Positions 1 through 64,000 of a stretch of DNA of 64,000 nucleotides are shown piece by piece. The notes under the pieces were generated by a model. It did not search any database. It was not told the DNA's origin and was given only the letters and a program-made list of their open reading frames with translations. Source of the stretch: an uncultured Bacteroidales bacterium. Lineage in GTDB: Bacteria > Bacteroidota > Bacteroidia > Bacteroidales > UBA932. The stretch lies in NCBI GenBank assembly GCA_944326235.1, contig CALVDH010000002.1, positions 1-64,000 of the forward strand, written 5' to 3'. Within the stretch, counting starts at the first letter, position 1; every line of letters starts with the position of its first letter. The position numbers were made by a program, and so were the translations under genes.

Positions 1-86
1 TTGCCTTTACAGAATTTACGGCTGCAAAGGTACCGCCGGCCGCTCAGGCGGACAATCACAACAAGTTGGTATTTCCGATGCAAAAC

Positions 87-250
87 CTAACCATTTTTTG
101 CAGCAGCGGCATACAGGATGGGAAAGGCCGTCTGACGATACTCTGAGGGAATGACGCCTTCCTGCTTCCTGAAAATCCGTATGAGGTGGTGCTGGCAGTT
201 GAAACCGAGTGCATACCGCGTTACGGTTTCAGGCAGCCGACAGGCACGAC
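87..250 (-). pseudogene. AraC-family regulator, C-terminal HTH remnant
   Basis: A minus-strand frame ending in TAG at 87-89 reads like the last helix-turn-helix of an AraC/XylS regulator: LPETVTRYALGFNCQHHLIR, followed by IFRKQEGVIPSEYR and a short tail. The ALGF...H..IRIFRK..G..PSEYR pattern is the family signature. Nothing AraC-like continues upstream, because that DNA is the 3' end of the DUF4143 ATPase gene in another frame. The remnant and the ATPase share about 30 bases. This suggests that a recombination joined the ATPase gene to the tail of an older regulator gene. The left boundary is certain; the right boundary is approximate. Confidence 0.5.
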
Positions 251-1513
251 CAATACCCCGTCCTTGCGCGTGTAGGCAAACTGCCCGACAGCGGTAAGAA
301 CCATGAGGAACGAGGGGCGTTTCATTTTGTCGGTGTCAATCCGGGCGGCCAAAGCTTTCAGCGTAGCAGCTCCCTCTTCTATACCCGTGCTGCCTCCCAG
401 TTTCACTTCTATCAACCCATAGCGTCCGCCACGCAGATGCATTACCGCGTCGCATTCCAGACCGCTTTTATCCCGGTAGTGGTACATGGTTCCGGAGAGG
501 GCGTCGGCGTAACAGCGCAAGTCACGCACGGCCATCGTCTCAAAGAGCAGCCCCATGGTGTTAAGGTCATCAAGCAAGTCGTCGGGACCCATCTCCAATG
601 CCGCCACGGCTATCGATGGATCGACGAAATAACGGGTGTCGCTGCTGCGGATAGCCGTTTTCGAGCGTAGGTTGGGATTCCACGCCATGGCGTCTTCCAC
701 CACGAATATCTTTTTCAACGCCACGAGATATTCCGCTATTGTATTTTCCGATAGCCGTTCCACCTCGTTCGTCGAAATGTCCCTGGCGATAGTGGCAAGA
801 GAAGCCTGCGAACCCTGATGACGGGCATAGGAGCGCATAAGACGCTTCACGCGTTCAGGGTTCTTCAAGACTCCGTCCACTTTTGATACGTCCGTATGCG
901 TTACGGCCTGATAGTATTCCGTCGCCACCAGTTGCGCCGCTGCCGCAGACTTTCTCCGTAGAGAACCAGGCCAGCCGCCGCGACACATCATAAAGGCAAT
1001 GTCCCCCAGGTCATGGCCAGGAGCTCTCACGGCAAAATCCGTATTCCCGCCAAACAGTTCTGTAAGGCTGACCGTGCCCTCGGACTCCCCGGACTCGAAC
1101 AGGCTCATCGGACGCATCTTCAACCACGAGAACCGTCCCGTTCCGGTATGGTGGATCTCTTCGAGTTTCTGTTTGTCCGGAGCCGCCGATCCGGTCAGGA
1201 TAAACTGCCCCTCCTTACCCCTGTGGTCTACCTCGAAGCGGACGGCATCCCACAGTTTCGGTGCCTCTTGCCACTCGTCGATAAGCATGGGAGGAGCTCC
1301 CGAAAGCAATACCCTCGGATGCAGGTCTATCATCTCCATATTCTGACGGAACGTGTCTGTATCCGCCAGATAAAGCACGCTTTTTGCCGCCTGCTCCGCA
1401 GTCGTTGTCTTGCCGCACCATTTGGCCCCTTCGATAAGCACTGCACCCATGGCATCCAGTTTCTCCGCAAGTAACTTATCGGCTATTCTCAACCTGTAAG
1501 TCTTATTATCCAT
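221..1513 (-). CDS. AAA-family ATPase with DUF4143 C-terminal domain
   Basis: A 430-residue cytoplasmic ATPase of the AAA_14/DUF4143 family, common in multiple copies in Bacteroidetes; the cellular role of the family is not settled. Walker A is GAKWCGKT at residues 29-36 and Walker B MLIDE at 76-80. The C-terminal DUF4143 part carries a PD-(D/E)xK-like trio (D355, E369, K371 in GLECDAV...GLIEVKLG), the pattern usual for the nuclease-like fold in these proteins. Length is normal (about 380-450). The ATG lies 34 bases downstream of a well-formed Bacteroidetes promoter. The gene stands alone, next to 23-bp repeats and an AraC remnant, which fits a mobile accessory gene. Confidence 0.85.
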   Translation of the reverse strand: MDNKTYRLRIADKLLAEKLDAMGAVLIEGAKWCGKTTTAEQAAKSVLYLADTDTFRQNMEMIDLHPRVLLSGAPPMLIDEWQEAPKLWDAVRFEVDHRGKEGQFILTGSAAPDKQKLEEIHHTGTGRFSWLKMRPMSLFESGESEGTVSLTELFGGNTDFAVRAPGHDLGDIAFMMCRGGWPGSLRRKSAAAAQLVATEYYQAVTHTDVSKVDGVLKNPERVKRLMRSYARHQGSQASLATIARDISTNEVERLSENTIAEYLVALKKIFVVEDAMAWNPNLRSKTAIRSSDTRYFVDPSIAVAALEMGPDDLLDDLNTMGLLFETMAVRDLRCYADALSGTMYHYRDKSGLECDAVMHLRGGRYGLIEVKLGGSTGIEEGAATLKALAARIDTDKMKRPSFLMVLTAVGQFAYTRKDGVLVVPVGCLKP

Positions 1514-1546
1514 CTGTTCTAATTTATCACGTCAATAATCAGGTGA

Positions 1547-1577
1547 CAAAGATAATCACAAACCGCTTATCCTCCAA
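1547..1577 (-). promoter_or_regulatory. Promoter of the DUF4143 ATPase gene
   Basis: On the minus strand TTGG (1577-1574), a 19-base spacer and TATCTTTG (1554-1547) match the Bacteroidetes -33/-7 consensus. It points into the ATPase gene. Confidence 0.7.
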
Positions 1578-1600
1578 TGTTTTCGTGGATTACTTTGCCA

Positions 1601-1669
1601 TTTGGCGTTATTTTAGTTGGGCGTTTGGCATTTTATAAGTTGGTAGTTTGGCGTTAAAACAATGGGGAA
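1601..1669. repeat. Three tandem 23-bp iteron-like repeats
   Basis: TTTGGCGTTA at 1601, TTTGGCATTT at 1624 and TTTGGCGTTA at 1647 begin exactly 23 bases apart. The units share TTTGGC(G/A)TT at the left and, in the first two, AGTTGG at the right; a fourth weak unit (TTTGCC) follows at 1670. They fill the gap of about 300 bases between the ATPase promoter and the next promoter. Equal spacing close to two helical turns suggests repeated protein binding on one face of the DNA. Confidence 0.65.
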
Positions 1670-1799
1670 TTTGCCAGATATACTGCAGAAATGCAACATC
1701 CGTTAACTCCGCACTCTCCGGCAGTACGCTGACTGCAATTTCAGTAAAAATGGTACGGTTTGCCTACTTATGGTTACAGCGATTCTCCTTGTTCCGGTG

Positions 1800-1807
1800 T
1801 AATTTTG
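1800..1807 (+). promoter_or_regulatory. -7 element TAATTTTG
   Basis: Matches TAnnTTTG, 23 bases before the small open frame at 1831. No convincing -33 box at the usual spacing. It probably drives the small frame and the CMD/cupin and acetyltransferase genes behind it. Confidence 0.5.
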
Positions 1808-1830
1808 CATCAGATAAAAACGAGAATAGG

Positions 1831-1999
1831 ATGAAACAGAAAACAGAATTGCCCGAAGACTTGTGCACGGACGAGGCAGTGTGCTTCATCGCATACCGCC
1901 ACCACGTATCGCCGCAACAGTTACTGCGTTATTGAGATACTGAAAGGACTATCTGAACTGGTCAAAGATGATAGGATTACAAACATAAAAACAAGATAA
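1831..1999 (+). pseudogene. Small open frame, possibly frameshifted
   Basis: An ATG at 1831 opens 34 codons (MKQKTELPEDLCTDEAVCFI and AYRHHVSPQQLLRY) ending in TGA at 1933-1935. In a shifted frame, codons from 1934 to TAA at 1997 read EILKGLSELVKDDRITNIKT. The first half looks like the start of small acidic Bacteroidetes proteins, and the second half would make a plausible C-terminus. This hints at a gene that lost its middle or suffered a frameshift. It may also be a genuine 34-residue peptide translated just ahead of the secreted CMD/cupin gene. I cannot name a family with confidence. Confidence 0.35.
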
Positions 2000-2003
2000 C
2001 AAG

Positions 2004-3254
2004 ATGAAAAAAGTAATAGGTATAATCGCCCTCGCACTGGCAGGAAGCCTGTCCGCGACGGCACAAACAACAGACAATATGAATAGAATCGAAGTATGCA
2101 AGCAGAATTACCGCACCCTGTTCGGCGGTGAAGCCCTGACCGGACAAGGCACAGACCCGGAAATGATGGACATCCTTCAGAAGTTCATCTTCGGCGAGGT
2201 ATTCCAGACAGGCGAATTGACGTTGAAACAACGCGAAATGATTACCTGCATCACCCTCGCCACGATGCAGACGCTCCCGCAACTGAAAGCCCATGCCGGG
2301 GCGGCACTTAATGTGGGCGTCACTCCAGAAGAATTGCGTGAGGTGATGTATCTCACCGCCCCGTTCATCGGTTTCCCAAAGATGCTGAATGCCGTGGGCG
2401 CGGTGAACGAGGTGTTCAAGGAGCGAGGCATCTCCCTGCCATTGGAAAAGCAGGGCACGGTAACGGAGGAAACACGCCACGAGGCGGGCAAAGCCATTCA
2501 GGACAAGCACTATCCGGGCGGCATCGCCTCGGTGATGGAAGGTGTGCCCGGCGATATGGGCAAGGACGTGGAGCAGTTCCTTACGGACTATTTCTTCGGC
2601 GATATCTACAGCCGCGGCGCACTCGACCTACGGACCCGCGAACTGCTCGGCTACTGCGTCCTGACCACCCTGGAAGCCGAGAGCCAGCTCCACTCCCACT
2701 ATCACGGCAACATCACCGCCGGCAACTCTCCCGAAATCCTGACCGCCGCCGTCATCCAGTGCCTGCCCTACATCGGCTTCCCAGCCGCCATCAAGGCCTT
2801 GCGTATTATCAAAGAGGAAACGGCGGATGCGGACGGTAAGGCCGCTTTCCAGCGGGAAATGATATTCCCCATCGGCGAGCCGAACACCGCATACGCCAAG
2901 TACTTCATCGGCAACAGCTATCTGGCTCCGATATCCAAGGAGCAGATACCTTTCAGCAATGTCACTTTCGAGCCGGGATGCCGCAACAACTGGCACATTC
3001 ATCATGCGACTAAAGGCGGCGGGCAGATGCTGGTCTGCGTAGCAGGAAAAGGCTGGTATCAGGAAGAGGGCAAACCTGCCGTACAGATGCTTCCGGGCGA
3101 TGTCATTCACATCCCGGCAAATGTAAAGCACTGGCACGGAGCAGCGGCTGACAGCTGGTTCGCGCATCTCGCTTTTGAGGTTCCCGGAGAAAACACGTCC
3201 AACGAATGGCTGGAGCCCGTAACCGATGAAGAATACAACCGGTTGGAAGAATAA
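2004..3254 (+). CDS. Secreted carboxymuconolactone decarboxylase-like / cupin fusion protein
   Basis: A 416-residue protein with a signal peptide (residues 1-21, ending SATAQ), so periplasmic or secreted. Two carboxymuconolactone-decarboxylase/AhpD-like repeats follow (about 50-140 and 175-265; each has the R/REM...T...PQL..H..AALNVGVTPEE type layout). A C-terminal cupin spans about 300-395, with putative metal histidines in NNWHIHHATKGGG and VKHWH and the PGDVIHIP turn. Single CMD-plus-cupin proteins are known in Bacteroides; the substrate is unknown. It is separated by two bases from the acetyltransferase gene, so the two are probably co-translated. No catalytic CxxC of the AhpD type is visible, so peroxidase-type reduction is unlikely. 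Confidence 0.8.
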   Translation: MKKVIGIIALALAGSLSATAQTTDNMNRIEVCKQNYRTLFGGEALTGQGTDPEMMDILQKFIFGEVFQTGELTLKQREMITCITLATMQTLPQLKAHAGAALNVGVTPEELREVMYLTAPFIGFPKMLNAVGAVNEVFKERGISLPLEKQGTVTEETRHEAGKAIQDKHYPGGIASVMEGVPGDMGKDVEQFLTDYFFGDIYSRGALDLRTRELLGYCVLTTLEAESQLHSHYHGNITAGNSPEILTAAVIQCLPYIGFPAAIKALRIIKEETADADGKAAFQREMIFPIGEPNTAYAKYFIGNSYLAPISKEQIPFSNVTFEPGCRNNWHIHHATKGGGQMLVCVAGKGWYQEEGKPAVQMLPGDVIHIPANVKHWHGAAADSWFAHLAFEVPGENTSNEWLEPVTDEEYNRLEE

Positions 3255-3256
3255 TC

Positions 3257-3826
3257 ATGACACTCGAAGAATTCAAGGATTTCGTGAAGACCGGCAAGCC
3301 GCTTGATACGGAAGAGATACATCGGTTCATGGACAGGATGGGCGGGGAGGCACGGAAAATCACTTTCCGGCTGAACTCCGCCTATCATACTCCGGAGGAA
3401 ATCAGGGACATCCTTTCCGAGCTTTTCGGGAAAGCTGTCCCCTCCACGCTCCGTGTGTTCCCGCCGTTTTATACCGATTTCGGCAAGAACATCGAGGTGG
3501 GCGAGGATGTGTTCATCAACGCCTGCTGCCATTTTCAGGACCATGGCGGCGTGCGCATCGGGGACGGATGCCAGATAGGGCACAATGTGGTGTTTGCCAC
3601 ACTAAACCATTTCCTGGAGCCGGAGAAGCGCAAGATGACCCATTCCGCGCCTATCGTCCTGGGGAAGAACGTCTGGGTAGGCTCCAATGCCACTATCCTG
3701 CAAGGCGTGACCATCGGCGACAATGCCGTGATAGGTGCCGGGGCGGTCGTTACGGGCGACATACCGGCCAATACCGTCGCAGTTGGCGTCCCGGCAAAGG
3801 TGATCAAGCACATATCCGTAAAATAA
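3257..3826 (+). CDS. Sugar O-acetyltransferase, maltose/galactoside acetyltransferase type
   Basis: A 189-residue left-handed beta-helix acetyltransferase (LacA/Maa/NodL group) transferring acetyl from acetyl-CoA to a sugar hydroxyl. Hexapeptide repeats run from about residue 78 (GKNIEVGEDVFINACC) to the C-terminal VGVPAKVIK. The catalytic histidine is expected at H118 in ATLNHFLEPEKR, equivalent to the ATHPLDPEER motif of the family. Length is typical (about 185-200). The N-terminal MaC-like cap is shortened and diverged. It starts two bases after the CMD/cupin stop. The natural acceptor is unknown. Confidence 0.85.
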   Translation: MTLEEFKDFVKTGKPLDTEEIHRFMDRMGGEARKITFRLNSAYHTPEEIRDILSELFGKAVPSTLRVFPPFYTDFGKNIEVGEDVFINACCHFQDHGGVRIGDGCQIGHNVVFATLNHFLEPEKRKMTHSAPIVLGKNVWVGSNATILQGVTIGDNAVIGAGAVVTGDIPANTVAVGVPAKVIKHISVK

Positions 3827-3829
3827 GTT

Positions 3830-3837
3830 TATCTTTG
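3830..3837 (+). promoter_or_regulatory. -7 element TATCTTTG
   Basis: A perfect TAnnTTTG 20 bases before the alpha/beta-hydrolase ATG and just past the acetyltransferase stop. The two lipoprotein hydrolases probably form their own transcript. Confidence 0.6.
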
Positions 3838-3857
3838 CATGACTATTTTACGGAAAC

Positions 3858-4916
3858 ATGAAAACAGCAGAACGCATCATCCTCATAGCCCTCGCTGCAT
3901 TTGTCCTTAGCAGTTGCCGTGGTTCATCAGAACAACCATCTGATACAGACACTCATCCGTATGCCGAAGCCGCAGAAGCCGTCACTTCTTACGAAGGTAC
4001 CGAGATTCTTGCCCATGCCGCTGACAGCACCCGGGAAATCCTGATGGAAACGGAGATATTCGCCATCAAGGGTGCCGACACGCTGAGACTCGACCGCTAC
4101 TTTCTGTCAGGAATAGAGCAGACTGACTCCCCTGTGGTAGTATTCGTATTCGGAGGAGGTTTCAGGTTCGGCGAAAGGTACTCCGAAATGTTCGTACCTT
4201 ACTTCGAGTTTCTGGCCCGCCACGGCTGCACGGTCGCCTCGATAGACTACCGCACCATGCTGGGCCGGATAACCTTCGACGGACGCCCCTCCCCCGTAGA
4301 TTTCATGAATATCCTCCAGTCTGCCATTGACACAGCCGTAGTGGACCTGTACGACGCGACGCGGTATATCGCGCAGCAGCGGGAGGCCTGGGGCATTGAT
4401 CCTGAGAAAATTGTCATCAGCGGCTCCAGCGCCGGGGCCATCACCGTCCTGCAGGCCGAGTACTACCGCTGCAACAGCCACAGCCTGGCGGCCCGCCTCC
4501 CGGAGGGATTCCGCTACGCGGGAGTGATATCCTTCGCAGGAGCAATCTCCGACAAGCAGAAGCTGCACTGGCAGACCCTCCCCTGCCCCGTCATGCTCTT
4601 CCACGGCAATGCCGACGGCATCGTCCCCTTCCGCAAGGCCCACCTTCCCTTCCTCGGCGGCCTCTGGGGCTCGGAGACCATAGCCCGGAGCCTCGAATCC
4701 CTGGACTCCCCCTGTCATTTTTACGAGATAGACAATGCCGGGCACGAGATAGCCTCCCTCCCCATGACCTGCAACCTCTACGACATCGCGGCCTTCCTCT
4801 CCCGCCAGGTCATTGACGGCAAGCCGCTGTCGGTCCATACGCTGGAGACCGTCCCCGGGGCTCCGGCCGCCAAGAAGAGATTTACCGTCATCGACTATAT
4901 CAGGAACAATACTTAA
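3858..4916 (+). CDS. Alpha/beta-hydrolase lipoprotein (esterase/lipase-like)
   Basis: A 352-residue hydrolase with a lipobox ending at C20 (FVLSSC), so a membrane-anchored periplasmic or surface lipoprotein. The oxyanion loop is FGGGF (98-102), the nucleophile S191 sits in GSSAG (189-193), and the acid and base are expected at D253 (HGNADGIVPF) and H296 (NAGHEI). This is the hormone-sensitive-lipase/carboxylesterase layout. The substrate is unknown; an acylated sugar or peptide is possible because an acetyltransferase and a peptidase are neighbours. The M28 peptidase follows after 12 bases, probably in the same operon. Confidence 0.82.
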   Translation: MKTAERIILIALAAFVLSSCRGSSEQPSDTDTHPYAEAAEAVTSYEGTEILAHAADSTREILMETEIFAIKGADTLRLDRYFLSGIEQTDSPVVVFVFGGGFRFGERYSEMFVPYFEFLARHGCTVASIDYRTMLGRITFDGRPSPVDFMNILQSAIDTAVVDLYDATRYIAQQREAWGIDPEKIVISGSSAGAITVLQAEYYRCNSHSLAARLPEGFRYAGVISFAGAISDKQKLHWQTLPCPVMLFHGNADGIVPFRKAHLPFLGGLWGSETIARSLESLDSPCHFYEIDNAGHEIASLPMTCNLYDIAAFLSRQVIDGKPLSVHTLETVPGAPAAKKRFTVIDYIRNNT

Positions 4917-4928
4917 ATATCTGAAAAT

Positions 4929-6554
4929 ATGAAGACCACATCCGCCATCATGCTGGCCGCCGTCCTGACTGCCTCCTGTGCAGCAGACCGTGATGCCGAC
5001 AGAGCCAGAAGCACCGCTAGTGCCGACAACCTCAGAATGTACACGGAAGCCATCTCCCACGACTCCTGCCAGGGACGCAAGCCGTTCTCAGAAGGAGCGG
5101 CGCGTGCAGTCAGCTACATTGCCCGGCAGATGGAGGAAATCGGGCTCAGACCTTATCAGGACGGCTCCTATTTCCAGCAGGTCGGCGTCAAGTCTACGAG
5201 GTTCCGCTGCACCGGTCCCATGAGGATAAGCACTCCCAAGGGGCGGATGTCTCTGAAATGGCAGGAGGAATATGTCGCCTTTTCGGCCCGCGACGAGAGC
5301 CGGATAGACATAAAGAACGCGGAACTGGTGTTCGCCGGATACGGGATAGTGGCTCCGGAATACGGCAAGAATGATTTCAGGGGTATCGACAATCCTCAGG
5401 ACAAGGTCGCCCTGGTGATTGTCAATGATCCCGGGCTGGGCAGCGACGACACGGAGTATTTCAACGGGGACAATATGACATACTACGGGCGGTGGACATA
5501 CAAGCTCGAGGAGGCTGCCAGGCAGGGACTCAAGGGGGTGCTCATCATCCATGAGGACCGCGGGGCAGGATACGGATGGTCGGTAGTAAGGGCTTCCGGC
5601 TCCGCGAAGATGTATGTGGACGGAGATACGGCATATCACTGTCCCCTGAACGGATGGATCAGCAATGGAGCCGCAGCCAGGCTGCTGGCAGACAACGGCT
5701 ACGACCTGGCAGAGCTCGTCGAGGAGTCCAAGTCTCCGGATTTCAAGCCTGTCCCGTTGAATTCCACCGTCAGCGTCTCCATGGAACTGACCTTTGACAG
5801 GCAGAAGAGTCCCAATGTAATAGGCTATATCCCAGGCAGCGGGAATACCGACGAGAGCGTGGTCTACATCGCGCATTGGGACCATCTGGGCTACGGCACT
5901 CCGATAGACGGGGACAGCATCATCAACGGGGCTACAGACAATGCGGTCGGAGTAGCGTGGATGCTGGAGATCGCCAGGTGTTTCAGCGCCCTGCAGGAGA
6001 AGCCCCGCCGCAATATCGTGTTCATCTCTCCTACCTGCGAGGAATCCGGATTCCTCGGTACGGAATACTATGTGGAGCATCCGCTGTTTCCGATAGAAAA
6101 GACCGTTGCAGTGATCAATCTGGATGTGTTCCCTCTCTGGGGCGAGAACAACGACGTCACCATCACCGGATACGGCCATTCGGACTTAGACCGGACAGTA
6201 GCGGAACTGGCAGAGAAATACGGACGCTACGTCATGCCCGACCCGGATGCGTACAACGGAATGTTCTACCGCTCGGACCATTTCCCCTTCGTGAAGAAGG
6301 GCATTCCGGCCATGTTCGCCAAAGGCTGGAACGACAACCGCATCCACGGCAAGGAATGGTCCAGGGAACAGATAGCGCGCTACTGGGCGGAAGTCTATCA
6401 CAAACCTACCGACCAGACCCGTCCCGAGGACGATTACAGCGGCCTGCTCCAGGAGGTGCATCTGTTCTTTGACCTCGGATATGAGCTGGCGCAGGGGACC
6501 GGCTATCCACGGTGGAATCCTGGGTCGGAGTTTGCGGGTGTTCTGGAGAGGTAA
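4929..6554 (+). CDS. M28-family zinc aminopeptidase, lipoprotein
   Basis: A 541-residue metallopeptidase with a lipobox at C17 (LTASC), so outside the inner membrane. A PA-like domain (about 130-260) is inserted before the catalytic M28 domain. Zinc ligands and catalytic residues are visible: H316 in AHWDHLGYG, bridging D337 in GATDNAVG, E371/E372 in TCEESGF, an Asp in NLDVF, and a late His in VYHKPTDQ. The family releases N-terminal amino acids from peptides. It is the second gene of a two-gene lipoprotein unit and fits a peptide-using lifestyle. Confidence 0.88.
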   Translation: MKTTSAIMLAAVLTASCAADRDADRARSTASADNLRMYTEAISHDSCQGRKPFSEGAARAVSYIARQMEEIGLRPYQDGSYFQQVGVKSTRFRCTGPMRISTPKGRMSLKWQEEYVAFSARDESRIDIKNAELVFAGYGIVAPEYGKNDFRGIDNPQDKVALVIVNDPGLGSDDTEYFNGDNMTYYGRWTYKLEEAARQGLKGVLIIHEDRGAGYGWSVVRASGSAKMYVDGDTAYHCPLNGWISNGAAARLLADNGYDLAELVEESKSPDFKPVPLNSTVSVSMELTFDRQKSPNVIGYIPGSGNTDESVVYIAHWDHLGYGTPIDGDSIINGATDNAVGVAWMLEIARCFSALQEKPRRNIVFISPTCEESGFLGTEYYVEHPLFPIEKTVAVINLDVFPLWGENNDVTITGYGHSDLDRTVAELAEKYGRYVMPDPDAYNGMFYRSDHFPFVKKGIPAMFAKGWNDNRIHGKEWSREQIARYWAEVYHKPTDQTRPEDDYSGLLQEVHLFFDLGYELAQGTGYPRWNPGSEFAGVLER

Positions 6555-6688
6555 CCATGATGCTACAGAAAGATACCGGCAGTTTTTTCCGCCCGATAAA
6601 TACGAACATGAATATTCCGGAGAGTGATTATTTCCGGGCAGATGTCTGTGTGGCTATGGCCAATGCCTTGGCGCGTAATACGAACCAC
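6555..6688. other. Non-coding spacer before repeat copy 1
   Basis: Together with repeat copy 1 and the stretch 7011-7087 this makes 533 bases without an intact gene. No promoter or terminator is recognisable in this part. Confidence 0.5.
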
Positions 6689-7010
6689 AGTCTGTAGTTG
6701 ACCGTTTTGAACATTCTGCTGGAAAACAAACGATTACGGAATCATGCATGCAACAGAGTGAACAATATGCCCGAGCGCGTACTTCTTTAAATGCGTTGGA
6801 AAGTGCTGTGGCTGGGGTAGTCTGAGGTCAGCACGTTTTCTCGAGGACGAGTCTGTTATCCGATGATTCCGTGTAAAATGCTGTCATATAAGCAATGTAT
6901 GCGGATATCGGGATAACAGACACGTGGTGAAAGTCTTCATTCTGTAAATCGCGTACTTTGTGTAAGTTTCTATGAGACATTGAATTATGGGAAGCTAAAC
7001 TGAAGAGACT
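6689..7010 (+). repeat. Modular inverted-repeat element, copy 1 (322 bp)
   Basis: It is collinear with copy 2 at 9282-9604, in the same orientation. It starts with AGTCTGT (6689-6695) and ends in a decayed ACAGACT (agagact, 7004-7010). It contains the same long imperfect hairpin, with arms TCTGTTATCCGAT and ATCGGGATAACAGA around a loop of about 40 bases. It is non-coding: an 88-codon minus-strand frame across it is broken in copy 2. The terminal inverted repeats, small size and lack of coding capacity resemble a MITE or a structured interspersed repeat. No transposase match can be made here. Confidence 0.75.
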
Positions 7011-7073
7011 GTGCCCGCACTGCGACATAGGCGACAACATGATGAAGGAGATGTTCGATTTGCTATAAATGAC

Positions 7074-7081
7074 TAACTTTG
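7074..7081 (+). promoter_or_regulatory. -7 element TAACTTTG
   Basis: A perfect TAnnTTTG ending only 6 bases before the ATG at 7088. Transcription would start at or next to the start codon, so the transcript is leaderless or translation begins at the second ATG (7100). Confidence 0.55.
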
Positions 7082-7087
7082 CAGAAA

Positions 7088-8669
7088 ATGCCATACACCA
7101 TGTTCGACATTACATTACTTGATACATACCGGGAAGACAACCGTCTCGAGGCCAAGAAAGCCAAAGGCGGACTTCCGCACAGCCTCTGGGAGACCTACTC
7201 CGCATTCGCCAACACCGACGGCGGCCTCATCCTCATCGGAGCCAACGAGCAGCGGGACGGCACACTCATACCCACCGGACTCACAGAAGAAGATGTGCGG
7301 AAAATGAAAAAGTAGTTTTGGGACATCATCAACAACCGCCAGAAAGTCAGCGACAACATCCTCACCGACAAAGATGTCTGCTCCGAAGAATACAATGGTT
7401 CTCACATCCTTGTAATCAATGTCCCCAGAGCCCAAAGAGAAAGAAAACCCATCTACATAGGCGGCGACATCTTTTCCGGCACATACAAGCGCAACAGCTC
7501 CGGAGACTACCACTGTACCAAAGACGAAGTCCGTTCAATGCTGCGCGACCAAGGCTCGCATACGGTTGATACTAAGATTCTGACCGGGATGAACCTCTCC
7601 GCCCTAAACCCGGATAGCATCCTGGCATTCCGAATGAACCACCGGAACACCCAACTCAATCACCCTTGGAGCAACCTCACGGATGAAGAATTCCTCATCA
7701 AGATAGGAGCAGCGGCCATCAGTGACACTGATGGCAAGGCCCACCCCACAGGGGCCGGACTTCTCATGTTCGGCAACGAATACGAAATAGTCCGCGAATA
7801 TCCCAACTATTTCCTTGACTTTCGTGAGATGGTCAACGACATCACCGAATGGACAGATCGTATCTGGTCTACATCAGGAGACTGGAGCGGCAACGTTTTC
7901 GATTTCTACCGCCGCATAGTCACCCGCATTGTCCAGGACCTCAAGGTCCCATTCCGCCTTGAAGGACTTTACCGTATCGATGACACGCCCCAGCACAAAG
8001 CAGTCCGCGAAGCCCTTGCCAACTGCCTCGTCAACGCCGACTACTACGGCAGAGGCGGCATCGTCATCCTCAAACACCGAGACCGCCTCGTCTTCGAGAA
8101 CCCCGGCACCATCCGGATTGGAAAAGAAAAGATGCTTGAAGGCGGTCTGTCCGACCCGAGAAACTCCGTCATCATCAAAATGTTCTCAATGCTACATATT
8201 GGAGAGCGTGCCGGAAGTGGAATGAACCGAATCATCTCCGCCTGGTCCGCAGCAGGCTACGAAAATCCTCAGATAACAGAGCGCATCGGAGACTTAGAGA
8301 GAACTACCCTGACACTCCCTCTCACTCAAGCCTCCAATGGTTCCCAAGAAAGTACCCAGGAAAACGGCACTACAGATACTTCTAATGGCGAATGTGCCCA
8401 GAAAAGGGGCGTCCAGAAAGTACCCAGAAAATACCCAGAAGAATTACTCTGATTATCCACAGGAAATCAATGGCGTTTTCCTGACTAGGACAGCCATAGC
8501 CATACTCAATGCCATCATTGTAGATCCATCTATAACGAGAGAAATCTTATCCGAACAACTTAAAGTTTCAGACTCTACCATCAAGAAATATCTGAAACAG
8601 TTCAAGGATCTTGACCTAATCGAACGTATAGGCCCCGATAAAGGCGGCTACTGGAAAGTAAAAAAATAA
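7088..8669 (+). pseudogene. AlbA_2/Schlafen-type ATP-binding regulator, disrupted
   Basis: The reading frame from 7088 has an N-terminal AlbA_2 (Schlafen AlbA) domain ([12 protein letters not shown]...[17 protein letters not shown]), then a RecG/GHKL-like ATP-binding part (KAVREALANCLVNADYYG...GSGMNRI). It ends in a winged helix (SITREILSEQLKVSDSTIKK). Two lesions break it. An in-frame TAG at 7313-7315 interrupts KMKK|FWDIINN, with the frame continuing correctly behind it. Near 8395-8440 the frame shifts, so the first frame ends at 8452 while the winged helix lies in another frame up to 8669. Intact relatives are about 500-560 residues. It may still yield fragments from the ATG at 7538. It sits between the two modular repeats. 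Confidence 0.75.
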
Positions 8670-8742
8670 TATTGAACAGACCAGATGGACAAACAAGAAG
8701 CTAAGGCGATAGATCGTAAATTCAGCAAATACAGCATCACCT

Positions 8743-9246
8743 ATGAATAAACAGATAATACGAAATTGGTCCAAAAGCGACATTCCTGCTTTGGCCAAAT
8801 ATCTTAACAACAAGAAAATATGGGACAATTGCAGAGACAGTCTGCCATACCCCTATACTGAAGAGGACGCGTCCCGATTCATAGAATCTACCAAATGTCA
8901 AAATGGACGACAGCATAACTACTGCATCGAAGTCAACGGAGAAGCCGCAGGCAACATAAGTTTTATCCGTGGAACAGACGTGGAGCGCTATAATGCCGAA
9001 CTAGGTTACTGGCTTGCAGAATGTTACTGGAACAGAGGAATAATGACCTCCGTGCTGCGACATGCCATAGACGATTACTTCCTTCACACAGATGCAATAC
9101 GTATCTACGCTAATGTATACGCAAACAATCCGGCTTCAATGAAAGTACTGGAAAATAATGGGTTCAGGAAATGCGGGATTCATGAAAAAGCGTGCTTCAA
9201 AAACGGAGAATTCATAGATTGCCATTACTTTGAACTGCTTAAATGA
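8743..9246 (+). CDS. GNAT-family N-acetyltransferase (RimJ/RimL-like)
   Basis: A 167-residue acetyltransferase with the GNAT fold: an N-terminal IRNWSKSDIPALAKYLNN start, the AELGYWLAECYWNRGIMTSVLRHAI stretch (acetyl-CoA-binding motif A) and the closing NPASMKVLENNGFRKCG motif typical of RimJ/RimL relatives. It would acetylate an amine on a protein, antibiotic or small molecule; the substrate cannot be told. The gene is intact and of normal length, unlike its broken neighbour. Both are bracketed by the 322-323 bp repeats. Codons look slightly more AT-rich than those of the surrounding core genes. Confidence 0.82.
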   Translation: MNKQIIRNWSKSDIPALAKYLNNKKIWDNCRDSLPYPYTEEDASRFIESTKCQNGRQHNYCIEVNGEAAGNISFIRGTDVERYNAELGYWLAECYWNRGIMTSVLRHAIDDYFLHTDAIRIYANVYANNPASMKVLENNGFRKCGIHEKACFKNGEFIDCHYFELLK

Positions 9247-9251
9247 GGGGG

Positions 9252-9267
9252 TGGGATTAAGCCGCGC
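9252..9267. repeat. 16-bp direct repeat TGGGATTAAGCCGCGC, left copy
   Basis: The same 16 bases recur at 9618-9633. The pair brackets modular repeat copy 2 at 14 and 13 bases from its ends. This left copy looks like a truncated version of the terminator hairpin that is complete at the right copy. Confidence 0.6.
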
Positions 9268-9281
9268 AAGGTGAATTTTTA

Positions 9282-9604
9282 AGTCTGTAATTGACTGATT
9301 TGAAGATTTCGCTGGAGAACAAATAGTTACGGAATCATGCGGACAACAGACTGAATGGTACGCCCGAGGCGTGTATTTCTTTAAATGCGCCTGGAAGGTG
9401 CTGTGGCAGGGGTAGTCTGAGGTCTGTACGTTTTCTAGAGGACGAGTCTGTTATCCGATGATTCCGTGTAAAATGCTATCATATAGCAATGTATGCGGAT
9501 ATCGGGATAACAGACTCGTGGTGAAAGTTTTCAGTCTGTAAATCGAGTACTTTGTGTAAGTTTTTATGAGACATTGGAATATGTAAAACTGAGTTGAACA
9601 GACT
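9282..9604 (+). repeat. Modular inverted-repeat element, copy 2 (323 bp)
   Basis: It contains AGTCTGT / ACAGACT in strict alternation: + at 9282, - at 9346, + at 9445, - at 9510, + at 9533, - at 9598. These bound three modules of 71, 72 and 72 bases. Module 2 is a strong imperfect hairpin (ACGAGTCTGTTATCC paired with GGATAACAGACTCGT). Module 1, read in reverse, resembles the left half of module 2 (AGTCTGTT-TCCG-ATGATTCCGT). Module 3 resembles module 2 in the same direction (AGTCTGT.A..CGA....T..GTGTAA). It lies between the GNAT gene and a terminator, opposite copy 1. Confidence 0.78.
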
Positions 9605-9624
9605 GGTTGGGAATAGTTGGGATT

Positions 9625-9647
9625 AAGCCGCGCGGGGGCGGCTTTTT
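9625..9647 (+). terminator. Rho-independent terminator
   Basis: A hairpin AAGCCGC / GCGGCTT (9625-9631, 9638-9644) followed by T5. On the plus strand it would end transcripts coming from the GNAT gene. Bases 9648-9770 show nothing recognisable. Confidence 0.6.
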
Positions 9648-9772
9648 CCCTGACCCTGCGCCGCGGGCGATCTTACATACGCCGGGGGACGCAGGATGTG
9701 CCGGGCTTTGCCCGGATTTTTTGCACCGCAAGAACATTCCGTAAGCAAGCTTCCGGACTGCCCTTCCGGCAC

Positions 9773-9800
9773 AAAAAACGCCCAACCTTAAGGTCGGGCG
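9773..9800 (-). terminator. Terminator of tRNA-Arg
   Basis: Read on the minus strand, CGCCCGACC - TTAA - GGTTGGGCG is a 9-bp stem with one wobble, followed by T6. It lies 20 bases beyond the 3' end of the tRNA. Confidence 0.75.
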
Positions 9801-9820
9801 CATCCTGCTTGTTGCGTCTG

Positions 9821-9894
9821 TGATCCGGTTGGGATTCGAACCCAAGACCCACAGCTTAGAAGGCTGTTGCTCTATCCAGCTGAGCTACCGGACC
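9821..9894 (-). tRNA. tRNA-Arg (anticodon TCT)
   Basis: A 74-nt cloverleaf: acceptor stem GGTCCGG/CCGGATC with discriminator A, D stem GCTC/GAGC, anticodon stem ACAGC/GCTGT with loop CTTCTAA (anticodon TCT), and T arm TTGGG-TTCGAAT-CCCAA. CCA is not encoded. Its 3' end faces the accessory patch at 6.7-9.6 kb. Confidence 0.95.
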
Positions 9895-10047
9895 CGGAGT
9901 CATTCGGATGGGCTCGCACGCCTTGTTGTACTCTTTTAGGTACTGAGCGTCGCCTGTTTCCCGAATGCGGCTGCAAAGATAGAAAAATATTTACATTCCC
10001 AAATTTTTTCCATAACTTTACCAGCCTAACTTTAAAACACTGAGAGA

Positions 10048-12219
10048 ATGGAAGAGAACAGAGAGCTGGGACTGGCGTGGGAGCTGGTTGAGAGGACGGG
10101 GGTTCATGTGTTTCTGACCGGTAAGGCGGGGACGGGCAAGACGACTTTTCTGAAAAGGCTGAGGGACGAGGGTACGAAGCGGATGGTGGTGCTGGCGCCT
10201 ACGGGGATTGCGGCCATCAATGCGGGCGGTATGACGCTGCACTCGTTTTTCCAGCTGCCTTTCGCACCATATATTCCTGATACATCGTTTACTGTCGGCG
10301 GCGGAGCTCAGGCGGCAAGGTATTTCCGTTTCAGCCGCGAGAAGAAGAACATCATCCGGAGCATGGACCTGCTGGTGATAGACGAGATAAGCATGGTGCG
10401 AGCCGACCTGCTGGACTCGGTGGACAATGTTCTGAGGCGTTTCAGGGACCGCAGCAAGCCGTTCGGCGGTGTGCAGCTGCTGATGATCGGAGACCTGCAG
10501 CAGCTCGCGCCGGTAGTTAAGGACGAGGAGTGGGAAATGCTTAGAACGTACTACGACACCCCTTATTTCTTTTCCAGCACTGCCCTCCGCAAAACCGAAT
10601 TCTGCACCGTGGAGCTCAGGAAGGTCTACCGCCAGAGCGACAGCCGCTTCCTGGACCTGCTCAACAGCATCCGGGACGGCCGTTGCGGGAAGGATGTACT
10701 GAAGGCCCTGAACGAGCGGTACATCCCCGATTTTCACCCCAAGAAGGAAGACGGCTATATCCACCTGGTGACCCATAACCTCCAAGCCCAGCGCATCAAC
10801 GACCGGGAGATGGAGCTGCTCGCAGGGCCCTCCTACTCTTTCCATGCCGTCATCGAGGGCAAGTTCCCCGACTATGCCTACCCCGCCGACGAGACCCTGA
10901 CCTTAAAGAAAGGAGCGCAGGTGATGTTCGTCAAGAACGATACCTCAGGCGAGCACCGCTACGTCAACGGCACGATAGGTGAGGTTACGGACATCTCGGA
11001 AGACATGATTGAGGTGCAATGCCGCGACAGCGGAGCCACATACACCATCCAGCAGGAGACATGGAGCAATGCCCGCTACGTCCTGGACGAGGACACCCGG
11101 GAGATCCGCGAGGAGGTCGAGGGCACCTTCCGCCAGTATCCGCTGAAGCCGGCCTGGGCCATCACGATACACAAGAGCCAGGGCTTGACTTTTGACCGGG
11201 CCATCATCGATGCCCGCGCTGCATTTGCTCACGGCCAGACCTATGTGGCCCTGAGCCGCTGCCGGACCCTCGAAGGCCTGGTGCTGAGCTCTCCCCTCGC
11301 CTCCCGGACGGTCATAAGCGACAGTGCCGTGGAGGATTTTACCCGGCAGAGCAAGCTCACCGAACCGGACGCGGAGCGCATAGGAACGCTCCGGCGGCAG
11401 TATTTCCTCGACCTGCTGACGGACCTCTTTGATTTTTCCGGGATAGAGAAACCTCTGAGAAAATACATCCGGACAGCTGAAGAGCACCTCCAGAAGCTCT
11501 ATCCCAAGCAGATAGCCGGACACCGGGAGGCTTTGGAGCATTTTGCCGCAGAGGTGACGGAAGTTGCCCTGAAATTCCGCCCCCAGTACACCCGGATGGT
11601 GGAAAGTACTCCCGACGGCTATGCCTCCAGCTCCGTCCTGCAGGAGAGGATCCGCTCCGGCGCTGAGTACTTCAGGGAGAAACTCGAGGCTCTCGGAGAG
11701 ATATTCAACCCAGCCTCCCGCCTGAGTTCGGACAACAAGGAGATAGAAAAGCTGCTGAGCCAGAGCATGGAGGAATTTTACGACAGTCTCCGCCTCCGGA
11801 CCGCCCTCCTGGAATTTACCGCAGGCACCGGCTTCGAGACCTGCGCCTATCTCCGCAAGAAGGACCTGTTGTCAATAGAAGGGCCCGGTCCTGCACCTAA
11901 AAAGGCAAAGTCCACCTCAGAGGAAAATAAGAAGACGAAGGAGCAGAAGGTGGAGGTTCCGGCGGATATCCTGCATCCCAGGTTGTTCAGCGCCTTGGTG
12001 GCCTGGCGCCGCTCGGAGGCAACTGCAAGGAATGTCCCAGCGTACGTCGTCCTTCAGCAGAAGGCCCTTCTCGGCATCAGCAACCTACTGCCGCAGGACC
12101 TGCCGTCGCTGCTGCGGGTCCCGTATTTCGGCAAGGCCGGTGCGGAAAAATACGGGGAGCGTATTCTGGAAATGGTCAAGGAATACCTCAGCGGTAAAGA
12201 TGACACTGCCGGGGTATAA
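10048..12219 (+). CDS. PIF1-like helicase with C-terminal HRDC domain
   Basis: A 723-residue superfamily-1B DNA helicase. Motif I is GKAGTGKT (25-32), motif Ia APTGIAAINAGG, motif II DEIS (112-115), motif III GDLQQLAPV, and the late motifs include TIHKSQGLTFDRAIID and YVALSRCRTLEGL. Residues from about 640 (PRLFSALVAWRRSEATARNVPAYVVLQQ) form an HRDC-type nucleic-acid-binding domain. Such PIF1/HRDC proteins are widespread in Bacteroidetes and are thought to unwind G-quadruplexes or recombination intermediates. It is a stand-alone gene; a weak -7 like TAACTTTA precedes it. Confidence 0.88.
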   Translation: MEENRELGLAWELVERTGVHVFLTGKAGTGKTTFLKRLRDEGTKRMVVLAPTGIAAINAGGMTLHSFFQLPFAPYIPDTSFTVGGGAQAARYFRFSREKKNIIRSMDLLVIDEISMVRADLLDSVDNVLRRFRDRSKPFGGVQLLMIGDLQQLAPVVKDEEWEMLRTYYDTPYFFSSTALRKTEFCTVELRKVYRQSDSRFLDLLNSIRDGRCGKDVLKALNERYIPDFHPKKEDGYIHLVTHNLQAQRINDREMELLAGPSYSFHAVIEGKFPDYAYPADETLTLKKGAQVMFVKNDTSGEHRYVNGTIGEVTDISEDMIEVQCRDSGATYTIQQETWSNARYVLDEDTREIREEVEGTFRQYPLKPAWAITIHKSQGLTFDRAIIDARAAFAHGQTYVALSRCRTLEGLVLSSPLASRTVISDSAVEDFTRQSKLTEPDAERIGTLRRQYFLDLLTDLFDFSGIEKPLRKYIRTAEEHLQKLYPKQIAGHREALEHFAAEVTEVALKFRPQYTRMVESTPDGYASSSVLQERIRSGAEYFREKLEALGEIFNPASRLSSDNKEIEKLLSQSMEEFYDSLRLRTALLEFTAGTGFETCAYLRKKDLLSIEGPGPAPKKAKSTSEENKKTKEQKVEVPADILHPRLFSALVAWRRSEATARNVPAYVVLQQKALLGISNLLPQDLPSLLRVPYFGKAGAEKYGERILEMVKEYLSGKDDTAGV

Positions 12220-12345
12220 GTAATTCACAGATACAGACCGACATGAAAAACTAAACCCGATAGCTTGACAGAGTCAGGGGCTACCGGGAATCAACAATGC
12301 AAATATAATGATTTATTGTTAATAACAAAAGAATATGTGTAAATT

Positions 12346-13038
12346 ATGAAGTTTGTGGATTTTGAAGGGATCGTGTCACCTAAGAGAATTAGCAGATATT
12401 TAACGGCATGTAACGGAAATACTCGCAAGGCCATGACGTTGTATCGTTATAACCTTAGGCTGTCGCAGGAAGTGTTTACTGTTGTCAGTTGTTTTGAAGT
12501 TGCATTAAGAAATGCGATAGACTCGCTGCTGGTTCCTGTTTTTGGTCCGGAATGGTTAAAAAACAGTATACAATCGGGCGGTATATTCTATGGTGATCAG
12601 TTTAAATACACTAAAAGAATTATCGAGAAAGCATATATTAAATTAGCATCCAACGGAATTTATTCTCATTCAAAACTGCTCGCAGAAATGGAATTTGGGG
12701 TTTGGAAATATATGTTTTCTCAGAAGCAGTTCCGGGCTACAGGATGCGTTCTTCTGAAAATTTTCCCATCTAAGCCCCGTTCGTCTATACAAATACAGTA
12801 TAATCACTCGTATATATTCAATGAGTTGGATAAGGTAAACACCTTGAGAAATAGAATTGCACACCACGAACCTGTCTGTTTCTATCTTAATGCATCCGTT
12901 ATCAATACAGGATATATTGTAAACGAATATCAGAAAATACAGATGCTTTTCTCCTGGATGAATATAGACAGCAAATCAATGCTGTACGGCTTGGATCATG
13001 TACTGGATGTGTGTGATAAAATTAATCAATTGATGTAG
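12346..13038 (+). CDS. Abi-like protein with a HEPN-type motif
   Basis: A 230-residue cytoplasmic protein of the Abi_2/AbiD-F-like group. The diagnostic stretch is TLRNRIAHHEP (166-176), which gives the R-x4-H pair (R168, H173) of HEPN ribonucleases. The N-terminal SRYLTACNGNTRKAMTLYRYNLRLS and F..VEVALRNAID parts also match the family. Relatives act in abortive infection or as toxins, but no partner antitoxin gene is next to it. The gene is clearly more AT-rich than its neighbours, which suggests recent transfer. The ATG is preceded by an AT-rich tract without a clear -7 element. Confidence 0.7.
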   Translation: MKFVDFEGIVSPKRISRYLTACNGNTRKAMTLYRYNLRLSQEVFTVVSCFEVALRNAIDSLLVPVFGPEWLKNSIQSGGIFYGDQFKYTKRIIEKAYIKLASNGIYSHSKLLAEMEFGVWKYMFSQKQFRATGCVLLKIFPSKPRSSIQIQYNHSYIFNELDKVNTLRNRIAHHEPVCFYLNASVINTGYIVNEYQKIQMLFSWMNIDSKSMLYGLDHVLDVCDKINQLM

Positions 13039-13054
13039 AATAGAAGTTATTTTA

Positions 13055-13062
13055 TATCTTTG
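13055..13062 (+). promoter_or_regulatory. -7 element TATCTTTG
   Basis: A perfect TAnnTTTG 20 bases before the nicotinamidase ATG. A TTG at 13030-13032 lies at about -33 spacing. Confidence 0.6.
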
Positions 13063-13082
13063 TTTGTTCAACAATACCAACA

Positions 13083-13631
13083 ATGAGAAAGCTGTTAATG
13101 ATCGTAGACCCGCAGATAGACTTCATAAGCGGAAGCCTGAAGGTGGAGGGTGCAAAGGAAAAAATGGACGCTCTTGCCGACTACATCCTCAGGACCGACG
13201 GGGAATACATCTGCAAGCTGATAACCATGGACCAGCATCCCTACCGGCACTGTTCGTTCTACGAGAATGGAGGGCAGTGGCCGATGCACTGCGTGGTGAA
13301 TACCATTGGCGCTGCCGTCTATCAGCCGATTATGGACGCCGTGTACAATACTCAGGGTGAGGTGAAGATGTTCCGCAAGGGCGAGAAGAAAAATTTCGAG
13401 GAGTACTCCATCTTCAAGAACCTCTGTTCGGCCCGCCACATAGATTTCCTGCTCTACCGCCTGGATATCGAAGTAGTGGATGTCTGCGGTATCGCCGGAG
13501 ATGTCTGCGTACTCAACACTCTCAAGGACGGCATCGCCATCTACGGCCGCTCTCCTCAGTTCAATGTACTGGAGGAATACTGCCCCTCGATCGACGGAGG
13601 CACGGCCCTCCGGGAGTTTCTGGAGTCATAA
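13083..13631 (+). CDS. pncA: Nicotinamidase (isochorismatase-fold cysteine hydrolase)
   Basis: A 182-residue amidohydrolase expected to convert nicotinamide to nicotinate and ammonia. The catalytic triad is D9 (VDPQIDF), K99 (FRKGEK) and C142 (AGDVCV). The metal-binding DQHPYRHCSF (D50, H52, H56) and the WPMHCV stretch are specific to nicotinamidases rather than isochorismatases. The isochorismatase-fold length is normal. Nicotinate phosphoribosyltransferase, the next enzyme of NAD salvage, is at 60.4 kb. Confidence 0.88.
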   Translation: MRKLLMIVDPQIDFISGSLKVEGAKEKMDALADYILRTDGEYICKLITMDQHPYRHCSFYENGGQWPMHCVVNTIGAAVYQPIMDAVYNTQGEVKMFRKGEKKNFEEYSIFKNLCSARHIDFLLYRLDIEVVDVCGIAGDVCVLNTLKDGIAIYGRSPQFNVLEEYCPSIDGGTALREFLES

Positions 13632-13688
13632 AGTAAAATTGGGAGATTATTCTGTAATCCGGGTTGCGGACGGTACGGGCACGGAATG

Positions 13689-13696
13689 TAACTTTG
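13689..13696 (+). promoter_or_regulatory. -7 element TAACTTTG
   Basis: A perfect TAnnTTTG 21 bases before ATG 13718, with TTG at 13664-13666 upstream. It rules out the earlier in-frame start at 13664 and fixes the flavodoxin start. Confidence 0.6.
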
Positions 13697-13717
13697 CAGA
13701 AAAATTATCCATCGGAT

Positions 13718-14263
13718 ATGAAACGTATTATTCCAACCATTGCGGCGGCCCTGGCGGTATGCCTGACGGCCACTGCACAGAATCAGCAAGTTATGAACAG
13801 TAAAAAGACACTCGTGGCCTACTTCTCAGCCACCGGAACTACTGAGAGGGTTGCAAAACTTATTGCAGAAGTCACCGGCGGAGACCTTTACGAAATCACT
13901 CCCGTACAGGAATACACTGCCGCCGACCTCGACTGGACCGACAAGACATCCCGCAGCACTAAGGAAATGAACGACTCCAAGTCCCGCCCCGCCATCAAGG
14001 CAGACCTGCAGAACGCCGGCAGCTACGACGTAATCTACATCGGCTACCCCATCTGGTGGAACCTCGCGCCCCGTGCCGTGAACACCTTTTTAGAGACCTA
14101 CGACTTCTCCGGCAAGACCGTCATCCCCTTCGCCACCTCCGGTGGCAGCGGCATCACCAACTCCGCCGCCCAGCTCAGAAAAGAGTATCCCGCACTCGAC
14201 TGGCAGAGCGGCAAGCTGCTCAACGGCGCCTCCCGGACTGCCATCGAAGCCTGGGTTAGATAA
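13718..14263 (+). CDS. Exported flavodoxin
   Basis: A 181-residue flavodoxin-fold protein preceded by a signal peptide (MKRIIPTIAAALAVCLTATA). The FMN phosphate loop is FSATGTTER, and IGYPIWWNLAPRAVNTFLETYDF and FATSGGSGI form the ring-binding loops of the Flavodoxin_4 group. Exported flavodoxins of this type are common in Bacteroidetes; their redox partners are largely unknown. The start at 13718 is chosen because the promoter -7 box lies between it and the longer alternative. Its 3' end meets the K+ channel gene tail to tail. Confidence 0.85.
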   Translation: MKRIIPTIAAALAVCLTATAQNQQVMNSKKTLVAYFSATGTTERVAKLIAEVTGGDLYEITPVQEYTAADLDWTDKTSRSTKEMNDSKSRPAIKADLQNAGSYDVIYIGYPIWWNLAPRAVNTFLETYDFSGKTVIPFATSGGSGITNSAAQLRKEYPALDWQSGKLLNGASRTAIEAWVR

Positions 14264-14265
14264 TT

Positions 14266-15003
14266 TCAGTTCTTTTTCGAAAGTTTGTCCTTCATCGAAG
14301 CGATGAACGCCGAACTTATGATACCGGTGGGGATGGCCAGCATGGCTATGCCCACGAAACTGATGAAAGCACAGAGAATACGTCCGATGGGAGTAACAGG
14401 ATAAATGTCTCCGTATCCAACTGTAGTAAAGGTGATTACAGCCCACCACATGCTGTCTCCGATGTTCTTGAACACTTCGGGCTGGGCACCTTTCTCCACG
14501 AAGTATACCAGTATGGCCGAAAAGCAGATGATGATAAGACAGGCGGTGAACGCGGTCAGAAGTTCGGAGCGCACTGATTTCATCACTTTCAGGATGAGCT
14601 GGAAGGCTGTGGAATAGCGTATAAGCTTGAACACCACGAACACATACGGCAGTATGATGATATGGACGATCTCGGTATCCCAGTAGAAGTAAGTCATTAC
14701 AAACGGAATGACCGCCACCAAGTCCACAAGCCCGTAGAAAGAAAAAACATACTTCAGACGGCTGCGGTATGCCGGGAGGCCTTGATAAAGCGCAGGCGCT
14801 GAATATATCCGAAGCAGATACTCAATCAGGAATACCAGCGAGGCGAAATGTATAAAGCTCTGGAACAGCCAGCCGTACTGCTGGAATTCCTTGAAGGAAG
14901 AGAGCACTACCGACGTGATGGAAAGCAAAATGAAAAGCATGGCCGTAAAACGGACTACCCTGCTTTTCAAGAATTTCTGTACGATATCGATTCGTTTTTC
15001 CAT
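14266..15003 (-). CDS. Voltage-gated K+ channel-like ion transporter
   Basis: A 245-residue membrane protein with six predicted segments in the Kv layout: S1-S4 (about 20-140), then pore helix and selectivity filter TFTTVGYGDIYP and S6 (GRILCAFISFVGIAMLAIPTGIIS). The S4-like segment (VFKLIRYSTAFQLILKVMKSVRSEL) has few basic residues, so strong voltage sensing is uncertain. A start 11 codons further up is possible, but a TAAGTTTG promoter lies inside that extension, so M at 15003 is preferred. It would carry K+ across the inner membrane. Confidence 0.88.
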   Translation of the reverse strand: MEKRIDIVQKFLKSRVVRFTAMLFILLSITSVVLSSFKEFQQYGWLFQSFIHFASLVFLIEYLLRIYSAPALYQGLPAYRSRLKYVFSFYGLVDLVAVIPFVMTYFYWDTEIVHIIILPYVFVVFKLIRYSTAFQLILKVMKSVRSELLTAFTACLIIICFSAILVYFVEKGAQPEVFKNIGDSMWWAVITFTTVGYGDIYPVTPIGRILCAFISFVGIAMLAIPTGIISSAFIASMKDKLSKKN

Positions 15004-15023
15004 AGCAAATAACTGCTGTCCCG

Positions 15024-15031
15024 CAAACTTA
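15024..15031 (-). promoter_or_regulatory. -7 element TAAGTTTG of the K+ channel gene
   Basis: A perfect TAnnTTTG on the minus strand, 20 bases before the chosen ATG (15003). It decides the start codon. Confidence 0.6.
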
Positions 15032-15208
15032 CGCAAATTTTATGACAATGCGCGATTTTCCGTTGGAATTCAGTCATCTTCTCCGGTACAACTCCCGTGC
15101 ACATCGTTTTGCGGGCATACACAACAATACAGCATCTCCTTCAACGAATTGACTTCGTGGTGCAAACGGTTTTTGAGTAAGTTGATAATCTACGGGTTGT
15201 AAATCACA

Positions 15209-15248
15209 CTGCACATTTGCCCCCTTTTGAGACAGGGCAAATGTGCAG
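15209..15248. terminator. Perfect 14-bp hairpin, probable terminator
   Basis: CTGCACATTTGCCC (15209-15222) pairs perfectly with GGGCAAATGTGCAG (15235-15248). It lies seven bases past the stop of the aspartyl-protease gene. A T-rich stretch (ttcctttttat) follows only on the plus strand, so termination of the minus-strand gene may depend on the stem alone. Confidence 0.6.
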
Positions 15249-15255
15249 TTCCTTT

Positions 15256-16470
15256 TTATAGACTTACCTTACGGAGCTTACCGTTCTTTCCCCTGATTTC
15301 CAAATCGATAACTGATGCTGTATCCAACAAAGGCATTAGGGTCTTATAACTGTTATTGTCCACTGGAGAGCCATTGACCGCCATGATTGTGTCCCCCAGG
15401 ACAAGACCGGCCCTGAATGCCGGACTGTTGTCCTCCATGTAATTTACTATCCATCCGGCACCGATATCCGTTCTGTCCACGGTCCTGAATCCTCTGTCCA
15501 CACCCTCCACTTTCTTCTCTACTTGGAACGGGGAAAGATACAGCACTTTGCCCTCAAAATCCAGAATAATATTGTAACGGCTTGAAAATATCTCAATACC
15601 TGCCAGTCCTGCATATTCTGTCTGCATTCCCAATGCTCCTTTCTTATCTAAAGAATAACTGACTTCCACACCTTTCAGAGTATCCTGTCCGATAATCACC
15701 GCTTCGGAGGTGATACATACTCTCGAGGAACCGCCTCCAATCCCTCCATTCAGGAAATGCCCTGTCTTTCTGTCCACATCAAGCTCATCCAAGGCATTCT
15801 CCTCTGCGCAGCCACCGGCAATGGATATACCGCTTCTACTGCCAAGATCCAATATGAAACTGCCGGCTACCTGCTTCCCCGGAAACCGCACCTCCAGATC
15901 CAGATACACTCTCCCGGCCTCATCAATACGTACAGGCAACCCGGTATATCCCTGCAGCATCTCATGCCGGACAGTGTCCAGATTCCTCATATATGAATGT
16001 TCAAAATTGATTTCCAGTGGCTTGTCCATGAAATTGTCCATTCCGACGATACCGTCCGCCCCGCAGCCTACGATATCCCTGAGTCCCAATATGACCGTCC
16101 TGCCGAAGCGCTCCTCAAGGTTTACAGCCGATACCGTGACAGTATCCGTTACCAGATCCACAAGCTGCGCTCCTTCTCCGACTCCACCCAGACTCGCTTT
16201 GATTTTCATCCGGCCAGCGAGATCCACACTGTCCAGCCTGCAGAAATCCTTATCGAGATACAGCATGTCAGCCCCGGTATCGAACAGCAGACGGCAGCTG
16301 TCTTTACCGTTCAGAAGCGCATTCAGGTAAATGTGTCCGTCCACCTCGAACGGAACCGCATCCTCAGGGATGTAATAAGATGAAGACGTCTCCGTATCCT
16401 TTTCAGCAGTCTTGCTCCCGCAGCATGCAAAAGCGGGTATCATCAGGATGATTAACAGAATCTTTCTCAT
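15256..16470 (-). CDS. Retropepsin-like aspartyl protease with PDZ domain, lipoprotein
   Basis: A 404-residue protein with a lipobox near C16/C17 (PAFACC), so membrane-anchored outside the cytoplasm. An aspartyl-protease active site is seen in LLFDTGAD (D64). A second half-site-like stretch, SFILDLGSRSGIS, lies near residue 210, giving two pepsin-like repeats as in Bacteroidetes 'aspartyl protease family' proteins. A C-terminal PDZ domain (about 320-400; AGWIVNYMEDNSPAFRAGLVLGDTIMAVNG) should bind substrate C-termini. The second motif has LGS instead of TG, so dimerisation or one-site catalysis are both possible. M at 16470 is preferred over a start eight codons earlier because it begins the lipoprotein signal. 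Confidence 0.8.
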   Translation of the reverse strand: MRKILLIILMIPAFACCGSKTAEKDTETSSSYYIPEDAVPFEVDGHIYLNALLNGKDSCRLLFDTGADMLYLDKDFCRLDSVDLAGRMKIKASLGGVGEGAQLVDLVTDTVTVSAVNLEERFGRTVILGLRDIVGCGADGIVGMDNFMDKPLEINFEHSYMRNLDTVRHEMLQGYTGLPVRIDEAGRVYLDLEVRFPGKQVAGSFILDLGSRSGISIAGGCAEENALDELDVDRKTGHFLNGGIGGGSSRVCITSEAVIIGQDTLKGVEVSYSLDKKGALGMQTEYAGLAGIEIFSSRYNIILDFEGKVLYLSPFQVEKKVEGVDRGFRTVDRTDIGAGWIVNYMEDNSPAFRAGLVLGDTIMAVNGSPVDNNSYKTLMPLLDTASVIDLEIRGKNGKLRKVSL

Positions 16471-16491
16471 AGCTGATTTTAAGTACAACCA

Positions 16492-16499
16492 CAAATGTA
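16492..16499 (-). promoter_or_regulatory. -7 element TACATTTG of the aspartyl-protease gene
   Basis: A perfect TAnnTTTG on the minus strand, 21 bases before the ATG at 16470. It overlaps the longer alternative start, which it argues against. Confidence 0.6.
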
Positions 16500-16510
16500 G
16501 TGATTTTCAG

Positions 16511-16548
16511 GCAAAATAAAAAGGCTGTGTCAAAAATGTCACAGCCTT
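16511..16548 (-). terminator. Terminator after the serpin gene
   Basis: On the minus strand AAGGCTGTG / CACAGCCTT (16548-16540, 16529-16521) forms a 9-bp stem followed by TTTTTATTTTG. It closes the lysine-fermentation transcript including the serpin gene. Confidence 0.8.
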
Positions 16549-16574
16549 CAAGACAATATTCTGAAAAATCTCCG

Positions 16575-17753
16575 CTACAGATTGCGGACAATTCCCATGA
16601 AGAGGACCGGACCGGACTCGCGCCCGCGTATCAGGAATACGAAGGGGCGGTCAGCCTTGAACTCAAACGGATCGGGGGCAAGGGATGTCCGCATGATGCC
16701 TACAGAGGTGACAGCTGCCGCCTCCGAGCCTTCCTCATTGACCTCGATGAATGTCTTCTGCTTTACTTCGCTGATCATCAGAGGCTCCCTGGCTATTCCA
16801 GAGAAATCGGCCGCAGGAGTGAAGGCAGTCCGCATTCCGAGGCGCTGCAGTGTGGCGATGAGGGAGGTCTCATACTCGGCCTTGAATTTGGGAATGCTCA
16901 CCTTTATGCGGTCAGTCTGAAGCAGGCCGGTCAGAGTGCTCAGGGCCTCACCGTCCAGACCTGACACGAATTCCTCGGCACTCGTTCCTTCAGCAGGCAG
17001 AAAGATATCCATCACGAATGAGCCGTCTCCGTAGGGAAGTTCCAGTACCGAGCCTTCCGGACCGGTGTAGTAGGGAAAACTTGCGGTATTGTGCATGAAC
17101 TCGACCTTGGAGCTCCGGTTATTGCCGTGGAAAATGTCCTCACGCGTTCTGGCAGCATCAAAGGGACATGACCACATTCCCTTGAAATACAAAGCATTCA
17201 ACAGATACATCTGAGTAGCTGGGTCGATGCTTTCAATCATCTTGCTGATACGCCCGTTGGTATTTTCCGAGCACCAGCTGTTAATGACCGAAGGAGAAGC
17301 GGGGTCTGAGAAATCCAGATTGCTTACCGAGGCATCGTAATACCTGACGGCCGTCTTGCAGAAACGGGACCTGACCGGAAAAAGGTCTGAAACCCAAATA
17401 GAGTTGGCCACATTAAGTTCTATGCCCACAGGTCCGGAGGCCAGAAAGTCCTTCACACTGCGGTTGTATTCATTGAGTTCATTTATGGAAGCATCCTGAC
17501 CGAGAACGGACAGCATTTCAGCCAAAGTGGCCTCTTCTGCCCCGTTTGCAGTCATAGACAGTGCCATCGATGCACTCAGCGGGGATATGAAGACTACATC
17601 GGAGCCGTCGTACAAGACAGCATCCTGGAAAAGTCCGAAGGCAAAAGAGGAACCGGACACCTCCGCGCCGGTCCCTCTTTTAAGAACATCCTCCGTCTGC
17701 GCTGAAACCATGAAAGGCAGCAGGACAAACATCAATGTGAAGATACGCCTCAT
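16575..17753 (-). CDS. Secreted serpin (serine/cysteine protease inhibitor)
   Basis: A 392-residue serpin with a cleavable signal peptide (ends VSAQ) and no lipobox. The conserved shutter and breach parts are present (FISPLSASMALSMTANGA, VFLIRGRESGPVLFMG). The reactive-centre hinge is EEGSEAAAVTS, small residues as needed for loop insertion, so it should be inhibitory. The loop continues VGIMRTSLAPDP. By alignment with alpha-1-antitrypsin the scissile bond falls at or next to R-T-S, recalling the K-T-S of Tannerella miropin. The ATG shares one base with the etfA stop codon (TAATG), so it is translationally coupled to a fermentation operon, an odd context for a protease inhibitor. Confidence 0.88.
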   Translation of the reverse strand: MRRIFTLMFVLLPFMVSAQTEDVLKRGTGAEVSGSSFAFGLFQDAVLYDGSDVVFISPLSASMALSMTANGAEEATLAEMLSVLGQDASINELNEYNRSVKDFLASGPVGIELNVANSIWVSDLFPVRSRFCKTAVRYYDASVSNLDFSDPASPSVINSWCSENTNGRISKMIESIDPATQMYLLNALYFKGMWSCPFDAARTREDIFHGNNRSSKVEFMHNTASFPYYTGPEGSVLELPYGDGSFVMDIFLPAEGTSAEEFVSGLDGEALSTLTGLLQTDRIKVSIPKFKAEYETSLIATLQRLGMRTAFTPAADFSGIAREPLMISEVKQKTFIEVNEEGSEAAAVTSVGIMRTSLAPDPFEFKADRPFVFLIRGRESGPVLFMGIVRNL

Positions 17754-18760
17754 TACTTCTGCATCTCTTTACGTAATCTCTCGGCCAGCAAAGGAACTAT
17801 CTTGTTCACATCCCCTACTATACCGATATCCGAAACATTGAAGATGGGCGCGAACTTGTCTTTGTTCACGGCTACGATATAGCCGGACTCTTCCATTCCT
17901 GCCAGATGCTGGATGGCTCCGGATATACCGAGGGCGAGATAGAGGTCGGGACGGACAGTCTTGCCGGTCTGGCCCACCTGACGGTCGTGCGGCATGATGC
18001 CGGCGTCGACCATGGCCCTGGATGCGGAAACCTCGGCGCCGAGGACTTCCGCAAGCTCCTGCAGCTTGGCAAATCCCTCCTTGCAGCCCACTCCGCGGCC
18101 TCCTGAGACGAGGATCTTGGCCTCGGTGATATCTACCTTGTTCTTCTCCTCGCGGACCTCCTCGAGCAGTTTTACGCGGATTTTGGAGTGGTCGAACTTG
18201 GTCTCGAAGCGGACGATGGAGCCGGTGCGTCCGGGCTCGGGATCGCGCTTGGGCATCACTCCGGGACGGACTGTGGACATCTGGGGACGGTGCTCGGTAC
18301 ACATGATGGTGGCCATCAGGTTGCCGCCGAAAGCGGGACGGGTCATCATCAGCTGCTTGTCCTCGGATATCTCCAGCTTCGTACAGTCGGCGGTGAGGCC
18401 GGTAGCCAGACGGGCCGAGAGCCTGGGCGCCAGGTCGCGTCCGATGGTGGTGGCTCCGAAGAGCACGATATCGGGACGCATGGCGGTGATAATCTGATAT
18501 ATGGACTGAGCGTACTGCTCGGTGAGATAGTCCTTGAGCTCGATGTGGTCGGTAACCACCACCTCATCGGCGCCGTACTCGAAGAGGGGCTGGATGAGAT
18601 GCTCCACATTGTAGCCTGCGAGCATGGCCACCACCTTGGAGCCGAGGGCCCCGGCCAGGTCACGGGCCTTGCCTATGAGCTCGAGGGCAACAGGCTGGAT
18701 AACACCGCCTCTCTGTTCTGCGAACACATATACATTCTTGTAGTCGTTCTTGTTGATCAT
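17753..18760 (-). CDS. etfA: Electron transfer flavoprotein, alpha subunit
   Basis: A 335-residue EtfA that, with EtfB, carries electrons to or from butyryl-CoA dehydrogenase. The C-terminal FAD-binding domain is clear: VSGGRGVGCKEGF, GQTGKTVRPDLYLALGISGAIQH and AVNKDKFAPIFNVSDIGIVGD. Length is typical. It is encoded 30 bases after etfB and is the last metabolic gene of the lysine operon. Whether this Etf bifurcates electrons (two FADs) or is a plain one-FAD type cannot be decided by eye. Confidence 0.93.
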   Translation of the reverse strand: MINKNDYKNVYVFAEQRGGVIQPVALELIGKARDLAGALGSKVVAMLAGYNVEHLIQPLFEYGADEVVVTDHIELKDYLTEQYAQSIYQIITAMRPDIVLFGATTIGRDLAPRLSARLATGLTADCTKLEISEDKQLMMTRPAFGGNLMATIMCTEHRPQMSTVRPGVMPKRDPEPGRTGSIVRFETKFDHSKIRVKLLEEVREEKNKVDITEAKILVSGGRGVGCKEGFAKLQELAEVLGAEVSASRAMVDAGIMPHDRQVGQTGKTVRPDLYLALGISGAIQHLAGMEESGYIVAVNKDKFAPIFNVSDIGIVGDVNKIVPLLAERLRKEMQK

Positions 18761-18789
18761 ATCTGTAAAATATTAACGGTGTTACACTG

Positions 18790-19575
18790 TTAGATGATGA
18801 ATTTCTCCTTGAGACGGGAGACGATGATGCCCACAGCCTCCTCGGCATCCACCTCGAATACCTCTCCGGGAACCTTGAGACCCTTGGTGAAGGCCTTGAG
18901 CACCTTTGTCGGAGAACCTTTGAGTCCGAGCTTGGTCTCGTCCACATCGATATGGTCGGCGCCCCAGATCTCGACCTGTTTGTTATAGGCCTCGACTATG
19001 CCGGGAGCGCTCATATACCTGGGCTTTACGGCTGAGGCGAGAACAGTCAGCAGACAGGGCATCTGAGCCTCGAGTATCTGTACTCCTTCCTCGGTCTCCT
19101 TGGTCACGCGCAGGGCCTTGCCGCTCTTCTCCACCTCGAGGTCGCATACGTACGAGACCTGAGGCACATCGAGATGCTCTGCGATCTGGGGGCCCACCTG
19201 TGCGGTATCTCCGTCGATGGCCTGACGGCCGGTGATGACGATGTCCCAGTCCAGGGTCCTGAGAGCTCCGGCGAGAGCATTGGAGGTAGCGAGGGTATCG
19301 GCTCCGGCGAACTTTCTGTCAGTTAGGAGTATCGCCCTGTCCACACCCATTGCGAAGGCTTCCCTCAGAATCAGGTCGGCCTGGGGAGGTCCCATGGTAA
19401 TGACCGTTACATTGGCCCCGTACTTGTCCTTCAGACGGAGGGCCATCTCCAGTCCGCCCTTGTCATCGGGATTCATGATGCTGGGCACTCCGTCCCTGAT
19501 GAGGGTACCGGTAACAGGATTGATCTTGATCTCGGTGGTATCGGGTACCTGCTTGATACAAACTACTATATTCAT
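18790..19575 (-). CDS. etfB: Electron transfer flavoprotein, beta subunit
   Basis: A 261-residue EtfB with the family opening MNIVVCIKQVPDT, the ITMGPPQADLILREAFAMGVDRAILLTDR nucleotide-binding region and the ITGRQAIDGDTAQVGPQIAEHL signature. It pairs with EtfA to receive electrons from, or deliver them to, the Bcd flavin. It is 12 bases downstream of bcd. Confidence 0.94.
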   Translation of the reverse strand: MNIVVCIKQVPDTTEIKINPVTGTLIRDGVPSIMNPDDKGGLEMALRLKDKYGANVTVITMGPPQADLILREAFAMGVDRAILLTDRKFAGADTLATSNALAGALRTLDWDIVITGRQAIDGDTAQVGPQIAEHLDVPQVSYVCDLEVEKSGKALRVTKETEEGVQILEAQMPCLLTVLASAVKPRYMSAPGIVEAYNKQVEIWGADHIDVDETKLGLKGSPTKVLKAFTKGLKVPGEVFEVDAEEAVGIIVSRLKEKFII

Positions 19576-19587
19576 ACTTTCCTGATT

Positions 19588-20730
<1,143 letters not shown>

Positions 20731-20749
20731 ATTCAGTAATGCTTAAATT

Positions 20750-21598
20750 TTAGTATTTGTAAAATCCTTCTCCCGTCTTGCGTCCGAGCAGTCCGGCACG
20801 CACCATCTTCCTCAGCAGAGGATGAGGACGGTACTTGTCGTCCCCGAACTCGCGGTGCAGCACCTCCATGATGGCCAGGCACACGTCCAGACCGATCAGG
20901 TCAGCCAGGGCGAGGGGCCCCATCGGATGGTTGGCTCCGAGCTTCATGGCCGCGTCGATATCGTCACGGGAGGCCACTCCGTCGGCCAGGATGCCCACAG
21001 CCTCATTGACCATCGGAATCAGGATGCGGTTGACCACGAAACCGGGGGCTTCGTTGACTGCCACGGGGGTCTTGCCGATCTCCTGGCAGAGGGCGAACAC
21101 TGCGTCGAACACCTCCTGTGAGGTCCTCTGTCCCTTGATGATCTCAACGAGCTTCATCACTGTGGCGGGATTGAAGAAGTGCATGCCTATCACATGGCAG
21201 GGCCTGGAGATAGCGGCGGCTATGCCGGTGATGGACAGCGAGGATGTGTTGGTGGCGATGATGGTCTCAGGCTTGCACATGCCGTCCAGCATCTTGAAGA
21301 GCTCGATTTTCAGGTCCATCTCCTCCACTGCGGCCTCGATGATCAGGTCGGAGTCGGCGATGTCCTTGTAGTCGGTGGTAACTGTGATGTTGGCTAAAGT
21401 GGCGTCCATAGCGGCCTGCTCCATCTTGCCTTTCTCGACGAGCTTGCCGAGGGACTTGGTGATGCGGCCCATGGCCTTGGTGTTGGAAGCCTCGCTGCGG
21501 CTCTTCATGGTCACCTTGCGGCCGGCCTGAGCGAGAGCCTGTACGATACCGGAGCCCATGGTTCCGGTGCCGATAACGGAAATCTTGTCTATTGTCAT
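20750..21598 (-). CDS. hbd: 3-hydroxybutyryl-CoA dehydrogenase
   Basis: A 282-residue NAD(P)-dependent dehydrogenase interconverting acetoacetyl-CoA and 3-hydroxybutyryl-CoA. The N-terminal dinucleotide fold is VIGTGTMGSGIVQALAQAG; the active-site HFFNPATVMKLVEIIKG contains the catalytic His; the C-terminal domain ends RKTGEGFYKY. Length matches clostridial Hbd. With Crt it connects the crotonyl-CoA made from lysine to acetoacetyl-CoA, so carbon can pass between the two ends of the pathway. Confidence 0.92.
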   Translation of the reverse strand: MTIDKISVIGTGTMGSGIVQALAQAGRKVTMKSRSEASNTKAMGRITKSLGKLVEKGKMEQAAMDATLANITVTTDYKDIADSDLIIEAAVEEMDLKIELFKMLDGMCKPETIIATNTSSLSITGIAAAISRPCHVIGMHFFNPATVMKLVEIIKGQRTSQEVFDAVFALCQEIGKTPVAVNEAPGFVVNRILIPMVNEAVGILADGVASRDDIDAAMKLGANHPMGPLALADLIGLDVCLAIMEVLHREFGDDKYRPHPLLRKMVRAGLLGRKTGEGFYKY

Positions 21599-21625
21599 AA
21601 CTGTCAGTGTTTTGTTCTATCTTAA

Positions 21626-22405
21626 TTATCTGTTCTTGAACTCCGCCTTGCCCTTGGCCAGGAAAGCCTGCATACCGGTCTTCTGGTCCTCAGTGGCAAA
21701 ACATTCGGAAAATGCGCGGTTCTCGGCGGCCAGGGCCGTGGTCTCGTCCAGGTCGTAGCAGGTGTTGATGCAGGTCTTCGCCTTGCGCACCGCTATCGGG
21801 GCGTTGGCACGGATGTCGCGGGCCAGGCCCAGGACATAGTCCATCAGCTCCTCCGGGGGCAATACGTGATTGACCAGACCGATGCGCAGGGCCTCCGCGG
21901 CGTCTATCGTCCTTCCGGAGTAGATCATCTCCTTGGCATAGCCCTGTCCCACCAGTTTCGGGAGGCGGTAGGTTCCGGAAAATCCGGGAATAATGCCGAG
22001 TTTCACCTCCGGCTGGCCGAACTTGGCCTTTTCAGAGGCAATGCGGATGTCGCAGGCCATGGCCAGCTCGCATCCTCCTCCGAGGGCATATCCGTTCACG
22101 GCGGCTATCACCGGTATCGGCAGCTCTTCTATCCTGCGGAAGACCTCGGCTCCGAAACGGCCGAAGTCCAGCCCCTGCTCTGCGTCGAATCCCGCCATCT
22201 GGGAGATGTCGGCTCCGGCCACGAAGGACTTCGGGCCGTCTCCGCGGATGATAAGAACCGCGGTACCCTCGGGGATGTCCGTCACGAAACGGTACATCTC
22301 CTCCAGTACCGGCCGGCTCAGGGCGTTGAGCGACTGGGGGTGGGATATCGTCAGGATGCAGATACCCTCCTCGGGAGTCTCTATTTTAAGAAAATTCCAA
22401 TCCAT
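21626..22405 (-). CDS. crt: Enoyl-CoA hydratase (crotonase)
   Basis: A 259-residue crotonase that hydrates crotonyl-CoA to 3-hydroxybutyryl-CoA. The oxyanion-hole motifs are SFVAGADISQMAGF and AAVNGYALGGGCELAMACD, with the second catalytic acid region near FGQPEVKLGIIPGFSGTYRLPKLVG. The following YSGRTIDAAEALRIGLVNHVLP is the family's helix signature. It is 27 bases from hbd in the operon. Confidence 0.92.
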   Translation of the reverse strand: MDWNFLKIETPEEGICILTISHPQSLNALSRPVLEEMYRFVTDIPEGTAVLIIRGDGPKSFVAGADISQMAGFDAEQGLDFGRFGAEVFRRIEELPIPVIAAVNGYALGGGCELAMACDIRIASEKAKFGQPEVKLGIIPGFSGTYRLPKLVGQGYAKEMIYSGRTIDAAEALRIGLVNHVLPPEELMDYVLGLARDIRANAPIAVRKAKTCINTCYDLDETTALAAENRAFSECFATEDQKTGMQAFLAKGKAEFKNR

Positions 22406-22417
22406 TTTCCAGTAAAA

Positions 22418-23077
22418 TTACTGACGCATAGGTTTCAGGTCCGGGTCAATGATGAGCTGAGCCTCGGTAGCGGCCTGTATCTGTTCAACCGTGAACTCGG
22501 GATGAATCTCGCGCAGGACGATACCCTTGTCAGTGATATCCATCACGCCCATCTCGGTGATGATCATATTGACCTGACCGGCTGCTGTCAGGGGGAGACG
22601 GCATTTTTTGAGGATCTTGGGATTGCCCTTGGCAGTGTGCTCCATGGTCAGGATGACCTTGCGGGCACCCACCAGCAGGTCCATGGCTCCGCCCATTCCG
22701 GGCACCTTCTTGCCGGGGATGATCCAGTTGGCAAGGTCTCCGTGCTCGTCCACCTCAAGGGCTCCGAGGAAGGTCACGTCCACATGGCCGCCGCGGATAA
22801 TCTCAAATGAGGCGAGGGAGCTGCATGCGTAGGCTCCGGGTACGGCAGTGATATATCCGCCGCCGGAGTTGATGAGGTCCGGGTTCTCCTCTCCCGGCTT
22901 GGGTGTGGGGCCCATGCCCACCAGTCCGTTCTCGCTCTGGAGAATGACGGATACCCCCTCAGGGAGGAAATCGGGAATCATGGTGGGAAGTCCGATTCCG
23001 AGGTTCACCACATCCCCGTCTTTGAGCTCGAGGGCAGCCCTGCGGGCTATCACCTCTCTTATCTGATTCTTGTCCAT
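22418..23077 (-). CDS. atoA: CoA-transferase subunit B (butyryl-CoA:acetoacetate type)
   Basis: A 219-residue beta subunit of a family-I CoA-transferase. The catalytic glutamate is E49 in QSENG, and the glycine loop NLGIGLPTMIPDFLPEG and the GGAMDLLVGARKVILTMEH stretch are typical. In this pathway it would move CoA between butyryl-CoA and acetoacetate, releasing butyrate and giving acetoacetyl-CoA. Its alpha subunit is the first gene of the operon, about 8.3 kb away, rather than adjacent as is usual. Confidence 0.9.
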   Translation of the reverse strand: MDKNQIREVIARRAALELKDGDVVNLGIGLPTMIPDFLPEGVSVILQSENGLVGMGPTPKPGEENPDLINSGGGYITAVPGAYACSSLASFEIIRGGHVDVTFLGALEVDEHGDLANWIIPGKKVPGMGGAMDLLVGARKVILTMEHTAKGNPKILKKCRLPLTAAGQVNMIITEMGVMDITDKGIVLREIHPEFTVEQIQAATEAQLIIDPDLKPMRQ

Positions 23078-23097
23078 TGTAATAATGTATTTAGTGA

Positions 23098-23889
23098 TTA
23101 TTTTTTGTTGTGTCTGCGTACATATTCCTCTGCGATGAACGAGGCCACGTCGTCGGCGTAGGTGTTCATGCCGAAGCCGGCGTCATAGCCCAGTTCCTTG
23201 GCCAGCTCGTGGGTGATGCGGGGTCCGCCGCAGGCCAGTATGACCTTGTCGCGCAGTCCCTCGGCCTCGAGCAGCTCCACCAGCTCGGTGAGGTTCTTGA
23301 TGTGGATGTCCTTCTGGGTCACGGTCTGGGACACGAGCAGGGCATCGGCCTTGAGTTCCACGGCCTTGGCTATGAAGTCCTCGTTGGGCACCTGGCTGCC
23401 GAGGTTGTAGGCCTCGATCATGTCGTAGCGCTCCAGTCCGTAGTGGCCGGCATAGCCCTTCATGTTCATAATCGCGTCGATTCCGACGGTATGGGCGTCT
23501 GTGCCAGTGCTGGCTCCCACTACTACGAGCTTGCGTCCGATATTCTCCCGGATGTACTCGTCCGTGGCCGGCATGTCCATGACGGTGGACTCGACCTTGG
23601 GTACGTGTATCACCGTAAAGTCCACGGTATGAGTGGCAGAGCCGTAGCAGTTGAAGAATGTGAAGCCGGGGGTGAGTTCCTTGAAGAAGACCACCTGGGG
23701 ATTGTCCAGTCCCATGCCTTTCAGAAACTGCTTGGCAGCCTCCACGGCCTCGTCTCCGGCCGGTACCGGCAGGGTAAAGCTCAGCTGCACCTTGCCGTCG
23801 TTCATGGTGTCCCCGTAGGGTTTTATAGCCTTGAGGTTCAGATTCTTGTCGTAATCCTTCTCCTCCATCGAATAAAGTCCGCCGCTCAT
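23098..23889 (-). CDS. kamE: D-lysine 5,6-aminomutase, beta (B12-binding) subunit
   Basis: A 263-residue subunit that binds adenosylcobalamin and PLP. The B12 base-off motif DxHxxG is DAHTVG (131-136), with cobalt ligand H133. K144 in NMKGYAGHYG fits the PLP lysine; both numbers coincide with those reported for the Clostridium sticklandii enzyme. The C-terminal Rossmann B12 domain contains ADALLVSQTVTQKDIHIKNL and ACGGPRITHELAKELGYDAGFG. With KamD it converts beta-lysine to 3,5-diaminohexanoate. There is one base between kamD and kamE. Confidence 0.95.
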   Translation of the reverse strand: MSGGLYSMEEKDYDKNLNLKAIKPYGDTMNDGKVQLSFTLPVPAGDEAVEAAKQFLKGMGLDNPQVVFFKELTPGFTFFNCYGSATHTVDFTVIHVPKVESTVMDMPATDEYIRENIGRKLVVVGASTGTDAHTVGIDAIMNMKGYAGHYGLERYDMIEAYNLGSQVPNEDFIAKAVELKADALLVSQTVTQKDIHIKNLTELVELLEAEGLRDKVILACGGPRITHELAKELGYDAGFGMNTYADDVASFIAEEYVRRHNKK

Positions 23890-23890
23890 G

Positions 23891-25444
23891 TTATTTTCCT
23901 CCTATCATTAGTTTAACAAAGGGATTCATGTAATTGCTGCCCTTCGGAGTGACTCCGTCGAGGCCCTTGCCCCCGTTGCGGGGACGCTTGACATCCGCGA
24001 AGATGCCTTTCTCCAGAGCCGAGAAGAGCCCCTCCTCGCGGAGTTTCTCCAGCAGCTCTATGGCCTTGTCCAGCACCTCCTTGGCGCGGGTACGCACGAT
24101 GCCGCCTTCCTTGAACTCCACCTCGTCGCCGATGCTCTTCATGTTGTTGAAGATGTATTTGGCATTCTCTATCGACAGGAAGCGGTCCGACATGAAGGGG
24201 GTGTGGATAGCCTCTGTAGGCATACCGAGAAGCTGTATGCCCTGATTGGTCCAGATACCTATCATGTTGAAGAGGGCATCCTGGATATGGCCGCGGAAGA
24301 TGTTGCCGGTCATGAACTTTGTGGGAGGCATGTATTTCAGCGGAGCCTTGGGGAATATCTCGCGGGCCATCTGGGCCTGGGCCAGTTCCAGCAGGAAACC
24401 GTTCTCGAGCATCGGGTCCATCTCGAAGGCGTGTCCGAGTCCCATCTGCTCCTCCGGCAGACCGGCGATGAGAGCCAGCTGCTCGTTGATGATATCGGAG
24501 GCAAGCACGGTATGTGCAGCTTCGACGGCATCGGCTGTAGTCAGGTAGTTGTCCTCTCCGGTGTTGATGATCACTCCTGCAAATCCGTTGATGACCCTCG
24601 AGAAAAACTGGTCTATGAGAGTCCTCTGCATGTTGATGTCCCTGAAGAGGATACCGTAGAGGGCGTCGTTGAGCATCACGTCGAGTCCCTCGAACGCGCC
24701 CATGACGGCTATCTCGGGCATGCACAGGCCGGAACAGTAGTTGCACAGGCGGATATAGCGGCCGACCTCCTCGCCCACCTTGTCCAGGGCCTGGCGCATG
24801 ATGCGGAAGTTCTCCTGGGTGGCGTATGTACCGCCGAAGCCTTCGGTAGTGGCTCCGTAGGGCACATAGTCCAGCAGGGACTGGCCGGTGGTACGGATGA
24901 CCGCGATGATGTCGGCGCCCTGACGTGCGGCGGCCTCGGCCTGCACCACATCCTCGTAGATGTTGCCGGTGGCCACTATCACATAGAGGTAGGGCTTGGG
25001 GCCCTCGCCGATCTCGCGCAGGTATTTCTCGCGGCGGGCGCGGCGGGCCCGAATCCTCTCCATCGAGGTATTTATCGGCTCTTCGAGAGCCTTCTGTATC
25101 TCAGGTAACGGTTTAATTTCAAGTTTGGTAATATCTAATGTTCCAGCAGATATGCGCTCGGCAATCTCCATCGGAGTCAGGCCGAGAACGGCCATGGCAT
25201 TGCCCACGTAGAACAGGGCGCCCTCGCTCAGAACTCCCGCAGCCTTCAAGCTGTCCACCACCACGTTGGGCAGGGGTACGGAGTTGGCGTCCACCCCGTC
25301 GATACCGAGCAGACGGCAGAGGGTCCTCTCCACCGCCACGGTAGTGTAACCGTCCACGAAATTCTGGACGTCGGCGGCCACACCTGCGGCAAGCTGCCTG
25401 GCGTATGCCACTTTCTTCGAATCTAATCCTAATTTGCTATTCAT
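23891..25444 (-). CDS. kamD: D-lysine 5,6-aminomutase, alpha subunit
   Basis: A 517-residue TIM-barrel subunit of lysine 5,6-aminomutase. Family-specific blocks include LYVIVATGNIYEDVVQAEAAARQGADIIAVIRTTGQSLLDYVPYG, YCSGLCMPEIAVMGAFEGLDVMLNDALYGI and KYMPPTKFMTGNIFRGH. Length is typical (about 515). It holds the catalytic barrel that receives the radical from the B12 on KamE. It overlaps kamC by eight bases, so the two are translationally coupled, as expected for enzyme and reactivase. Confidence 0.95.
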   Translation of the reverse strand: MNSKLGLDSKKVAYARQLAAGVAADVQNFVDGYTTVAVERTLCRLLGIDGVDANSVPLPNVVVDSLKAAGVLSEGALFYVGNAMAVLGLTPMEIAERISAGTLDITKLEIKPLPEIQKALEEPINTSMERIRARRARREKYLREIGEGPKPYLYVIVATGNIYEDVVQAEAAARQGADIIAVIRTTGQSLLDYVPYGATTEGFGGTYATQENFRIMRQALDKVGEEVGRYIRLCNYCSGLCMPEIAVMGAFEGLDVMLNDALYGILFRDINMQRTLIDQFFSRVINGFAGVIINTGEDNYLTTADAVEAAHTVLASDIINEQLALIAGLPEEQMGLGHAFEMDPMLENGFLLELAQAQMAREIFPKAPLKYMPPTKFMTGNIFRGHIQDALFNMIGIWTNQGIQLLGMPTEAIHTPFMSDRFLSIENAKYIFNNMKSIGDEVEFKEGGIVRTRAKEVLDKAIELLEKLREEGLFSALEKGIFADVKRPRNGGKGLDGVTPKGSNYMNPFVKLMIGGK

Positions 25445-26795
25445 ACTCTAACAGTTTTTTTGCCTTCCCCGTCCATTCCGGGGAAATATTCAGGGACTCC
25501 GCCACATTGAGAGCCTCGTGAGGCACGTCGCCCTCCGGTGCGGGGCAGAGCCGGTAATTCATCTTTCCGTCCTCCATTCCCCTTACCCTCAGGCGGGTAC
25601 AATGGGATGAAGAGATGTTGTAATGCGTCGTCAGCAGCAGGGCCACTTCCCTCTGTCCGAGGATATCCACCAGGGCCTCGACCAGGGCCGTACCCTCAAT
25701 GGGGTTGGTGCTGCGGGCGGGCTCGTCTATCATGGCAGCTATGCGGCTGCCGTCCGAGGCTTCCGCAGAGGCCCGTACGACTCCGTCTATCGCCTTCATC
25801 TCGGCGGCGAATGAAGAAAGGCCCGCTCCCATATCCTGGGCATCCCCGGAAATGAAGAATACCCGTTCCCTCGGAGCAATGAGAGCCTCCTCTGCGGGAA
25901 TACCCATCCCGAAGCAGAAGAGCCACTGGCAGAGGGCGGCGGTCTTGAGCACCACCGTCTTGCCTCCCATATTGGCCCCTATGATCACTACAGGTCCGTC
26001 TCCGAAACTCAGGTCGATGGGAGTGAATTCCCCTCCTGCCCTCTCCACAACCTCCTTGACGTATGGATTGTACATCCCCTTATAGGAAGTAACGCCTGAA
26101 GTGGAGATCTCCGGAATACAGAGCCGCATCCTCAGCATCTGGACGGCCTTGGCCAGGTCAATGTCCAGCCGGGCGAGCTCCTCCTGCAGCTTCCGCAGTG
26201 CGGGAACGGAAGGACGCAGGGTCCGGCAAAGTTCCTCGCGGATTCCGGCCTCCAGGGCCTGTTCCCTGTCCATCAGGTCGGTCCTGCGGTCAGCATCCGC
26301 CTCCCTGCGGATATCGGCCCTGAGGGCCGCCAGCTCGGGAGAATAGGAGTCGTAAATGTAAAATGAGGCTATCTCCGTCCCATCCGGGTCCAGGACCTTC
26401 AGGGCATCCTCCAGATCGCCGGTATGCGGCGCTATGGACGTCTGCGAGGCCTTTTCCAGGACAGCCGACACCCTCCGTCCGAGCAGAATCAGGGCCTTGA
26501 CCTCGAAGAGCTCAATGTCATCGACGGTGCTTCCTGCCTCTATCCGGCTAAGAGTATGGGAGATATCCTTCAGACTGCACAGTATGGAATGAAGCATGGA
26601 CACTAAGTTCCCGTCCCCGGCAGCAGACAGATGCTCCCGCATGCGCGAATATGCGGCGGCTATATCCTCCGGGGCAGTAAGCGCCTCAGTATCCATCAGG
26701 TATCTGAGGGCATAACCGGAAGCTAACGGCAGTGAATCTATCACATACCGCAGCCCGCAGGGAGAGTCTATGATGTCTCTAAGCTTCATCTTCAC
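25437..26795 (-). CDS. kamC: Lysine 5,6-aminomutase reactivase ATPase, MutS-like
   Basis: A 452-residue MutS-family ATPase without the DNA mismatch-recognition domain. Walker A is GANMGGKT and the Walker B region MIDEPARSTNPIEG corresponds to the DE.GRGTST signature of MutS. The family is found only with kamDE genes and is thought, with KamB, to exchange damaged cobalamin and so reactivate the mutase. It overlaps kamD at its 3' end and kamB by 17 bases at its 5' end. Membership is clear; the reactivase role rests on the family literature. Confidence 0.88.
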   Translation of the reverse strand: MKMKLRDIIDSPCGLRYVIDSLPLASGYALRYLMDTEALTAPEDIAAAYSRMREHLSAAGDGNLVSMLHSILCSLKDISHTLSRIEAGSTVDDIELFEVKALILLGRRVSAVLEKASQTSIAPHTGDLEDALKVLDPDGTEIASFYIYDSYSPELAALRADIRREADADRRTDLMDREQALEAGIREELCRTLRPSVPALRKLQEELARLDIDLAKAVQMLRMRLCIPEISTSGVTSYKGMYNPYVKEVVERAGGEFTPIDLSFGDGPVVIIGANMGGKTVVLKTAALCQWLFCFGMGIPAEEALIAPRERVFFISGDAQDMGAGLSSFAAEMKAIDGVVRASAEASDGSRIAAMIDEPARSTNPIEGTALVEALVDILGQREVALLLTTHYNISSSHCTRLRVRGMEDGKMNYRLCPAPEGDVPHEALNVAESLNISPEWTGKAKKLLEYE

Positions 26796-27741
26796 ATTGT
26801 CGTCTTATATCGTAAACCGGCAGTTGGATCTTATCGGAAAGCGTCCTGCAAAGCAGGTCCGAGTCAAGTCGGTAACCGTTGGGAGCCAAGGGATTGACAC
26901 ATACGGCCAGCAGTGCTGTCCGCCTGTGTACCCGGAGCCGTCCGCCTGCACGGACAAAACGCCTCCAGCTATCCGGAGAGATGAAGATCCGGGTAAAATC
27001 CGCGACCGTCACCTCTATCTCCGGCAGCCTCCGCTCCGTCAGCAGACGGGTCAGAAGCCTGTCGGTCAATGCTCCGGAGACCTCTATCCGCCTCACCTCC
27101 GGGGCAAGCTCAACTTCCTGAGCCATCGAGGAGACCGTAAGGGTCTGCTCCTCGGGAATTTTCTGCTCCTCCACCTCCGGAAGCCGGATCATCTCCACGC
27201 AGAACGCGGTTCTGTCCACCAATGCGGGCATGCTGCACGATAGAGCGGCGCCGGTAGCCAGCACCATTGCCTCGCTTACAGCCGGAGACGCGCTGCTCTT
27301 GCGCGAGAGAGCTCCGTCGATTACCGTCAGTCCGATTCCAAAGCCGGAGATGCTGTCCATCCATCTTTTCAGGGATAACGTCGAAGAGGGCCCCGAGAGG
27401 ATTACCTTCCCCTCGAGGACCACCTTCGCTGTTATCAGCCTGCCCAAAGCTGTCGTCTCACCGGAGACGTCCACTATCTCCGAGACCAGGCGGCGGGAGC
27501 GGTAGTGTGTCTCGGATGTGGCGAAGAACATTCCGCTGCGGAGGATTATCTCCGGCTTCGCGGTGCCCGTCACCTGGTCCGTCCTCTCCCCGTCCAGTCC
27601 TATCGAAGTTACGCAGACTCCCGGGCCGTCGGAAGGCAGGCGGCGGAGAATGTAGTTGAGACACTCGGTCTTACCGCAGTTCTTCTCCATGCCCACCACG
27701 GCCACGCTCCGGTACTTCAACAGCTCATGGACAAACGGCAT
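26779..27741 (-). CDS. kamB: Lysine 5,6-aminomutase reactivase subunit
   Basis: A 320-residue protein with an N-terminal P-loop GMEKNCGKTECLNYIL (about residues 17-32), an SIGLDGERTD stretch and a C-terminal half with no recognisable fold (ends DKIQLPVYDIRRQC). It corresponds to the conserved gene found between kamA and the MutS-like gene in lysine-fermenting Bacteroidetes and Fusobacteria, named KamB. It probably works with KamC. It overlaps kamC by 17 bases. Confidence 0.85.
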   Translation of the reverse strand: MPFVHELLKYRSVAVVGMEKNCGKTECLNYILRRLPSDGPGVCVTSIGLDGERTDQVTGTAKPEIILRSGMFFATSETHYRSRRLVSEIVDVSGETTALGRLITAKVVLEGKVILSGPSSTLSLKRWMDSISGFGIGLTVIDGALSRKSSASPAVSEAMVLATGAALSCSMPALVDRTAFCVEMIRLPEVEEQKIPEEQTLTVSSMAQEVELAPEVRRIEVSGALTDRLLTRLLTERRLPEIEVTVADFTRIFISPDSWRRFVRAGGRLRVHRRTALLAVCVNPLAPNGYRLDSDLLCRTLSDKIQLPVYDIRRQCEDEA

Positions 27742-27759
27742 CTGTACTGTTTCAAATAA

Positions 27760-29013
27760 CTATTTGCTGTGGTGTCTTTCCCTGCGCTTGAGCTCAGTGG
27801 GCTCGATGGTCATCCTGACTCCCTCGAGCAGGGTTGCCACACCCTCGGACTTCTCGCCCTTGTGACGGCAGTCCTCGCAGTGGCATTCGTTGTGATACTC
27901 AGGCGGTTCTGTATAGGTCGTAATGACACCTTCGAAGTTGCGGAGCACTACCTTGCCTGGCGACTGGGAGATAACATACTGAGGCATGACCGGAGTCTTG
28001 CCGCCACCGCCGGGAGCGTCCACCACGAATGTGGGCACTGCAAAACCGGAGGTATGTCCCCTGAGGCCTTCGATGATCTCGATACCCTTCGAAACGGGGG
28101 TACGGAAATGCTCCAGGCCCATCGACAGGTCGCACTGGTAAATATAATAAGGTCTCACCCTCATCTTGACAAGTTCATGCACCAGATGCTTCATCACATG
28201 CACGCAGTCGTTGACTCCGCGCAGGAGGACGGACTGGTTGCCGAGGGGTATTCCGGCATCGGCGAGCCTTGCGCAGGCAGCGGCCGACTCGGGGGTCACC
28301 TCGTTGGGATGGTTGAAATGGGTGTTGAGCCAGATCGGGTGGTACTTCTTGAGCATGTTGCACAGGTCGTCGGTAATCCTCTGAGGGCATACGACGGGAG
28401 TACGGGAGCCGATGCGGATAATCTCCACATGGGGGATGGCCCGCAGCCTCTTGATGATGTACTCCAGCTTTGCGTCGCTGACCATCAGGGCGTCACCACC
28501 GGAGAGAAGCACGTCGCGGACTACGGGAGTCTTCTCGACGTACTCTATGCACTTCTCTATCCTGTCATTGGGCGACTCGGCGTCCTTCTGTCCGGCGAAA
28601 CGGCGGCGGGTGCAGTGACGGCAGTACATCGAGCACATGTCGGTGATGAGCATCAGCACTCTGTCGGGATACCTGTGGGTAAGGCCGGGTGTCGGGGAAT
28701 CCTCGTCCTCATGCAGGGGGTCCAGCAGGTCCTCGGGGGCCTGGAAGGTCTCGGCGGCCGTGGGTATGGCCTGTCTGCGGATAGGACAATAAGGGTCATC
28801 CGGATCAATCAGGGACAGGTAGTAAGGAGTAATGGCCATCCTGAGGGTGGAGAGAGTCTTGCGGACTCCCTCCTCTTCCTCGGGCGTGAGCTTTATGTAT
28901 TTCTTGAGCTGGTCGAGAGTCTCTATGCGGTTCTTGACCTGCCATTTCCAGTCATTCCACTGTTCGTCGGTCACTTCCGGGAACAGGACTTTCCTACGCG
29001 ATGTATTCACCAT
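27760..29013 (-). CDS. kamA: L-lysine 2,3-aminomutase (radical SAM)
   Basis: A 417-residue radical-SAM, PLP-dependent enzyme converting L-lysine to L-beta-lysine, the first pathway step. The 4Fe-4S cysteines are C127, C131 and C134 in CSMYCRHC. The PLP lysine is expected in FVVDAPGGGGKTP. The C-terminal HNECHCEDCRHKG supplies the cysteines of the zinc site that long lysine mutases have. That tail and the length separate it from the shorter EF-P-modifying EpmB. Confidence 0.95.
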   Translation of the reverse strand: MVNTSRRKVLFPEVTDEQWNDWKWQVKNRIETLDQLKKYIKLTPEEEEGVRKTLSTLRMAITPYYLSLIDPDDPYCPIRRQAIPTAAETFQAPEDLLDPLHEDEDSPTPGLTHRYPDRVLMLITDMCSMYCRHCTRRRFAGQKDAESPNDRIEKCIEYVEKTPVVRDVLLSGGDALMVSDAKLEYIIKRLRAIPHVEIIRIGSRTPVVCPQRITDDLCNMLKKYHPIWLNTHFNHPNEVTPESAAACARLADAGIPLGNQSVLLRGVNDCVHVMKHLVHELVKMRVRPYYIYQCDLSMGLEHFRTPVSKGIEIIEGLRGHTSGFAVPTFVVDAPGGGGKTPVMPQYVISQSPGKVVLRNFEGVITTYTEPPEYHNECHCEDCRHKGEKSEGVATLLEGVRMTIEPTELKRRERHHSK

Positions 29014-29025
29014 GGGCAGGAAGGA

Positions 29026-30072
29026 TTAGGCGTAGAGCTCGGTGAATATCTTTCTGAGCTTCTCGCTCTCGCGGAGCTCCTGCAGGGTAATCTCGGCGTG
29101 GCCCTTGGTGTAGCCGTTGCCCACGAGCATGGTCACGTCGCTGCCTACGCCCTCTGCTCCTAGAGCCGCCTTGGTGAAGCTGGTGGCCATGGAGAAGAAG
29201 TATACCAGACCGGTGTCCTTGGTGCAGAGGATAGAGGTCATCTCGGTGTCGGGGATGTTGACGTTGTTGATGGTGATGTCGCACATCTGGCCTCCGGTGA
29301 GCTCCTCGATCTTCTCGAGTACGGGTACGGGCTGGGTAGCGTCGGCTGAGAATACATAGTCGCAGAAGCCGAGGTCCTGCAGTCTCTTGGTGCTCTTCTC
29401 GCTGTGGCACAGACCGATTACCTTACCGGTCACGCCTGCGCGTTTCTTGGCCTCATAGCAGCAGAGCATTCCTGACTTGCCGCCGGCTCCGATGATCAGA
29501 ACTGTGTCGCCGGGCTTAACCAGCTTGGCTGTCTGGGCGGGAGCACCGGCGACGTCGAGTGCGGAGAGGGCGAGCTTCTCGGGCAGGTCAGCGGGAATCT
29601 TGGCGTAGATACCGCTCTCGAAGAGGATGGCCTTGCCGTCGATGTCCACCTGGTCCACATCGGCGCGGATCTCCTTGATCTTATCAATGCGCAGGGGAGT
29701 CAGGGACAGGGATACAAGGGTGGCGATCTTGTCACCGGGCTTGAGGTCGATCTTGTCCTTGAGGGCATCTCCGATCTTCTCTACTGTACCGAGGAGCATT
29801 CCGCCTGAACCTGTCCAGGGGTTGCGGTGCTTGCCCTGCTTGGCCACGATGTCGAACATGATCTCCTTGATCTTCTCGGGGTCGCCGCCGGCGCGGTTGG
29901 ATATATCTGTGAAGGAAGCAGAGTCGATGTTGAGAGTCTGGACGTCGATGAGAATCTCGTTGTCATAGATTTCGTCCATGTTGTTGTCTAACTTGTTTGC
30001 GGGCTGAGGGAGGACTCCCTTGGGTTCGATTACTCTGTGAATTCCGTATTTATTTCCGTGTTTCTGTGCCAT
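29026..30072 (-). CDS. kdd: L-erythro-3,5-diaminohexanoate dehydrogenase
   Basis: A 348-residue NAD(P)-dependent dehydrogenase that oxidatively deaminates 3,5-diaminohexanoate to 5-amino-3-oxohexanoate. The Rossmann loop is VLIIGAGGKSG, with downstream GLCHSEKSTKRLQDLGF and ITINNVNIPDTEMTSILC blocks typical of Kdd. The N-terminal MAQKHGNKYGIHRVIEPKGVLPQPA matches the family opening. It has 12 bases to kamA and 43 to kce. Confidence 0.92.
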   Translation of the reverse strand: MAQKHGNKYGIHRVIEPKGVLPQPANKLDNNMDEIYDNEILIDVQTLNIDSASFTDISNRAGGDPEKIKEIMFDIVAKQGKHRNPWTGSGGMLLGTVEKIGDALKDKIDLKPGDKIATLVSLSLTPLRIDKIKEIRADVDQVDIDGKAILFESGIYAKIPADLPEKLALSALDVAGAPAQTAKLVKPGDTVLIIGAGGKSGMLCCYEAKKRAGVTGKVIGLCHSEKSTKRLQDLGFCDYVFSADATQPVPVLEKIEELTGGQMCDITINNVNIPDTEMTSILCTKDTGLVYFFSMATSFTKAALGAEGVGSDVTMLVGNGYTKGHAEITLQELRESEKLRKIFTELYA

Positions 30073-30115
30073 AATTTTTTGATTTTAAGATAGTTGATTA
30101 ATTTGTTTTAAATTA

Positions 30116-30943
30116 TTACTGAAGAGGTCTGAGAGACAGTATCTGACGTGCCTCGGTCGGGGTGGCGATGTCGCGTCCGAACTCGCGGGCGATGCGGACC
30201 ACCTTCTCCACTAACTCTCCGTTGGAGCGGGCCAGAACTCCCTTGCTCAAATAAACATTGTCCTCGAAACCTACCCTGACGTGGCCTCCGTCGATGATGG
30301 CGGCTGCAGCTAAAGGGAACTCGTAGCGGCCGATACCCGCTACGGTGTAAGTCGCGTCGGCGGGAATACTGCCGCGCAGGAAGACGAAGTCGCGGAGCTC
30401 ACCGCTGATACCTCCGTTGACACCCATCACGAAGTCGAAGTGCATGGGAGCCTGGATATAGCCCTTGCGGTGCAGCCTGAGCGCCATGTCGATCATGGAC
30501 TTGTCGAAGACTTCGAGCTCAGGTTTGATACCGCGCTCTATCATCCTCTGTCCGAAATACTTGATAGTGTTCTCCGTGTTCTCGAAGATGTCGTCTCCTC
30601 CGAAGTTCAGAGTACCGCAGTCGAGGGTGGCCATCTCGGGAAGCAGCTCTGTGGGCTGCAGTCTCTCGTCGTTGGTCATGCCCACGGCTCCTCCTGTAGA
30701 GGGCTGGATGATGACATCGGGACACTCCTTCTTAATAGCGTCGATGATGACTTTGAAACGGTCCTTGCTCTGAGTGGGTGTACCGTCATCCTCACGCACG
30801 TGAAGGTGAATGAGGGAGGCGCCGGCATTGTAGGCCGACTTGGCCTCGCGGACACACTCCTCTACGGTGTAAGGTACCGCGGGATTGTGCTCCTTGAGCA
30901 CTTCCGCACCGCATATTGCGGCCGTGATTATCAATTTTTCCAT
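30116..30943 (-). CDS. kce: 3-keto-5-aminohexanoate cleavage enzyme
   Basis: A 275-residue zinc TIM-barrel enzyme of the BKACE family (DUF849). It condenses acetyl-CoA with 5-amino-3-oxohexanoate and releases acetoacetate and 3-aminobutyryl-CoA. The zinc motif HLHVRE (in GASLIHLHVREDDG), VIIQPSTGGAVGMT and GGHVRVGFEDNVYLSKG are characteristic. Neighbouring kdd and kal settle which BKACE activity this is. Confidence 0.93.
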   Translation of the reverse strand: MEKLIITAAICGAEVLKEHNPAVPYTVEECVREAKSAYNAGASLIHLHVREDDGTPTQSKDRFKVIIDAIKKECPDVIIQPSTGGAVGMTNDERLQPTELLPEMATLDCGTLNFGGDDIFENTENTIKYFGQRMIERGIKPELEVFDKSMIDMALRLHRKGYIQAPMHFDFVMGVNGGISGELRDFVFLRGSIPADATYTVAGIGRYEFPLAAAAIIDGGHVRVGFEDNVYLSKGVLARSNGELVEKVVRIAREFGRDIATPTEARQILSLRPLQ

Positions 30944-30968
30944 AAGATAGTGATGAATTGTCAGTCAG

Positions 30969-31358
30969 TTACTGTTTCCTCTGGCACTTCTTGGGCACCA
31001 CGCAGGTACCGCTGGCGCGGCAGACTACTACGGGCTCAGCCAGCACGTCGGCGGCAGAGTCGGATATGTCAGGTCTGGGAGCGATTACCTTGCGGGCCTC
31101 GAAGACCATTTTGCGGGAGGTGTTGCCCACCGAAACGATCTCGCCCTCGGCCTCGATATAGTCTCCGGCGTACACGGGAGCCATGAACTCCACATTGTCG
31201 TATGCCTTGAAGAGGCCCTCGTCGCCGTCATTGATGATAAGCAGCTCGGTAGCTACGTCTCCGAAGAGCTGGAGCATCTTGGCTCCGTCCACGAGATTTC
31301 CGCCGTAGTGTGCATCGTGGCAGCTCATGCGCATGCGGATAAGAGATTTAACACCCAT
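30969..31358 (-). CDS. kal: 3-aminobutyryl-CoA ammonia-lyase
   Basis: A 129-residue hot-dog-fold enzyme that eliminates ammonia from 3-aminobutyryl-CoA to give crotonyl-CoA. The opening [30 protein letters not shown] and the [19 protein letters not shown] strand match Kal. It starts four bases after the atoD stop and ends 25 bases before kce. Confidence 0.92.
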
Positions 31359-31361
31359 GAC

Positions 31362-32012
31362 CTACCTCCTTTTATAGATATAGTTTACGAAAATGCCGGG
31401 AGTATGTACGGCCTCGGGAGCTATCTCCCCTACAGGCACCACCTTCTCGGCCTCTACGATTACTAGGTCGGCTGCCATGGCCATCACGGGGTTGAAGTTC
31501 TGGGTCGTACCCTTGTACACAAGATTACCGGACTCATCGGCAATGGAGGCTCCCAGAAGCGCGATATCGGCACCAAGAGGCTTCTCCAGCAGATAGTCCT
31601 TGCCGTCCACGTTGACGACAGGCTTGCCCTCGGCTACGAGGGTTCCCATACCGGTGGTGGTAAGGACTCCTCCGAGCCCAGCGCCCTTTGCCCTGATTCT
31701 CTCGGCCAGAGTACCCTGAGGAGAGAACTCGACCTCGAGCTCACCGGCGTTCATCTGATTGCCGGTCTCGGGATTGGTTCCGACATGGGATACGATGAGT
31801 TTCTTGATCTGTTTGTTTACCACCAGCTTCCCGAGCGACTTGTCGGGGAAGGCTGTGTCGTTGCAGATGACAGTCAGGTCCTTGACTCCGCTCTCAGCGA
31901 GGGCATCCATGATCTGCAGGGGGGCGCCGACGCCCAGGAACCCGCCGACCATGACGGTCATGCCGTCCTTAACATAGGATACGGCCTGCTCAAGTGTTAT
32001 TTCCTTTTTCAT
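31362..32012 (-). CDS. atoD: CoA-transferase subunit A (butyryl-CoA:acetoacetate type)
   Basis: A 216-residue alpha subunit of a family-I CoA-transferase. The CoA-loop GGFLGVGAPLQIMDAL and the IVSHVGTNPETGNQ and FSPQGTLAERIRAKGAGLGG blocks are typical. It is the first gene of the lysine operon; its beta subunit follows nine genes later. The start at 32012 (MKKEITLEQA) is chosen over one 11 codons upstream because the promoter lies just above and the family begins here. Confidence 0.9.
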   Translation of the reverse strand: MKKEITLEQAVSYVKDGMTVMVGGFLGVGAPLQIMDALAESGVKDLTVICNDTAFPDKSLGKLVVNKQIKKLIVSHVGTNPETGNQMNAGELEVEFSPQGTLAERIRAKGAGLGGVLTTTGMGTLVAEGKPVVNVDGKDYLLEKPLGADIALLGASIADESGNLVYKGTTQNFNPVMAMAADLVIVEAEKVVPVGEIAPEAVHTPGIFVNYIYKRR

Positions 32013-32042
32013 CAAAGATAGTTTTAGTAAAATTCTAATTAG

Positions 32043-32050
32043 CAAATATA
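32043..32050 (-). promoter_or_regulatory. Promoter (-7 TATATTTG) of the lysine-fermentation operon
   Basis: A perfect TAnnTTTG on the minus strand 31 bases before the atoD ATG. A minus-strand TTGG about 20 bases further upstream could be the -33 box. It faces the mscS promoter. Confidence 0.65.
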
Positions 32051-32062
32051 ATAAAAGTTAAG

Positions 32063-32070
32063 TAAATTTG
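32063..32070 (+). promoter_or_regulatory. -7 element TAAATTTG of mscS-like gene
   Basis: A perfect TAnnTTTG on the plus strand, 12 bases from the opposing -7 box of the lysine operon. The two promoters overlap and may compete. It excludes the longer start at 32068. Confidence 0.6.
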
Positions 32071-32112
32071 CCAATAAAATTACAAATTATTAATTCTAAT
32101 CAGATACACACT

Positions 32113-33027
32113 ATGTTGCCGCAACTTGACATCAAGCCTGATCCGTCAGACACTCTGGCAATGGAAATCAGCGAAGTAATTCAGAAAGTATCCACCATGA
32201 GCGGGCACGAGATATGGACCTCGGTGGCCGACACTGTCATAAAGTGGGGCCTCAAGGTCCTGGCCGCCCTGCTCATATATCTGGCCGGAGCCTGGCTCAT
32301 CCGCAGAATCAGGAAAATGCTCCGGGCCGTCTTCACCCGCCGCAAGGTGGAGCCCTCACTCAGTTCCTTCACCGTCAGTTTCGTAAACATCTCGCTGACA
32401 GTCCTGCTCTTCGTGGTGGTTGTCACCATCCTCGGAGTACCCGCCAGCACCTTCGCCGCCCTCCTGGCAGCCGGCGGCCTCGCGGTCGGTATGGCCCTCA
32501 GCGGCACTCTCCAGAATTTTGCCGGAGGCGTCATGATTCTGCTCTTCAAGCCTTTCAAGGTAGGCGACTATATCGAGGCGGGCGGATACAGCGGCACGGT
32601 AGACGCCATCAACATCACGTCCACCCAGATCCATACCCCGGACAACAAGGTGGTCTACCTGCCCAACGGCAATCTGGCCAACAACAGCATCCAGAACAAC
32701 ACGGCCTCCGATATCCGCCGTGTGGAATGGAACGTAAGCATCTCCTACGGAGACGATGCCGGAAAGGGTATCGAACTGCTGCAGAAATACCTGAGCGAGG
32801 ATAAGAGAGTGCTGACCGGCCCCGAGGCACCGGACGCTCCGTTCGCAGCCCTCTCACAGCTGGGCGACAGTGCGATAATACTGACCGCAAGGGCCTGGAC
32901 CCACGGCGGCGACTACTGGGGACTGTTCTTCGATATCAATAAGAAGATCTACGAGGATTTTCCTAAGCAGGGCATGAGCTTCCCCTATCCCCAGCTTGAT
33001 GTGCACGTACGGAACGTACAGGATTAG
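32113..33027 (+). CDS. Small-conductance mechanosensitive channel, MscS family
   Basis: About 304 residues: an N-terminal tail, transmembrane helices near 35-60 and 85-105, and the pore helix TM3 with ALLAAGGLAVGMALSGTLQNFAGGVMILLFKPFKVGDYIE, the hallmark glycine/alanine zipper. A beta domain (YSGTVDAINITSTQIHTPDNKVVYLPNGNLANN) and an alpha/beta vestibule follow. It opens under membrane tension and releases solutes on osmotic downshock. Its 3' end overlaps the converging acyltransferase gene by 65 bases. Confidence 0.9.
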   Translation: MLPQLDIKPDPSDTLAMEISEVIQKVSTMSGHEIWTSVADTVIKWGLKVLAALLIYLAGAWLIRRIRKMLRAVFTRRKVEPSLSSFTVSFVNISLTVLLFVVVVTILGVPASTFAALLAAGGLAVGMALSGTLQNFAGGVMILLFKPFKVGDYIEAGGYSGTVDAINITSTQIHTPDNKVVYLPNGNLANNSIQNNTASDIRRVEWNVSISYGDDAGKGIELLQKYLSEDKRVLTGPEAPDAPFAALSQLGDSAIILTARAWTHGGDYWGLFFDINKKIYEDFPKQGMSFPYPQLDVHVRNVQD

Positions 33028-34144
33028 CGTAGATTGAGAGGAATATCTCCCTCAGCTCGTCCTTATCCATGTCAGGGTCTTTCTCCACTATGGCGGAAAG
33101 GCCCTTTTCCATGCGCTCCGTGAAGGCTGCCCTGGACTCAGGAGTGTACTGTGCCGCATTGGCTGCACCTCCCTCCATGATATCGAGGGCGATATAATTG
33201 GTGTCCCAGAGCCGGTAATTGGAGCAGATGCGGTCATCGAGCAGGGCCGCCAGGGCCTTGAAGCGGTCATTCTTGCCCTGAGCAGCGCAGGAGGCTATGT
33301 CCTCCTCCGTCAGAGCGGGACAGAAATGGAAGGCTATGCCGCCCTTGTCCTGAGTCACGCCTGTAAGGATACTGTGAGTGTCTTCCCCGGGCTTCTTGAC
33401 GTACTGGCCGCGGCGTGTGATATACAGTTCCCTGGCCTTGAGAAAGTCGCAGGGTTCCAGCTGATAGGATATGGCGAAAGGCAGTACCGAGATCTCAAGG
33501 AAATCTTTGATGAAGTCCCCTGCCCCGCTCATGTCCAGCATCTTAAGCACGCCCTGACTGGTGGCGTCGCATCCGTCCTTGGAGCGTCCGCTTCTCTGGG
33601 CGATCCAGACCGAACAGCGTCCGGAGGAGATATTGTCCCGCATGTAGGAGGACAGCAGGACCGAGGCCATGTACTTTTCCCTGGGATTGCCCCCGCGGAC
33701 CACCTTTATCATCCGGTTGGAGCGGAAGATATCCTCTATCAGGGAGTTGGCTATGAGATTGTCCCCTACGGCTATCTCTGTCGTGGAGACCTTGTGATCG
33801 AAGAGTATCAGCTGCATGATGGCCGGATCGAGGATGATGTCGCGGTGGTTGGACATCAGCACGTGCTTGCGGCCGTCCTCCACATGCTCCAGTCCTTTGA
33901 CTTCCAGCGAGGTGGATGTCTTCTTCAGAATGGAGCGGATGACTCCGGCCATAACCTTGGCCTGGAAGCCGTCAATGGTGTCTATCGAGCGGATAAGGGC
34001 TCTGAGAGCCTCTTCCCGGCCCTCACCGGGACCGAAGAGAAATGTGGAAATAGCACTCAGCTCAGGAGCGTCCGCCACTCTTTTCAAGGCTATGGAGGTC
34101 TCCTGGTCGGAATAGGGTCTGATGCTGTCGTAGTCCTGGTTCAT
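32963..34144 (-). CDS. Glycerolipid acyltransferase (PlsC/PlsB-like)
   Basis: A 393-residue cytoplasmic-face acyltransferase with the block SNHRDIILDPAIM, a variant of the NHxxxxD active site used in Bacteroidetes homologues. RMIKVVRGGNPREKY and VWIAQRSGRSKDG correspond to motifs II-III. It would acylate glycerol phosphate or lysophosphatidate in phospholipid synthesis, or another lipid acceptor. ATG 34144 overlaps the stop of the membrane peptidase gene (ATGA), so it is chosen over a start seven codons upstream. The C-terminal 20 residues (RAHQAGDRGSSCPA) lie in the overlap with mscS and may be dispensable. Confidence 0.8.
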   Translation of the reverse strand: MNQDYDSIRPYSDQETSIALKRVADAPELSAISTFLFGPGEGREEALRALIRSIDTIDGFQAKVMAGVIRSILKKTSTSLEVKGLEHVEDGRKHVLMSNHRDIILDPAIMQLILFDHKVSTTEIAVGDNLIANSLIEDIFRSNRMIKVVRGGNPREKYMASVLLSSYMRDNISSGRCSVWIAQRSGRSKDGCDATSQGVLKMLDMSGAGDFIKDFLEISVLPFAISYQLEPCDFLKARELYITRRGQYVKKPGEDTHSILTGVTQDKGGIAFHFCPALTEEDIASCAAQGKNDRFKALAALLDDRICSNYRLWDTNYIALDIMEGGAANAAQYTPESRAAFTERMEKGLSAIVEKDPDMDKDELREIFLSIYANPVRSVRAHQAGDRGSSCPA

Positions 34145-35787
34145 CGTCTTTGGTTCATAAAGCACCTCACGAGAGAGGCTGTCAATACTGTATATAGGAA
34201 TGCAAGGAACATCACAATACCCAACGCCCCTACTGTCAATGCAGTGTATACGTTATACAGGAAAGGCAGGAAGGCCATCTCCGCCAGCAGCAGGAGAGGC
34301 AGGGACAGGATGTTCAGGTACAATATCACGTGGAGAAGGAGTCCGGTCAAGGCGCAGGCGGCGGGGAATATCAGGAAGAAATTCTCCCCCGTAGTGAACA
34401 GCAGGACTCCGGAGAGGACGAGCATCAGCAGGACCAGGCCGAGAAGATGCTCGAAGACAAAATTCTCCGACTTGCGGGACTTATGCAGGAAAAATATCAC
34501 GTAAGCCACTGCCATGACGGCCGTCAACGCCAGTGCCAGTATTCCGTCCCAGGACAGAAACTTCAAGGCAGTCATGGAGAAAGGCACACCGGCAATCTTC
34601 GCGGCGGCCCAGACCGCACCGGTAGCTGCCCCTGCAGCGAGCAGGCCGGTCACCAGGATCCAGAAGGCGTTGAGCAGTACTTTTCCGAACCTCGCCCTGC
34701 CGAAACCGATGTACAGGATCATGGCCAGGCAGAACATCAGCAGCACTACGGCGTTCAGTATGATATTGTCCTTCTGCGTGAGACAGAATGTCTTGATGCC
34801 TGGTACGGTAAACGCCACTCTGTCCTCCCCGGAACGGAAGTAGTCCGGATCCGCATATTCCTTGTCTGTCAGATATTTCCGCAGCATAGGCTCTAACTGC
34901 ACCCCATAGTGCGCGATGGATTCAGGGTGAATGTTGGAGAAGCAGTCCCTGTCGTTGTGGTAGAAATGGAGGTTGTCTATCACGGAGAAATTGTATCCGG
35001 GGAAAAGCCGTCTGGCCGGGGTAAAATCGGTGAAATTGGGCATAAAGCCGTATATCACCGAGGTAAGGGAATAAGTATAGGGCATCAGGGCATTTTCCGT
35101 ATAGAAGTCCATCAGGGCGGCGTTGCCCCGGGAAGTCTCGAAGAGCAGGGCCGGTCCCTTCACTCCGCGGGCCTCAAGGTTAATCAGAAGTCCCACGCGG
35201 TCAAACAGTTGGTTGTTCTTTTCCAGAGCATACCGCATCCCGTCCAGCTCGTGCTCCTCCGCATCGGTGAAGAGTATCTTCAGCCCCTGGTTCCACTCCC
35301 CTGCGTAGGTCAGCGCCCCGCGGGTCAGTTCCAGTATCGCGGCCAGTCCATAGCCGTCATCGGCCGCTCCGTATGAAAGTGTCTCACCCTCAGGGGTCTG
35401 CTCGGTGAATCTGGAGTCCAGATGGGCCACCAGCATCAGGTATGCGTCCGAGGTGTCCCTGCCCCGGGGCTCGAACTTGCAGTAGACATTGGCGATGTTG
35501 AGAGTGCCTCCGAACTTGCATGGAATGGAGTCGTAGTAGAAAATCTGCGGTTTTCCGCCCATATCCTCCAGTCTGTCATGAAGATACCACCTCACCTGTG
35601 CCCTTTCCACCGGATGCTCTATCGAGTGGGGCCTGGCGGATATACGGCGGATGTCCTCTACTGCACGATCCGTGGAAAAAAGTACATCTTTCTGATTATC
35701 AGCATTCCTGAAGGTAAAAAAGCCCATCGCCGCAAAGGCTGCGGCAACTATCAGTACGAGAGCTGTAAGGAACTGGACTTTCTTCAT
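34141..35787 (-). CDS. Membrane-bound M28 metallopeptidase with multi-spanning C-terminus
   Basis: A 548-residue protein: one N-terminal membrane segment (5-25), an extracytoplasmic M28 peptidase domain, then about six membrane helices from residue 345 to the end. Zinc residues are H122 (VAHLDSR), D143/D144 (GAADDGYG), E177/E178 (DAEEHEL), E205 (NLEARG) and H277 (HFYHNDRD). The layout matches bacterial relatives of eukaryotic ERMP1/Fxna. It would cleave peptides at the outer face of the inner membrane. It is translationally coupled to the acyltransferase. Confidence 0.85.
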   Translation of the reverse strand: MKKVQFLTALVLIVAAAFAAMGFFTFRNADNQKDVLFSTDRAVEDIRRISARPHSIEHPVERAQVRWYLHDRLEDMGGKPQIFYYDSIPCKFGGTLNIANVYCKFEPRGRDTSDAYLMLVAHLDSRFTEQTPEGETLSYGAADDGYGLAAILELTRGALTYAGEWNQGLKILFTDAEEHELDGMRYALEKNNQLFDRVGLLINLEARGVKGPALLFETSRGNAALMDFYTENALMPYTYSLTSVIYGFMPNFTDFTPARRLFPGYNFSVIDNLHFYHNDRDCFSNIHPESIAHYGVQLEPMLRKYLTDKEYADPDYFRSGEDRVAFTVPGIKTFCLTQKDNIILNAVVLLMFCLAMILYIGFGRARFGKVLLNAFWILVTGLLAAGAATGAVWAAAKIAGVPFSMTALKFLSWDGILALALTAVMAVAYVIFFLHKSRKSENFVFEHLLGLVLLMLVLSGVLLFTTGENFFLIFPAACALTGLLLHVILYLNILSLPLLLLAEMAFLPFLYNVYTALTVGALGIVMFLAFLYTVLTASLVRCFMNQRR

Positions 35788-35815
35788 TTCTGCGGCAAAA
35801 CTGGATTTTGGTCCG

Positions 35816-35823
35816 CAAATTTA
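35816..35823 (-). promoter_or_regulatory. -7 element TAAATTTG of the membrane peptidase gene
   Basis: A perfect TAnnTTTG on the minus strand, 28 bases before the ATG at 35787. Confidence 0.55.
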
Positions 35824-35851
35824 ATAAAATATTTGAAATTAGCAAGTCTAT

Positions 35852-37087
35852 TTAACGGGGAATCAGCAGCGAAGAGTCTCCGTAACTCAGGAAACGGAAC
35901 CCATTGCCGAGGGCATAGTCATACACTTTACGCCAGTCCTCCCCGATCAATGCGGCTATGAGCAGCAGCAGGGTACTCTTGGGCTGGTGGAAATTGGTTA
36001 TGAGCCAGTCCACTACGCGGAAACGATAAGTGGGGACTATGATTATGCGGGTGCGGCAGGTGATCCGGTCCTTTCCACGGCTCCGGGCATATTCCAGAAG
36101 GGCCTCCAGGGCCTCATTAAGGGGGATTTTACCCAGTTCCGAGGTATAGGGTACCCATTGCTCCACGGGCGACGGCTCCCAGTTCCCAGGTCCCTTTACA
36201 GCACATTCCGCCCCTAACCAGTAGAGGGATTCGAGAGTACGCACGCTGGTCGTTCCTACGGCTATAACCGGCTTGTTTCCCTTTATTTGCAGGATTCTAT
36301 CGAGAACATCGGTCGAAATGGAGAAAGGCTCCGAATGCATGGTGTGCCCCTCTATGGCCTCGCTCTTGACCGGCAGGAAAGTTCCCGCACCCACATGCAG
36401 GCAGACATTCTCGCAGTCCAGCCCCTTCTCCTTGAGCCGGGTAAGAACCTCAGAGGTAAAATGCAGTCCGGCGGTAGGCGCGGCGACCGAGCCTCTGTAG
36501 GAGGCATAAAGCGTCTGATACCGCTCACTGTCAATACTTTCTGACTCTCGGTGCAGATATGGGGGGATGGGCACGCGGCCGCACATCTCCATCACCTTGG
36601 AAAAAGGCTCGCCGCCATCCCAGGTAAAACGCACGAGGATATTGCCCTCGGAGCCGTCCTCGAGAGTAGCCCGCAGGTTCAGGCGCTCAAGGTCAGTGTT
36701 GTGGTTTTCAGGAAGATAGAGACGGATAGGCTCGCCCTTCCACTTCTTCCGGTTGCCTACAATTGTCTTCCACACGCAGGTGGAGGTAGCGGCAAATGAA
36801 AGGTTATAATCCTCAGGATCCGACGGTTCCAGGCAGAAAATCTCTATCATGGCCCCGGTCTCCCTCCGGAAAATGAGCCTTGCGGGCACCACCTTGGTAT
36901 TGTTGAATACCATGAGGGCTCCCTCAGGCAGGTAGTCCGGAAGGGAAGAGAATACTGTATGGGTTATCTCTCCTTTATTATATAAAAGGAGTTTGGAGGC
37001 ATCGCGCCTCTCCGTGGGGTAGGATGCGATCCGTCCGTCGGGCAGGTCGTAGGTATAGTCGGAAATGCTGATCTGAGGTATTGCCAT
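35852..37087 (-). CDS. queA: S-adenosylmethionine:tRNA ribosyltransferase-isomerase
   Basis: A 411-residue QueA, which transfers the ribosyl moiety of SAM to preQ1 in tRNA to form epoxyqueuosine. Signatures: YDLPDGRIASYPTERRDASKLL, ALMVFNNTKVVPARLIFRRETGA, SVAAPTAGLHFTSEVLTRLKEKG and the C-terminal TNFHQPKSTLLLLIAALIG. The length is at the upper end of the family. It is monocistronic, with its own promoter. Confidence 0.93.
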   Translation of the reverse strand: MAIPQISISDYTYDLPDGRIASYPTERRDASKLLLYNKGEITHTVFSSLPDYLPEGALMVFNNTKVVPARLIFRRETGAMIEIFCLEPSDPEDYNLSFAATSTCVWKTIVGNRKKWKGEPIRLYLPENHNTDLERLNLRATLEDGSEGNILVRFTWDGGEPFSKVMEMCGRVPIPPYLHRESESIDSERYQTLYASYRGSVAAPTAGLHFTSEVLTRLKEKGLDCENVCLHVGAGTFLPVKSEAIEGHTMHSEPFSISTDVLDRILQIKGNKPVIAVGTTSVRTLESLYWLGAECAVKGPGNWEPSPVEQWVPYTSELGKIPLNEALEALLEYARSRGKDRITCRTRIIIVPTYRFRVVDWLITNFHQPKSTLLLLIAALIGEDWRKVYDYALGNGFRFLSYGDSSLLIPR

Positions 37088-37126
37088 ATTTTAACGTTTT
37101 CGGGCGATTTTACGCACTTGCGGCGG

Positions 37127-37134
37127 CAAATCTA
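37127..37134 (-). promoter_or_regulatory. -7 element TAGATTTG of queA
   Basis: A perfect TAnnTTTG on the minus strand, 39 bases before the queA ATG (37087). Confidence 0.55.
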
Positions 37135-37175
37135 TACAATATCCCGCTGAAGTCAAAATAATCGTTTTTTACAAA

Positions 37176-37584
37176 TTGTTTACAAAAGTTAATTACAATA
37201 TTGCTCGCTATTGGTTGTGCAGAAGTAAACAAAATGAATACAATATCCAACATCCTGCATAAGCGGTGTGATTTGTATAATAAAACTTTTTTATAGCATT
37301 GTTTTCAAGTAGATAAATTCTAAATAACCAGTAAATTAACTACTATTATATAAAGTAGATTTGATATGTTTTCAGGCATTTTATGGCTTTGAGGAGTAAA
37401 AACGACCTGTCCAGAGCGTTATATTTTAGAATAATGGCTTCTCAACCAGTTAATTGCACTATATTATATCAATTTTTAAAGGAGATTGTCCGTTATTTTC
37501 ATGATATTGATATTCAGATAGATTTCTCTTACGCTTCTATTTGTTTACATTTGTTTTCTCTTTCTTGTGTGATTTTGTAAACAA
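37176..37584. promoter_or_regulatory. AT-rich control region with four TTGTTTAC/GTAAACAA sites
   Basis: The 535-base gap between queA and the HTH gene is strongly AT-rich and has no convincing gene. It holds TTGTTTAC at 37176 and 37541 and its complement GTAAACAA at 37225 and 37577. The last lies in the spacer of the HTH-gene promoter. The pair at 37541 and 37577 forms an inverted arrangement 28 bases apart. They look like operators of a dimeric regulator, most simply the HTH protein encoded next door. Confidence 0.45.
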
Positions 37585-37593
37585 TATTTTATA

Positions 37594-37601
37594 TACATTT
37601 G
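37594..37601 (+). promoter_or_regulatory. -7 element TACATTTG of the HTH-regulator gene
   Basis: A perfect TAnnTTTG 21 bases before the ATG; TTTTG at 37573-37577 is a likely -33 box. The GTAAACAA site at 37577-37584 sits between them, a position suited to repression. Confidence 0.6.
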
Positions 37602-37622
37602 TAAAAATTTAAATTCACAATA

Positions 37623-38081
37623 ATGAATCGCCGTTTACAACAATTTTTGGAGCTCGAACAGCTCAAACCGGCCCAGTTTGCGGACATCATGGGCATCCAG
37701 CGCTCCAATGTCTCCCACATCCTGTCGGGACGCAACAAGCCCGGATTTGACTTTATCCAGAAATTTCTGCTGAAGTTTCCCTCCGTCAACCCGGACTGGC
37801 TCCTCCTCGGTCGCGGCAAGCCCCTGCGGGAACAGAACACCCCCGCTCCTGCTCCCCGGCAGCAGGACTCCTCGCCTGACCTGTTCTCCCCGTCCATCGA
37901 ACTGGACCTGGACAGCGGCCCTTCGTATGCTCCGGTTCCGGAGGCTGAAAGTACCCGGGACATGATTGAAGACGGTGATGAGCCCATGTCCGCACCGGTA
38001 CGCCCCCAACCTAAGGATGTACGGCGCATCACCCTGTTCTATTCCGACGGAACATTTCAGGAATTTTATCCACCCAAATAG
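37623..38081 (+). CDS. Cro/C1-type helix-turn-helix regulator
   Basis: A 152-residue DNA-binding protein. The HTH_3 domain covers residues 1-65: LKPAQFADIMGIQRSNVSHILSGRNKPGFDFIQKFLLKFPSVNPDWLLLGRG, a form common in Bacteroidetes regulators. A proline-rich, acidic, probably disordered linker (70-125) leads to a C-terminal beta-like patch RRITLFYSDGTFQEFYPPK. It probably controls its own promoter through the nearby TTGTTTAC sites. Other targets are unknown; pyrD and cinA follow but have their own promoter. Confidence 0.8.
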   Translation: MNRRLQQFLELEQLKPAQFADIMGIQRSNVSHILSGRNKPGFDFIQKFLLKFPSVNPDWLLLGRGKPLREQNTPAPAPRQQDSSPDLFSPSIELDLDSGPSYAPVPEAESTRDMIEDGDEPMSAPVRPQPKDVRRITLFYSDGTFQEFYPPK

Positions 38082-38090
38082 TTTTTGGCG

Positions 38091-38098
38091 TATCTTTG
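38091..38098 (+). promoter_or_regulatory. -7 element TATCTTTG of pyrD
   Basis: A perfect TAnnTTTG 24 bases before the pyrD ATG and 10 bases after the HTH-gene stop. Confidence 0.6.
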
Positions 38099-38122
38099 CC
38101 TGCGAATCAACGCTGAAACACT

Positions 38123-39163
38123 ATGTACAGACTGCTCATCCGACGTATACTCTTCTCTTTCTCGCCTGAAACGGCCCATCACATCACTTTCCGCCTCCTG
38201 CAGTTCCTGCGCTATATTCCACTTTCCCAGAGCCTTATAAGGGCTATTTTCCGTGTCAGGGACAAGGAGGGAGAGCTGCGCCGCGAAGTCTTCGGCCTGA
38301 CATTCAGGAATCCCGTGGGCCTGGCGGCAGGTCTGGACAAGAACGGAGAGTTCTACAACGACATGGGCAACTTCGGCTTCAGCTTCGTGGAGATAGGCTC
38401 CCTCACCCCCGAGCCTCAGCCAGGCAATCCCAAGCCGCGCTGTTTCAGGCTTATAGAAGACCGGGCCATCATCAACCGCATGGGCATCAATAATAAAGGT
38501 GTAAAATACGCCGTGGCCCAGCTCCAGAAGCGCGTTCCGAACGTCATCGTCGGCGGCAACATAGCCAAAGCCTCAAAGACCCCTAACGAGGAGGCCTACA
38601 AGGACTACGAACGCTCCTTCTCCCTGCTCTACGACTACGTGGACTATTTCACCGTGAACGTATCCTGTCCCAATGTCAAGGACCTCACAGTCCTTCAGGA
38701 TGTAGGCTATCTGTCTGAGATAGTGGACCATCTGCTTACCCTTAGAAGGTATTACGACGACTACCGCCCCATCCTGCTCAAGATATCTCCCGACATCCCT
38801 TTCGAGCATGTGGACCGCATCGTGGACCTGGCCCTGAGCTCCGGTCTCGACGGCATAATCGCCACAAACACAACCAATTCCCGTGAAGGGCTCTCCACTG
38901 ACCCCGAGAAGGTCAAGGCACTGGGCAACGGCGGCCTGAGCGGCCAGCCCCTGTATGAGAAGAGCCTGGCGATGGTGCGCCACATCCATCAGAAGACCGG
39001 CGGCATCCTGCCCATCATCGGTGTGGGAGGCATCATGACCCCGGAGCAGGCCAAGGAGATGCTGGACGCCGGCGCCTCCCTGATTCAGATATACTCCGGC
39101 TTCATCTACAACGGTCCCGGAGCAGTACGCAAGATTCTAAAGTACCTTAAATCCCATAAATAA
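38123..39163 (+). CDS. pyrD: Dihydroorotate dehydrogenase, quinone type (class 2)
   Basis: A 346-residue FMN enzyme of pyrimidine synthesis that oxidises dihydroorotate with membrane quinone. The N-terminal helix pair (about 1-50, with SPETAHHITFRLLQFLRY) is the class-2 membrane hook. The FMN barrel contains NPVGLAAGLDKNGEFYNDMGNFGFSFVEIGSLTPEPQPGNPKPR, VNVSCPN (the class-2 catalytic Ser), and IIGVGGIMTPEQAKEMLDAGASLIQIYSGFIYNGPG. Its stop shares one base with the cinA start (TAATG). Confidence 0.95.
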   Translation: MYRLLIRRILFSFSPETAHHITFRLLQFLRYIPLSQSLIRAIFRVRDKEGELRREVFGLTFRNPVGLAAGLDKNGEFYNDMGNFGFSFVEIGSLTPEPQPGNPKPRCFRLIEDRAIINRMGINNKGVKYAVAQLQKRVPNVIVGGNIAKASKTPNEEAYKDYERSFSLLYDYVDYFTVNVSCPNVKDLTVLQDVGYLSEIVDHLLTLRRYYDDYRPILLKISPDIPFEHVDRIVDLALSSGLDGIIATNTTNSREGLSTDPEKVKALGNGGLSGQPLYEKSLAMVRHIHQKTGGILPIIGVGGIMTPEQAKEMLDAGASLIQIYSGFIYNGPGAVRKILKYLKSHK

Positions 39164-40458
39164 TGAAACGAGCAGCCGTCTGCACCATCGGCGATGAGAT
39201 TCTCATCGGCCAGATCGTCGACACCAATTCCTCTGCCATAGCCCGAGAGCTCAACGCCATAGGCGTGAAAGTGCTCCGCATGGTCTCCATCAGCGATGAC
39301 AACACCGACATAAAGCAGAGCTTGAAATCCCTGTTGCATGACAACGATATAGTGATAGTTACAGGCGGGCTCGGACCCACCAAGGACGATATCACCAAGA
39401 AGGCTCTCGGGGAGCTCTCCGGCAGCCGCGGCACCGTCTTCCATCAGGGACAGATGGAGGTGATAGAGCGGATACTGGCCCACCGGGGCATAGAGATATC
39501 GGACATCAACCGGGACCAGGCCATGGTGCCCGATACCTGCGAGGTCATGGTCAACCGGAAAGGCACCGCTCCCGGGATGATATTCCGTTTCCCGGCAGCC
39601 CTCTACTCCCATTGTCCCGTGCTCTATTCCCTGCCGGGAGTGCCTTACGAGGCCATAGGCCTGCTGCCGGCAGTGATGGACGACATCCGCAGCCATTTCG
39701 CCCTCGACAGCATACACCATAAGACCATAGTCACCTACGGCATAGCCGAGTCCACCCTGGCCAAGATGATCGAGCCTTGGGAGGATGCCCTGCCGGAGGA
39801 CATGCACCTGGCCTACCTGCCCAATCCTCTTACGGGCGTAAAGCTGCGTCTGTCGATATACGGCGGGGAACGGGAGGACGAGATACGGCGCATCGATGCT
39901 GAGTTCGCCAAGCTCGGCCCCGTCCTCGGCGACGCCATCTACGGCGAGGGGGATGACACCCTCCAGTCCGTAATAGCCCGCAGGATGACTGCCGCCGGAA
40001 AGACCTTGGCCGTAGCCGAGTCCTGCACCGGAGGCCGGATAGCCTCCCTCATCACGCAGATTCCAGGAGCCTCTAAGTTCTTCTACGGCTCAGTCACATC
40101 ATACGACAACTCGGTGAAAAAAAACGTACTGCACGTTCCCACCGGAATAATCGCTTCAGAAGGAGCCGTCAGCCGCGAATGTGCCGAGGCCATGGCCCTC
40201 GGAGTCCGCGAGGCACTCGGTACTGACTACGCCCTCTCGACCACCGGCATCGCCGGCCCGGACGGAGGCACGCCCGACAAGCCCGTCGGCACAGTCTGGA
40301 CCGCAGTGGCATATCCGGATACGAAAAATCCGGGCAAGACCGCAGTCCTGTCCCGGATGTTCCGTTTCAACAACGACCGGAGCACCAATATCGACCGCTT
40401 CGCCGGCAGCGCCCTCAATCTACTGAGGACTGTGCTGCTTTCTGAGCCAGGTGCATAA
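39163..40458 (+). CDS. cinA: CinA-family protein (NMN amidohydrolase-like)
   Basis: A 431-residue two-domain protein. The N-terminal MoCF/COG1058 domain has IGDEILIGQIVDTNSSAIARELNAIG and VTGGLGPTKDDITKKAL. The C-terminal CinA domain (about 265-425) has AESCTGGRIASLITQIPGASKFFYGSVTSYDNSVK and STTGIAGPDGGTPDKPVGTVW, the nicotinamide-mononucleotide deamidase part. It probably recycles NMN to nicotinate mononucleotide and may hydrolyse ADP-ribose. Translational coupling to pyrD is common in Bacteroidetes. Its end overlaps the converging dipeptidase gene by 44 bases. Confidence 0.9.
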   Translation: MKRAAVCTIGDEILIGQIVDTNSSAIARELNAIGVKVLRMVSISDDNTDIKQSLKSLLHDNDIVIVTGGLGPTKDDITKKALGELSGSRGTVFHQGQMEVIERILAHRGIEISDINRDQAMVPDTCEVMVNRKGTAPGMIFRFPAALYSHCPVLYSLPGVPYEAIGLLPAVMDDIRSHFALDSIHHKTIVTYGIAESTLAKMIEPWEDALPEDMHLAYLPNPLTGVKLRLSIYGGEREDEIRRIDAEFAKLGPVLGDAIYGEGDDTLQSVIARRMTAAGKTLAVAESCTGGRIASLITQIPGASKFFYGSVTSYDNSVKKNVLHVPTGIIASEGAVSRECAEAMALGVREALGTDYALSTTGIAGPDGGTPDKPVGTVWTAVAYPDTKNPGKTAVLSRMFRFNNDRSTNIDRFAGSALNLLRTVLLSEPGA

Positions 40459-41536
40459 CCCGCAGGAAGTTGCCGCCCATGATGCCGCGTATCTCCGAGT
40501 TGCTGTAGCCCCGCTCGCGCAGCTCCGCTGCTATATTGCCGTACATGGAGATGTCCCTCAGTCCCTCGGGCGCCACATCTATCCCGTCGAAATCCGAGCC
40601 GAGACCCACATGGGCCGCTCCGGCCACCTCCACGGCATGGTCGATGTGGTCCGCGACCCTCCTGACAGAGGGCGTGGGATAGACGGCCAGCTCGTCCATT
40701 ATCCGCCAGTAATTGTCCCGGTACTCGATATTGTACAGGTCGGAGCGGTAGAGTTCCTGCCAGTGCTCCCCTTCCTCGCTGAGCTTCAGAAATTTCTCGT
40801 CCTGAGCAAAATCGGAGTCGATGAATTTGGGATAGAAATTGATCTGAATCACTCCGTCGGCGGCACTCAGGTCCCGCAGCATGGCGTCGGACATATTCCG
40901 GGGATGGCTGCACAGAGCCCTGCAGGAGGAATGCGAGGCGACAATCGGAGTTTTGGAATATTTCAGCAGGTCATAGAACGTCCCGTCCGAGGCATGGGAG
41001 CAGTCCAGGAGGATGCCCAGGCGGTTGCATTCGGCCACCACTTCCTTCCCGAAAGCGGAGAGACCGCCCCATTCCGGCTCCAGGGGCATGCACGAGTCGC
41101 AGATCTGGTTGTGCCGGTTGTGGCATAGCGTGAGATAACGCACTCCAAACCGATGATAAAGACGCAGATATGCCAGATCATGCTGTATCGGGGTGCCGTT
41201 CTCCATACCCAGGAATACGGAGATAAGGCCGTGCTTCTTGTGCTCGAAAGCCTCTTCCGGGGAAACGGCGAATGCCGCGACAGCACTGTTGCTGTCGACG
41301 GCATCGTAGCATTTGGATATGAGCCTTATCGCATGGACCGTAGCCTCCGCGTCCGTAAGCTCCGGCGGGGAATATATCGCGAAGAACATTCCGTCCACCC
41401 CGCCTTCCCGGGCCCTCACGAAGTCCACGTGCCCCCTCGGCTGCCGCTTCCCGAGGTCTATCTCCTCGAGCAGCATAGTCGGAGTGTCGCAGTGCGAATC
41501 CAGCACGAAATCCTTGTCTGAATGTATCCAGGACAT
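40415..41536 (-). CDS. Membrane-type dipeptidase, family M19
   Basis: A 373-residue zinc dipeptidase of the renal-dipeptidase type. Metal ligands are visible in DSHCDTP (HxD), at the bridging glutamate in FLGMENG, in SHASDGTFYDLLKYS and in VASHSSCRALCSHPRN; GLGSDFDGI carries the late Asp. It would hydrolyse L-X/D-X dipeptides. No signal peptide is seen, so it is probably cytoplasmic. It is the last gene of the sigma/anti-sigma/DUF2807 operon (six bases behind DUF2807). Confidence 0.9.
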   Translation of the reverse strand: MSWIHSDKDFVLDSHCDTPTMLLEEIDLGKRQPRGHVDFVRAREGGVDGMFFAIYSPPELTDAEATVHAIRLISKCYDAVDSNSAVAAFAVSPEEAFEHKKHGLISVFLGMENGTPIQHDLAYLRLYHRFGVRYLTLCHNRHNQICDSCMPLEPEWGGLSAFGKEVVAECNRLGILLDCSHASDGTFYDLLKYSKTPIVASHSSCRALCSHPRNMSDAMLRDLSAADGVIQINFYPKFIDSDFAQDEKFLKLSEEGEHWQELYRSDLYNIEYRDNYWRIMDELAVYPTPSVRRVADHIDHAVEVAGAAHVGLGSDFDGIDVAPEGLRDISMYGNIAAELRERGYSNSEIRGIMGGNFLRVMHLAQKAAQSSVD

Positions 41537-41542
41537 CTTCTC

Positions 41543-42403
41543 TTATCTGCGGTTTCTGACGCTGGATGCTTTGGATACATCCACTAGATCCATATCCTTG
41601 GCATTTACAGTTACACTTGAAGCACCGCTGGCTTCTACCCTGGCTCTCTTGGTTATAAGAGAGGATGCCTTGCAGCTGGAGGCTCCGCTTACATCCACGT
41701 CCAGATAGTCAGCCGTTCCGTTGACATAGAAATTGGACGCACCTGAAAGACTGATGCGGAGGTTTTTCATCCTGACCTCCTCCATATCCACGTCGGATGC
41801 TCCGGAATTATCTACTACGCAGTCAGTGTAGTTGCCGCCTATGATGTAGACGTTCGAGGCACCGCTGCATTCGATATCGGAATTGTCAATGCTGCCTGAC
41901 AGATCCATTTCAACGTGGGAAGCACCTGAAGCCACAATTCTGAGATCACCTACTGTATTGAAAGCCGCTTTCTTGAGGGATGAGGCTCCGCTGGTGCGGA
42001 TATCGAGCGACTGAGTGTCAAACCGGTCCAGAATACTCATATTTGCTGCACCTGAGAGGCGTACGCTCTCTATCCCGGGACAGCTGACCTTGGCGTAGAG
42101 TTTCCAGTCCCCGCTGTTGAACTCGCGGCGGATGTCCCTGGGAGCCTTTTCGAGATCAAGTGTGAGAACCAGTACGCCCGACTGTACTTCGGCCGTCACG
42201 TACTCCTCCAGTTCTGCAGGGAATGTGAGTTCCAATGCATGTTTAGAGGCTTTCTCCACGTCCACCTCAAAGCGGTTTCCGGCCCTGATGCCGTTGAAAT
42301 TACGGACTTTTACCTCTTTGGTAATCTCGTCGTAAGACCTTGCCTCTGCGCATACCGGTACCATCAATGCCAGTATGGCTGCCATTGTAATTAATCTTTT
42401 CAT
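41543..42403 (-). CDS. Secreted DUF2807 (head-GIN) beta-helix protein
   Basis: A 286-residue exported protein (signal peptide ends CAEARS) with the DUF2807 'putative auto-transporter adhesin, head GIN' domain. It is a right-handed beta-helix-like series of short repeats, each with S-G-A-S or S-G-A-A (LSGAANM, TSGASSL, ASGASHV, CSGASNV, NSGASDV, LSGASNF, VSGASSC, ASGASSV). The repeats space about 20 residues apart. The function is unknown; relatives are often encoded with ECF sigma/anti-sigma pairs, as here (22 bases downstream of the anti-sigma candidate). Confidence 0.85.
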   Translation of the reverse strand: MKRLITMAAILALMVPVCAEARSYDEITKEVKVRNFNGIRAGNRFEVDVEKASKHALELTFPAELEEYVTAEVQSGVLVLTLDLEKAPRDIRREFNSGDWKLYAKVSCPGIESVRLSGAANMSILDRFDTQSLDIRTSGASSLKKAAFNTVGDLRIVASGASHVEMDLSGSIDNSDIECSGASNVYIIGGNYTDCVVDNSGASDVDMEEVRMKNLRISLSGASNFYVNGTADYLDVDVSGASSCKASSLITKRARVEASGASSVTVNAKDMDLVDVSKASSVRNRR

Positions 42404-42425
42404 ATCTGCGTTGATTTAAAATGTT

Positions 42426-43007
42426 TTATTCTGTTTCATTCAGCCCCCGTATGGTTCCTACCACATGGTCCAGGGCTGCTATCTGTCTGGCCGAGTACTC
42501 CTGCAGAATCTCTCTCTGGCGCTGCGTGTCAACTCCTTCCAGCTGGTCAATCAGGGGCACCGGTTCCCGGACGATATCGTCCACCACAGCCATGGCCTCC
42601 TCCGCATAGTCCTCCGGCATATAGGCCGTCAGGACTGCGACCTCTACGGTAATATCGGCCACCGTACGGCAGTACTGCTGATATATGTACCCGGGAGACA
42701 ATGTATCCTGCTCCTCTGAAAATGACTTCTCTTCCGCTATCTGCACCCGGGGTTCCTCTTCCCGGATGTAAGGATTCATCAGGGCCCGTACGCCGAAAAT
42801 AAGGGCTAAGGAGGCCACAAGGGGGAAAGCAATGACCTTCCACAGGGGCTTCCTGCGGCGCTTGAGGTTCGAGCGGAAGTGTATGCGGTTGTGGCTGGAG
42901 TACTCCCAGCGCTGCTCGAAGCGGGACTCGTCTCCTTCGGGGATGAGTTCATCTGATTCCTTGACGGAACCGCTGTTCTGTCTGAAGTATTGCTGTAAGT
43001 TATCCAT
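42426..43007 (-). CDS. Single-pass membrane protein, probable anti-sigma factor
   Basis: A 193-residue protein: cytosolic N-terminus (1-50, ending in a basic stretch NLKRRRKPLWK), one membrane helix (about 55-76, VIAFPLVASLALIFGVRAL) and a periplasmic C-terminal part rich in acidic residues. No ZAS zinc motif (HxxxCxxC) is seen. Position seven bases behind an ECF sigma gene is the main evidence for an anti-sigma role. Homology by eye is weak, so the function is inferred. Confidence 0.65.
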   Translation of the reverse strand: MDNLQQYFRQNSGSVKESDELIPEGDESRFEQRWEYSSHNRIHFRSNLKRRRKPLWKVIAFPLVASLALIFGVRALMNPYIREEEPRVQIAEEKSFSEEQDTLSPGYIYQQYCRTVADITVEVAVLTAYMPEDYAEEAMAVVDDIVREPVPLIDQLEGVDTQRQREILQEYSARQIAALDHVVGTIRGLNETE

Positions 43008-43014
43008 TGTCCTG

Positions 43015-43530
43015 TTATTTTTCGTTTTTAATCATTTCCACCAGTTTGCGCTTGCCCCTGAGATACTGCGACCGGACCGTGCTTTCCTCCACCCCCAGTA
43101 TCTGCGAGGCCTCTGAGTAATCGTACCCCTCGAAGAGCAGCAGGGAGAGCACCGCCCTGTATCCGTCGGGCATCAGAAGCATCTGCCGCTTTATCCTCCC
43201 TATCATTTCCTGCGGGCTCTGACTCTGCAGGAGACTGTCCCACTGCTGCGACGAGTCCTCCTCCGGGTCTTCCTCCGCATATTTCTCAAGCTTCACCTTC
43301 AGTCCCCTGCGCATGCGGAGCATGTCTATCGAGGCTCTGGTGCAGGCTTTTGTGAGCCAGGCCGAGGTCTGCGCCTCGGTCAGTTTAGCGGTATTCGTCC
43401 TCAGATACTTGATAATAGTGTCCTGGACTATCTCCTCGGCGTCGAAACTGTCGCCTGTTATCCGCAGCGACGTGTTGTAGAGCCTCGTCTTGTATCTGTT
43501 GTAGAACGCTGTAATCTCTTTAGGTATCAT
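43015..43530 (-). CDS. ECF-type RNA polymerase sigma factor
   Basis: A 171-residue sigma-70 family protein. Region 2 covers about 5-75 (YKTRLYNTSLRITGDSFDAEEIVQDTIIKYLRTN...AWLTKACTRASIDMLRMRR). Region 4 covers about 110-165 (LMPDGYRAVLSLLLFEGYDYSEASQILGVEESTVRSQYLRGKRKL). There is no regions 1/3. It is probably released when the membrane protein encoded just behind senses an envelope signal, and may then transcribe this operon. It heads a four-gene minus-strand operon. Confidence 0.9.
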   Translation of the reverse strand: MIPKEITAFYNRYKTRLYNTSLRITGDSFDAEEIVQDTIIKYLRTNTAKLTEAQTSAWLTKACTRASIDMLRMRRGLKVKLEKYAEEDPEEDSSQQWDSLLQSQSPQEMIGRIKRQMLLMPDGYRAVLSLLLFEGYDYSEASQILGVEESTVRSQYLRGKRKLVEMIKNEK

Positions 43531-43590
43531 CTTTTGTTTTTTCCACTTATATAACGTACGGGCAGGGCCGTCTGTTGCATCTGCCGGGTA

Positions 43591-44286
43591 TTATTTTCTC
43601 ACTATTTTTTCCAGGACCTCCGTGGTCTCCAGTTTCAGGTTCCTGTCATAGGTGTCGTGCCGGACCATACCGACGCCGCGGGCATACCAGGTGCGGGCAG
43701 TGGTGACACGGTTGCGCATCATCCCTTTCTCGACCTTGTGCTCGGAAACTATCACGCACGGAAATGTACCGGCCGGGGTGGTCAGGGTGTCGGTACCGAG
43801 GACCCGGCGCTCCGTCACGGTGACGTTCATCGTCATGCCCAGGGCCCTGACTTTGCCCGATGCACTCTGCAGGGTATCACCGGGCGTCAGGACGGAAGGC
43901 AGCAGGGTCAGTCCGCCATCCGCGGTGATTCGGGCATTTTTCCAGAGTATTCCTTTGAGGACGGAGACCAGGCTGGCGGCAATGTCGAGGGTCACGCTCC
44001 CGTCCCGGCTGATCAGGGCCGTCATCACGGCCGGAGTCTCCATATTCTCCAGTCCCTTGCCGTCCACTGTCCGGATAAAGGAGGAATAAGTCACTGTGAG
44101 AGAAGAGTCTGCGGAATCTAGAGCAGTCTCAAGAATACTCATGGTATGGTTCCACTTGACCGAGCCGTCCTCTGCATAATACCGGGTGTAGACCAGTTCC
44201 GTGCCCTCATCCGTACAGAACCAGGCCTGGGCCCGGAGACATACAGGGCAGCAGATGAGGAGGATGGACAGAAAGAGGTATCTCAT
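43591..44286 (-). CDS. Secreted TapB/DUF3108-like protein
   Basis: A 231-residue exported protein (signal peptide ends CLRAQA). The body is all-beta, with the pattern G.ELVYTRYYAEDG, PGDTLQ, VTERRVLGTDTLTTPAGTFPCVIVSEHKV and TTARTWYARGVGMVRHDTYD that typifies the TapB-like/DUF3108 domain of Bacteroidetes. The function is unknown; the fold resembles lipoprotein-localisation-type barrels. It is 60 bases upstream of the sigma gene and may share its transcript. Confidence 0.75.
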   Translation of the reverse strand: MRYLFLSILLICCPVCLRAQAWFCTDEGTELVYTRYYAEDGSVKWNHTMSILETALDSADSSLTVTYSSFIRTVDGKGLENMETPAVMTALISRDGSVTLDIAASLVSVLKGILWKNARITADGGLTLLPSVLTPGDTLQSASGKVRALGMTMNVTVTERRVLGTDTLTTPAGTFPCVIVSEHKVEKGMMRNRVTTARTWYARGVGMVRHDTYDRNLKLETTEVLEKIVRK

Positions 44287-44305
44287 ATATCACAATAATA
44301 TCCTA

Positions 44306-44313
44306 CAAACATA
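44306..44313 (-). promoter_or_regulatory. -7 element TATGTTTG of the TapB-like gene
   Basis: A perfect TAnnTTTG on the minus strand, 19 bases before the ATG at 44286. It may serve the whole sigma operon. Confidence 0.55.
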
Positions 44314-44368
44314 CGGAAAAATGAAAAATTTTGCTAATTTGGCTCCGCAAATACGCGAGCAGAACACT

Positions 44369-45193
44369 ATGACAAGACCTACAGTAGCCCTCATCTACGA
44401 CTTCGACGGCACCCTCTCCCCTGCCAACATGCAGGAATTCGGACTGATACAGACCTTCGGCAAGGACCCTGCCCTCTTCTGGAGCAGGAGCAACCAGCTC
44501 TCGCAGGACAACGATGCCAGCGAGATACTCTGCTACATGAAGACCATGATCGACGAGGCCCGCGCCTCCGGAGTCCACCTGACCAGGGAGAGTTTCCGCC
44601 GTTTCGGCTCCATGGTGAAACTCTACCCCGGGGTCAGGGAATGGTTCGGGAAAATCAATGAGTACGGCCGCTCCAAAGGTCTCCAGATAGAGCACTACAT
44701 CAACTCCTCCGGCCTTACGGAGATGATCGAAGGCACGGAGATATACCCGGAGTTCAAGAATGTCTACGCCTGCTCCTTCCTCTACGAGGACGGAGAGGCG
44801 GTCTGGCCCGCAGTGGCCGTGGACTACACGGCCAAGACCCAGTTCCTGTTCAAGATCAACAAGGGAGTCATGAGTATCCGCGACCACACCCTTGTCAACA
44901 GATACCTGCCTGAGAAAGAGAGGCCTGTCCCCTTCTCCCGCATGATCTACTTCGGAGACGGAGCCACTGACATCCCCTGTATGAAACTCGTCAAGCAGTT
45001 CGGAGGCCACTCCATAGCCGTGTACAACCCGGACGGGCACGAGCGCGAGAAGTCAGAGCGCCTGCTCAGCGAACAGCGGGTGCACTTCGTATGCCCTGCG
45101 GACTATTCCGAAGGAAAGCGGATCTACCGGGTGGTAACCGCCATCATAGACAAGATAAAGGCTGATCTGGAAATAGAGGCCCTAAAGGGCTGA
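44369..45193 (+). CDS. HAD-family phosphatase
   Basis: A 274-residue haloacid-dehalogenase-like hydrolase. The nucleophile motif is YDFDGTLSPANM, motif II the serine in HYINSSGLTEMI, and motif III/IV FGDGATDIPCMKLVKQFGG. A large helical insert after motif I suggests a C1-type cap. The substrate is unknown. Upstream in-frame codons run back to 44201 through the opposite gene and are not credible, so the ATG at 44369 is used. It converges on the DUF4954 gene with a 12-base overlap. Confidence 0.82.
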   Translation: MTRPTVALIYDFDGTLSPANMQEFGLIQTFGKDPALFWSRSNQLSQDNDASEILCYMKTMIDEARASGVHLTRESFRRFGSMVKLYPGVREWFGKINEYGRSKGLQIEHYINSSGLTEMIEGTEIYPEFKNVYACSFLYEDGEAVWPAVAVDYTAKTQFLFKINKGVMSIRDHTLVNRYLPEKERPVPFSRMIYFGDGATDIPCMKLVKQFGGHSIAVYNPDGHEREKSERLLSEQRVHFVCPADYSEGKRIYRVVTAIIDKIKADLEIEALKG

Positions 45194-47164
45194 GACGACT
45201 TCCTCGGCTATCCGGGCTACCCTCTGTCTGGTCTCCCGTACGGCGGCCACCTGTGAATCAGAGTCAAATTCACCCCTGACATTCCGGAAATCCGCCAGGA
45301 TCTCCTCCCTGGCAGACCCGTCCAGGCCGAAGCCGGTCATCACCCCGTCGCCGAATTCCTTGGAGGCGTCCCTCTCTATATCGGCGAAAAGCGACTCGGA
45401 CGCAGCCCTCCACTGACGCAGCAGGTCTATCAGTTTCTTGCGGCTGATCTTCCTGGGGTCCACATTGAAGACAGTCTGAATGTGGGCATAGACCCATCTC
45501 CACTCGTAGAGCTGATAATTGGAGGCGATGGCCGAGAGCCTGGATTCCACCGCTTCCGGTGTGCTGAGCGAGCCGGAGGCTACCTCCTCTACGATCTGGT
45601 CTATCTCCGCTTTCGGCGCCAGCAGTCCGGCCACGTCCACCCAGCGTCCCTCACCTACGGGGGATACGGGAGAAAGGGCTGCCGCTATAGCCTCGTCGGA
45701 GGTCAGCCGGCGGCCGCGGAGTGTCAGCGCCACCTGCAGACCGATATAGTATTTGAGGGCATTCTCATAGCGTTCCACCCCTGAAGTAAGGGACGAACCG
45801 GCTATCGTGCAGCCTCCGTAATTAGAGGGAGTCCCGGAGAAACGCTCCTCGGAGAGCATGCGGACCAGCTGGTCCCTGCCTGCTAGCATTGCTCCTGCCG
45901 TATAGGGGGAAAATGCCTCGAAACGGATATTGTCTATGCGTCCGGAGGGGCTGCGGCGGTCCCTCGCGGGCCATTTGCGGATATCGCGGAACAGTCCTAT
46001 GCTGCGCAGGTTCACTCCTGGGACAAGATATGAGCTGCCCTCCGACTCCAGGATATAGGAGAAGGGCATGTCAGGAGTGTCGATCCTGCCGATATGATGA
46101 CCTAGAACCGTGGTGAAAGGGGCCACTCTTACGGGCAGCATCATGTAGGAGCCGGAGCCGCACTTGACACCGCGTCCGAATACGCCCTGGTGCACGGGAC
46201 CCAGTTTGTACAGGTGATTGCTGAAATTGGTGGCCGAGCCCGCGTTCATGAAAGAGAACATCGAGCCTATCAGCAGTGTGGACTTGTGATGGGAGACAGT
46301 AAAGGGACCTGCCAGTACCGATACGGCCTCTCCGTTCTCACAGTGGGAATTGGCGAAAAACAGACTGTCAGAGCAGGAGAATCCCTTGGCCAGGGTCACA
46401 CTCTGCCCCACAAAGCAGCGGGTCACTACCGCACCATCCTCCACCACCGAGCCGGACTGTATTATGAAATCCGTGCAGACCGTTCCGCTGCCGATGAGCA
46501 CCGGAGCCCCGGCACTGCTGACTACCGTCCCGTCGAAGAGACGGAGGCAGCCCTGCAGGACGGCGGCCTCTCCTATTCTCACGTTCCGGATGATGCCGAC
46601 ATTCTCTATTCTGGCCCCAGGGCCGATGAAGCCGCGCTCCGATGCCGCTGCCCTGGCTTGGAGATCCGCCATGGCCTGCAGCCTCTGCGTCAGTTCAGGA
46701 CGGTGCCTGTACATGGCCGCCAGATAGGCCGTCTGGGCGGAGAGTCCCTCGTAGATGGCCACCTCTCGCCCTCCGGTCTCCGGAAGCACATTGACCCGGG
46801 TGCCCACGCCGAAGGACGGGACGCCCTCCATGTATATTTTCCCCACATCGCAGATGTAGACGCGGGGACCTATGTCATAGTTGGCTATATAGCCGTGAAT
46901 GTGGGTGATGAGCGCGTCATCATCCACATTCACGTTGAAAAGGGTCGCATCGTAGATACCGCTGTGTATGGACAGGCCGCCTGGGAGGGCGATGCTGCCG
47001 GAGAATGCTCCGAGACGGACCACCCCGTAGAAATTGACCCTGACTATGCTTTCCGGAGTGAAGCGCTCCGACACATAGACATGCTGCCAGTCCTCGGCCC
47101 AGCATCCCTGGGTCCTGAGGACGGATATCTCTCCGGAGGTCAGCTGGCGGTAATCCGAAGTCAT
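45182..47164 (-). CDS. DUF4954 left-handed beta-helix protein
   Basis: A 660-residue protein of the Bacteroidetes/Spirochaetes DUF4954 family. Residues 170-380 show hexapeptide-like turns (GPGARIENVGIIRNVRIGEAAVLQG, VLIGSGTVCTDFIIQSGSVVEDGAVVTRCFVG) typical of sugar-nucleotide acyl- or nucleotidyltransferases. The C-terminal half is helical. A sugar-modifying role is likely but unproven. The start MTSDYRQLTSGEIS is preferred to a start 24 codons earlier inside the neighbouring gene. It begins just one base after the end of the SLBB exporter gene. Confidence 0.82.
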   Translation of the reverse strand: MTSDYRQLTSGEISVLRTQGCWAEDWQHVYVSERFTPESIVRVNFYGVVRLGAFSGSIALPGGLSIHSGIYDATLFNVNVDDDALITHIHGYIANYDIGPRVYICDVGKIYMEGVPSFGVGTRVNVLPETGGREVAIYEGLSAQTAYLAAMYRHRPELTQRLQAMADLQARAAASERGFIGPGARIENVGIIRNVRIGEAAVLQGCLRLFDGTVVSSAGAPVLIGSGTVCTDFIIQSGSVVEDGAVVTRCFVGQSVTLAKGFSCSDSLFFANSHCENGEAVSVLAGPFTVSHHKSTLLIGSMFSFMNAGSATNFSNHLYKLGPVHQGVFGRGVKCGSGSYMMLPVRVAPFTTVLGHHIGRIDTPDMPFSYILESEGSSYLVPGVNLRSIGLFRDIRKWPARDRRSPSGRIDNIRFEAFSPYTAGAMLAGRDQLVRMLSEERFSGTPSNYGGCTIAGSSLTSGVERYENALKYYIGLQVALTLRGRRLTSDEAIAAALSPVSPVGEGRWVDVAGLLAPKAEIDQIVEEVASGSLSTPEAVESRLSAIASNYQLYEWRWVYAHIQTVFNVDPRKISRKKLIDLLRQWRAASESLFADIERDASKEFGDGVMTGFGLDGSAREEILADFRNVRGEFDSDSQVAAVRETRQRVARIAEEVVSAL

Positions 47165-47165
47165 A

Positions 47166-49508
47166 CTACTTGAGCAGATTGACCATGCTGATGACCATAG
47201 TGGCGATGGATGTCGTAGAGGATGCGATGGAGACAATCTCCGTAGCCGAGATCCTCTGACGCTGCGACAGGTCCTTCTGAGGCACGATTATCTCGCATCC
47301 GGGCATGGGCTTGAAGTTCTTGTTGCCGCGGGTAGATGCCGTGCCGTTCATGAAGACGATGTACTTGCCGCCCTTGATGGCTCCCTTGACATAGCCTCCG
47401 GCCATCTTTATGTACTGGTTCACGGAGATGGAAGGGTCGTACACCACGGTGTTGGGATACAGGACGGCACCCGAGATCTTGACGGTATTGTTCAGCTTGG
47501 GAATATTGACTATGTCCCCGTCCTGGAGCACGATGTCGTTGTACGAGCCGGGCTTGTCCAGGGCAGCGACCATGTTGATACCTATCTTATACCGGTCATC
47601 TCTGTCAGGTATCTCTATCATCGAGGAATCCACGCCTTCCTCCCTCATGGCGAGTCTTGCGGCCTGCACGGCCCTGTCGTATTCCTCGTCGGAGAGGAGT
47701 CTCTCGACTGTGGCGCCTTCGAGATAAGCGTCAGGTGTGCATCCGCCTGTACGTGCTATGACTTCGCTGAGATGGACTACGTTGCTCTCTATCACATAGT
47801 AACCGGGGAAGACAACCTCGCCGTTGACGGTTATGCCCTGCTGTGGCTTGTAACTGGGAGACGGCCTTACGGATATTATATCGAATGCCTTGAGCTCAAA
47901 ATCGAGAGCCGCGGGGTCGTCCACTATATTGAAGTTATAGACAACCGAGATGGTATCGCTGCGCTGGCTGTTGTCGAGAATGTTTCTCCTGGCGATGTCG
48001 ATATTGGTCTTTGAGGCACCTACGGCAAATCCTCCGGAGAGCAGTATAGCGTCTCCAAGTGTCATTCCTGGACGGAAAGGCAGGACGGAAGGATTGTTCA
48101 GATGACCTCTGGTCTCAATCTCCGTGCGCACCATCATGTCCGCAGTCGAGAAGATACGGACGGTATCCTCTGTGCAGAGGGGTATGTCCTGAGCACCGGC
48201 CATTACCTTCTCTACGTTGAAGTACAGCGATATGGTATCGCGCTTCTCGTCGAGACGGATAATGTTGCCCCTGTCCATGAAGGCCTCTTCCCTCAGTCCT
48301 CCTGCGAACTCAATGAGCTGTCTGAGGCTGGAGACACTGTCAGTTATCGCGTACGAGCCGGGATGCCATACGGCGCCGCGGATGGTCACTATGTTCCTGT
48401 TGCGGTTGATGTTGGGCATTACGTTCACGATGTCTCCGTCCTTGAGCTCAAATGTCCCGAAATCCTGCGCCATGACATTGAAAGTCTCCGTTCTCTCGCC
48501 GTTGACCCTGGTCACGCGTACCAGCCGGTCATTCGCATTGTCGGAGAATCCGGCCGCATATTTGAGGACATCGGCCACTGTCTCCCCGCTCTTCATGTCA
48601 TAGATCATCGGACGTTTCACGTGACCGCTGACAGTAACATGTACGGTATAAGGCGCAATCATGATAAGGTCATTGTCCTCCAGGCGGATGTTCTTGGAAA
48701 AATCTCCGTTGACGATGAAATCATAGACATCGAGAGTCTCCGCCAGCCTGTTGTTCCTGTAAACGCGGATATCACGGACAGATCCCAGTTCTGTAGGTCC
48801 TCCTGCCAGATAGATGGCGGAGAATACAGTAGAAAGCGAAGGAAGGGTATATGTCCCGGGACGCACTGCGTCACCCACCACATTTACCGTGAAAGAGCGG
48901 ATCCTGCCGATGGTAAGGCGGAGGAAGGTGTTGGGCTGGTCTCCGGAGAGTCCGGAATATATCGTGGAGAATTTTTCCCTTACCCTGTTCTCGGCATTCT
49001 CGACCGTATTCCCGGCAATGTATACCGGGCCGACATTGGGTATGGTGATGCTTCCCTCCGGGCTGATGGTAAAGGTATAATTATTATAGGTGGCACCCCA
49101 GAGGTCGATGACTATCTCGTCCCCGGCAGCCAGCCTGTAGTTGGCCGGTGTGGGTATGTTGTAACTGGGAACAAAGTTGAGACTGGGAGACTGGAATATG
49201 TTGTGTCCGTAGATTTGCGGTGCTTCTGTCTGCGCGGCGGTCCGTTCTTCTATTGCAGGGGTTCCGGCTTCAACCGTGACCACTTCCTCGTTCCTGTTGA
49301 CTGCGGGGGGGACGGCCGCAGTTCCGGTTGCGGAGCCTGAGCCGGAAGTATTCCCCTTGACCATTGCCTCGATCTCACTCTCGCTGTAGCCGTATGACCG
49401 GGCCATGGACTTGGCCATCTCTATCTCGGCCAGTGACTGGGCACGCACCGTAAGTACGGGCAGCAGTGCCAGGGCGGCGACAGCAATAACTTTGTAAATA
49501 TTTCTCAT
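47166..49508 (-). CDS. Polysaccharide export protein with multiple SLBB domains (Wza-like)
   Basis: A 780-residue exported protein (signal peptide ends TVRAQS). The poly-export (PES) domain is at about 120-210 (YNIPTPANYRLAAGDEIVIDLWGATYNNYTFTISPEGSITIPNVGPVYIAG). It is followed by at least five SLBB beta-grasp repeats (for example VNVVGDAVRPGTYTLPSLSTVFSAIYLAGG and ITVNGEVVFPGYYVIESNVVHLSEVIARTGG). A C-terminal hydrophobic tail (IVSIASSTTSIATMVISMVNLLK) could cross the outer membrane. It would form the periplasm/outer-membrane conduit for capsule or exopolysaccharide. No glycosyltransferases lie beside it. Confidence 0.9.
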   Translation of the reverse strand: MRNIYKVIAVAALALLPVLTVRAQSLAEIEMAKSMARSYGYSESEIEAMVKGNTSGSGSATGTAAVPPAVNRNEEVVTVEAGTPAIEERTAAQTEAPQIYGHNIFQSPSLNFVPSYNIPTPANYRLAAGDEIVIDLWGATYNNYTFTISPEGSITIPNVGPVYIAGNTVENAENRVREKFSTIYSGLSGDQPNTFLRLTIGRIRSFTVNVVGDAVRPGTYTLPSLSTVFSAIYLAGGPTELGSVRDIRVYRNNRLAETLDVYDFIVNGDFSKNIRLEDNDLIMIAPYTVHVTVSGHVKRPMIYDMKSGETVADVLKYAAGFSDNANDRLVRVTRVNGERTETFNVMAQDFGTFELKDGDIVNVMPNINRNRNIVTIRGAVWHPGSYAITDSVSSLRQLIEFAGGLREEAFMDRGNIIRLDEKRDTISLYFNVEKVMAGAQDIPLCTEDTVRIFSTADMMVRTEIETRGHLNNPSVLPFRPGMTLGDAILLSGGFAVGASKTNIDIARRNILDNSQRSDTISVVYNFNIVDDPAALDFELKAFDIISVRPSPSYKPQQGITVNGEVVFPGYYVIESNVVHLSEVIARTGGCTPDAYLEGATVERLLSDEEYDRAVQAARLAMREEGVDSSMIEIPDRDDRYKIGINMVAALDKPGSYNDIVLQDGDIVNIPKLNNTVKISGAVLYPNTVVYDPSISVNQYIKMAGGYVKGAIKGGKYIVFMNGTASTRGNKNFKPMPGCEIIVPQKDLSQRQRISATEIVSIASSTTSIATMVISMVNLLK

Positions 49509-49546
49509 ACTTAAATTTAAATATAATTTCGCAAATTAAATTCCCA

Positions 49547-49554
49547 CAAAAATA
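49547..49554 (-). promoter_or_regulatory. -7 element TATTTTTG of the SLBB exporter gene
   Basis: A perfect TAnnTTTG on the minus strand, 38 bases before the ATG at 49508. Confidence 0.55.
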
Positions 49555-49605
49555 GGCATCTTTTAAGATTCTGCAAAAAAATATCTCCGCATCTGCTTTT
49601 TACAC

Positions 49606-49613
49606 TATATTTG
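49606..49613 (+). promoter_or_regulatory. -7 element TATATTTG of vanZ-like gene
   Basis: A perfect TAnnTTTG ending four bases before the ATG at 49618. Transcription should begin at about the start codon, implying a leaderless mRNA. Confidence 0.6.
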
Positions 49614-49617
49614 CGCT

Positions 49618-50058
49618 ATGCAAAAAGGAGTTAGACTGGTTATTAAGATATTGTATCTCATCTATATAGCGATGGTGCTGTTCTTCTGTTTCTATAAGTT
49701 CGGCTCCACCGGCATAGACCTGGGACAGTATTTTCTGGGCATCAGGCTTGACCGCTATGCCCACTTCACTATGTTTTTCCCCTACCCTTTCATAGCCTGG
49801 CTCACATGCAGGTACGCCACCCGTTTCAGGTTCCTGCAGCGCCATGCCGTAATACTGACTCTGCTCACCGGCCTTCTATTCGCCTGTATGACAGAATTGT
49901 TCCAGGACTGGTTCTTCGCTTCACGTCAAGGGGACATACTGGACTTTGCGGCAGATTCGGTATCCATACTGACGGGCACCCTTATAGTCGCCGCCGCCGG
50001 TGAAAAGATTGTAAAGCACCTGGAGGCGCTGTTTATTCCTAAAGAAGAAAGAATATGA
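49618..50058 (+). CDS. VanZ-like membrane protein
   Basis: A 146-residue integral membrane protein with four predicted helices (about 6-26, 48-66, 76-92, 108-130). The DRYAHFTMFFPYPFIAW stretch and the late QDWFFASRQGDILDFAADSVSILTG (acidic residue in helix three-four) are VanZ-family hallmarks. The function in Bacteroidetes is unknown; VanZ confers low-level teicoplanin resistance in enterococci. Its stop overlaps the next start (ATGA). The mRNA is probably leaderless. Confidence 0.82.
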   Translation: MQKGVRLVIKILYLIYIAMVLFFCFYKFGSTGIDLGQYFLGIRLDRYAHFTMFFPYPFIAWLTCRYATRFRFLQRHAVILTLLTGLLFACMTELFQDWFFASRQGDILDFAADSVSILTGTLIVAAAGEKIVKHLEALFIPKEERI

Positions 50059-50702
50059 GAAAGTACAAATATCCTTTGATTGTCCCCCTTCTGATATTTT
50101 CCCTGATCCTGACCTCAGTCCGGGCATACGCCGACGACAGGGACAGCATCCGCCAGGCCAGGACGGAAAGACTGTTCGGAGGCGCACCGGTCAGGACTGC
50201 GGCAAAACTCAACGCTGCCGTAGTTCTGGGAGTTGTCAACCCGGCCGTGGAATTCCGCGTTCACAGGAACATCACCGTCGGACTGGAAGGAATAGGTGTC
50301 TTCTATCCCAAGGGATTCGGCAAACTCATCGACGGTCCTGTCGTCATGGCGATGACCTTCGCCGAGAGCCGCTACTATCCCGTTGAGTCATTCCGGGGTT
50401 TCTTCGTCGGTCCCAATGTCGGATTCTCATCATACACCCTGAGCAAAGGCATACATCCGATGTACTGGGGAAGTTATTCCAACGAGTATCAGGTAGGCTG
50501 CAACTTTATGGTAGGTCTTACTCTCGGATACGCATTCACACTGACCAGGCACTGGGGTATAGAACTCTCTGTCGGAGGAGGCTTTCAGACCAGTGTCTAT
50601 GAGGGACATTATATGTCGGACGGTTCCATGTATATAGGCTGGAACGGTTCTTCTGAGTGGATTCCATATAAGGCGGCAGTAAACATCGTCTACAAATGGT
50701 AA
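50055..50702 (+). CDS. Exported DUF3575-like outer-membrane beta-barrel protein
   Basis: A 215-residue protein with a signal peptide (ends VRAYAD) and an 8-strand-like body: AAKLNAAVVLGVVNPAVEFRVHRNITVGLEGIGVFYP, FFVGPNVGFSSYTL, FMVGLTLGYAFTLTRHWGIELSVGGGFQ and a C-terminal YKAAVNIVYKW, aromatic-ended as in outer-membrane barrels. It resembles DUF3575 proteins such as the one at 56.2 kb. It is coupled to vanZ and overlaps the amidase gene by seven bases. The function is unknown. Confidence 0.7.
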   Translation: MRKYKYPLIVPLLIFSLILTSVRAYADDRDSIRQARTERLFGGAPVRTAAKLNAAVVLGVVNPAVEFRVHRNITVGLEGIGVFYPKGFGKLIDGPVVMAMTFAESRYYPVESFRGFFVGPNVGFSSYTLSKGIHPMYWGSYSNEYQVGCNFMVGLTLGYAFTLTRHWGIELSVGGGFQTSVYEGHYMSDGSMYIGWNGSSEWIPYKAAVNIVYKW

Positions 50703-53700
50703 GAATACATCCGGCCGCCATCGTTATGCTATCGGCCCTGCTGGCCGTCTCAATGTCTTTCTCTGCGGCGGCCCAGACCCTGCAGCCAGCGGCGGACTCC
50801 ATCAACAGCCGGCTTTCCTCCAGGGCTTCCACATTGTCCCGGATAAGCATCGATACGTTCTACGTGTTGAAAAAGCCGAAAACAGTGAAGGTCATCCTGA
50901 GCGATGACATCAAGGATTATCCCTTGAGAGACAGTGACCTGGAGTATTTCTCCCGGATTGTCGGCGAATATCTGCCTTCCGGCGTCCAGGAGTACGGGAT
51001 ACAGTTCTACGTAAAGGACCGTCCGCTGTCAGCTTACAGCAGCGGCTACTATTCTGGGCGGAAATACACCACCGGAGCCCGCTCCGGACAAGACGGAAAG
51101 CGGACTCCCTGGATCAGCCGCATATCCCTTCCCTCTCCTGGGGAAGGTCTCTACGGAAGGAACATCGCCCTGTGGCCGGGCCACGGATACTACTATTCCC
51201 ACACGGAGGACAGATGGAAGTGGCAGCGTGCTCCATTTTTCTCAACGATCGAGGACCTGCTGCCCCAGAGCTACGTCATATCCTTCCTTGCTCCCATGCT
51301 TGAAAATGCCGGAGCGACCGTGCTCCTGCCCAGGGAAAGGGACCTGCAGAAGAATGAGATCATTGTAGACAACACCTCACCTTATTATACCGAAAGGAAC
51401 GGAGACAGCCGGAACGGTTGGCAGGATGCACCGGGACCCGGTTTTGCCCATACGGAAGACATCTATGACTCAGGAGTGAATCCTTTCGCACAGGGAACGG
51501 CCCGGATGGTCGGATGCAGTTTCAGAAATCCGTCCTCGGCCACATACATTCCATATTTTCCTGAGACCGGAGACTATGCCGTCTATGTCTCGTATCAGAC
51601 TGTAAGACAAAGTACCAATGCCGTATATACTGTCCGCTACAGCGGAGGCGAGGCCAGTTTCTCCGTAGACCAGAGGATGGGCGGAGGAATGTGGGTATAT
51701 CTGGGAACATTCCGCTTTTCCAAGGGTGAGACAGGACAGGGGGTAATAGTCAGGAACAATGCGGAAGAGAGCGGCGGCAAGGGGGTAATCACGACCGATG
51801 CGGTCAAGTTCGGCGGAGGCATGGGAAATATCCGGCGCGGTACAGGAACCAGCGGGGTACCCCGGTATGCCGAGGCTGCCCGCTACTGGATGCAGTGGAG
51901 CGGTTTCCCCGAGGAGGTATACAGTCTCAACGACGGCAATGACGATTACCGCGATGACTATATGTCCCGCGGTGAATGGGTCAATGACCTCTGCTCCAGG
52001 CTGGACATACCGGTAGATATGGCTCTGGCACTGCATACTGACGCCGGTTCGGTGCTCAGCGACTCCACCATCGGAACCCTCGCAATATACAAGGAGGAGT
52101 CCGAAGGAAAGATTCATTATTCCGACGGCCGTCCCAGGATTACCGCCAGAGAACTGGCTGACATAGTCCAGACCTCTGTCGTAGAGGACATCCGGGCATT
52201 TTACAGGACTGACTGGACACGGCGGGCTCTCTGGGACCGCTCATATATGGAGGCAAGGGTCCCCGATGTCCCTACGGTGCTTATAGAACTGCTTTCCCAT
52301 CAGAACTATCCAGACATGCAGTGTGCCCTTGACCCGCAGTTCAAGTTTATTGTCTCGCGTGCTATATATAAAGGTATACTCCGCTATCTGTCCTATGTCG
52401 AAGACAAGCCGTACAGCGTACAGCCTCTGCCGGTACAGGACTTCGATGTCAGAATTGACAACAGACGCAAGGACGGAGCCTCGGTAAGACTGAGCTGGGC
52501 TCCCCATCAGGATCCGGGCGAACCCACTGCAGCACCCTCATCCTATATTGTCTACAGAAGAATTGCCGATACGGCTGCGGCTGCGGCCGGCAACATTCCC
52601 GGATTTGACGGAGGCACTCCGGTCACGGGAACGGAATACACCGACAACATACAGCCGGGACGCATCTACAGTTACAGGATAGTGGCCGTAAACGGAGGAG
52701 GACTGTCGTTCCCTTCTGAGATTCTGTCCGCGGGATATATTCCCGAATCGGAAGAAGTACTCGTCGTCAATGGTTTCTCATCTGTCTCCGCTCCTGCCCC
52801 CTTCCCTGTCTGTGACTCGGTGACTGCCGGATTCGATTTCCGGGCCGACCATGGGGTTCCCTATCTTCAGGACTGCTCCTATATCGGCGAGCAGTTCGAG
52901 TACCTGAGGCAGAAAGAATGGATTCACGACGACCGTCCCGGTTTCGGCGCCTCCTACATGGATTACGGACCGGCACCGGTAGCCGGAAACAGTATGGACT
53001 ACCCCCGCATACACGGCCTGGCCCTGATGCGTGCGGGCCTGAGTTTCTCATCTACGTCCATGAGCAGTTTCCTGAACGGAGACTATGAGCCGGAAAAATA
53101 TCCGGCTGTGGACATCATTTTGGGTAAGGAAAGTTCGGACGTTCTGAACGGCCGGCTGTACTCACGCCTGGCAGACTACAGTCGGAACGGAGGCAATCTC
53201 CTTATATCAGGCGCCAATATCGGGAAGCTCTCGGCCTATGACAGTGACCGAAGTTATGCCGGTACCGAGATGCTGAGGGAAGCCCTCTCATCCGTGAAAG
53301 CAGCCGCCTTCATGATGGAGGTTCTCCGCGACTCATTGGAACGGACTGCGGACTCTACCCTGCTTTCCAGAATTGATGCCGCTGCCGTACAGCTGATGGA
53401 GATAGCCGGGAATACTGCGCTTGACCTGAATGAGGACATCATAGCCCTGCACAGGGAAAGCGATCCGGATTTTATTGCCAACCGCCTGGCCTCGGATATA
53501 TTCAATTACGGCTGGAGCAACGGTTCCGCCTCCACCTCCGGCCTTGTGCGGACTGTCCCCGGCCCTTCAGGGATGTTCGCTGACAGCACATACACGGTAA
53601 GCTTCAGAACCAGACCCAATCCCGACATCTACTGCGTTGAGTCGCCTGATGCCATCCTGCCTTCCGACGACATGTCGTTCACTTTCATGCGCTACTGCGG

Positions 53701-53839
53701 CTCCAACACCTCGGCGGCAGTGGCCTATGACGGAGATTACCGTGCCGTCTCCCTGGGCTTCCCCATAGAAGCACTAACCTCGCAACAGCAGGTCGATGAC
53801 CTGATGCGCGAGGTTATAAGATTTCTGCTGCGGGACTGA
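50696..53839 (+). CDS. Golvesin-domain N-acetylmuramoyl-L-alanine amidase-like protein
   Basis: A 1047-residue exported protein (signal peptide ends SAAAQ). An amidase_3-type catalytic domain is split: H163 (LWPGHGYYYSH) and E186 (FFSTIEDLLP) lie before, and H447 (LALHTDAGS) and E531 (VLIELLSHQ) after, a golvesin C-terminal-like domain at about 225-375. A fibronectin type III domain follows (about 590-690), and the last 350 residues have no fold I can name. Database entries of this type are often labelled 'xanthan lyase', but the zinc-site residues argue for a peptidoglycan amidase. It is the third gene of the vanZ operon. Confidence 0.8.
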   Translation: MVRIHPAAIVMLSALLAVSMSFSAAAQTLQPAADSINSRLSSRASTLSRISIDTFYVLKKPKTVKVILSDDIKDYPLRDSDLEYFSRIVGEYLPSGVQEYGIQFYVKDRPLSAYSSGYYSGRKYTTGARSGQDGKRTPWISRISLPSPGEGLYGRNIALWPGHGYYYSHTEDRWKWQRAPFFSTIEDLLPQSYVISFLAPMLENAGATVLLPRERDLQKNEIIVDNTSPYYTERNGDSRNGWQDAPGPGFAHTEDIYDSGVNPFAQGTARMVGCSFRNPSSATYIPYFPETGDYAVYVSYQTVRQSTNAVYTVRYSGGEASFSVDQRMGGGMWVYLGTFRFSKGETGQGVIVRNNAEESGGKGVITTDAVKFGGGMGNIRRGTGTSGVPRYAEAARYWMQWSGFPEEVYSLNDGNDDYRDDYMSRGEWVNDLCSRLDIPVDMALALHTDAGSVLSDSTIGTLAIYKEESEGKIHYSDGRPRITARELADIVQTSVVEDIRAFYRTDWTRRALWDRSYMEARVPDVPTVLIELLSHQNYPDMQCALDPQFKFIVSRAIYKGILRYLSYVEDKPYSVQPLPVQDFDVRIDNRRKDGASVRLSWAPHQDPGEPTAAPSSYIVYRRIADTAAAAAGNIPGFDGGTPVTGTEYTDNIQPGRIYSYRIVAVNGGGLSFPSEILSAGYIPESEEVLVVNGFSSVSAPAPFPVCDSVTAGFDFRADHGVPYLQDCSYIGEQFEYLRQKEWIHDDRPGFGASYMDYGPAPVAGNSMDYPRIHGLALMRAGLSFSSTSMSSFLNGDYEPEKYPAVDIILGKESSDVLNGRLYSRLADYSRNGGNLLISGANIGKLSAYDSDRSYAGTEMLREALSSVKAAAFMMEVLRDSLERTADSTLLSRIDAAAVQLMEIAGNTALDLNEDIIALHRESDPDFIANRLASDIFNYGWSNGSASTSGLVRTVPGPSGMFADSTYTVSFRTRPNPDIYCVESPDAILPSDDMSFTFMRYCGSNTSAAVAYDGDYRAVSLGFPIEALTSQQQVDDLMREVIRFLLRD

Positions 53840-53844
53840 TCCGG

Positions 53845-55896
53845 CTACAGCACCTCTATGCTTCTGCGGATGAACTCCGAGAGATCCTTGCCTTTCAGCA
53901 TATTGTTCGCCAGCAGGGCCAGGTCCACTACCTGATGCAGGAGGATATTGTCCTTGGCAAAGCCCTTCATGGCCTCCTTCCTCTGGTCGCGGACTTCTCC
54001 GAGCTCTTTTTCCAGTTCCTTCTTCGCGTCTTTGTCCGCAGTGGGGATATCCTCCTCCTTCTTGTCCTTCATGGCTGCGTCAAGCTTGTCGATACCGGCC
54101 TGCAGCTCGTTCCTGCGGCTGTCGAAAGACGCGCACTGCTCTGACAGAGACGTGCTCTTGGCCTCGAGGATACGCTTGATCAGCGGATGCTGGATATTGA
54201 CGTCGATGGTGTAGGACTCGGGCATCTCACCGTAGAAGTTCATTCCTCCGCCAAGGGCCGACATGTCGCGGTAACGGCGCATGAACTCGGACTGGGTAAT
54301 CAGAATAGGAGCACCGTTTTCCCCCAGATTCTCAGGCTTTACGAAGTAGTGGTTGCCTTCGGGCAGGACGGACTCGAACATGTCGGAGAGGTCGGTCTTC
54401 TCGGCCTCGGGCATTTCGGGCTCCTTGACATCCTCCTTACGGATAATCTTGTCTATCGAGTCGGCGTCCACACGGGCAAATGTCGAGTCAGGAAGCTTGG
54501 TCTCCAGCAGGTTGACGAAATGGGCATCGAGCTGGCAGTCGAAGAGCAGGACATCGTAGCCCTTGTTTTTGGCTGTCTCGATATACTGGTACTGGGCCAC
54601 GGGATCGGTGGCGTAGAGGTATACCACCTTCTTGTCCTTGTCGGTCTGGGCGGCCTCTATGGCCTTGCGGTAATCGTCGTAGGCGAAGAACTTACCGTCG
54701 GTGTTCTTCATCAGGGCGAACTTGAGGGCCCTCTCGCAGAACTTTTCCTCGGTCAGCATGCCGTACTCGATGAAGAGCTTGAGGTTGTCCCACTTCTCCT
54801 CGTACTCCTTGCGGTCATTCTTGAAGATGTCCTCCAGGCGGTCAGCCACTTTCTTAGTAATGTAGGTGGAGATCTTCTTGACGTTGGAGTCGGACTGCAG
54901 ATAACTCCTGGAAACGTTCAGAGGGATATCCGGGGAGTCTATCACACCGTGCAGCAAGGTCAGGAAATCGGGCACGATATTCTCTACAGAGTCGGTGACG
55001 AACACCTGGTTGCAGTAAAGCTGGATCTTGTTCTTGGTCACGTCCAGGCGGTCCTTGATCTTGGGGAAATACAGGATACCGGTGAGGTTGAAGGGGTAGT
55101 CCACGTTCAGATGGATGTAGAACAGCGGTTCCTCCAGCATCGGATAGAGCTCGCGGTAGAACTTCATGTAGTCCTCCTTCTTCAGGTCGGCGGGCTTCCT
55201 GTTCCAGATGGGGTCGGTATCGTTGATTATCTTGTCCTTGTCGGTATTCACGTACTTGCCGTCCTTCCACTCCTGCTCCTTGCCGAAGGCGATGGGCACG
55301 GGCATGAAGCGGCAGTATTTCTTCAGCAGTTCCTCCACCTTGGAAGTTCCGGCGAACTCCTTGGAGTCGTCATCCAGATACAGGGTAATCTCGGTGCCCC
55401 TGTCGGTGCGGCTTCCCTCAGTCATGGCAAACTCGGGATTGCCCTCGCACTCCCATCTTACGGGTTTTGCACCATCTTTCCAAGACAGGGACTCTATCAC
55501 CACTTTCTTAGAAACCATAAAAGCGGAGTAGAAGCCCAGTCCGAAATGACCTATGATATTACCGGCCACATCCTTGTACTTCTCCAGAAACTCTCCTGCA
55601 CCGGAAAATGCTATCTGATTGATGAATTTGTCCACTTCTTCGGCCGTCATGCCGATTCCGCGGTCGGTAACGGTCAATGTATTCTTCTTATCGTCAGCGG
55701 ATATCCGCACGGTCAGGTCTCCCAGCTCACCTTTCAGCTCGCCGGTATTGGCCAGTGCCTTCACCTTCTGAGTAGCATCCACTGCATTGGCCACTATCTC
55801 CCTGAGGAAGATCTCATGGTCCGAATAGAGAAACTTCTTGATGACGGGGAAAATATTTTCAGTTGTTACCCCTATTTTTCCTTTTTGCTGTGTCAT
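53845..55896 (-). CDS. htpG: Molecular chaperone HtpG (bacterial Hsp90)
   Basis: A 683-residue ATP-dependent chaperone. The GHKL ATPase domain (1-230) contains FLREIVANAVDATQK, TVTDRGIGMTAEEVDKFINQIAFSGAGEF and GHFGLGFYSAFMVS. The middle domain (about 240-480) has LPLNVSRSYLQ-type DIPLNVSRSYLQSDSNVKKI, and the C-terminal dimerisation domain follows. The start MTQQKGKIGVTTENIF is preferred, since 26 upstream codons have no homologue-like content. It lies five bases from the converging amidase gene. No CIRCE or sigma-32 box was recognised. Confidence 0.95.
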   Translation of the reverse strand: MTQQKGKIGVTTENIFPVIKKFLYSDHEIFLREIVANAVDATQKVKALANTGELKGELGDLTVRISADDKKNTLTVTDRGIGMTAEEVDKFINQIAFSGAGEFLEKYKDVAGNIIGHFGLGFYSAFMVSKKVVIESLSWKDGAKPVRWECEGNPEFAMTEGSRTDRGTEITLYLDDDSKEFAGTSKVEELLKKYCRFMPVPIAFGKEQEWKDGKYVNTDKDKIINDTDPIWNRKPADLKKEDYMKFYRELYPMLEEPLFYIHLNVDYPFNLTGILYFPKIKDRLDVTKNKIQLYCNQVFVTDSVENIVPDFLTLLHGVIDSPDIPLNVSRSYLQSDSNVKKISTYITKKVADRLEDIFKNDRKEYEEKWDNLKLFIEYGMLTEEKFCERALKFALMKNTDGKFFAYDDYRKAIEAAQTDKDKKVVYLYATDPVAQYQYIETAKNKGYDVLLFDCQLDAHFVNLLETKLPDSTFARVDADSIDKIIRKEDVKEPEMPEAEKTDLSDMFESVLPEGNHYFVKPENLGENGAPILITQSEFMRRYRDMSALGGGMNFYGEMPESYTIDVNIQHPLIKRILEAKSTSLSEQCASFDSRRNELQAGIDKLDAAMKDKKEEDIPTADKDAKKELEKELGEVRDQRKEAMKGFAKDNILLHQVVDLALLANNMLKGKDLSEFIRRSIEVL

Positions 55897-56241
55897 ATTG
55901 TTAATTTTAAATATTTTCTGTTTTGCAGGTAAGGCAAAAGACATACCACTTCCCCCACCCTGCCAAAATGGCACAGAACATCCATGACCGGATTCTGTAT
56001 GATTTTAGAATTCTCCGTGTTTTTATAATCCTGCAATAATTGCGGCTTTTCTTTAAATTCCCTCCTACAGCCTTGCAGGTCAATATCTTTGCAACCGCAT
56101 CCGATTCCCGCGAAGGGCATAACAGAACGTGCTGAAGAAAATGAGTTTTGGGACGGCTCAAGTGCAGGAGTATCTCTGGTCTTGTGAAGAAATGGAGGGG
56201 GCGGATGCTTTTTCTATGTATATACCAAAAAACGAAGCAAT
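55897..56241. other. Intergenic region with one promoter element
   Basis: 345 bases between htpG and the DUF3575 gene. Apart from the TATCTTTG box at 56084, which leaves a leader of about 145 bases, nothing recognisable is seen. No clear htpG promoter could be assigned. Confidence 0.5.
56084..56091 (+). promoter_or_regulatory. -7 element TATCTTTG upstream of the DUF3575 gene
   Basis: A perfect TAnnTTTG. The start codon is 150 bases further on, an unusually long leader for this window. Confidence 0.5.
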
Positions 56242-56811
56242 ATGAAACGGACTGCAGGAATTTCGGCCATAGCGGCATTGCTGCTCACATTCAGCCTCCC
56301 GTCATGGGGGCAGAGATGGAGTGTTGCCACAAACCTTCTGGATTATGCTGACTTTATAACATTGAATCTGGAGGTGGGGGCATCAGTCCACCAGCACTGG
56401 ACCGTATCCGTAAAGGGCAGATACAACCCGTTCACCTTCCCCACCCGGCTGAACGGGGCGGGCAGGATCCAGAACCGCACAGGCTCGGTCTCTGCAGGTT
56501 TCAAATACTGGCCCTTCTTTGTGTACTCGGGCTTTTATTACGGAGGAAAGGTCCAGTGGAGCAGATACAACAGCGGCGGAATTTTCTCCCCGGCCTCAGA
56601 AGAGGGCGATGCCCTGGGGCTCGGGGCCAGTCTGGGCTATTCGCTGCTGCTGACGAAACACCTGAACATAGAATTCGGCATAGGGCTGTGGTTCGGAGGC
56701 ACCAGGTACAGGCAGTATGAGACGACTGCCTGCGGAAAACTCATAGACTGGGGCCTAAAAGCCTTTGTAGCGCCCAATGACGTGCAGATCAATCTTTTAT
56801 ACACATTCTGA
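56242..56811 (+). CDS. DUF3575 outer-membrane protein
   Basis: A 189-residue exported protein (signal peptide ends PSWGQ). It has the DUF3575 opening WSVATNLLDYADFITLNLEVGASVHQHWTVSVKGRYNPF, then barrel-like strands (GFKYWPFFVYSGFYYGGKVQW, LGASLGYSLLLTKHLNIEFGIGLWFGGTRY) and an aromatic C-terminus NLLYTF. In Bacteroidales such proteins are usually encoded with an OmpA-like lipoprotein and fimbrial genes. Here the OmpA-like partner follows after one base, but no fimbrillin gene is present. Confidence 0.82.
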   Translation: MKRTAGISAIAALLLTFSLPSWGQRWSVATNLLDYADFITLNLEVGASVHQHWTVSVKGRYNPFTFPTRLNGAGRIQNRTGSVSAGFKYWPFFVYSGFYYGGKVQWSRYNSGGIFSPASEEGDALGLGASLGYSLLLTKHLNIEFGIGLWFGGTRYRQYETTACGKLIDWGLKAFVAPNDVQINLLYTF

Positions 56812-56812
56812 T

Positions 56813-58816
56813 ATGAAACGGATAACTTTCGCTCCGGCAATAGCAGCCGTGACGGCAGGCCTGATCCTGCAGACTTCCTGCGCTGTCTCTGTCCGAAGGA
56901 ATGTAAGAATCCTTGAGAGGGACAGCCTTAGTGCGCAACTACTTCTGCCGGCCGAAGAAGATGATGATTTCGGTCAGCAGGACACTTACAACTTTATGAT
57001 GGAGGATTCAACCACTTCCGACACTCTTACTATTATCGGCCCTGACGGAGAAAGGGTTTTCTTCATGAAAGCGACGATGGACTCGTCAGGGACCATTCAT
57101 GCCGCGGAACAGCTCCGCGGAGTGGTGGTCACAGCCAGATTCAAGAATATCCCGGAGCGCAACGGCATGGTGCGCATAGCATTCGACGTGCGCGTTCCTG
57201 CCAGGATGCTGAATCCACACTGGCAGGTAAGGCTCAGGCCTGAGGCCCTCATTATGGAAGATATCGTCACGCTCGAGGAAGTACATATCACAGGACGAGA
57301 ATACCGCGAGCGCCAGATACGGGGCTATGAACTCTACAATCGTTTTCTAGCCACAGTCATCACGGATTCGGCGGACCTTGTCCACACCGGCCTGTTGGAG
57401 ACATTCATACAGCGCAATATTCCGTTGCTTGCGGAACTGAAGGAAGATTCGTCCGCAGTGAATCCTGCACTGGTAAAAGGGCTGTTCGGAATATCGTTCA
57501 GGACGGCCAGGGAACATTATCTCAAGCGCCTCGCCATCATGCGCAACAACAGGAGGCAGCAGCGGCTTCCGGATAAATTCGAGCAGTATGTCAGCGACCC
57601 GTATATCCTGGAAGGCGTAAGGATAGACTCTGTAGTCGCCGACGGAGGAAACGACATAGTGTACTGCTACAGCCAGAGTCTCAGCACCCGCCCGGGACTC
57701 AGGAAGATAGACCTTGCGGTGGAAGGCAGTATATTCTACGACGGAGAGTGCCGCTATACCCTGCCTTCATCGGAACCGCTGACATTCTATGTCTCCTCTT
57801 TCGCCACTCTGGCCGAGAGCCGGGAGAAGTACATCACAAAGGTGATTGAGCGTAAAGTAGAGAGCAACACTACCGCAGCCCTGGAGTTCAGACCCGGAGA
57901 ATATGCGCTGGACGAGGAGTACAGTGACAATCTCAGCGAGATACGGCATATCAAATCCTGTATAGACGGACTTATAGAGAACCGCGACTTCGATATTGAC
58001 AGCCTGGTGATAACTGCCACTTGCTCGCCTGAGGGCAGTTATGCGCTGAACAGCTCTCTGGCCGGACAGCGTGGAAGGGAGATTGCCAGGTATTTTAAGA
58101 ACTACGTGAAGGAATACAACATCCGGGCAGATTCCCTGGAGCGCGAGGAACTGGGCGTGGTCCTTAATCTGACAGAAGACGTATCCGATACTTATTCCGG
58201 GCGTAGAATAACTGATTTTGACTTCATTGTCAAGCATATTCCCGAAGACTGGGAAAGGTTGACCGAACTGATACGCCGGGACAGCCTTATAAAGGACAAA
58301 GCTGGGATTCTGTCCATCTGCGGCACCGGGTCACCTGATCTGAGAGAGAGCCTTCTCAGCGGACATGCTGAATATGCGTATATTAAGGAGACTCTTTATC
58401 CAGTGCTGCGCGAGGTGCAGTTCGATTTCCATCTCCACAGACGCGGGATGGTAAAGGACACTGTCCATACCACTGAGCCGGACACTGTTTACTACGCAGG
58501 CCTCCAGGCTATCAGGGACCGCAACTATAAGAAAGCCGTTCAGTACCTGGGAACATACAAAGACCTGAACAGCGCTGTCGCTTTCCTCGCGATGGACTAC
58601 AACGCTTCCGCCATGCAGGTTCTGGAAACCTTGCCCGTTTCCGGCAAACGGGATTATCTGATGGCAATAGCCCACTCGCGCAATGGAAACGAGCGGAAGG
58701 CAGTAGAATGCTTCGTCAACTCCATAAGCCAGGATCCGTCCATGGCCTTCCGGGGAAATCTCGATCCTGAAATAAGCAGATTAATAGAGAAATACGATCT
58801 TTTATCGTCCATGTAG
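56813..58816 (+). CDS. OmpA-like lipoprotein with N-terminal beta domains and C-terminal TPR-like repeats
   Basis: A 667-residue lipoprotein (lipobox LQTSC near residue 23). The N-terminal region (about 60-190) carries beta domains of the kind found next to DUF3575 genes (DUF3868-like). An OmpA-like peptidoglycan-binding domain lies near 400-445 (DFDIDSLVITATCSPEGSYALNSSLAGQRGREIARYF). The C-terminus (about 565-660) has two TPR-like helix pairs (AIRDRNYKKAVQYLGTYKDLNSAVAFLA, AHSRNGNERKAVECFVNSISQDP). It probably tethers an outer-membrane complex to peptidoglycan. It is coupled to the DUF3575 gene. Confidence 0.8.
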   Translation: MKRITFAPAIAAVTAGLILQTSCAVSVRRNVRILERDSLSAQLLLPAEEDDDFGQQDTYNFMMEDSTTSDTLTIIGPDGERVFFMKATMDSSGTIHAAEQLRGVVVTARFKNIPERNGMVRIAFDVRVPARMLNPHWQVRLRPEALIMEDIVTLEEVHITGREYRERQIRGYELYNRFLATVITDSADLVHTGLLETFIQRNIPLLAELKEDSSAVNPALVKGLFGISFRTAREHYLKRLAIMRNNRRQQRLPDKFEQYVSDPYILEGVRIDSVVADGGNDIVYCYSQSLSTRPGLRKIDLAVEGSIFYDGECRYTLPSSEPLTFYVSSFATLAESREKYITKVIERKVESNTTAALEFRPGEYALDEEYSDNLSEIRHIKSCIDGLIENRDFDIDSLVITATCSPEGSYALNSSLAGQRGREIARYFKNYVKEYNIRADSLEREELGVVLNLTEDVSDTYSGRRITDFDFIVKHIPEDWERLTELIRRDSLIKDKAGILSICGTGSPDLRESLLSGHAEYAYIKETLYPVLREVQFDFHLHRRGMVKDTVHTTEPDTVYYAGLQAIRDRNYKKAVQYLGTYKDLNSAVAFLAMDYNASAMQVLETLPVSGKRDYLMAIAHSRNGNERKAVECFVNSISQDPSMAFRGNLDPEISRLIEKYDLLSSM

Positions 58817-58837
58817 TAAAAATTTTTTTAATTTTTT

Positions 58838-58868
58838 TTTGGCAGATAAAAAATATGCTCTATATTTG
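58838..58868 (+). promoter_or_regulatory. Promoter of tRNA-Val
   Basis: TTTG (58838-58841), a 19-base spacer and TATATTTG (58861-58868): a textbook Bacteroidetes promoter, 15 bases upstream of the tRNA. Confidence 0.75.
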
Positions 58869-58883
58869 CATCCGCAAAAGCAA

Positions 58884-58958
58884 GGGAGCATAGCTCAGTT
58901 GGTTTAGAGCGTCTGCCTTACAAGCAGAGGGTCGGGGGTTCGACTCCCTCTGCTCCCA
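58884..58958 (+). tRNA. tRNA-Val (anticodon TAC)
   Basis: A 75-nt cloverleaf: acceptor GGGAGCA/TGCTCCC with discriminator A, D stem GCTC/GAGC, anticodon stem TCTGC/GCAGA with loop CTTACAA (anticodon TAC), and T arm GGGGG-TTCGACT-CCCTC. CCA is not encoded. Confidence 0.95.
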
Positions 58959-58964
58959 CTGAAA

Positions 58965-59006
58965 AAGAAGCAGTTACAGAGATGTGACTGCTTCTTTCGT
59001 TTTATT
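58965..59006 (+). terminator. Terminator of tRNA-Val
   Basis: AAGAAGCAGTTACA pairs with TGTGACTGCTTCTT (14 bp, one G-T), followed by TCGTTTTATT, six bases after the tRNA end. Confidence 0.75.
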
Positions 59007-59033
59007 CCTAGCCCTGCCTTTGGGGCAGGCCTC

Positions 59034-60275
59034 CTAAAGCATGGGCTTCAGGAGGCCGAACATCAGAAGGGCTACCAGGAGGGTTACGACGATGTTGAAG
59101 CCCTGGGCTATAAGGAAGGCATAGAGGGGACGGCGGTTCTCCTTGCCGAAGATATCCTTGAAGCGGGTTTCAAGACCGATGCAGACGAAGGCTATGCTGA
59201 AGAGGGTATTCTGGAAACCTTTGGTGACTGTTCCTACGGTTTTGGCTGTGGCCTCGTCCATGCAGAAACTGAATACTATGGACGCCAGTATGAAACCTAC
59301 CACGAACTTGGGAAAACGGTCCCAGATGACCTTGGCCGTTACCTTTTCCTGCTGACCGGAGGGAGTGCCCCGGTAGGACCACAGCAGGGAGATAATGAAG
59401 GCTGCTACTCCGAGCAGGACATTCTGCGAGGACTTGACGATAACGGCGGTTTTGGCTGCGGTCTCCCCTATCAGTGTTCCGGAGGCGGCAACAGCCCCGG
59501 TGGTGTCAATCGTGCCGCCGAGCCATGCTCCCGCCACTTCCTCATTGAGCCCCATCACCCTCGAGAGCCAGGGCAGCAGGTACATCATCGGAATGGCGAT
59601 GATCAGCACCAGGGAGATAACGTATGAGAGCTTCTTATTGTCCCCCTTGATGACCCCGCAAGTGGCTATGGCCGCCGAAACGCCGCAGATGGACACTGCA
59701 GAGGAGAGCATTGTCCCCATCTCAGGATCTATCTTCATTCTCCGGCAGAGCCAGAATGCGAAGTACCACACCGTGAAGACCACTATCAGCGACTGGGCCA
59801 GCCCGTATGCCCCCGACTCGAGGACTTCCTTGAACAGGATGGTGGAGCCGAGGCAGATGATACCTATCTTTATATAGAACTCGCTCTGTATGGCGGCCTT
59901 CATCCACTGCGGCACTCCCACGGTATTGCTTATCAGCAGGCCGAGGATGACCGAGAAAAATACCGGTTCCAGTCCCAGTTCCTTGAAGAACGGCACGGCG
60001 GCCAGGAGCTGCGCTCCGAAAGTCAGGAGGAATATCACCAGCAGTGATAGGAATATCCCTCTGAGCGGACGGCGCAGGGCCGCGGAGGTCGCGTATGTGA
60101 GAATCAGGATGAATACGAACATGTACAGGGCTGAGAGCCAGCTGTCGGCGGTGCCTATGGTCTTGGGCATTTGCGGCATAGAGGAGGGAAAAGCGGCCGC
60201 GAGGGCGAGGATGACGGCCCCGGCGATGACGATAATCCAGTCCTCAGATGTGAATTGTCTGAGCCATTTTTTCAT
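59034..60275 (-). CDS. Putative sulfate exporter family transporter (YeiH/UPF0324)
   Basis: A 413-residue inner-membrane protein with about 10-11 helices. Family blocks are LGLLISNTVGVPQWMKAAIQSEFYIKIGIICLGSTILFKEVLESG, SSAVSICGVSAAIATCGVIKGDNKKLSYVISLVLI and GAWLGGTIDTTGAVAASGTLIGE. Most YeiH proteins are about 330-350 residues; this one has extra helices at the N-terminus (TIGTADSWLSALYMFVFILILTYATSAALRRPLRG). The transported ion is uncertain. The start at 60275 is chosen because the longer start falls inside the -7 box. Confidence 0.85.
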   Translation of the reverse strand: MKKWLRQFTSEDWIIVIAGAVILALAAAFPSSMPQMPKTIGTADSWLSALYMFVFILILTYATSAALRRPLRGIFLSLLVIFLLTFGAQLLAAVPFFKELGLEPVFFSVILGLLISNTVGVPQWMKAAIQSEFYIKIGIICLGSTILFKEVLESGAYGLAQSLIVVFTVWYFAFWLCRRMKIDPEMGTMLSSAVSICGVSAAIATCGVIKGDNKKLSYVISLVLIIAIPMMYLLPWLSRVMGLNEEVAGAWLGGTIDTTGAVAASGTLIGETAAKTAVIVKSSQNVLLGVAAFIISLLWSYRGTPSGQQEKVTAKVIWDRFPKFVVGFILASIVFSFCMDEATAKTVGTVTKGFQNTLFSIAFVCIGLETRFKDIFGKENRRPLYAFLIAQGFNIVVTLLVALLMFGLLKPML

Positions 60276-60296
60276 ATCTGTCGAATTTTGAGGCGG

Positions 60297-60304
60297 CAAA
60301 GATA
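60297..60304 (-). promoter_or_regulatory. -7 element TATCTTTG of the YeiH-like gene
   Basis: A perfect TAnnTTTG on the minus strand, 21 bases before ATG 60275. It is divergent from the pncB promoter. Confidence 0.6.
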
Positions 60305-60326
60305 GTCAAACTTGGATAAATCATCG

Positions 60327-60334
60327 TATCTTTG
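60327..60334 (+). promoter_or_regulatory. -7 element TATCTTTG of pncB
   Basis: A perfect TAnnTTTG 26 bases before ATG 60361. It lies 22 bases from the opposing YeiH-like promoter. Confidence 0.6.
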
Positions 60335-60360
60335 TTCCCCAAAGTGTGAAAAACAGCGCT

Positions 60361-61566
60361 ATGAGACAGATAATAACCCACTTCACCGACGATGACCTGT
60401 ACAAGTTCACGATGTGCTGCGCGGTCATTGACAATTTCCCCAGAGCCCAGGTAAAATACTCATTCACAGACCGTGACGACACTGTCTACCCTGCCGGCTT
60501 CGCAGACGAGCTTTCCAGACAGATTGCCGCTCTTGAGGATGTCGTCATCACTCAGGAGGAAATAGACTTCATGAAGCGCAGGTGCAGCTACATCCCGGGA
60601 TGGTTCTACAACTACCTGAAAGGCTACCGCTTCGACCGCCGGTGGGTGCAGGTGAGGCAGGATGAGGCCGGACACCTTGAGATAGACATCGAGGGCAGCT
60701 GGGCCGACACCATTCTGCTGGAAGTGAAGATTCTGGCCATCATATCGGAACTCTTCTACATCTTTACCGGGGAGTGCCGCAATTTCGACTACAGCGCATA
60801 TTATGACAGGACATACCGCAAGGCGGAGCGGCTGCTGGGAGCCGGCTGTGTATACAGCGATTTCGGCACCCGCCGCAGGGCCTCATTCGAGGCTGAGGAT
60901 ACGGTAGTCAGGGCAATGAAGGACTGCGCGGGAAGCCGTCAGTGGCCCGGGCGCTTCGTAGGCACGAGCAATGTCTACTTAGCCATGAAATACGACCTCA
61001 TCCCGGTCGGCACCATGGCCCACGAATTCATCTGTGCCATCGGCGGCATGTACGGCCCGCAGATGGCCAACCACATAGCCATGGACTGCTGGAGGAACAC
61101 TTTCCGGGGTGCCCTCGGCACCTTCCTCTACGACAGCTTCGGCTGGGACATCTTCAGCCTGAACTTTTCGGAGGACTTCGCCAACCTGTTCAAGGGGTTG
61201 AGAGTGGACAGCGGGGACAACCGCGAGCAGCTCATGCGCATAGTAGACAAGTACCGCTCCCTCGGCATCGATCCGCGCACCAAACAGGTGATATTCAGCA
61301 ATGCCCTGGACGTGGACCACGCCCTTGAGATCCAGAGTTACGCCACGGACTACTGCCAGCCGTCCTTCGGCATAGGCACACACTTCACCAATGACTTCGA
61401 CGGTGTCCGCCCCATGAACATCGTCATCAAGCTCATCGCCGCCAAGATTACCGAGTCCTGGTCCTTCTACAACGACACCTGCAAGCTCAGCGAGGACACC
61501 GGCAAGCACACCGGCCGCCCCGAAGTCGTGAAGCGCTTCATGCAGGCCCTCAATTTCCACGAATAA
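60361..61566 (+). CDS. pncB: Nicotinate phosphoribosyltransferase
   Basis: A 401-residue NAPRTase that makes nicotinate mononucleotide from nicotinate, PRPP and ATP. The N-terminal IITHFTDDDLYKFTMCCAVIDNFP, DFGTRRRASFEAED, GTSNVYLAMKYDLIPVGTMAHEF (phosphorylated-His region) and LRVDSGDNREQLMRIVDKYRSLGIDPRTKQVIFSNALD are diagnostic. Length is typical of the bacterial short form. It uses the product of the nicotinamidase at 13.1 kb. The ATG is taken rather than a GTG five codons earlier. Confidence 0.94.
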   Translation: MRQIITHFTDDDLYKFTMCCAVIDNFPRAQVKYSFTDRDDTVYPAGFADELSRQIAALEDVVITQEEIDFMKRRCSYIPGWFYNYLKGYRFDRRWVQVRQDEAGHLEIDIEGSWADTILLEVKILAIISELFYIFTGECRNFDYSAYYDRTYRKAERLLGAGCVYSDFGTRRRASFEAEDTVVRAMKDCAGSRQWPGRFVGTSNVYLAMKYDLIPVGTMAHEFICAIGGMYGPQMANHIAMDCWRNTFRGALGTFLYDSFGWDIFSLNFSEDFANLFKGLRVDSGDNREQLMRIVDKYRSLGIDPRTKQVIFSNALDVDHALEIQSYATDYCQPSFGIGTHFTNDFDGVRPMNIVIKLIAAKITESWSFYNDTCKLSEDTGKHTGRPEVVKRFMQALNFHE

Positions 61567-61574
61567 CGCACCCA

Positions 61575-61683
61575 GCAGTAAAATAAACACTCTGACAGGA
61601 CTTGCCGCCCTCGGCACTAGAGGGAGGGGCCCGCCACGCAGTGGTGGGAGGGCCTGGTCCTGTCAGAGTGTTTATTTTACTGC
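61575..61683. repeat. 27-bp perfect inverted repeat around a structured 55-base loop
   Basis: The arm at 61575-61601 (GCAGTAAAATAAACACTCTG plus ACAGGAC) is exactly complementary to 61657-61683. The loop itself can fold into TGCCG/CGGCA and CCCGCCAC/GTGGTGGG hairpins, giving a three-way cruciform. It lies between the converging pncB and nhaD genes. It may act as a bidirectional terminator, since both arms contain T/A-rich ends, but the stem is much longer than the other terminators of this window. Confidence 0.75.
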
Positions 61684-61691
61684 CGCAAACT

Positions 61692-63056
61692 TTAAATCAG
61701 CGACACTAAGAAGTGCTGCAGGATGTAGACCGCTATGCCGGCGAAGTAGCCGAGCAGGGCGAGCAGACTGACGTGCTTGAAATACCAGATGATATTGATG
61801 TTCTCGAGGCCCATAGCCACGACACCTGCGGAGGAGCCGATGATGATGATGCTTCCGCCGGTACCTGCGCAGTATGCAAGCATGTGCCAGAACGTTCCGT
61901 CCACGAGGAAGTTGGAGAGATATGCGGGGTCAGCGGATGCAGCCAGGGCAGCGGCGTCGGGAATGGGGAACATACCCATGCTGGCCGCCACGAGAGCCGA
62001 GTTGTCGACCACGGATGAGAGCAGACCGATGATGGTGCTGATGGCGTAGGCGTTGTGGACACCCTCATTGAGCCCCTCGGCCATGGTGCTGAGCACACCG
62101 GCAGTACCGAGAGCGGATACGGACATCAGGATACCGAGAAGGAAGAGCACCGTAGGCATATCGAGCTGCTTGATGATCTTGGACACCCTGTTCTTCAGCG
62201 ACTCGGCGACCTCTTTCTTCTTCTTGTACATCATATCGGTGTATATCCACATGATGGCCAGCGCGAACATCACGCCTATATAAGGAGGAAGTCCGACAAC
62301 ACTCTTGAACACCGGAACCAGGATAAGCAGCACCACACCGAGCACCAGTATCGTGCGGCTCTCCCTGCCTGTAATGTAGGACGGTCTGAAAGCAGCCTCC
62401 TCATTGGTCTGCTGCTCGGCTATCACGCCCTTGAGGAACCTGGCGGCTATGGCCACCGGGATATACAGACAGATGAGACAGGGGACAATAAGGGACTTCA
62501 TCAGATCGAGTGAGGTCACATTACCCTTCATCCACAACAGGATAGTCGAAACGTCTCCGATAGGCGACCAGGCACCGCCGCAGTTGGCGGCTATAACGAT
62601 AATCGAGGCGAAGAGCCAGCGTTCCTTATAGTTGGTGATCATTCTCCGCAGGAGCATCACCATGACGATAGTCGTGGTCATGTTGTCCAGCACGGAGGAC
62701 ATCAGGAAAGTGATGGTGGCCAGCAGCCACAGCAGACGGGTCTTCTTCCGGGTAGTGATATGCTTGGTGATGACCTCGAAACCGCCGTGGGTATCGATGA
62801 TGTCCACGATGGTCATGGCACCGATAAGGAAGACCAGTATCTCACAAGTGCTGCCTAAGGCACCCAGCAGGTCCGAGGATATCCTGGCATGGTCCAGGGA
62901 CGGGTCGATGGATGTCGAGAAGAGGCTGAGAAGGCTCCACATCAGGCAGCAGAGGAGGAGCGCAACGGATGATTTATTGATGTTGATCCTGTTCTCCATG
63001 GCTATAAGCACGTATGCCAGGATAAAGACCACAACCAATATAACTGCAAGATTCAT
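61692..63056 (-). CDS. nhaD: NhaD-type Na+/H+ antiporter
   Basis: A 454-residue inner-membrane antiporter of the NhaD (IT superfamily) type with 11-12 helices. Family blocks include VFLIGAMTIVDIIDTHGGFEVITKHITTRKKTRLLWLLATITFLMSSVLDNMTTTIVMVMLLR, ANCGGAWSPIGDVSTILLWMKGNVT, LLSSVVDNSALVAASMGMF and YCAGTGGSIIIIGSSAGVVAMGLE. It exports Na+ (or Li+) for H+. It starts 33 bases after the folC end and may be co-transcribed with it. Confidence 0.92.
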   Translation of the reverse strand: MNLAVILVVVFILAYVLIAMENRININKSSVALLLCCLMWSLLSLFSTSIDPSLDHARISSDLLGALGSTCEILVFLIGAMTIVDIIDTHGGFEVITKHITTRKKTRLLWLLATITFLMSSVLDNMTTTIVMVMLLRRMITNYKERWLFASIIVIAANCGGAWSPIGDVSTILLWMKGNVTSLDLMKSLIVPCLICLYIPVAIAARFLKGVIAEQQTNEEAAFRPSYITGRESRTILVLGVVLLILVPVFKSVVGLPPYIGVMFALAIMWIYTDMMYKKKKEVAESLKNRVSKIIKQLDMPTVLFLLGILMSVSALGTAGVLSTMAEGLNEGVHNAYAISTIIGLLSSVVDNSALVAASMGMFPIPDAAALAASADPAYLSNFLVDGTFWHMLAYCAGTGGSIIIIGSSAGVVAMGLENINIIWYFKHVSLLALLGYFAGIAVYILQHFLVSLI

Positions 63057-63089
63057 ATCTTTTTTAACTTTTTAGTTTTATGCTTATAA

Positions 63090-64000
63090 CTATTTTGTTT
63101 CAATGCTATTCTGCAGCGGAACGTCCGACTTCTGCAAAAAACGCGCCATAGCCTCCGCCACCACATAACTGCTTCCCCCAATGAACACCAGGTCGGAAGT
63201 GCCCGCCTCCCTCATTGCCATATCCACAGCCTCATCCACGCTCTCTACCGCAACTGAGTCCGCAGCACCTGCATCTGCCTTGCCCCTCTCCCTGCGGGAA
63301 GAGTCCACCAGTTCCCTCAGCTGACCGGCCGGCATGGCCCTGCTGCCCTGAGCCTGAGTGAAGATGTACCTGGCCTCGAGAGGCAGAAGTCCGCGGACCG
63401 CCTCCACATCCTTGTCCCCGGCCATACCGTACACCATTATTATATGTCTGCCGGCGGCCTCTGCCTCCAGCTGCGGCATTGTCTCCGACAGAGCCTGGAC
63501 ATTGTGCCCTATGTCGCATATCACCTCAGGGTTCATAGAAAGCCTCTCCCACCTGCCCCGGAGACCGCTGACTGCCGCTGCATGTTCCAGTGCGTAGAGC
63601 ACAGCCTCCGTGGAAGCGGCGTCCCATGCTCCCAATACATGAAGGGAGGTCATCACAGTCCGGATATTCCGCACCTGGCAGGAAGAGCGCAGGTCTGCCT
63701 GGGAAGCAATGCTCTGCGGATCCGCGTCTTCCCCGCACAACTCACCGGAGCGGTACAGCCTGGAGCCGCACGAAGAAGCGGTCTCCACGGCCACAGCCTC
63801 CGCCTCAGGGGGCAACTCTCCGATGACCACCGGCACTCCGGGCTTTATGATTCCGGCCTTCTCGCGGGCGATCTTTTCTATTGTATCTCCGAGGATATCC
63901 TTGTGGTCCAGACCGATGGAGGTGATAATGCTGAGCTCCGGCACGATGATGTTGGTCGAGTCCAGCCTTCCTCCAAGCCCCGTCTCGATAACGGCAATAT
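63090..64000 (-). CDS. folC: Folylpolyglutamate synthase / dihydrofolate synthase, 3' part
   Basis: The C-terminal 303 residues of FolC; the 5' end lies beyond the right edge. The frame enters as IAVIETGLGGRLDSTNIIVP, the hallmark Mur-ligase-like folate/metal site, and continues with ITSIGLDHKDILGDTIEKIAREKAGIIKPGVPVV. The C-terminal domain contains VICDIGHNVQAL and VYGMAGDKD, the ATP/amino-acid ligase fold. It adds glutamate to folates (and to dihydropteroate if bifunctional). A GTG at 63944 is not the true start because conserved sequence continues upstream of it. Confidence 0.92.
   Translation of the reverse strand, partial: IAVIETGLGGRLDSTNIIVPELSIITSIGLDHKDILGDTIEKIAREKAGIIKPGVPVVIGELPPEAEAVAVETASSCGSRLYRSGELCGEDADPQSIASQADLRSSCQVRNIRTVMTSLHVLGAWDAASTEAVLYALEHAAAVSGLRGRWERLSMNPEVICDIGHNVQALSETMPQLEAEAAGRHIIMVYGMAGDKDVEAVRGLLPLEARYIFTQAQGSRAMPAGQLRELVDSSRRERGKADAGAADSVAVESVDEAVDMAMREAGTSDLVFIGGSSYVVAEAMARFLQKSDVPLQNSIETK

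Follow-up and report, generated by a model that had tools for sequence, protein, structure and literature searches.

What is a perfect 27-bp palindrome doing between two convergent genes of an uncultured Bacteroidales bacterium, and how do its two arms come to match base for base? In the window, that is, the whole 64-kb stretch of DNA that was analysed, the exact arms (61575–61601 and 61657–61683) enclose 55 nt and lie between pncB and nhaD, as the first-pass annotation of this DNA had described. The features of the locus are the following.

60346..61566, + strand: pncB, nicotinate phosphoribosyltransferase; 8 nt from its stop codon to the left arm
61575..61601, + strand: left arm of 27 bp that complements the right arm perfectly; sequence specific to this locus
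61602..61656, + strand: structured core of the A type, common to other copies; two hairpins in the fold
61605..61627, + strand: core hairpin 1 (GCCCTC / GAGGG), from the fold and from covariation across subfamilies
61628..61654, + strand: core hairpin 2 (CCCGCC .. GGTGGG), from the fold and from covariation
61657..61683, + strand: right arm, 27 bp, with the plus-strand tract TTTATTTT, mirrored in the left arm as AAAATAAA
61692..63056, - strand: nhaD-type sodium:proton antiporter, in convergent orientation to pncB; stop codon 8 nt from the right arm

The antiporter matched the model NF038006 above its cut-off and TIGR00775 below its cut-off. With gaps of up to 200 nt, the window holds three perfect inverted repeats of at least 12 bp, the 27-bp one being the longest by far (the runners-up have 15 bp), and about 1e-9 repeats of this length are expected by chance (64000 x 200 x 4^-27). 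The RNA fold of the palindrome region had a minimum free energy of -76.3 kcal/mol vs -39.9 (sd 3.8) in shuffles, none of 200 being as low, and the opposite strand gave -75.5. Both folds consist of a long stem capped by two hairpins, in agreement with the earlier description of the loop. None of the Rfam covariance models matched the region at E up to 1. At 61604–61624, AGCC/GGCT (here TGCC/GGCA) encloses a CCCTC that can pair with the downstream GAGGG; a pseudoknot or a switch between two hairpins is possible at these positions, and covariation was seen in both helices, from 2 and 1 of 16 sequences.

The palindrome is a single copy of an element that is non-coding, dispersed and roughly 85–180 bp long and belongs to Candidatus Coprenecus, a genus placed in the Rikenellaceae. 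A search for further copies, proposed by the first-pass annotation, found about 14 in the genome to which the window belongs (G000; 2.47 Mb in 63 contigs) and more than 100 in the genus. In G000, BLAST with the 129-bp region returned further copies of the inner segment with 82–90% identity over at least 50 bp, and the genome also carries a B-type relative with a longer second hairpin and a small third one. A cores were present in 17 and B cores in 11 of the 19 genus genomes; family-wide, A cores were found in 22 of 119 genomes, and outside the genus in 14 of 111. When the core pattern was run against 84,980 species genomes, from which close relatives of the window genome may be missing, 48 stretches matched, with titles naming Candidatus Coprenecus, uncultured Bacteroidales and one Candidatus Merdivivens. 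The A-type pattern gave 91 matches, reduced to 87 full-length copies. The core-oriented set used below comprises 105 copies, which fall into 46 site groups; at least two genomes are represented in 20 of these groups. The set omits four of the 27 B/C-type loci, namely those that the pattern did not recover (L009, L166, L168 and L183), while L211, L217, L233, L234 and L267 were taken out of A and counted as B where recovered. Literature searches outside subscription papers found no account of this element or of such a family.

Other repeats were seen alongside it. A second dispersed family (GTCGACTGCTGCGTTGTC...CTTGCATTCGGCC), found at L010 (G000 contig C2, about 69714–69830) and at L368–L387, also has locus-specific inverted arms, which are perfect in some copies. 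At L007 (G000 contig C21, 396–550) the second hairpin of the element is replaced by another repeat (AAGTCCTCCCTAAGGGAGGATTTAGG...), and G013 carries a similar nested copy.

The conserved, repeated part of the element is its structured middle, and the arms vary from locus to locus and pair within each locus. The comparison of arms and loop in relatives, also put forward by the first-pass annotation, thus returned a conserved, repeated loop and locus-specific arms. A repeat search with the whole palindrome can miss a family whose sole common part is the loop. Changes in the core are compensatory: in an alignment of 16 chosen sequences with a hand-written structure, arms included, 97.0% of cells pair, and double-sided changes numbered 27 cells vs 5.8 in shuffles. 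Twelve of the 14 G000 copies with arms pair over 22–31 bp with at most two mismatches; the arms of the other two, L002 and L031, are decayed or bulged. At L002 (contig C12) the inverted arm extends over the final codons and the stop codon of the neighbouring gene. The G000 arms differ at each locus, save for the inner 6–10 nt, which often resemble TCTGAAAAG, and in one large A subtype the locus-specific arms follow a conserved asymmetric step (TCTTTTCTCGTTG vs TCTTTTCGACTG). For the pncB–nhaD copy, a 20-mer from the arm has no second match in G000 when up to 3 mismatches are allowed. The outer arms (13–40 nt from the core) match perfectly over a stretch of 8 bp or more in 74 of the 87 A copies, vs 185 of 2863 mismatched pairs made of left and right arms from different sites. 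Beyond the genus, the core lies between inverted arms in 17 of the 20 regions fetched (arm score at least 12). In G084, which belongs to another genus, seven copies at unrelated sites have one 23-bp arm consensus in common, with variants mirrored on both arms in two copies and a one-sided variant in one, so that the arms are carried along as the element spreads and both change jointly afterwards. The arms between pncB and nhaD are the same in the independent assemblies G000 and G002, which speaks against an assembly artefact for the arms.

Flank searches identified ten sites at which a relative has an empty allele, and at none of the ten does the empty allele contain the long arm palindrome. 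The arms and the core are therefore gained or lost as one. The sites are listed below.

pncB–nhaD site: empty in G009 and G016
L008 site: empty in G002 and G007
L012 site: empty in G002
L031 site: empty in G016
L011 site: empty in G007 and G016
L010 site: empty in G016
G006_L265 site: empty in G018
G002_L261 site: empty in G000, G003, G005 and G009
Cluster-6 site: empty in G012
G005_L239 site: empty in G000, G002, G009, G016 and G007; filled in G003 and G005

Where G000 holds the whole arm-core-arm unit at the L008 site, G002 has a small palindrome, ACGGCCGT; given that the site is filled with the same arms in G003, G009 and G010, the G002 allele may be a precise loss. At the same site in G016 (L334; contig C11, about 28690–30210), approximately 1.3 kb of other sequence lies between the two genes. 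Target-site duplication is inconstant, the flank overlap being about 0, 2, 3 and 5 nt in four cases, and a search of four genomes for the donor of the G005 insertion found no second locus with its outer arms. Taken together, the copies in the genome and the genus and the empty sites in relatives support a dispersed palindromic element that is gained and lost. The proposal of a mobile palindromic element in the first-pass annotation stands to that extent.

The differences between loci in arm sequence could also mean that the core is a mobile element that enters the loops of existing hairpins, such as terminators, the arms being host stems. In G007 the pncB arm holds AGCAGTCAC, which also occurs in the ordinary pncB terminators of four of the five distant relatives having one, and this points to insertion into a terminator there; the G007 arms at pncB–nhaD may have come with a separate insertion or be a rewritten copy. 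In cluster 6, a single site is occupied by cores that differ in type or orientation, and several arms are terminator-like (e.g., AAAATCCAGC / GCTGGATTTT), both points in favour of host stems. Nevertheless, the empty alleles at the ten sites lack the arms, no other perfect inverted repeat longer than 15 bp is found in the window, and unrelated sites in G084 have the same 23-bp arms, so that we consider entry into existing hairpins improbable.

At two of the empty sites, G006_L265 and L011, about 7 nt at the outer end of one arm already exist in the empty allele, which suggests that the palindrome grows outward; at the other eight sites, arm sequence is absent from the empty allele. Counting L008 with its small palindrome, an outer arm is in part already there at three sites, a point against the explanation that we favour below. 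The two sites could alternatively be taken to mean that insertion itself makes the arms, one target flank being copied inverted to the other side, as the second arm there is a new inverted copy. However, this concerns only about 7 nt at two of ten sites, and the G084 arms travel with the element, making it very unlikely that the arms arise in this way.

Arm-to-arm conversion, one of the ways in which the first-pass annotation had thought such arms might be maintained, gains support from mirrored arm changes and from core flips. Restricting the count to copies with an arm score of at least 14 (61 of 105), we found 21 variable arm positions in nine gap-free ortholog groups, 10 of them mirrored in every member and 11 not; five of the 14 groups, being identical or gapped, lie outside these 21 positions, and the pncB group, whose 15 mirrored differences may reflect unrelated arms, is among those five. 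Paired cells at the variable positions amounted to 49 of 60, compared with a permutation mean of 34.4 and a permutation maximum of 49. Given the 11 unmirrored positions and a permutation maximum equal to the observed value, the correction is partial and the test a modest one. Pairwise comparison of orthologous arms, which left out 12 B loci, gave as its best case G000 vs G009, with three mirrored and no single changes between flanks that are 95.9% identical; G000/L012 vs G007/L174 showed seven mirrored changes and one single change, the differences being multi-base, with transversions and shifts. Over four bins of falling flank identity, mean arm identity was 0.964, 0.931, 0.897 and 0.768 and mean core identity 0.979, 0.978, 0.972 and 0.940, a slower fall than that of the arms.

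Gene ends can also be palindromic. In the left flank of L246 (G013 contig C28), a coding 3′ end forms one arm of a perfect 21-bp palindrome. This gene end (...GGAGTTTCTCT.CATTAG) has a small imperfect hairpin in G012, and the palindrome is absent from the orthologs in G000, G003, G014 and G018. The G013 palindrome shows an arm-copying step outside the element. It had been considered as evidence for the copying of target flanks on insertion and was set aside, because G012 shows it to be a separate palindrome grown from a small hairpin. At L014 (G000 contig C10, near 45768) a gene end is followed by its inverted copy (GGAGAATTATTAGTGC / GCACTAATAATTCTCC), which adjoins another REP-like repeat (CCACCCCCTCCCAACCCTCCCC).

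Could selection for pairing account for all this by itself, the element being a structured RNA or terminator with compensatory arm mutations and no copying at the DNA level? Many orthologous arms are unchanged, some over flanks of 84–93% identity, and selection alone would also give this. Where the flanks are more than 90% identical, orthologous arms are conserved like coding flanks, and covariation occurs within the core hairpins, as selection alone would have it. The mismatches in gap-free arms are G-T or A-C in 16 of 23 cases, which is expected for single transitions, some of them tolerable as RNA wobbles, and this transition-type bias suits selection as well. Multi-base mirrored changes with transversions and shifts, such as those between G000/L012 and G007/L174, are in contrast left unexplained, and gap-free arms with strict Watson–Crick pairing over 18–31 bp in 45 of the 105 copies also argue against it. 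Such lengths exceed the stem that terminators need.

Flips of the core bear on the same question. In 9 of the 20 multi-genome site groups, the core faces one way between its flanks in some copies and the opposite way in others, although some of these flips bring different subtypes together at a site and could represent replacements rather than inversions. In G000 vs G003, the arms are identical at 29 of 29 positions and the 107-nt core is reversed (99% identical) between flanks of 93.4% identity; in G000 vs G002, the core direction differs between flanks that are 96.7% identical, and one additional flip with the arms kept was seen at another site. These genomes are metagenome assemblies in many contigs, in which short-read assembly could mis-orient a core between equal arms. 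Selection for pairing alone leaves core flips unexplained. Both orientations at one site might instead reflect a phase-variable invertible switch, with a site-specific recombinase flipping the core at the inverted repeats. Site-specific inversion was rejected because the inverted repeats differ between loci and hence no single recombinase site is common to them; in addition, the core has no long ORF and, at the pncB–nhaD copy, no promoter-like match, which leaves such a switch with a negligible probability.

Under a longest-ORF rule, the 105 copies comprise 44 in convergent, 45 in tandem, 11 in divergent and 5 in unclassified contexts, and their median distance from gene 3′ ends is 32 nt. Most A-type groups, partly through shared ancestry, have a T-tract about 18–21 nt from the core (A-rich on the left), which at the pncB–nhaD copy lies in the right arm. 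These contexts and the tract suit a predicted terminator or 3′-end stem for the A copies, this one included, and they are what selection alone would produce, but the B-type copies lack the T-tract. A simple terminator scan showed no excess, with one site vs 0.6 expected from shuffles. From its sequence features, the pncB–nhaD copy is plausible as a bidirectional terminator, the alternative that the first-pass annotation had offered. It resembles intrinsic bidirectional terminators in having a stem with an A-tract and a T-tract between convergent genes; unlike them, the element has a 27-bp stem, a 55-nt structured cap and a repeated core. Considering both sides, we regard selection without DNA-level copying as an unlikely explanation, less remote than the others weighed above.

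The explanation that we favour, and hold to be somewhat probable, is that the element is REP-like and palindromic, that template switching rewrites each of its arms from the other, and that its core is flipped likewise. A replicating strand would fold back at the hairpin and copy one arm from the other (template switching, or quasipalindrome correction); such copying would keep the arms paired and let them grow outward, a switch across the spacer would flip the core, and each copy would drift to its own arm sequence with pairing kept. More tentatively, the A-type copies, including the one studied here, might persist at the 3′ ends of genes in the role of bidirectional terminators or 3′-end stems, and the element might have been spread by a REP-associated tyrosine transposase. 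In the excerpted text of PMC8604942, template switching between inverted repeats brings about both arm homogenisation and spacer inversion, and that of PMC8794818 proposes that template switching creates and maintains stems. Because arm homogenisation together with core inversion is this published signature, arm-to-arm copying is preferred over compensatory selection alone, and selection may act besides it. The mechanism of these two papers predicts mirrored arm changes (here partial, 10/21), arm extension and spacer flips (here 9/20 groups, the arms being kept in the examples). The published cases, as far as the excerpts go, are single-site events in yeast coding genes or RNA stems, whereas here a whole dispersed family is involved, with spacers of 55–108 nt. 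Many long perfect inverted repeats of unrelated sequence in one genome are also seen in the perfect coding palindromes of Nematomorpha mitochondria (PMC6649704), which, as far as the abstract tells, have no common core and are not a dispersed element.

Among the known repeats close to it are the REP/BIME/REPIN systems, mobilized by RAYT (TnpA-REP) transposases, which are short intergenic palindromes often just past stop codons or between convergent genes, and the element likewise has many intergenic copies biased to gene 3′ ends. It differs in its greater length and in combining a conserved middle with outer arms that vary. It may also lack a consistent GTAG or CGTC tag at its foot: the foot tetranucleotides are CTAG or CTTG in A cores and CATG in B cores, and L047, a C-type copy, is the only one with GTAG ahead of its first hairpin. 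In the excerpted text of PMC3733652, GTAG repeats are listed outside the Bacteroidetes and CGTC repeats within them. In Bacteroidetes, TnpA-REP subclass 2.6, whose "atypical secondary structures" have copies at other genomic positions according to the part of PMC6006769 consulted, is alike by description in phylum and in having structured repeats with genomic copies. Relatives of Y1/REP-associated tyrosine transposases occur in 15 of the 19 genus genomes; each of these 15 has 2–18 A cores and the four others have 0, 0, 1 and 1, counts that are uncorrected for kinship. The two transposases scanned matched the NCBIfam REP-associated tyrosine transposase model below its cut-off. Unlike RAYT genes, the transposase genes are not flanked by the element on both sides, an A copy lying near 1 of 20 transposase loci and on one side only. 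The element also differs from a MITE, since no terminal inverted repeats are common to all copies (outer arms are shared only among the G084 copies) and the target-site duplication is not constant.

Quasipalindromes are known to undergo template switching in laboratory strains, in yeast genes and in RNA stems. In the family described here, empty sites, mirrored changes and flips occur among dozens of orthologous hairpins in species at 75–99% identity, which would let the rate, direction and limits of template switching be measured in natural bacteria. The family also cautions that covarying arms in bacterial stems are no sure sign of selection at the RNA level. A bolder possibility, which we put forward as doubtful, is that of a self-rewriting mobile palindrome: once landed, the hairpin would, through repeated copying between its arms, turn its neighbourhood, even gene ends, into perfectly paired arms peculiar to each locus, with core flips as a by-product. 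If this is true, self-rewriting families would keep a natural record, across whole genomes, of the template switching that happens in wild bacteria.
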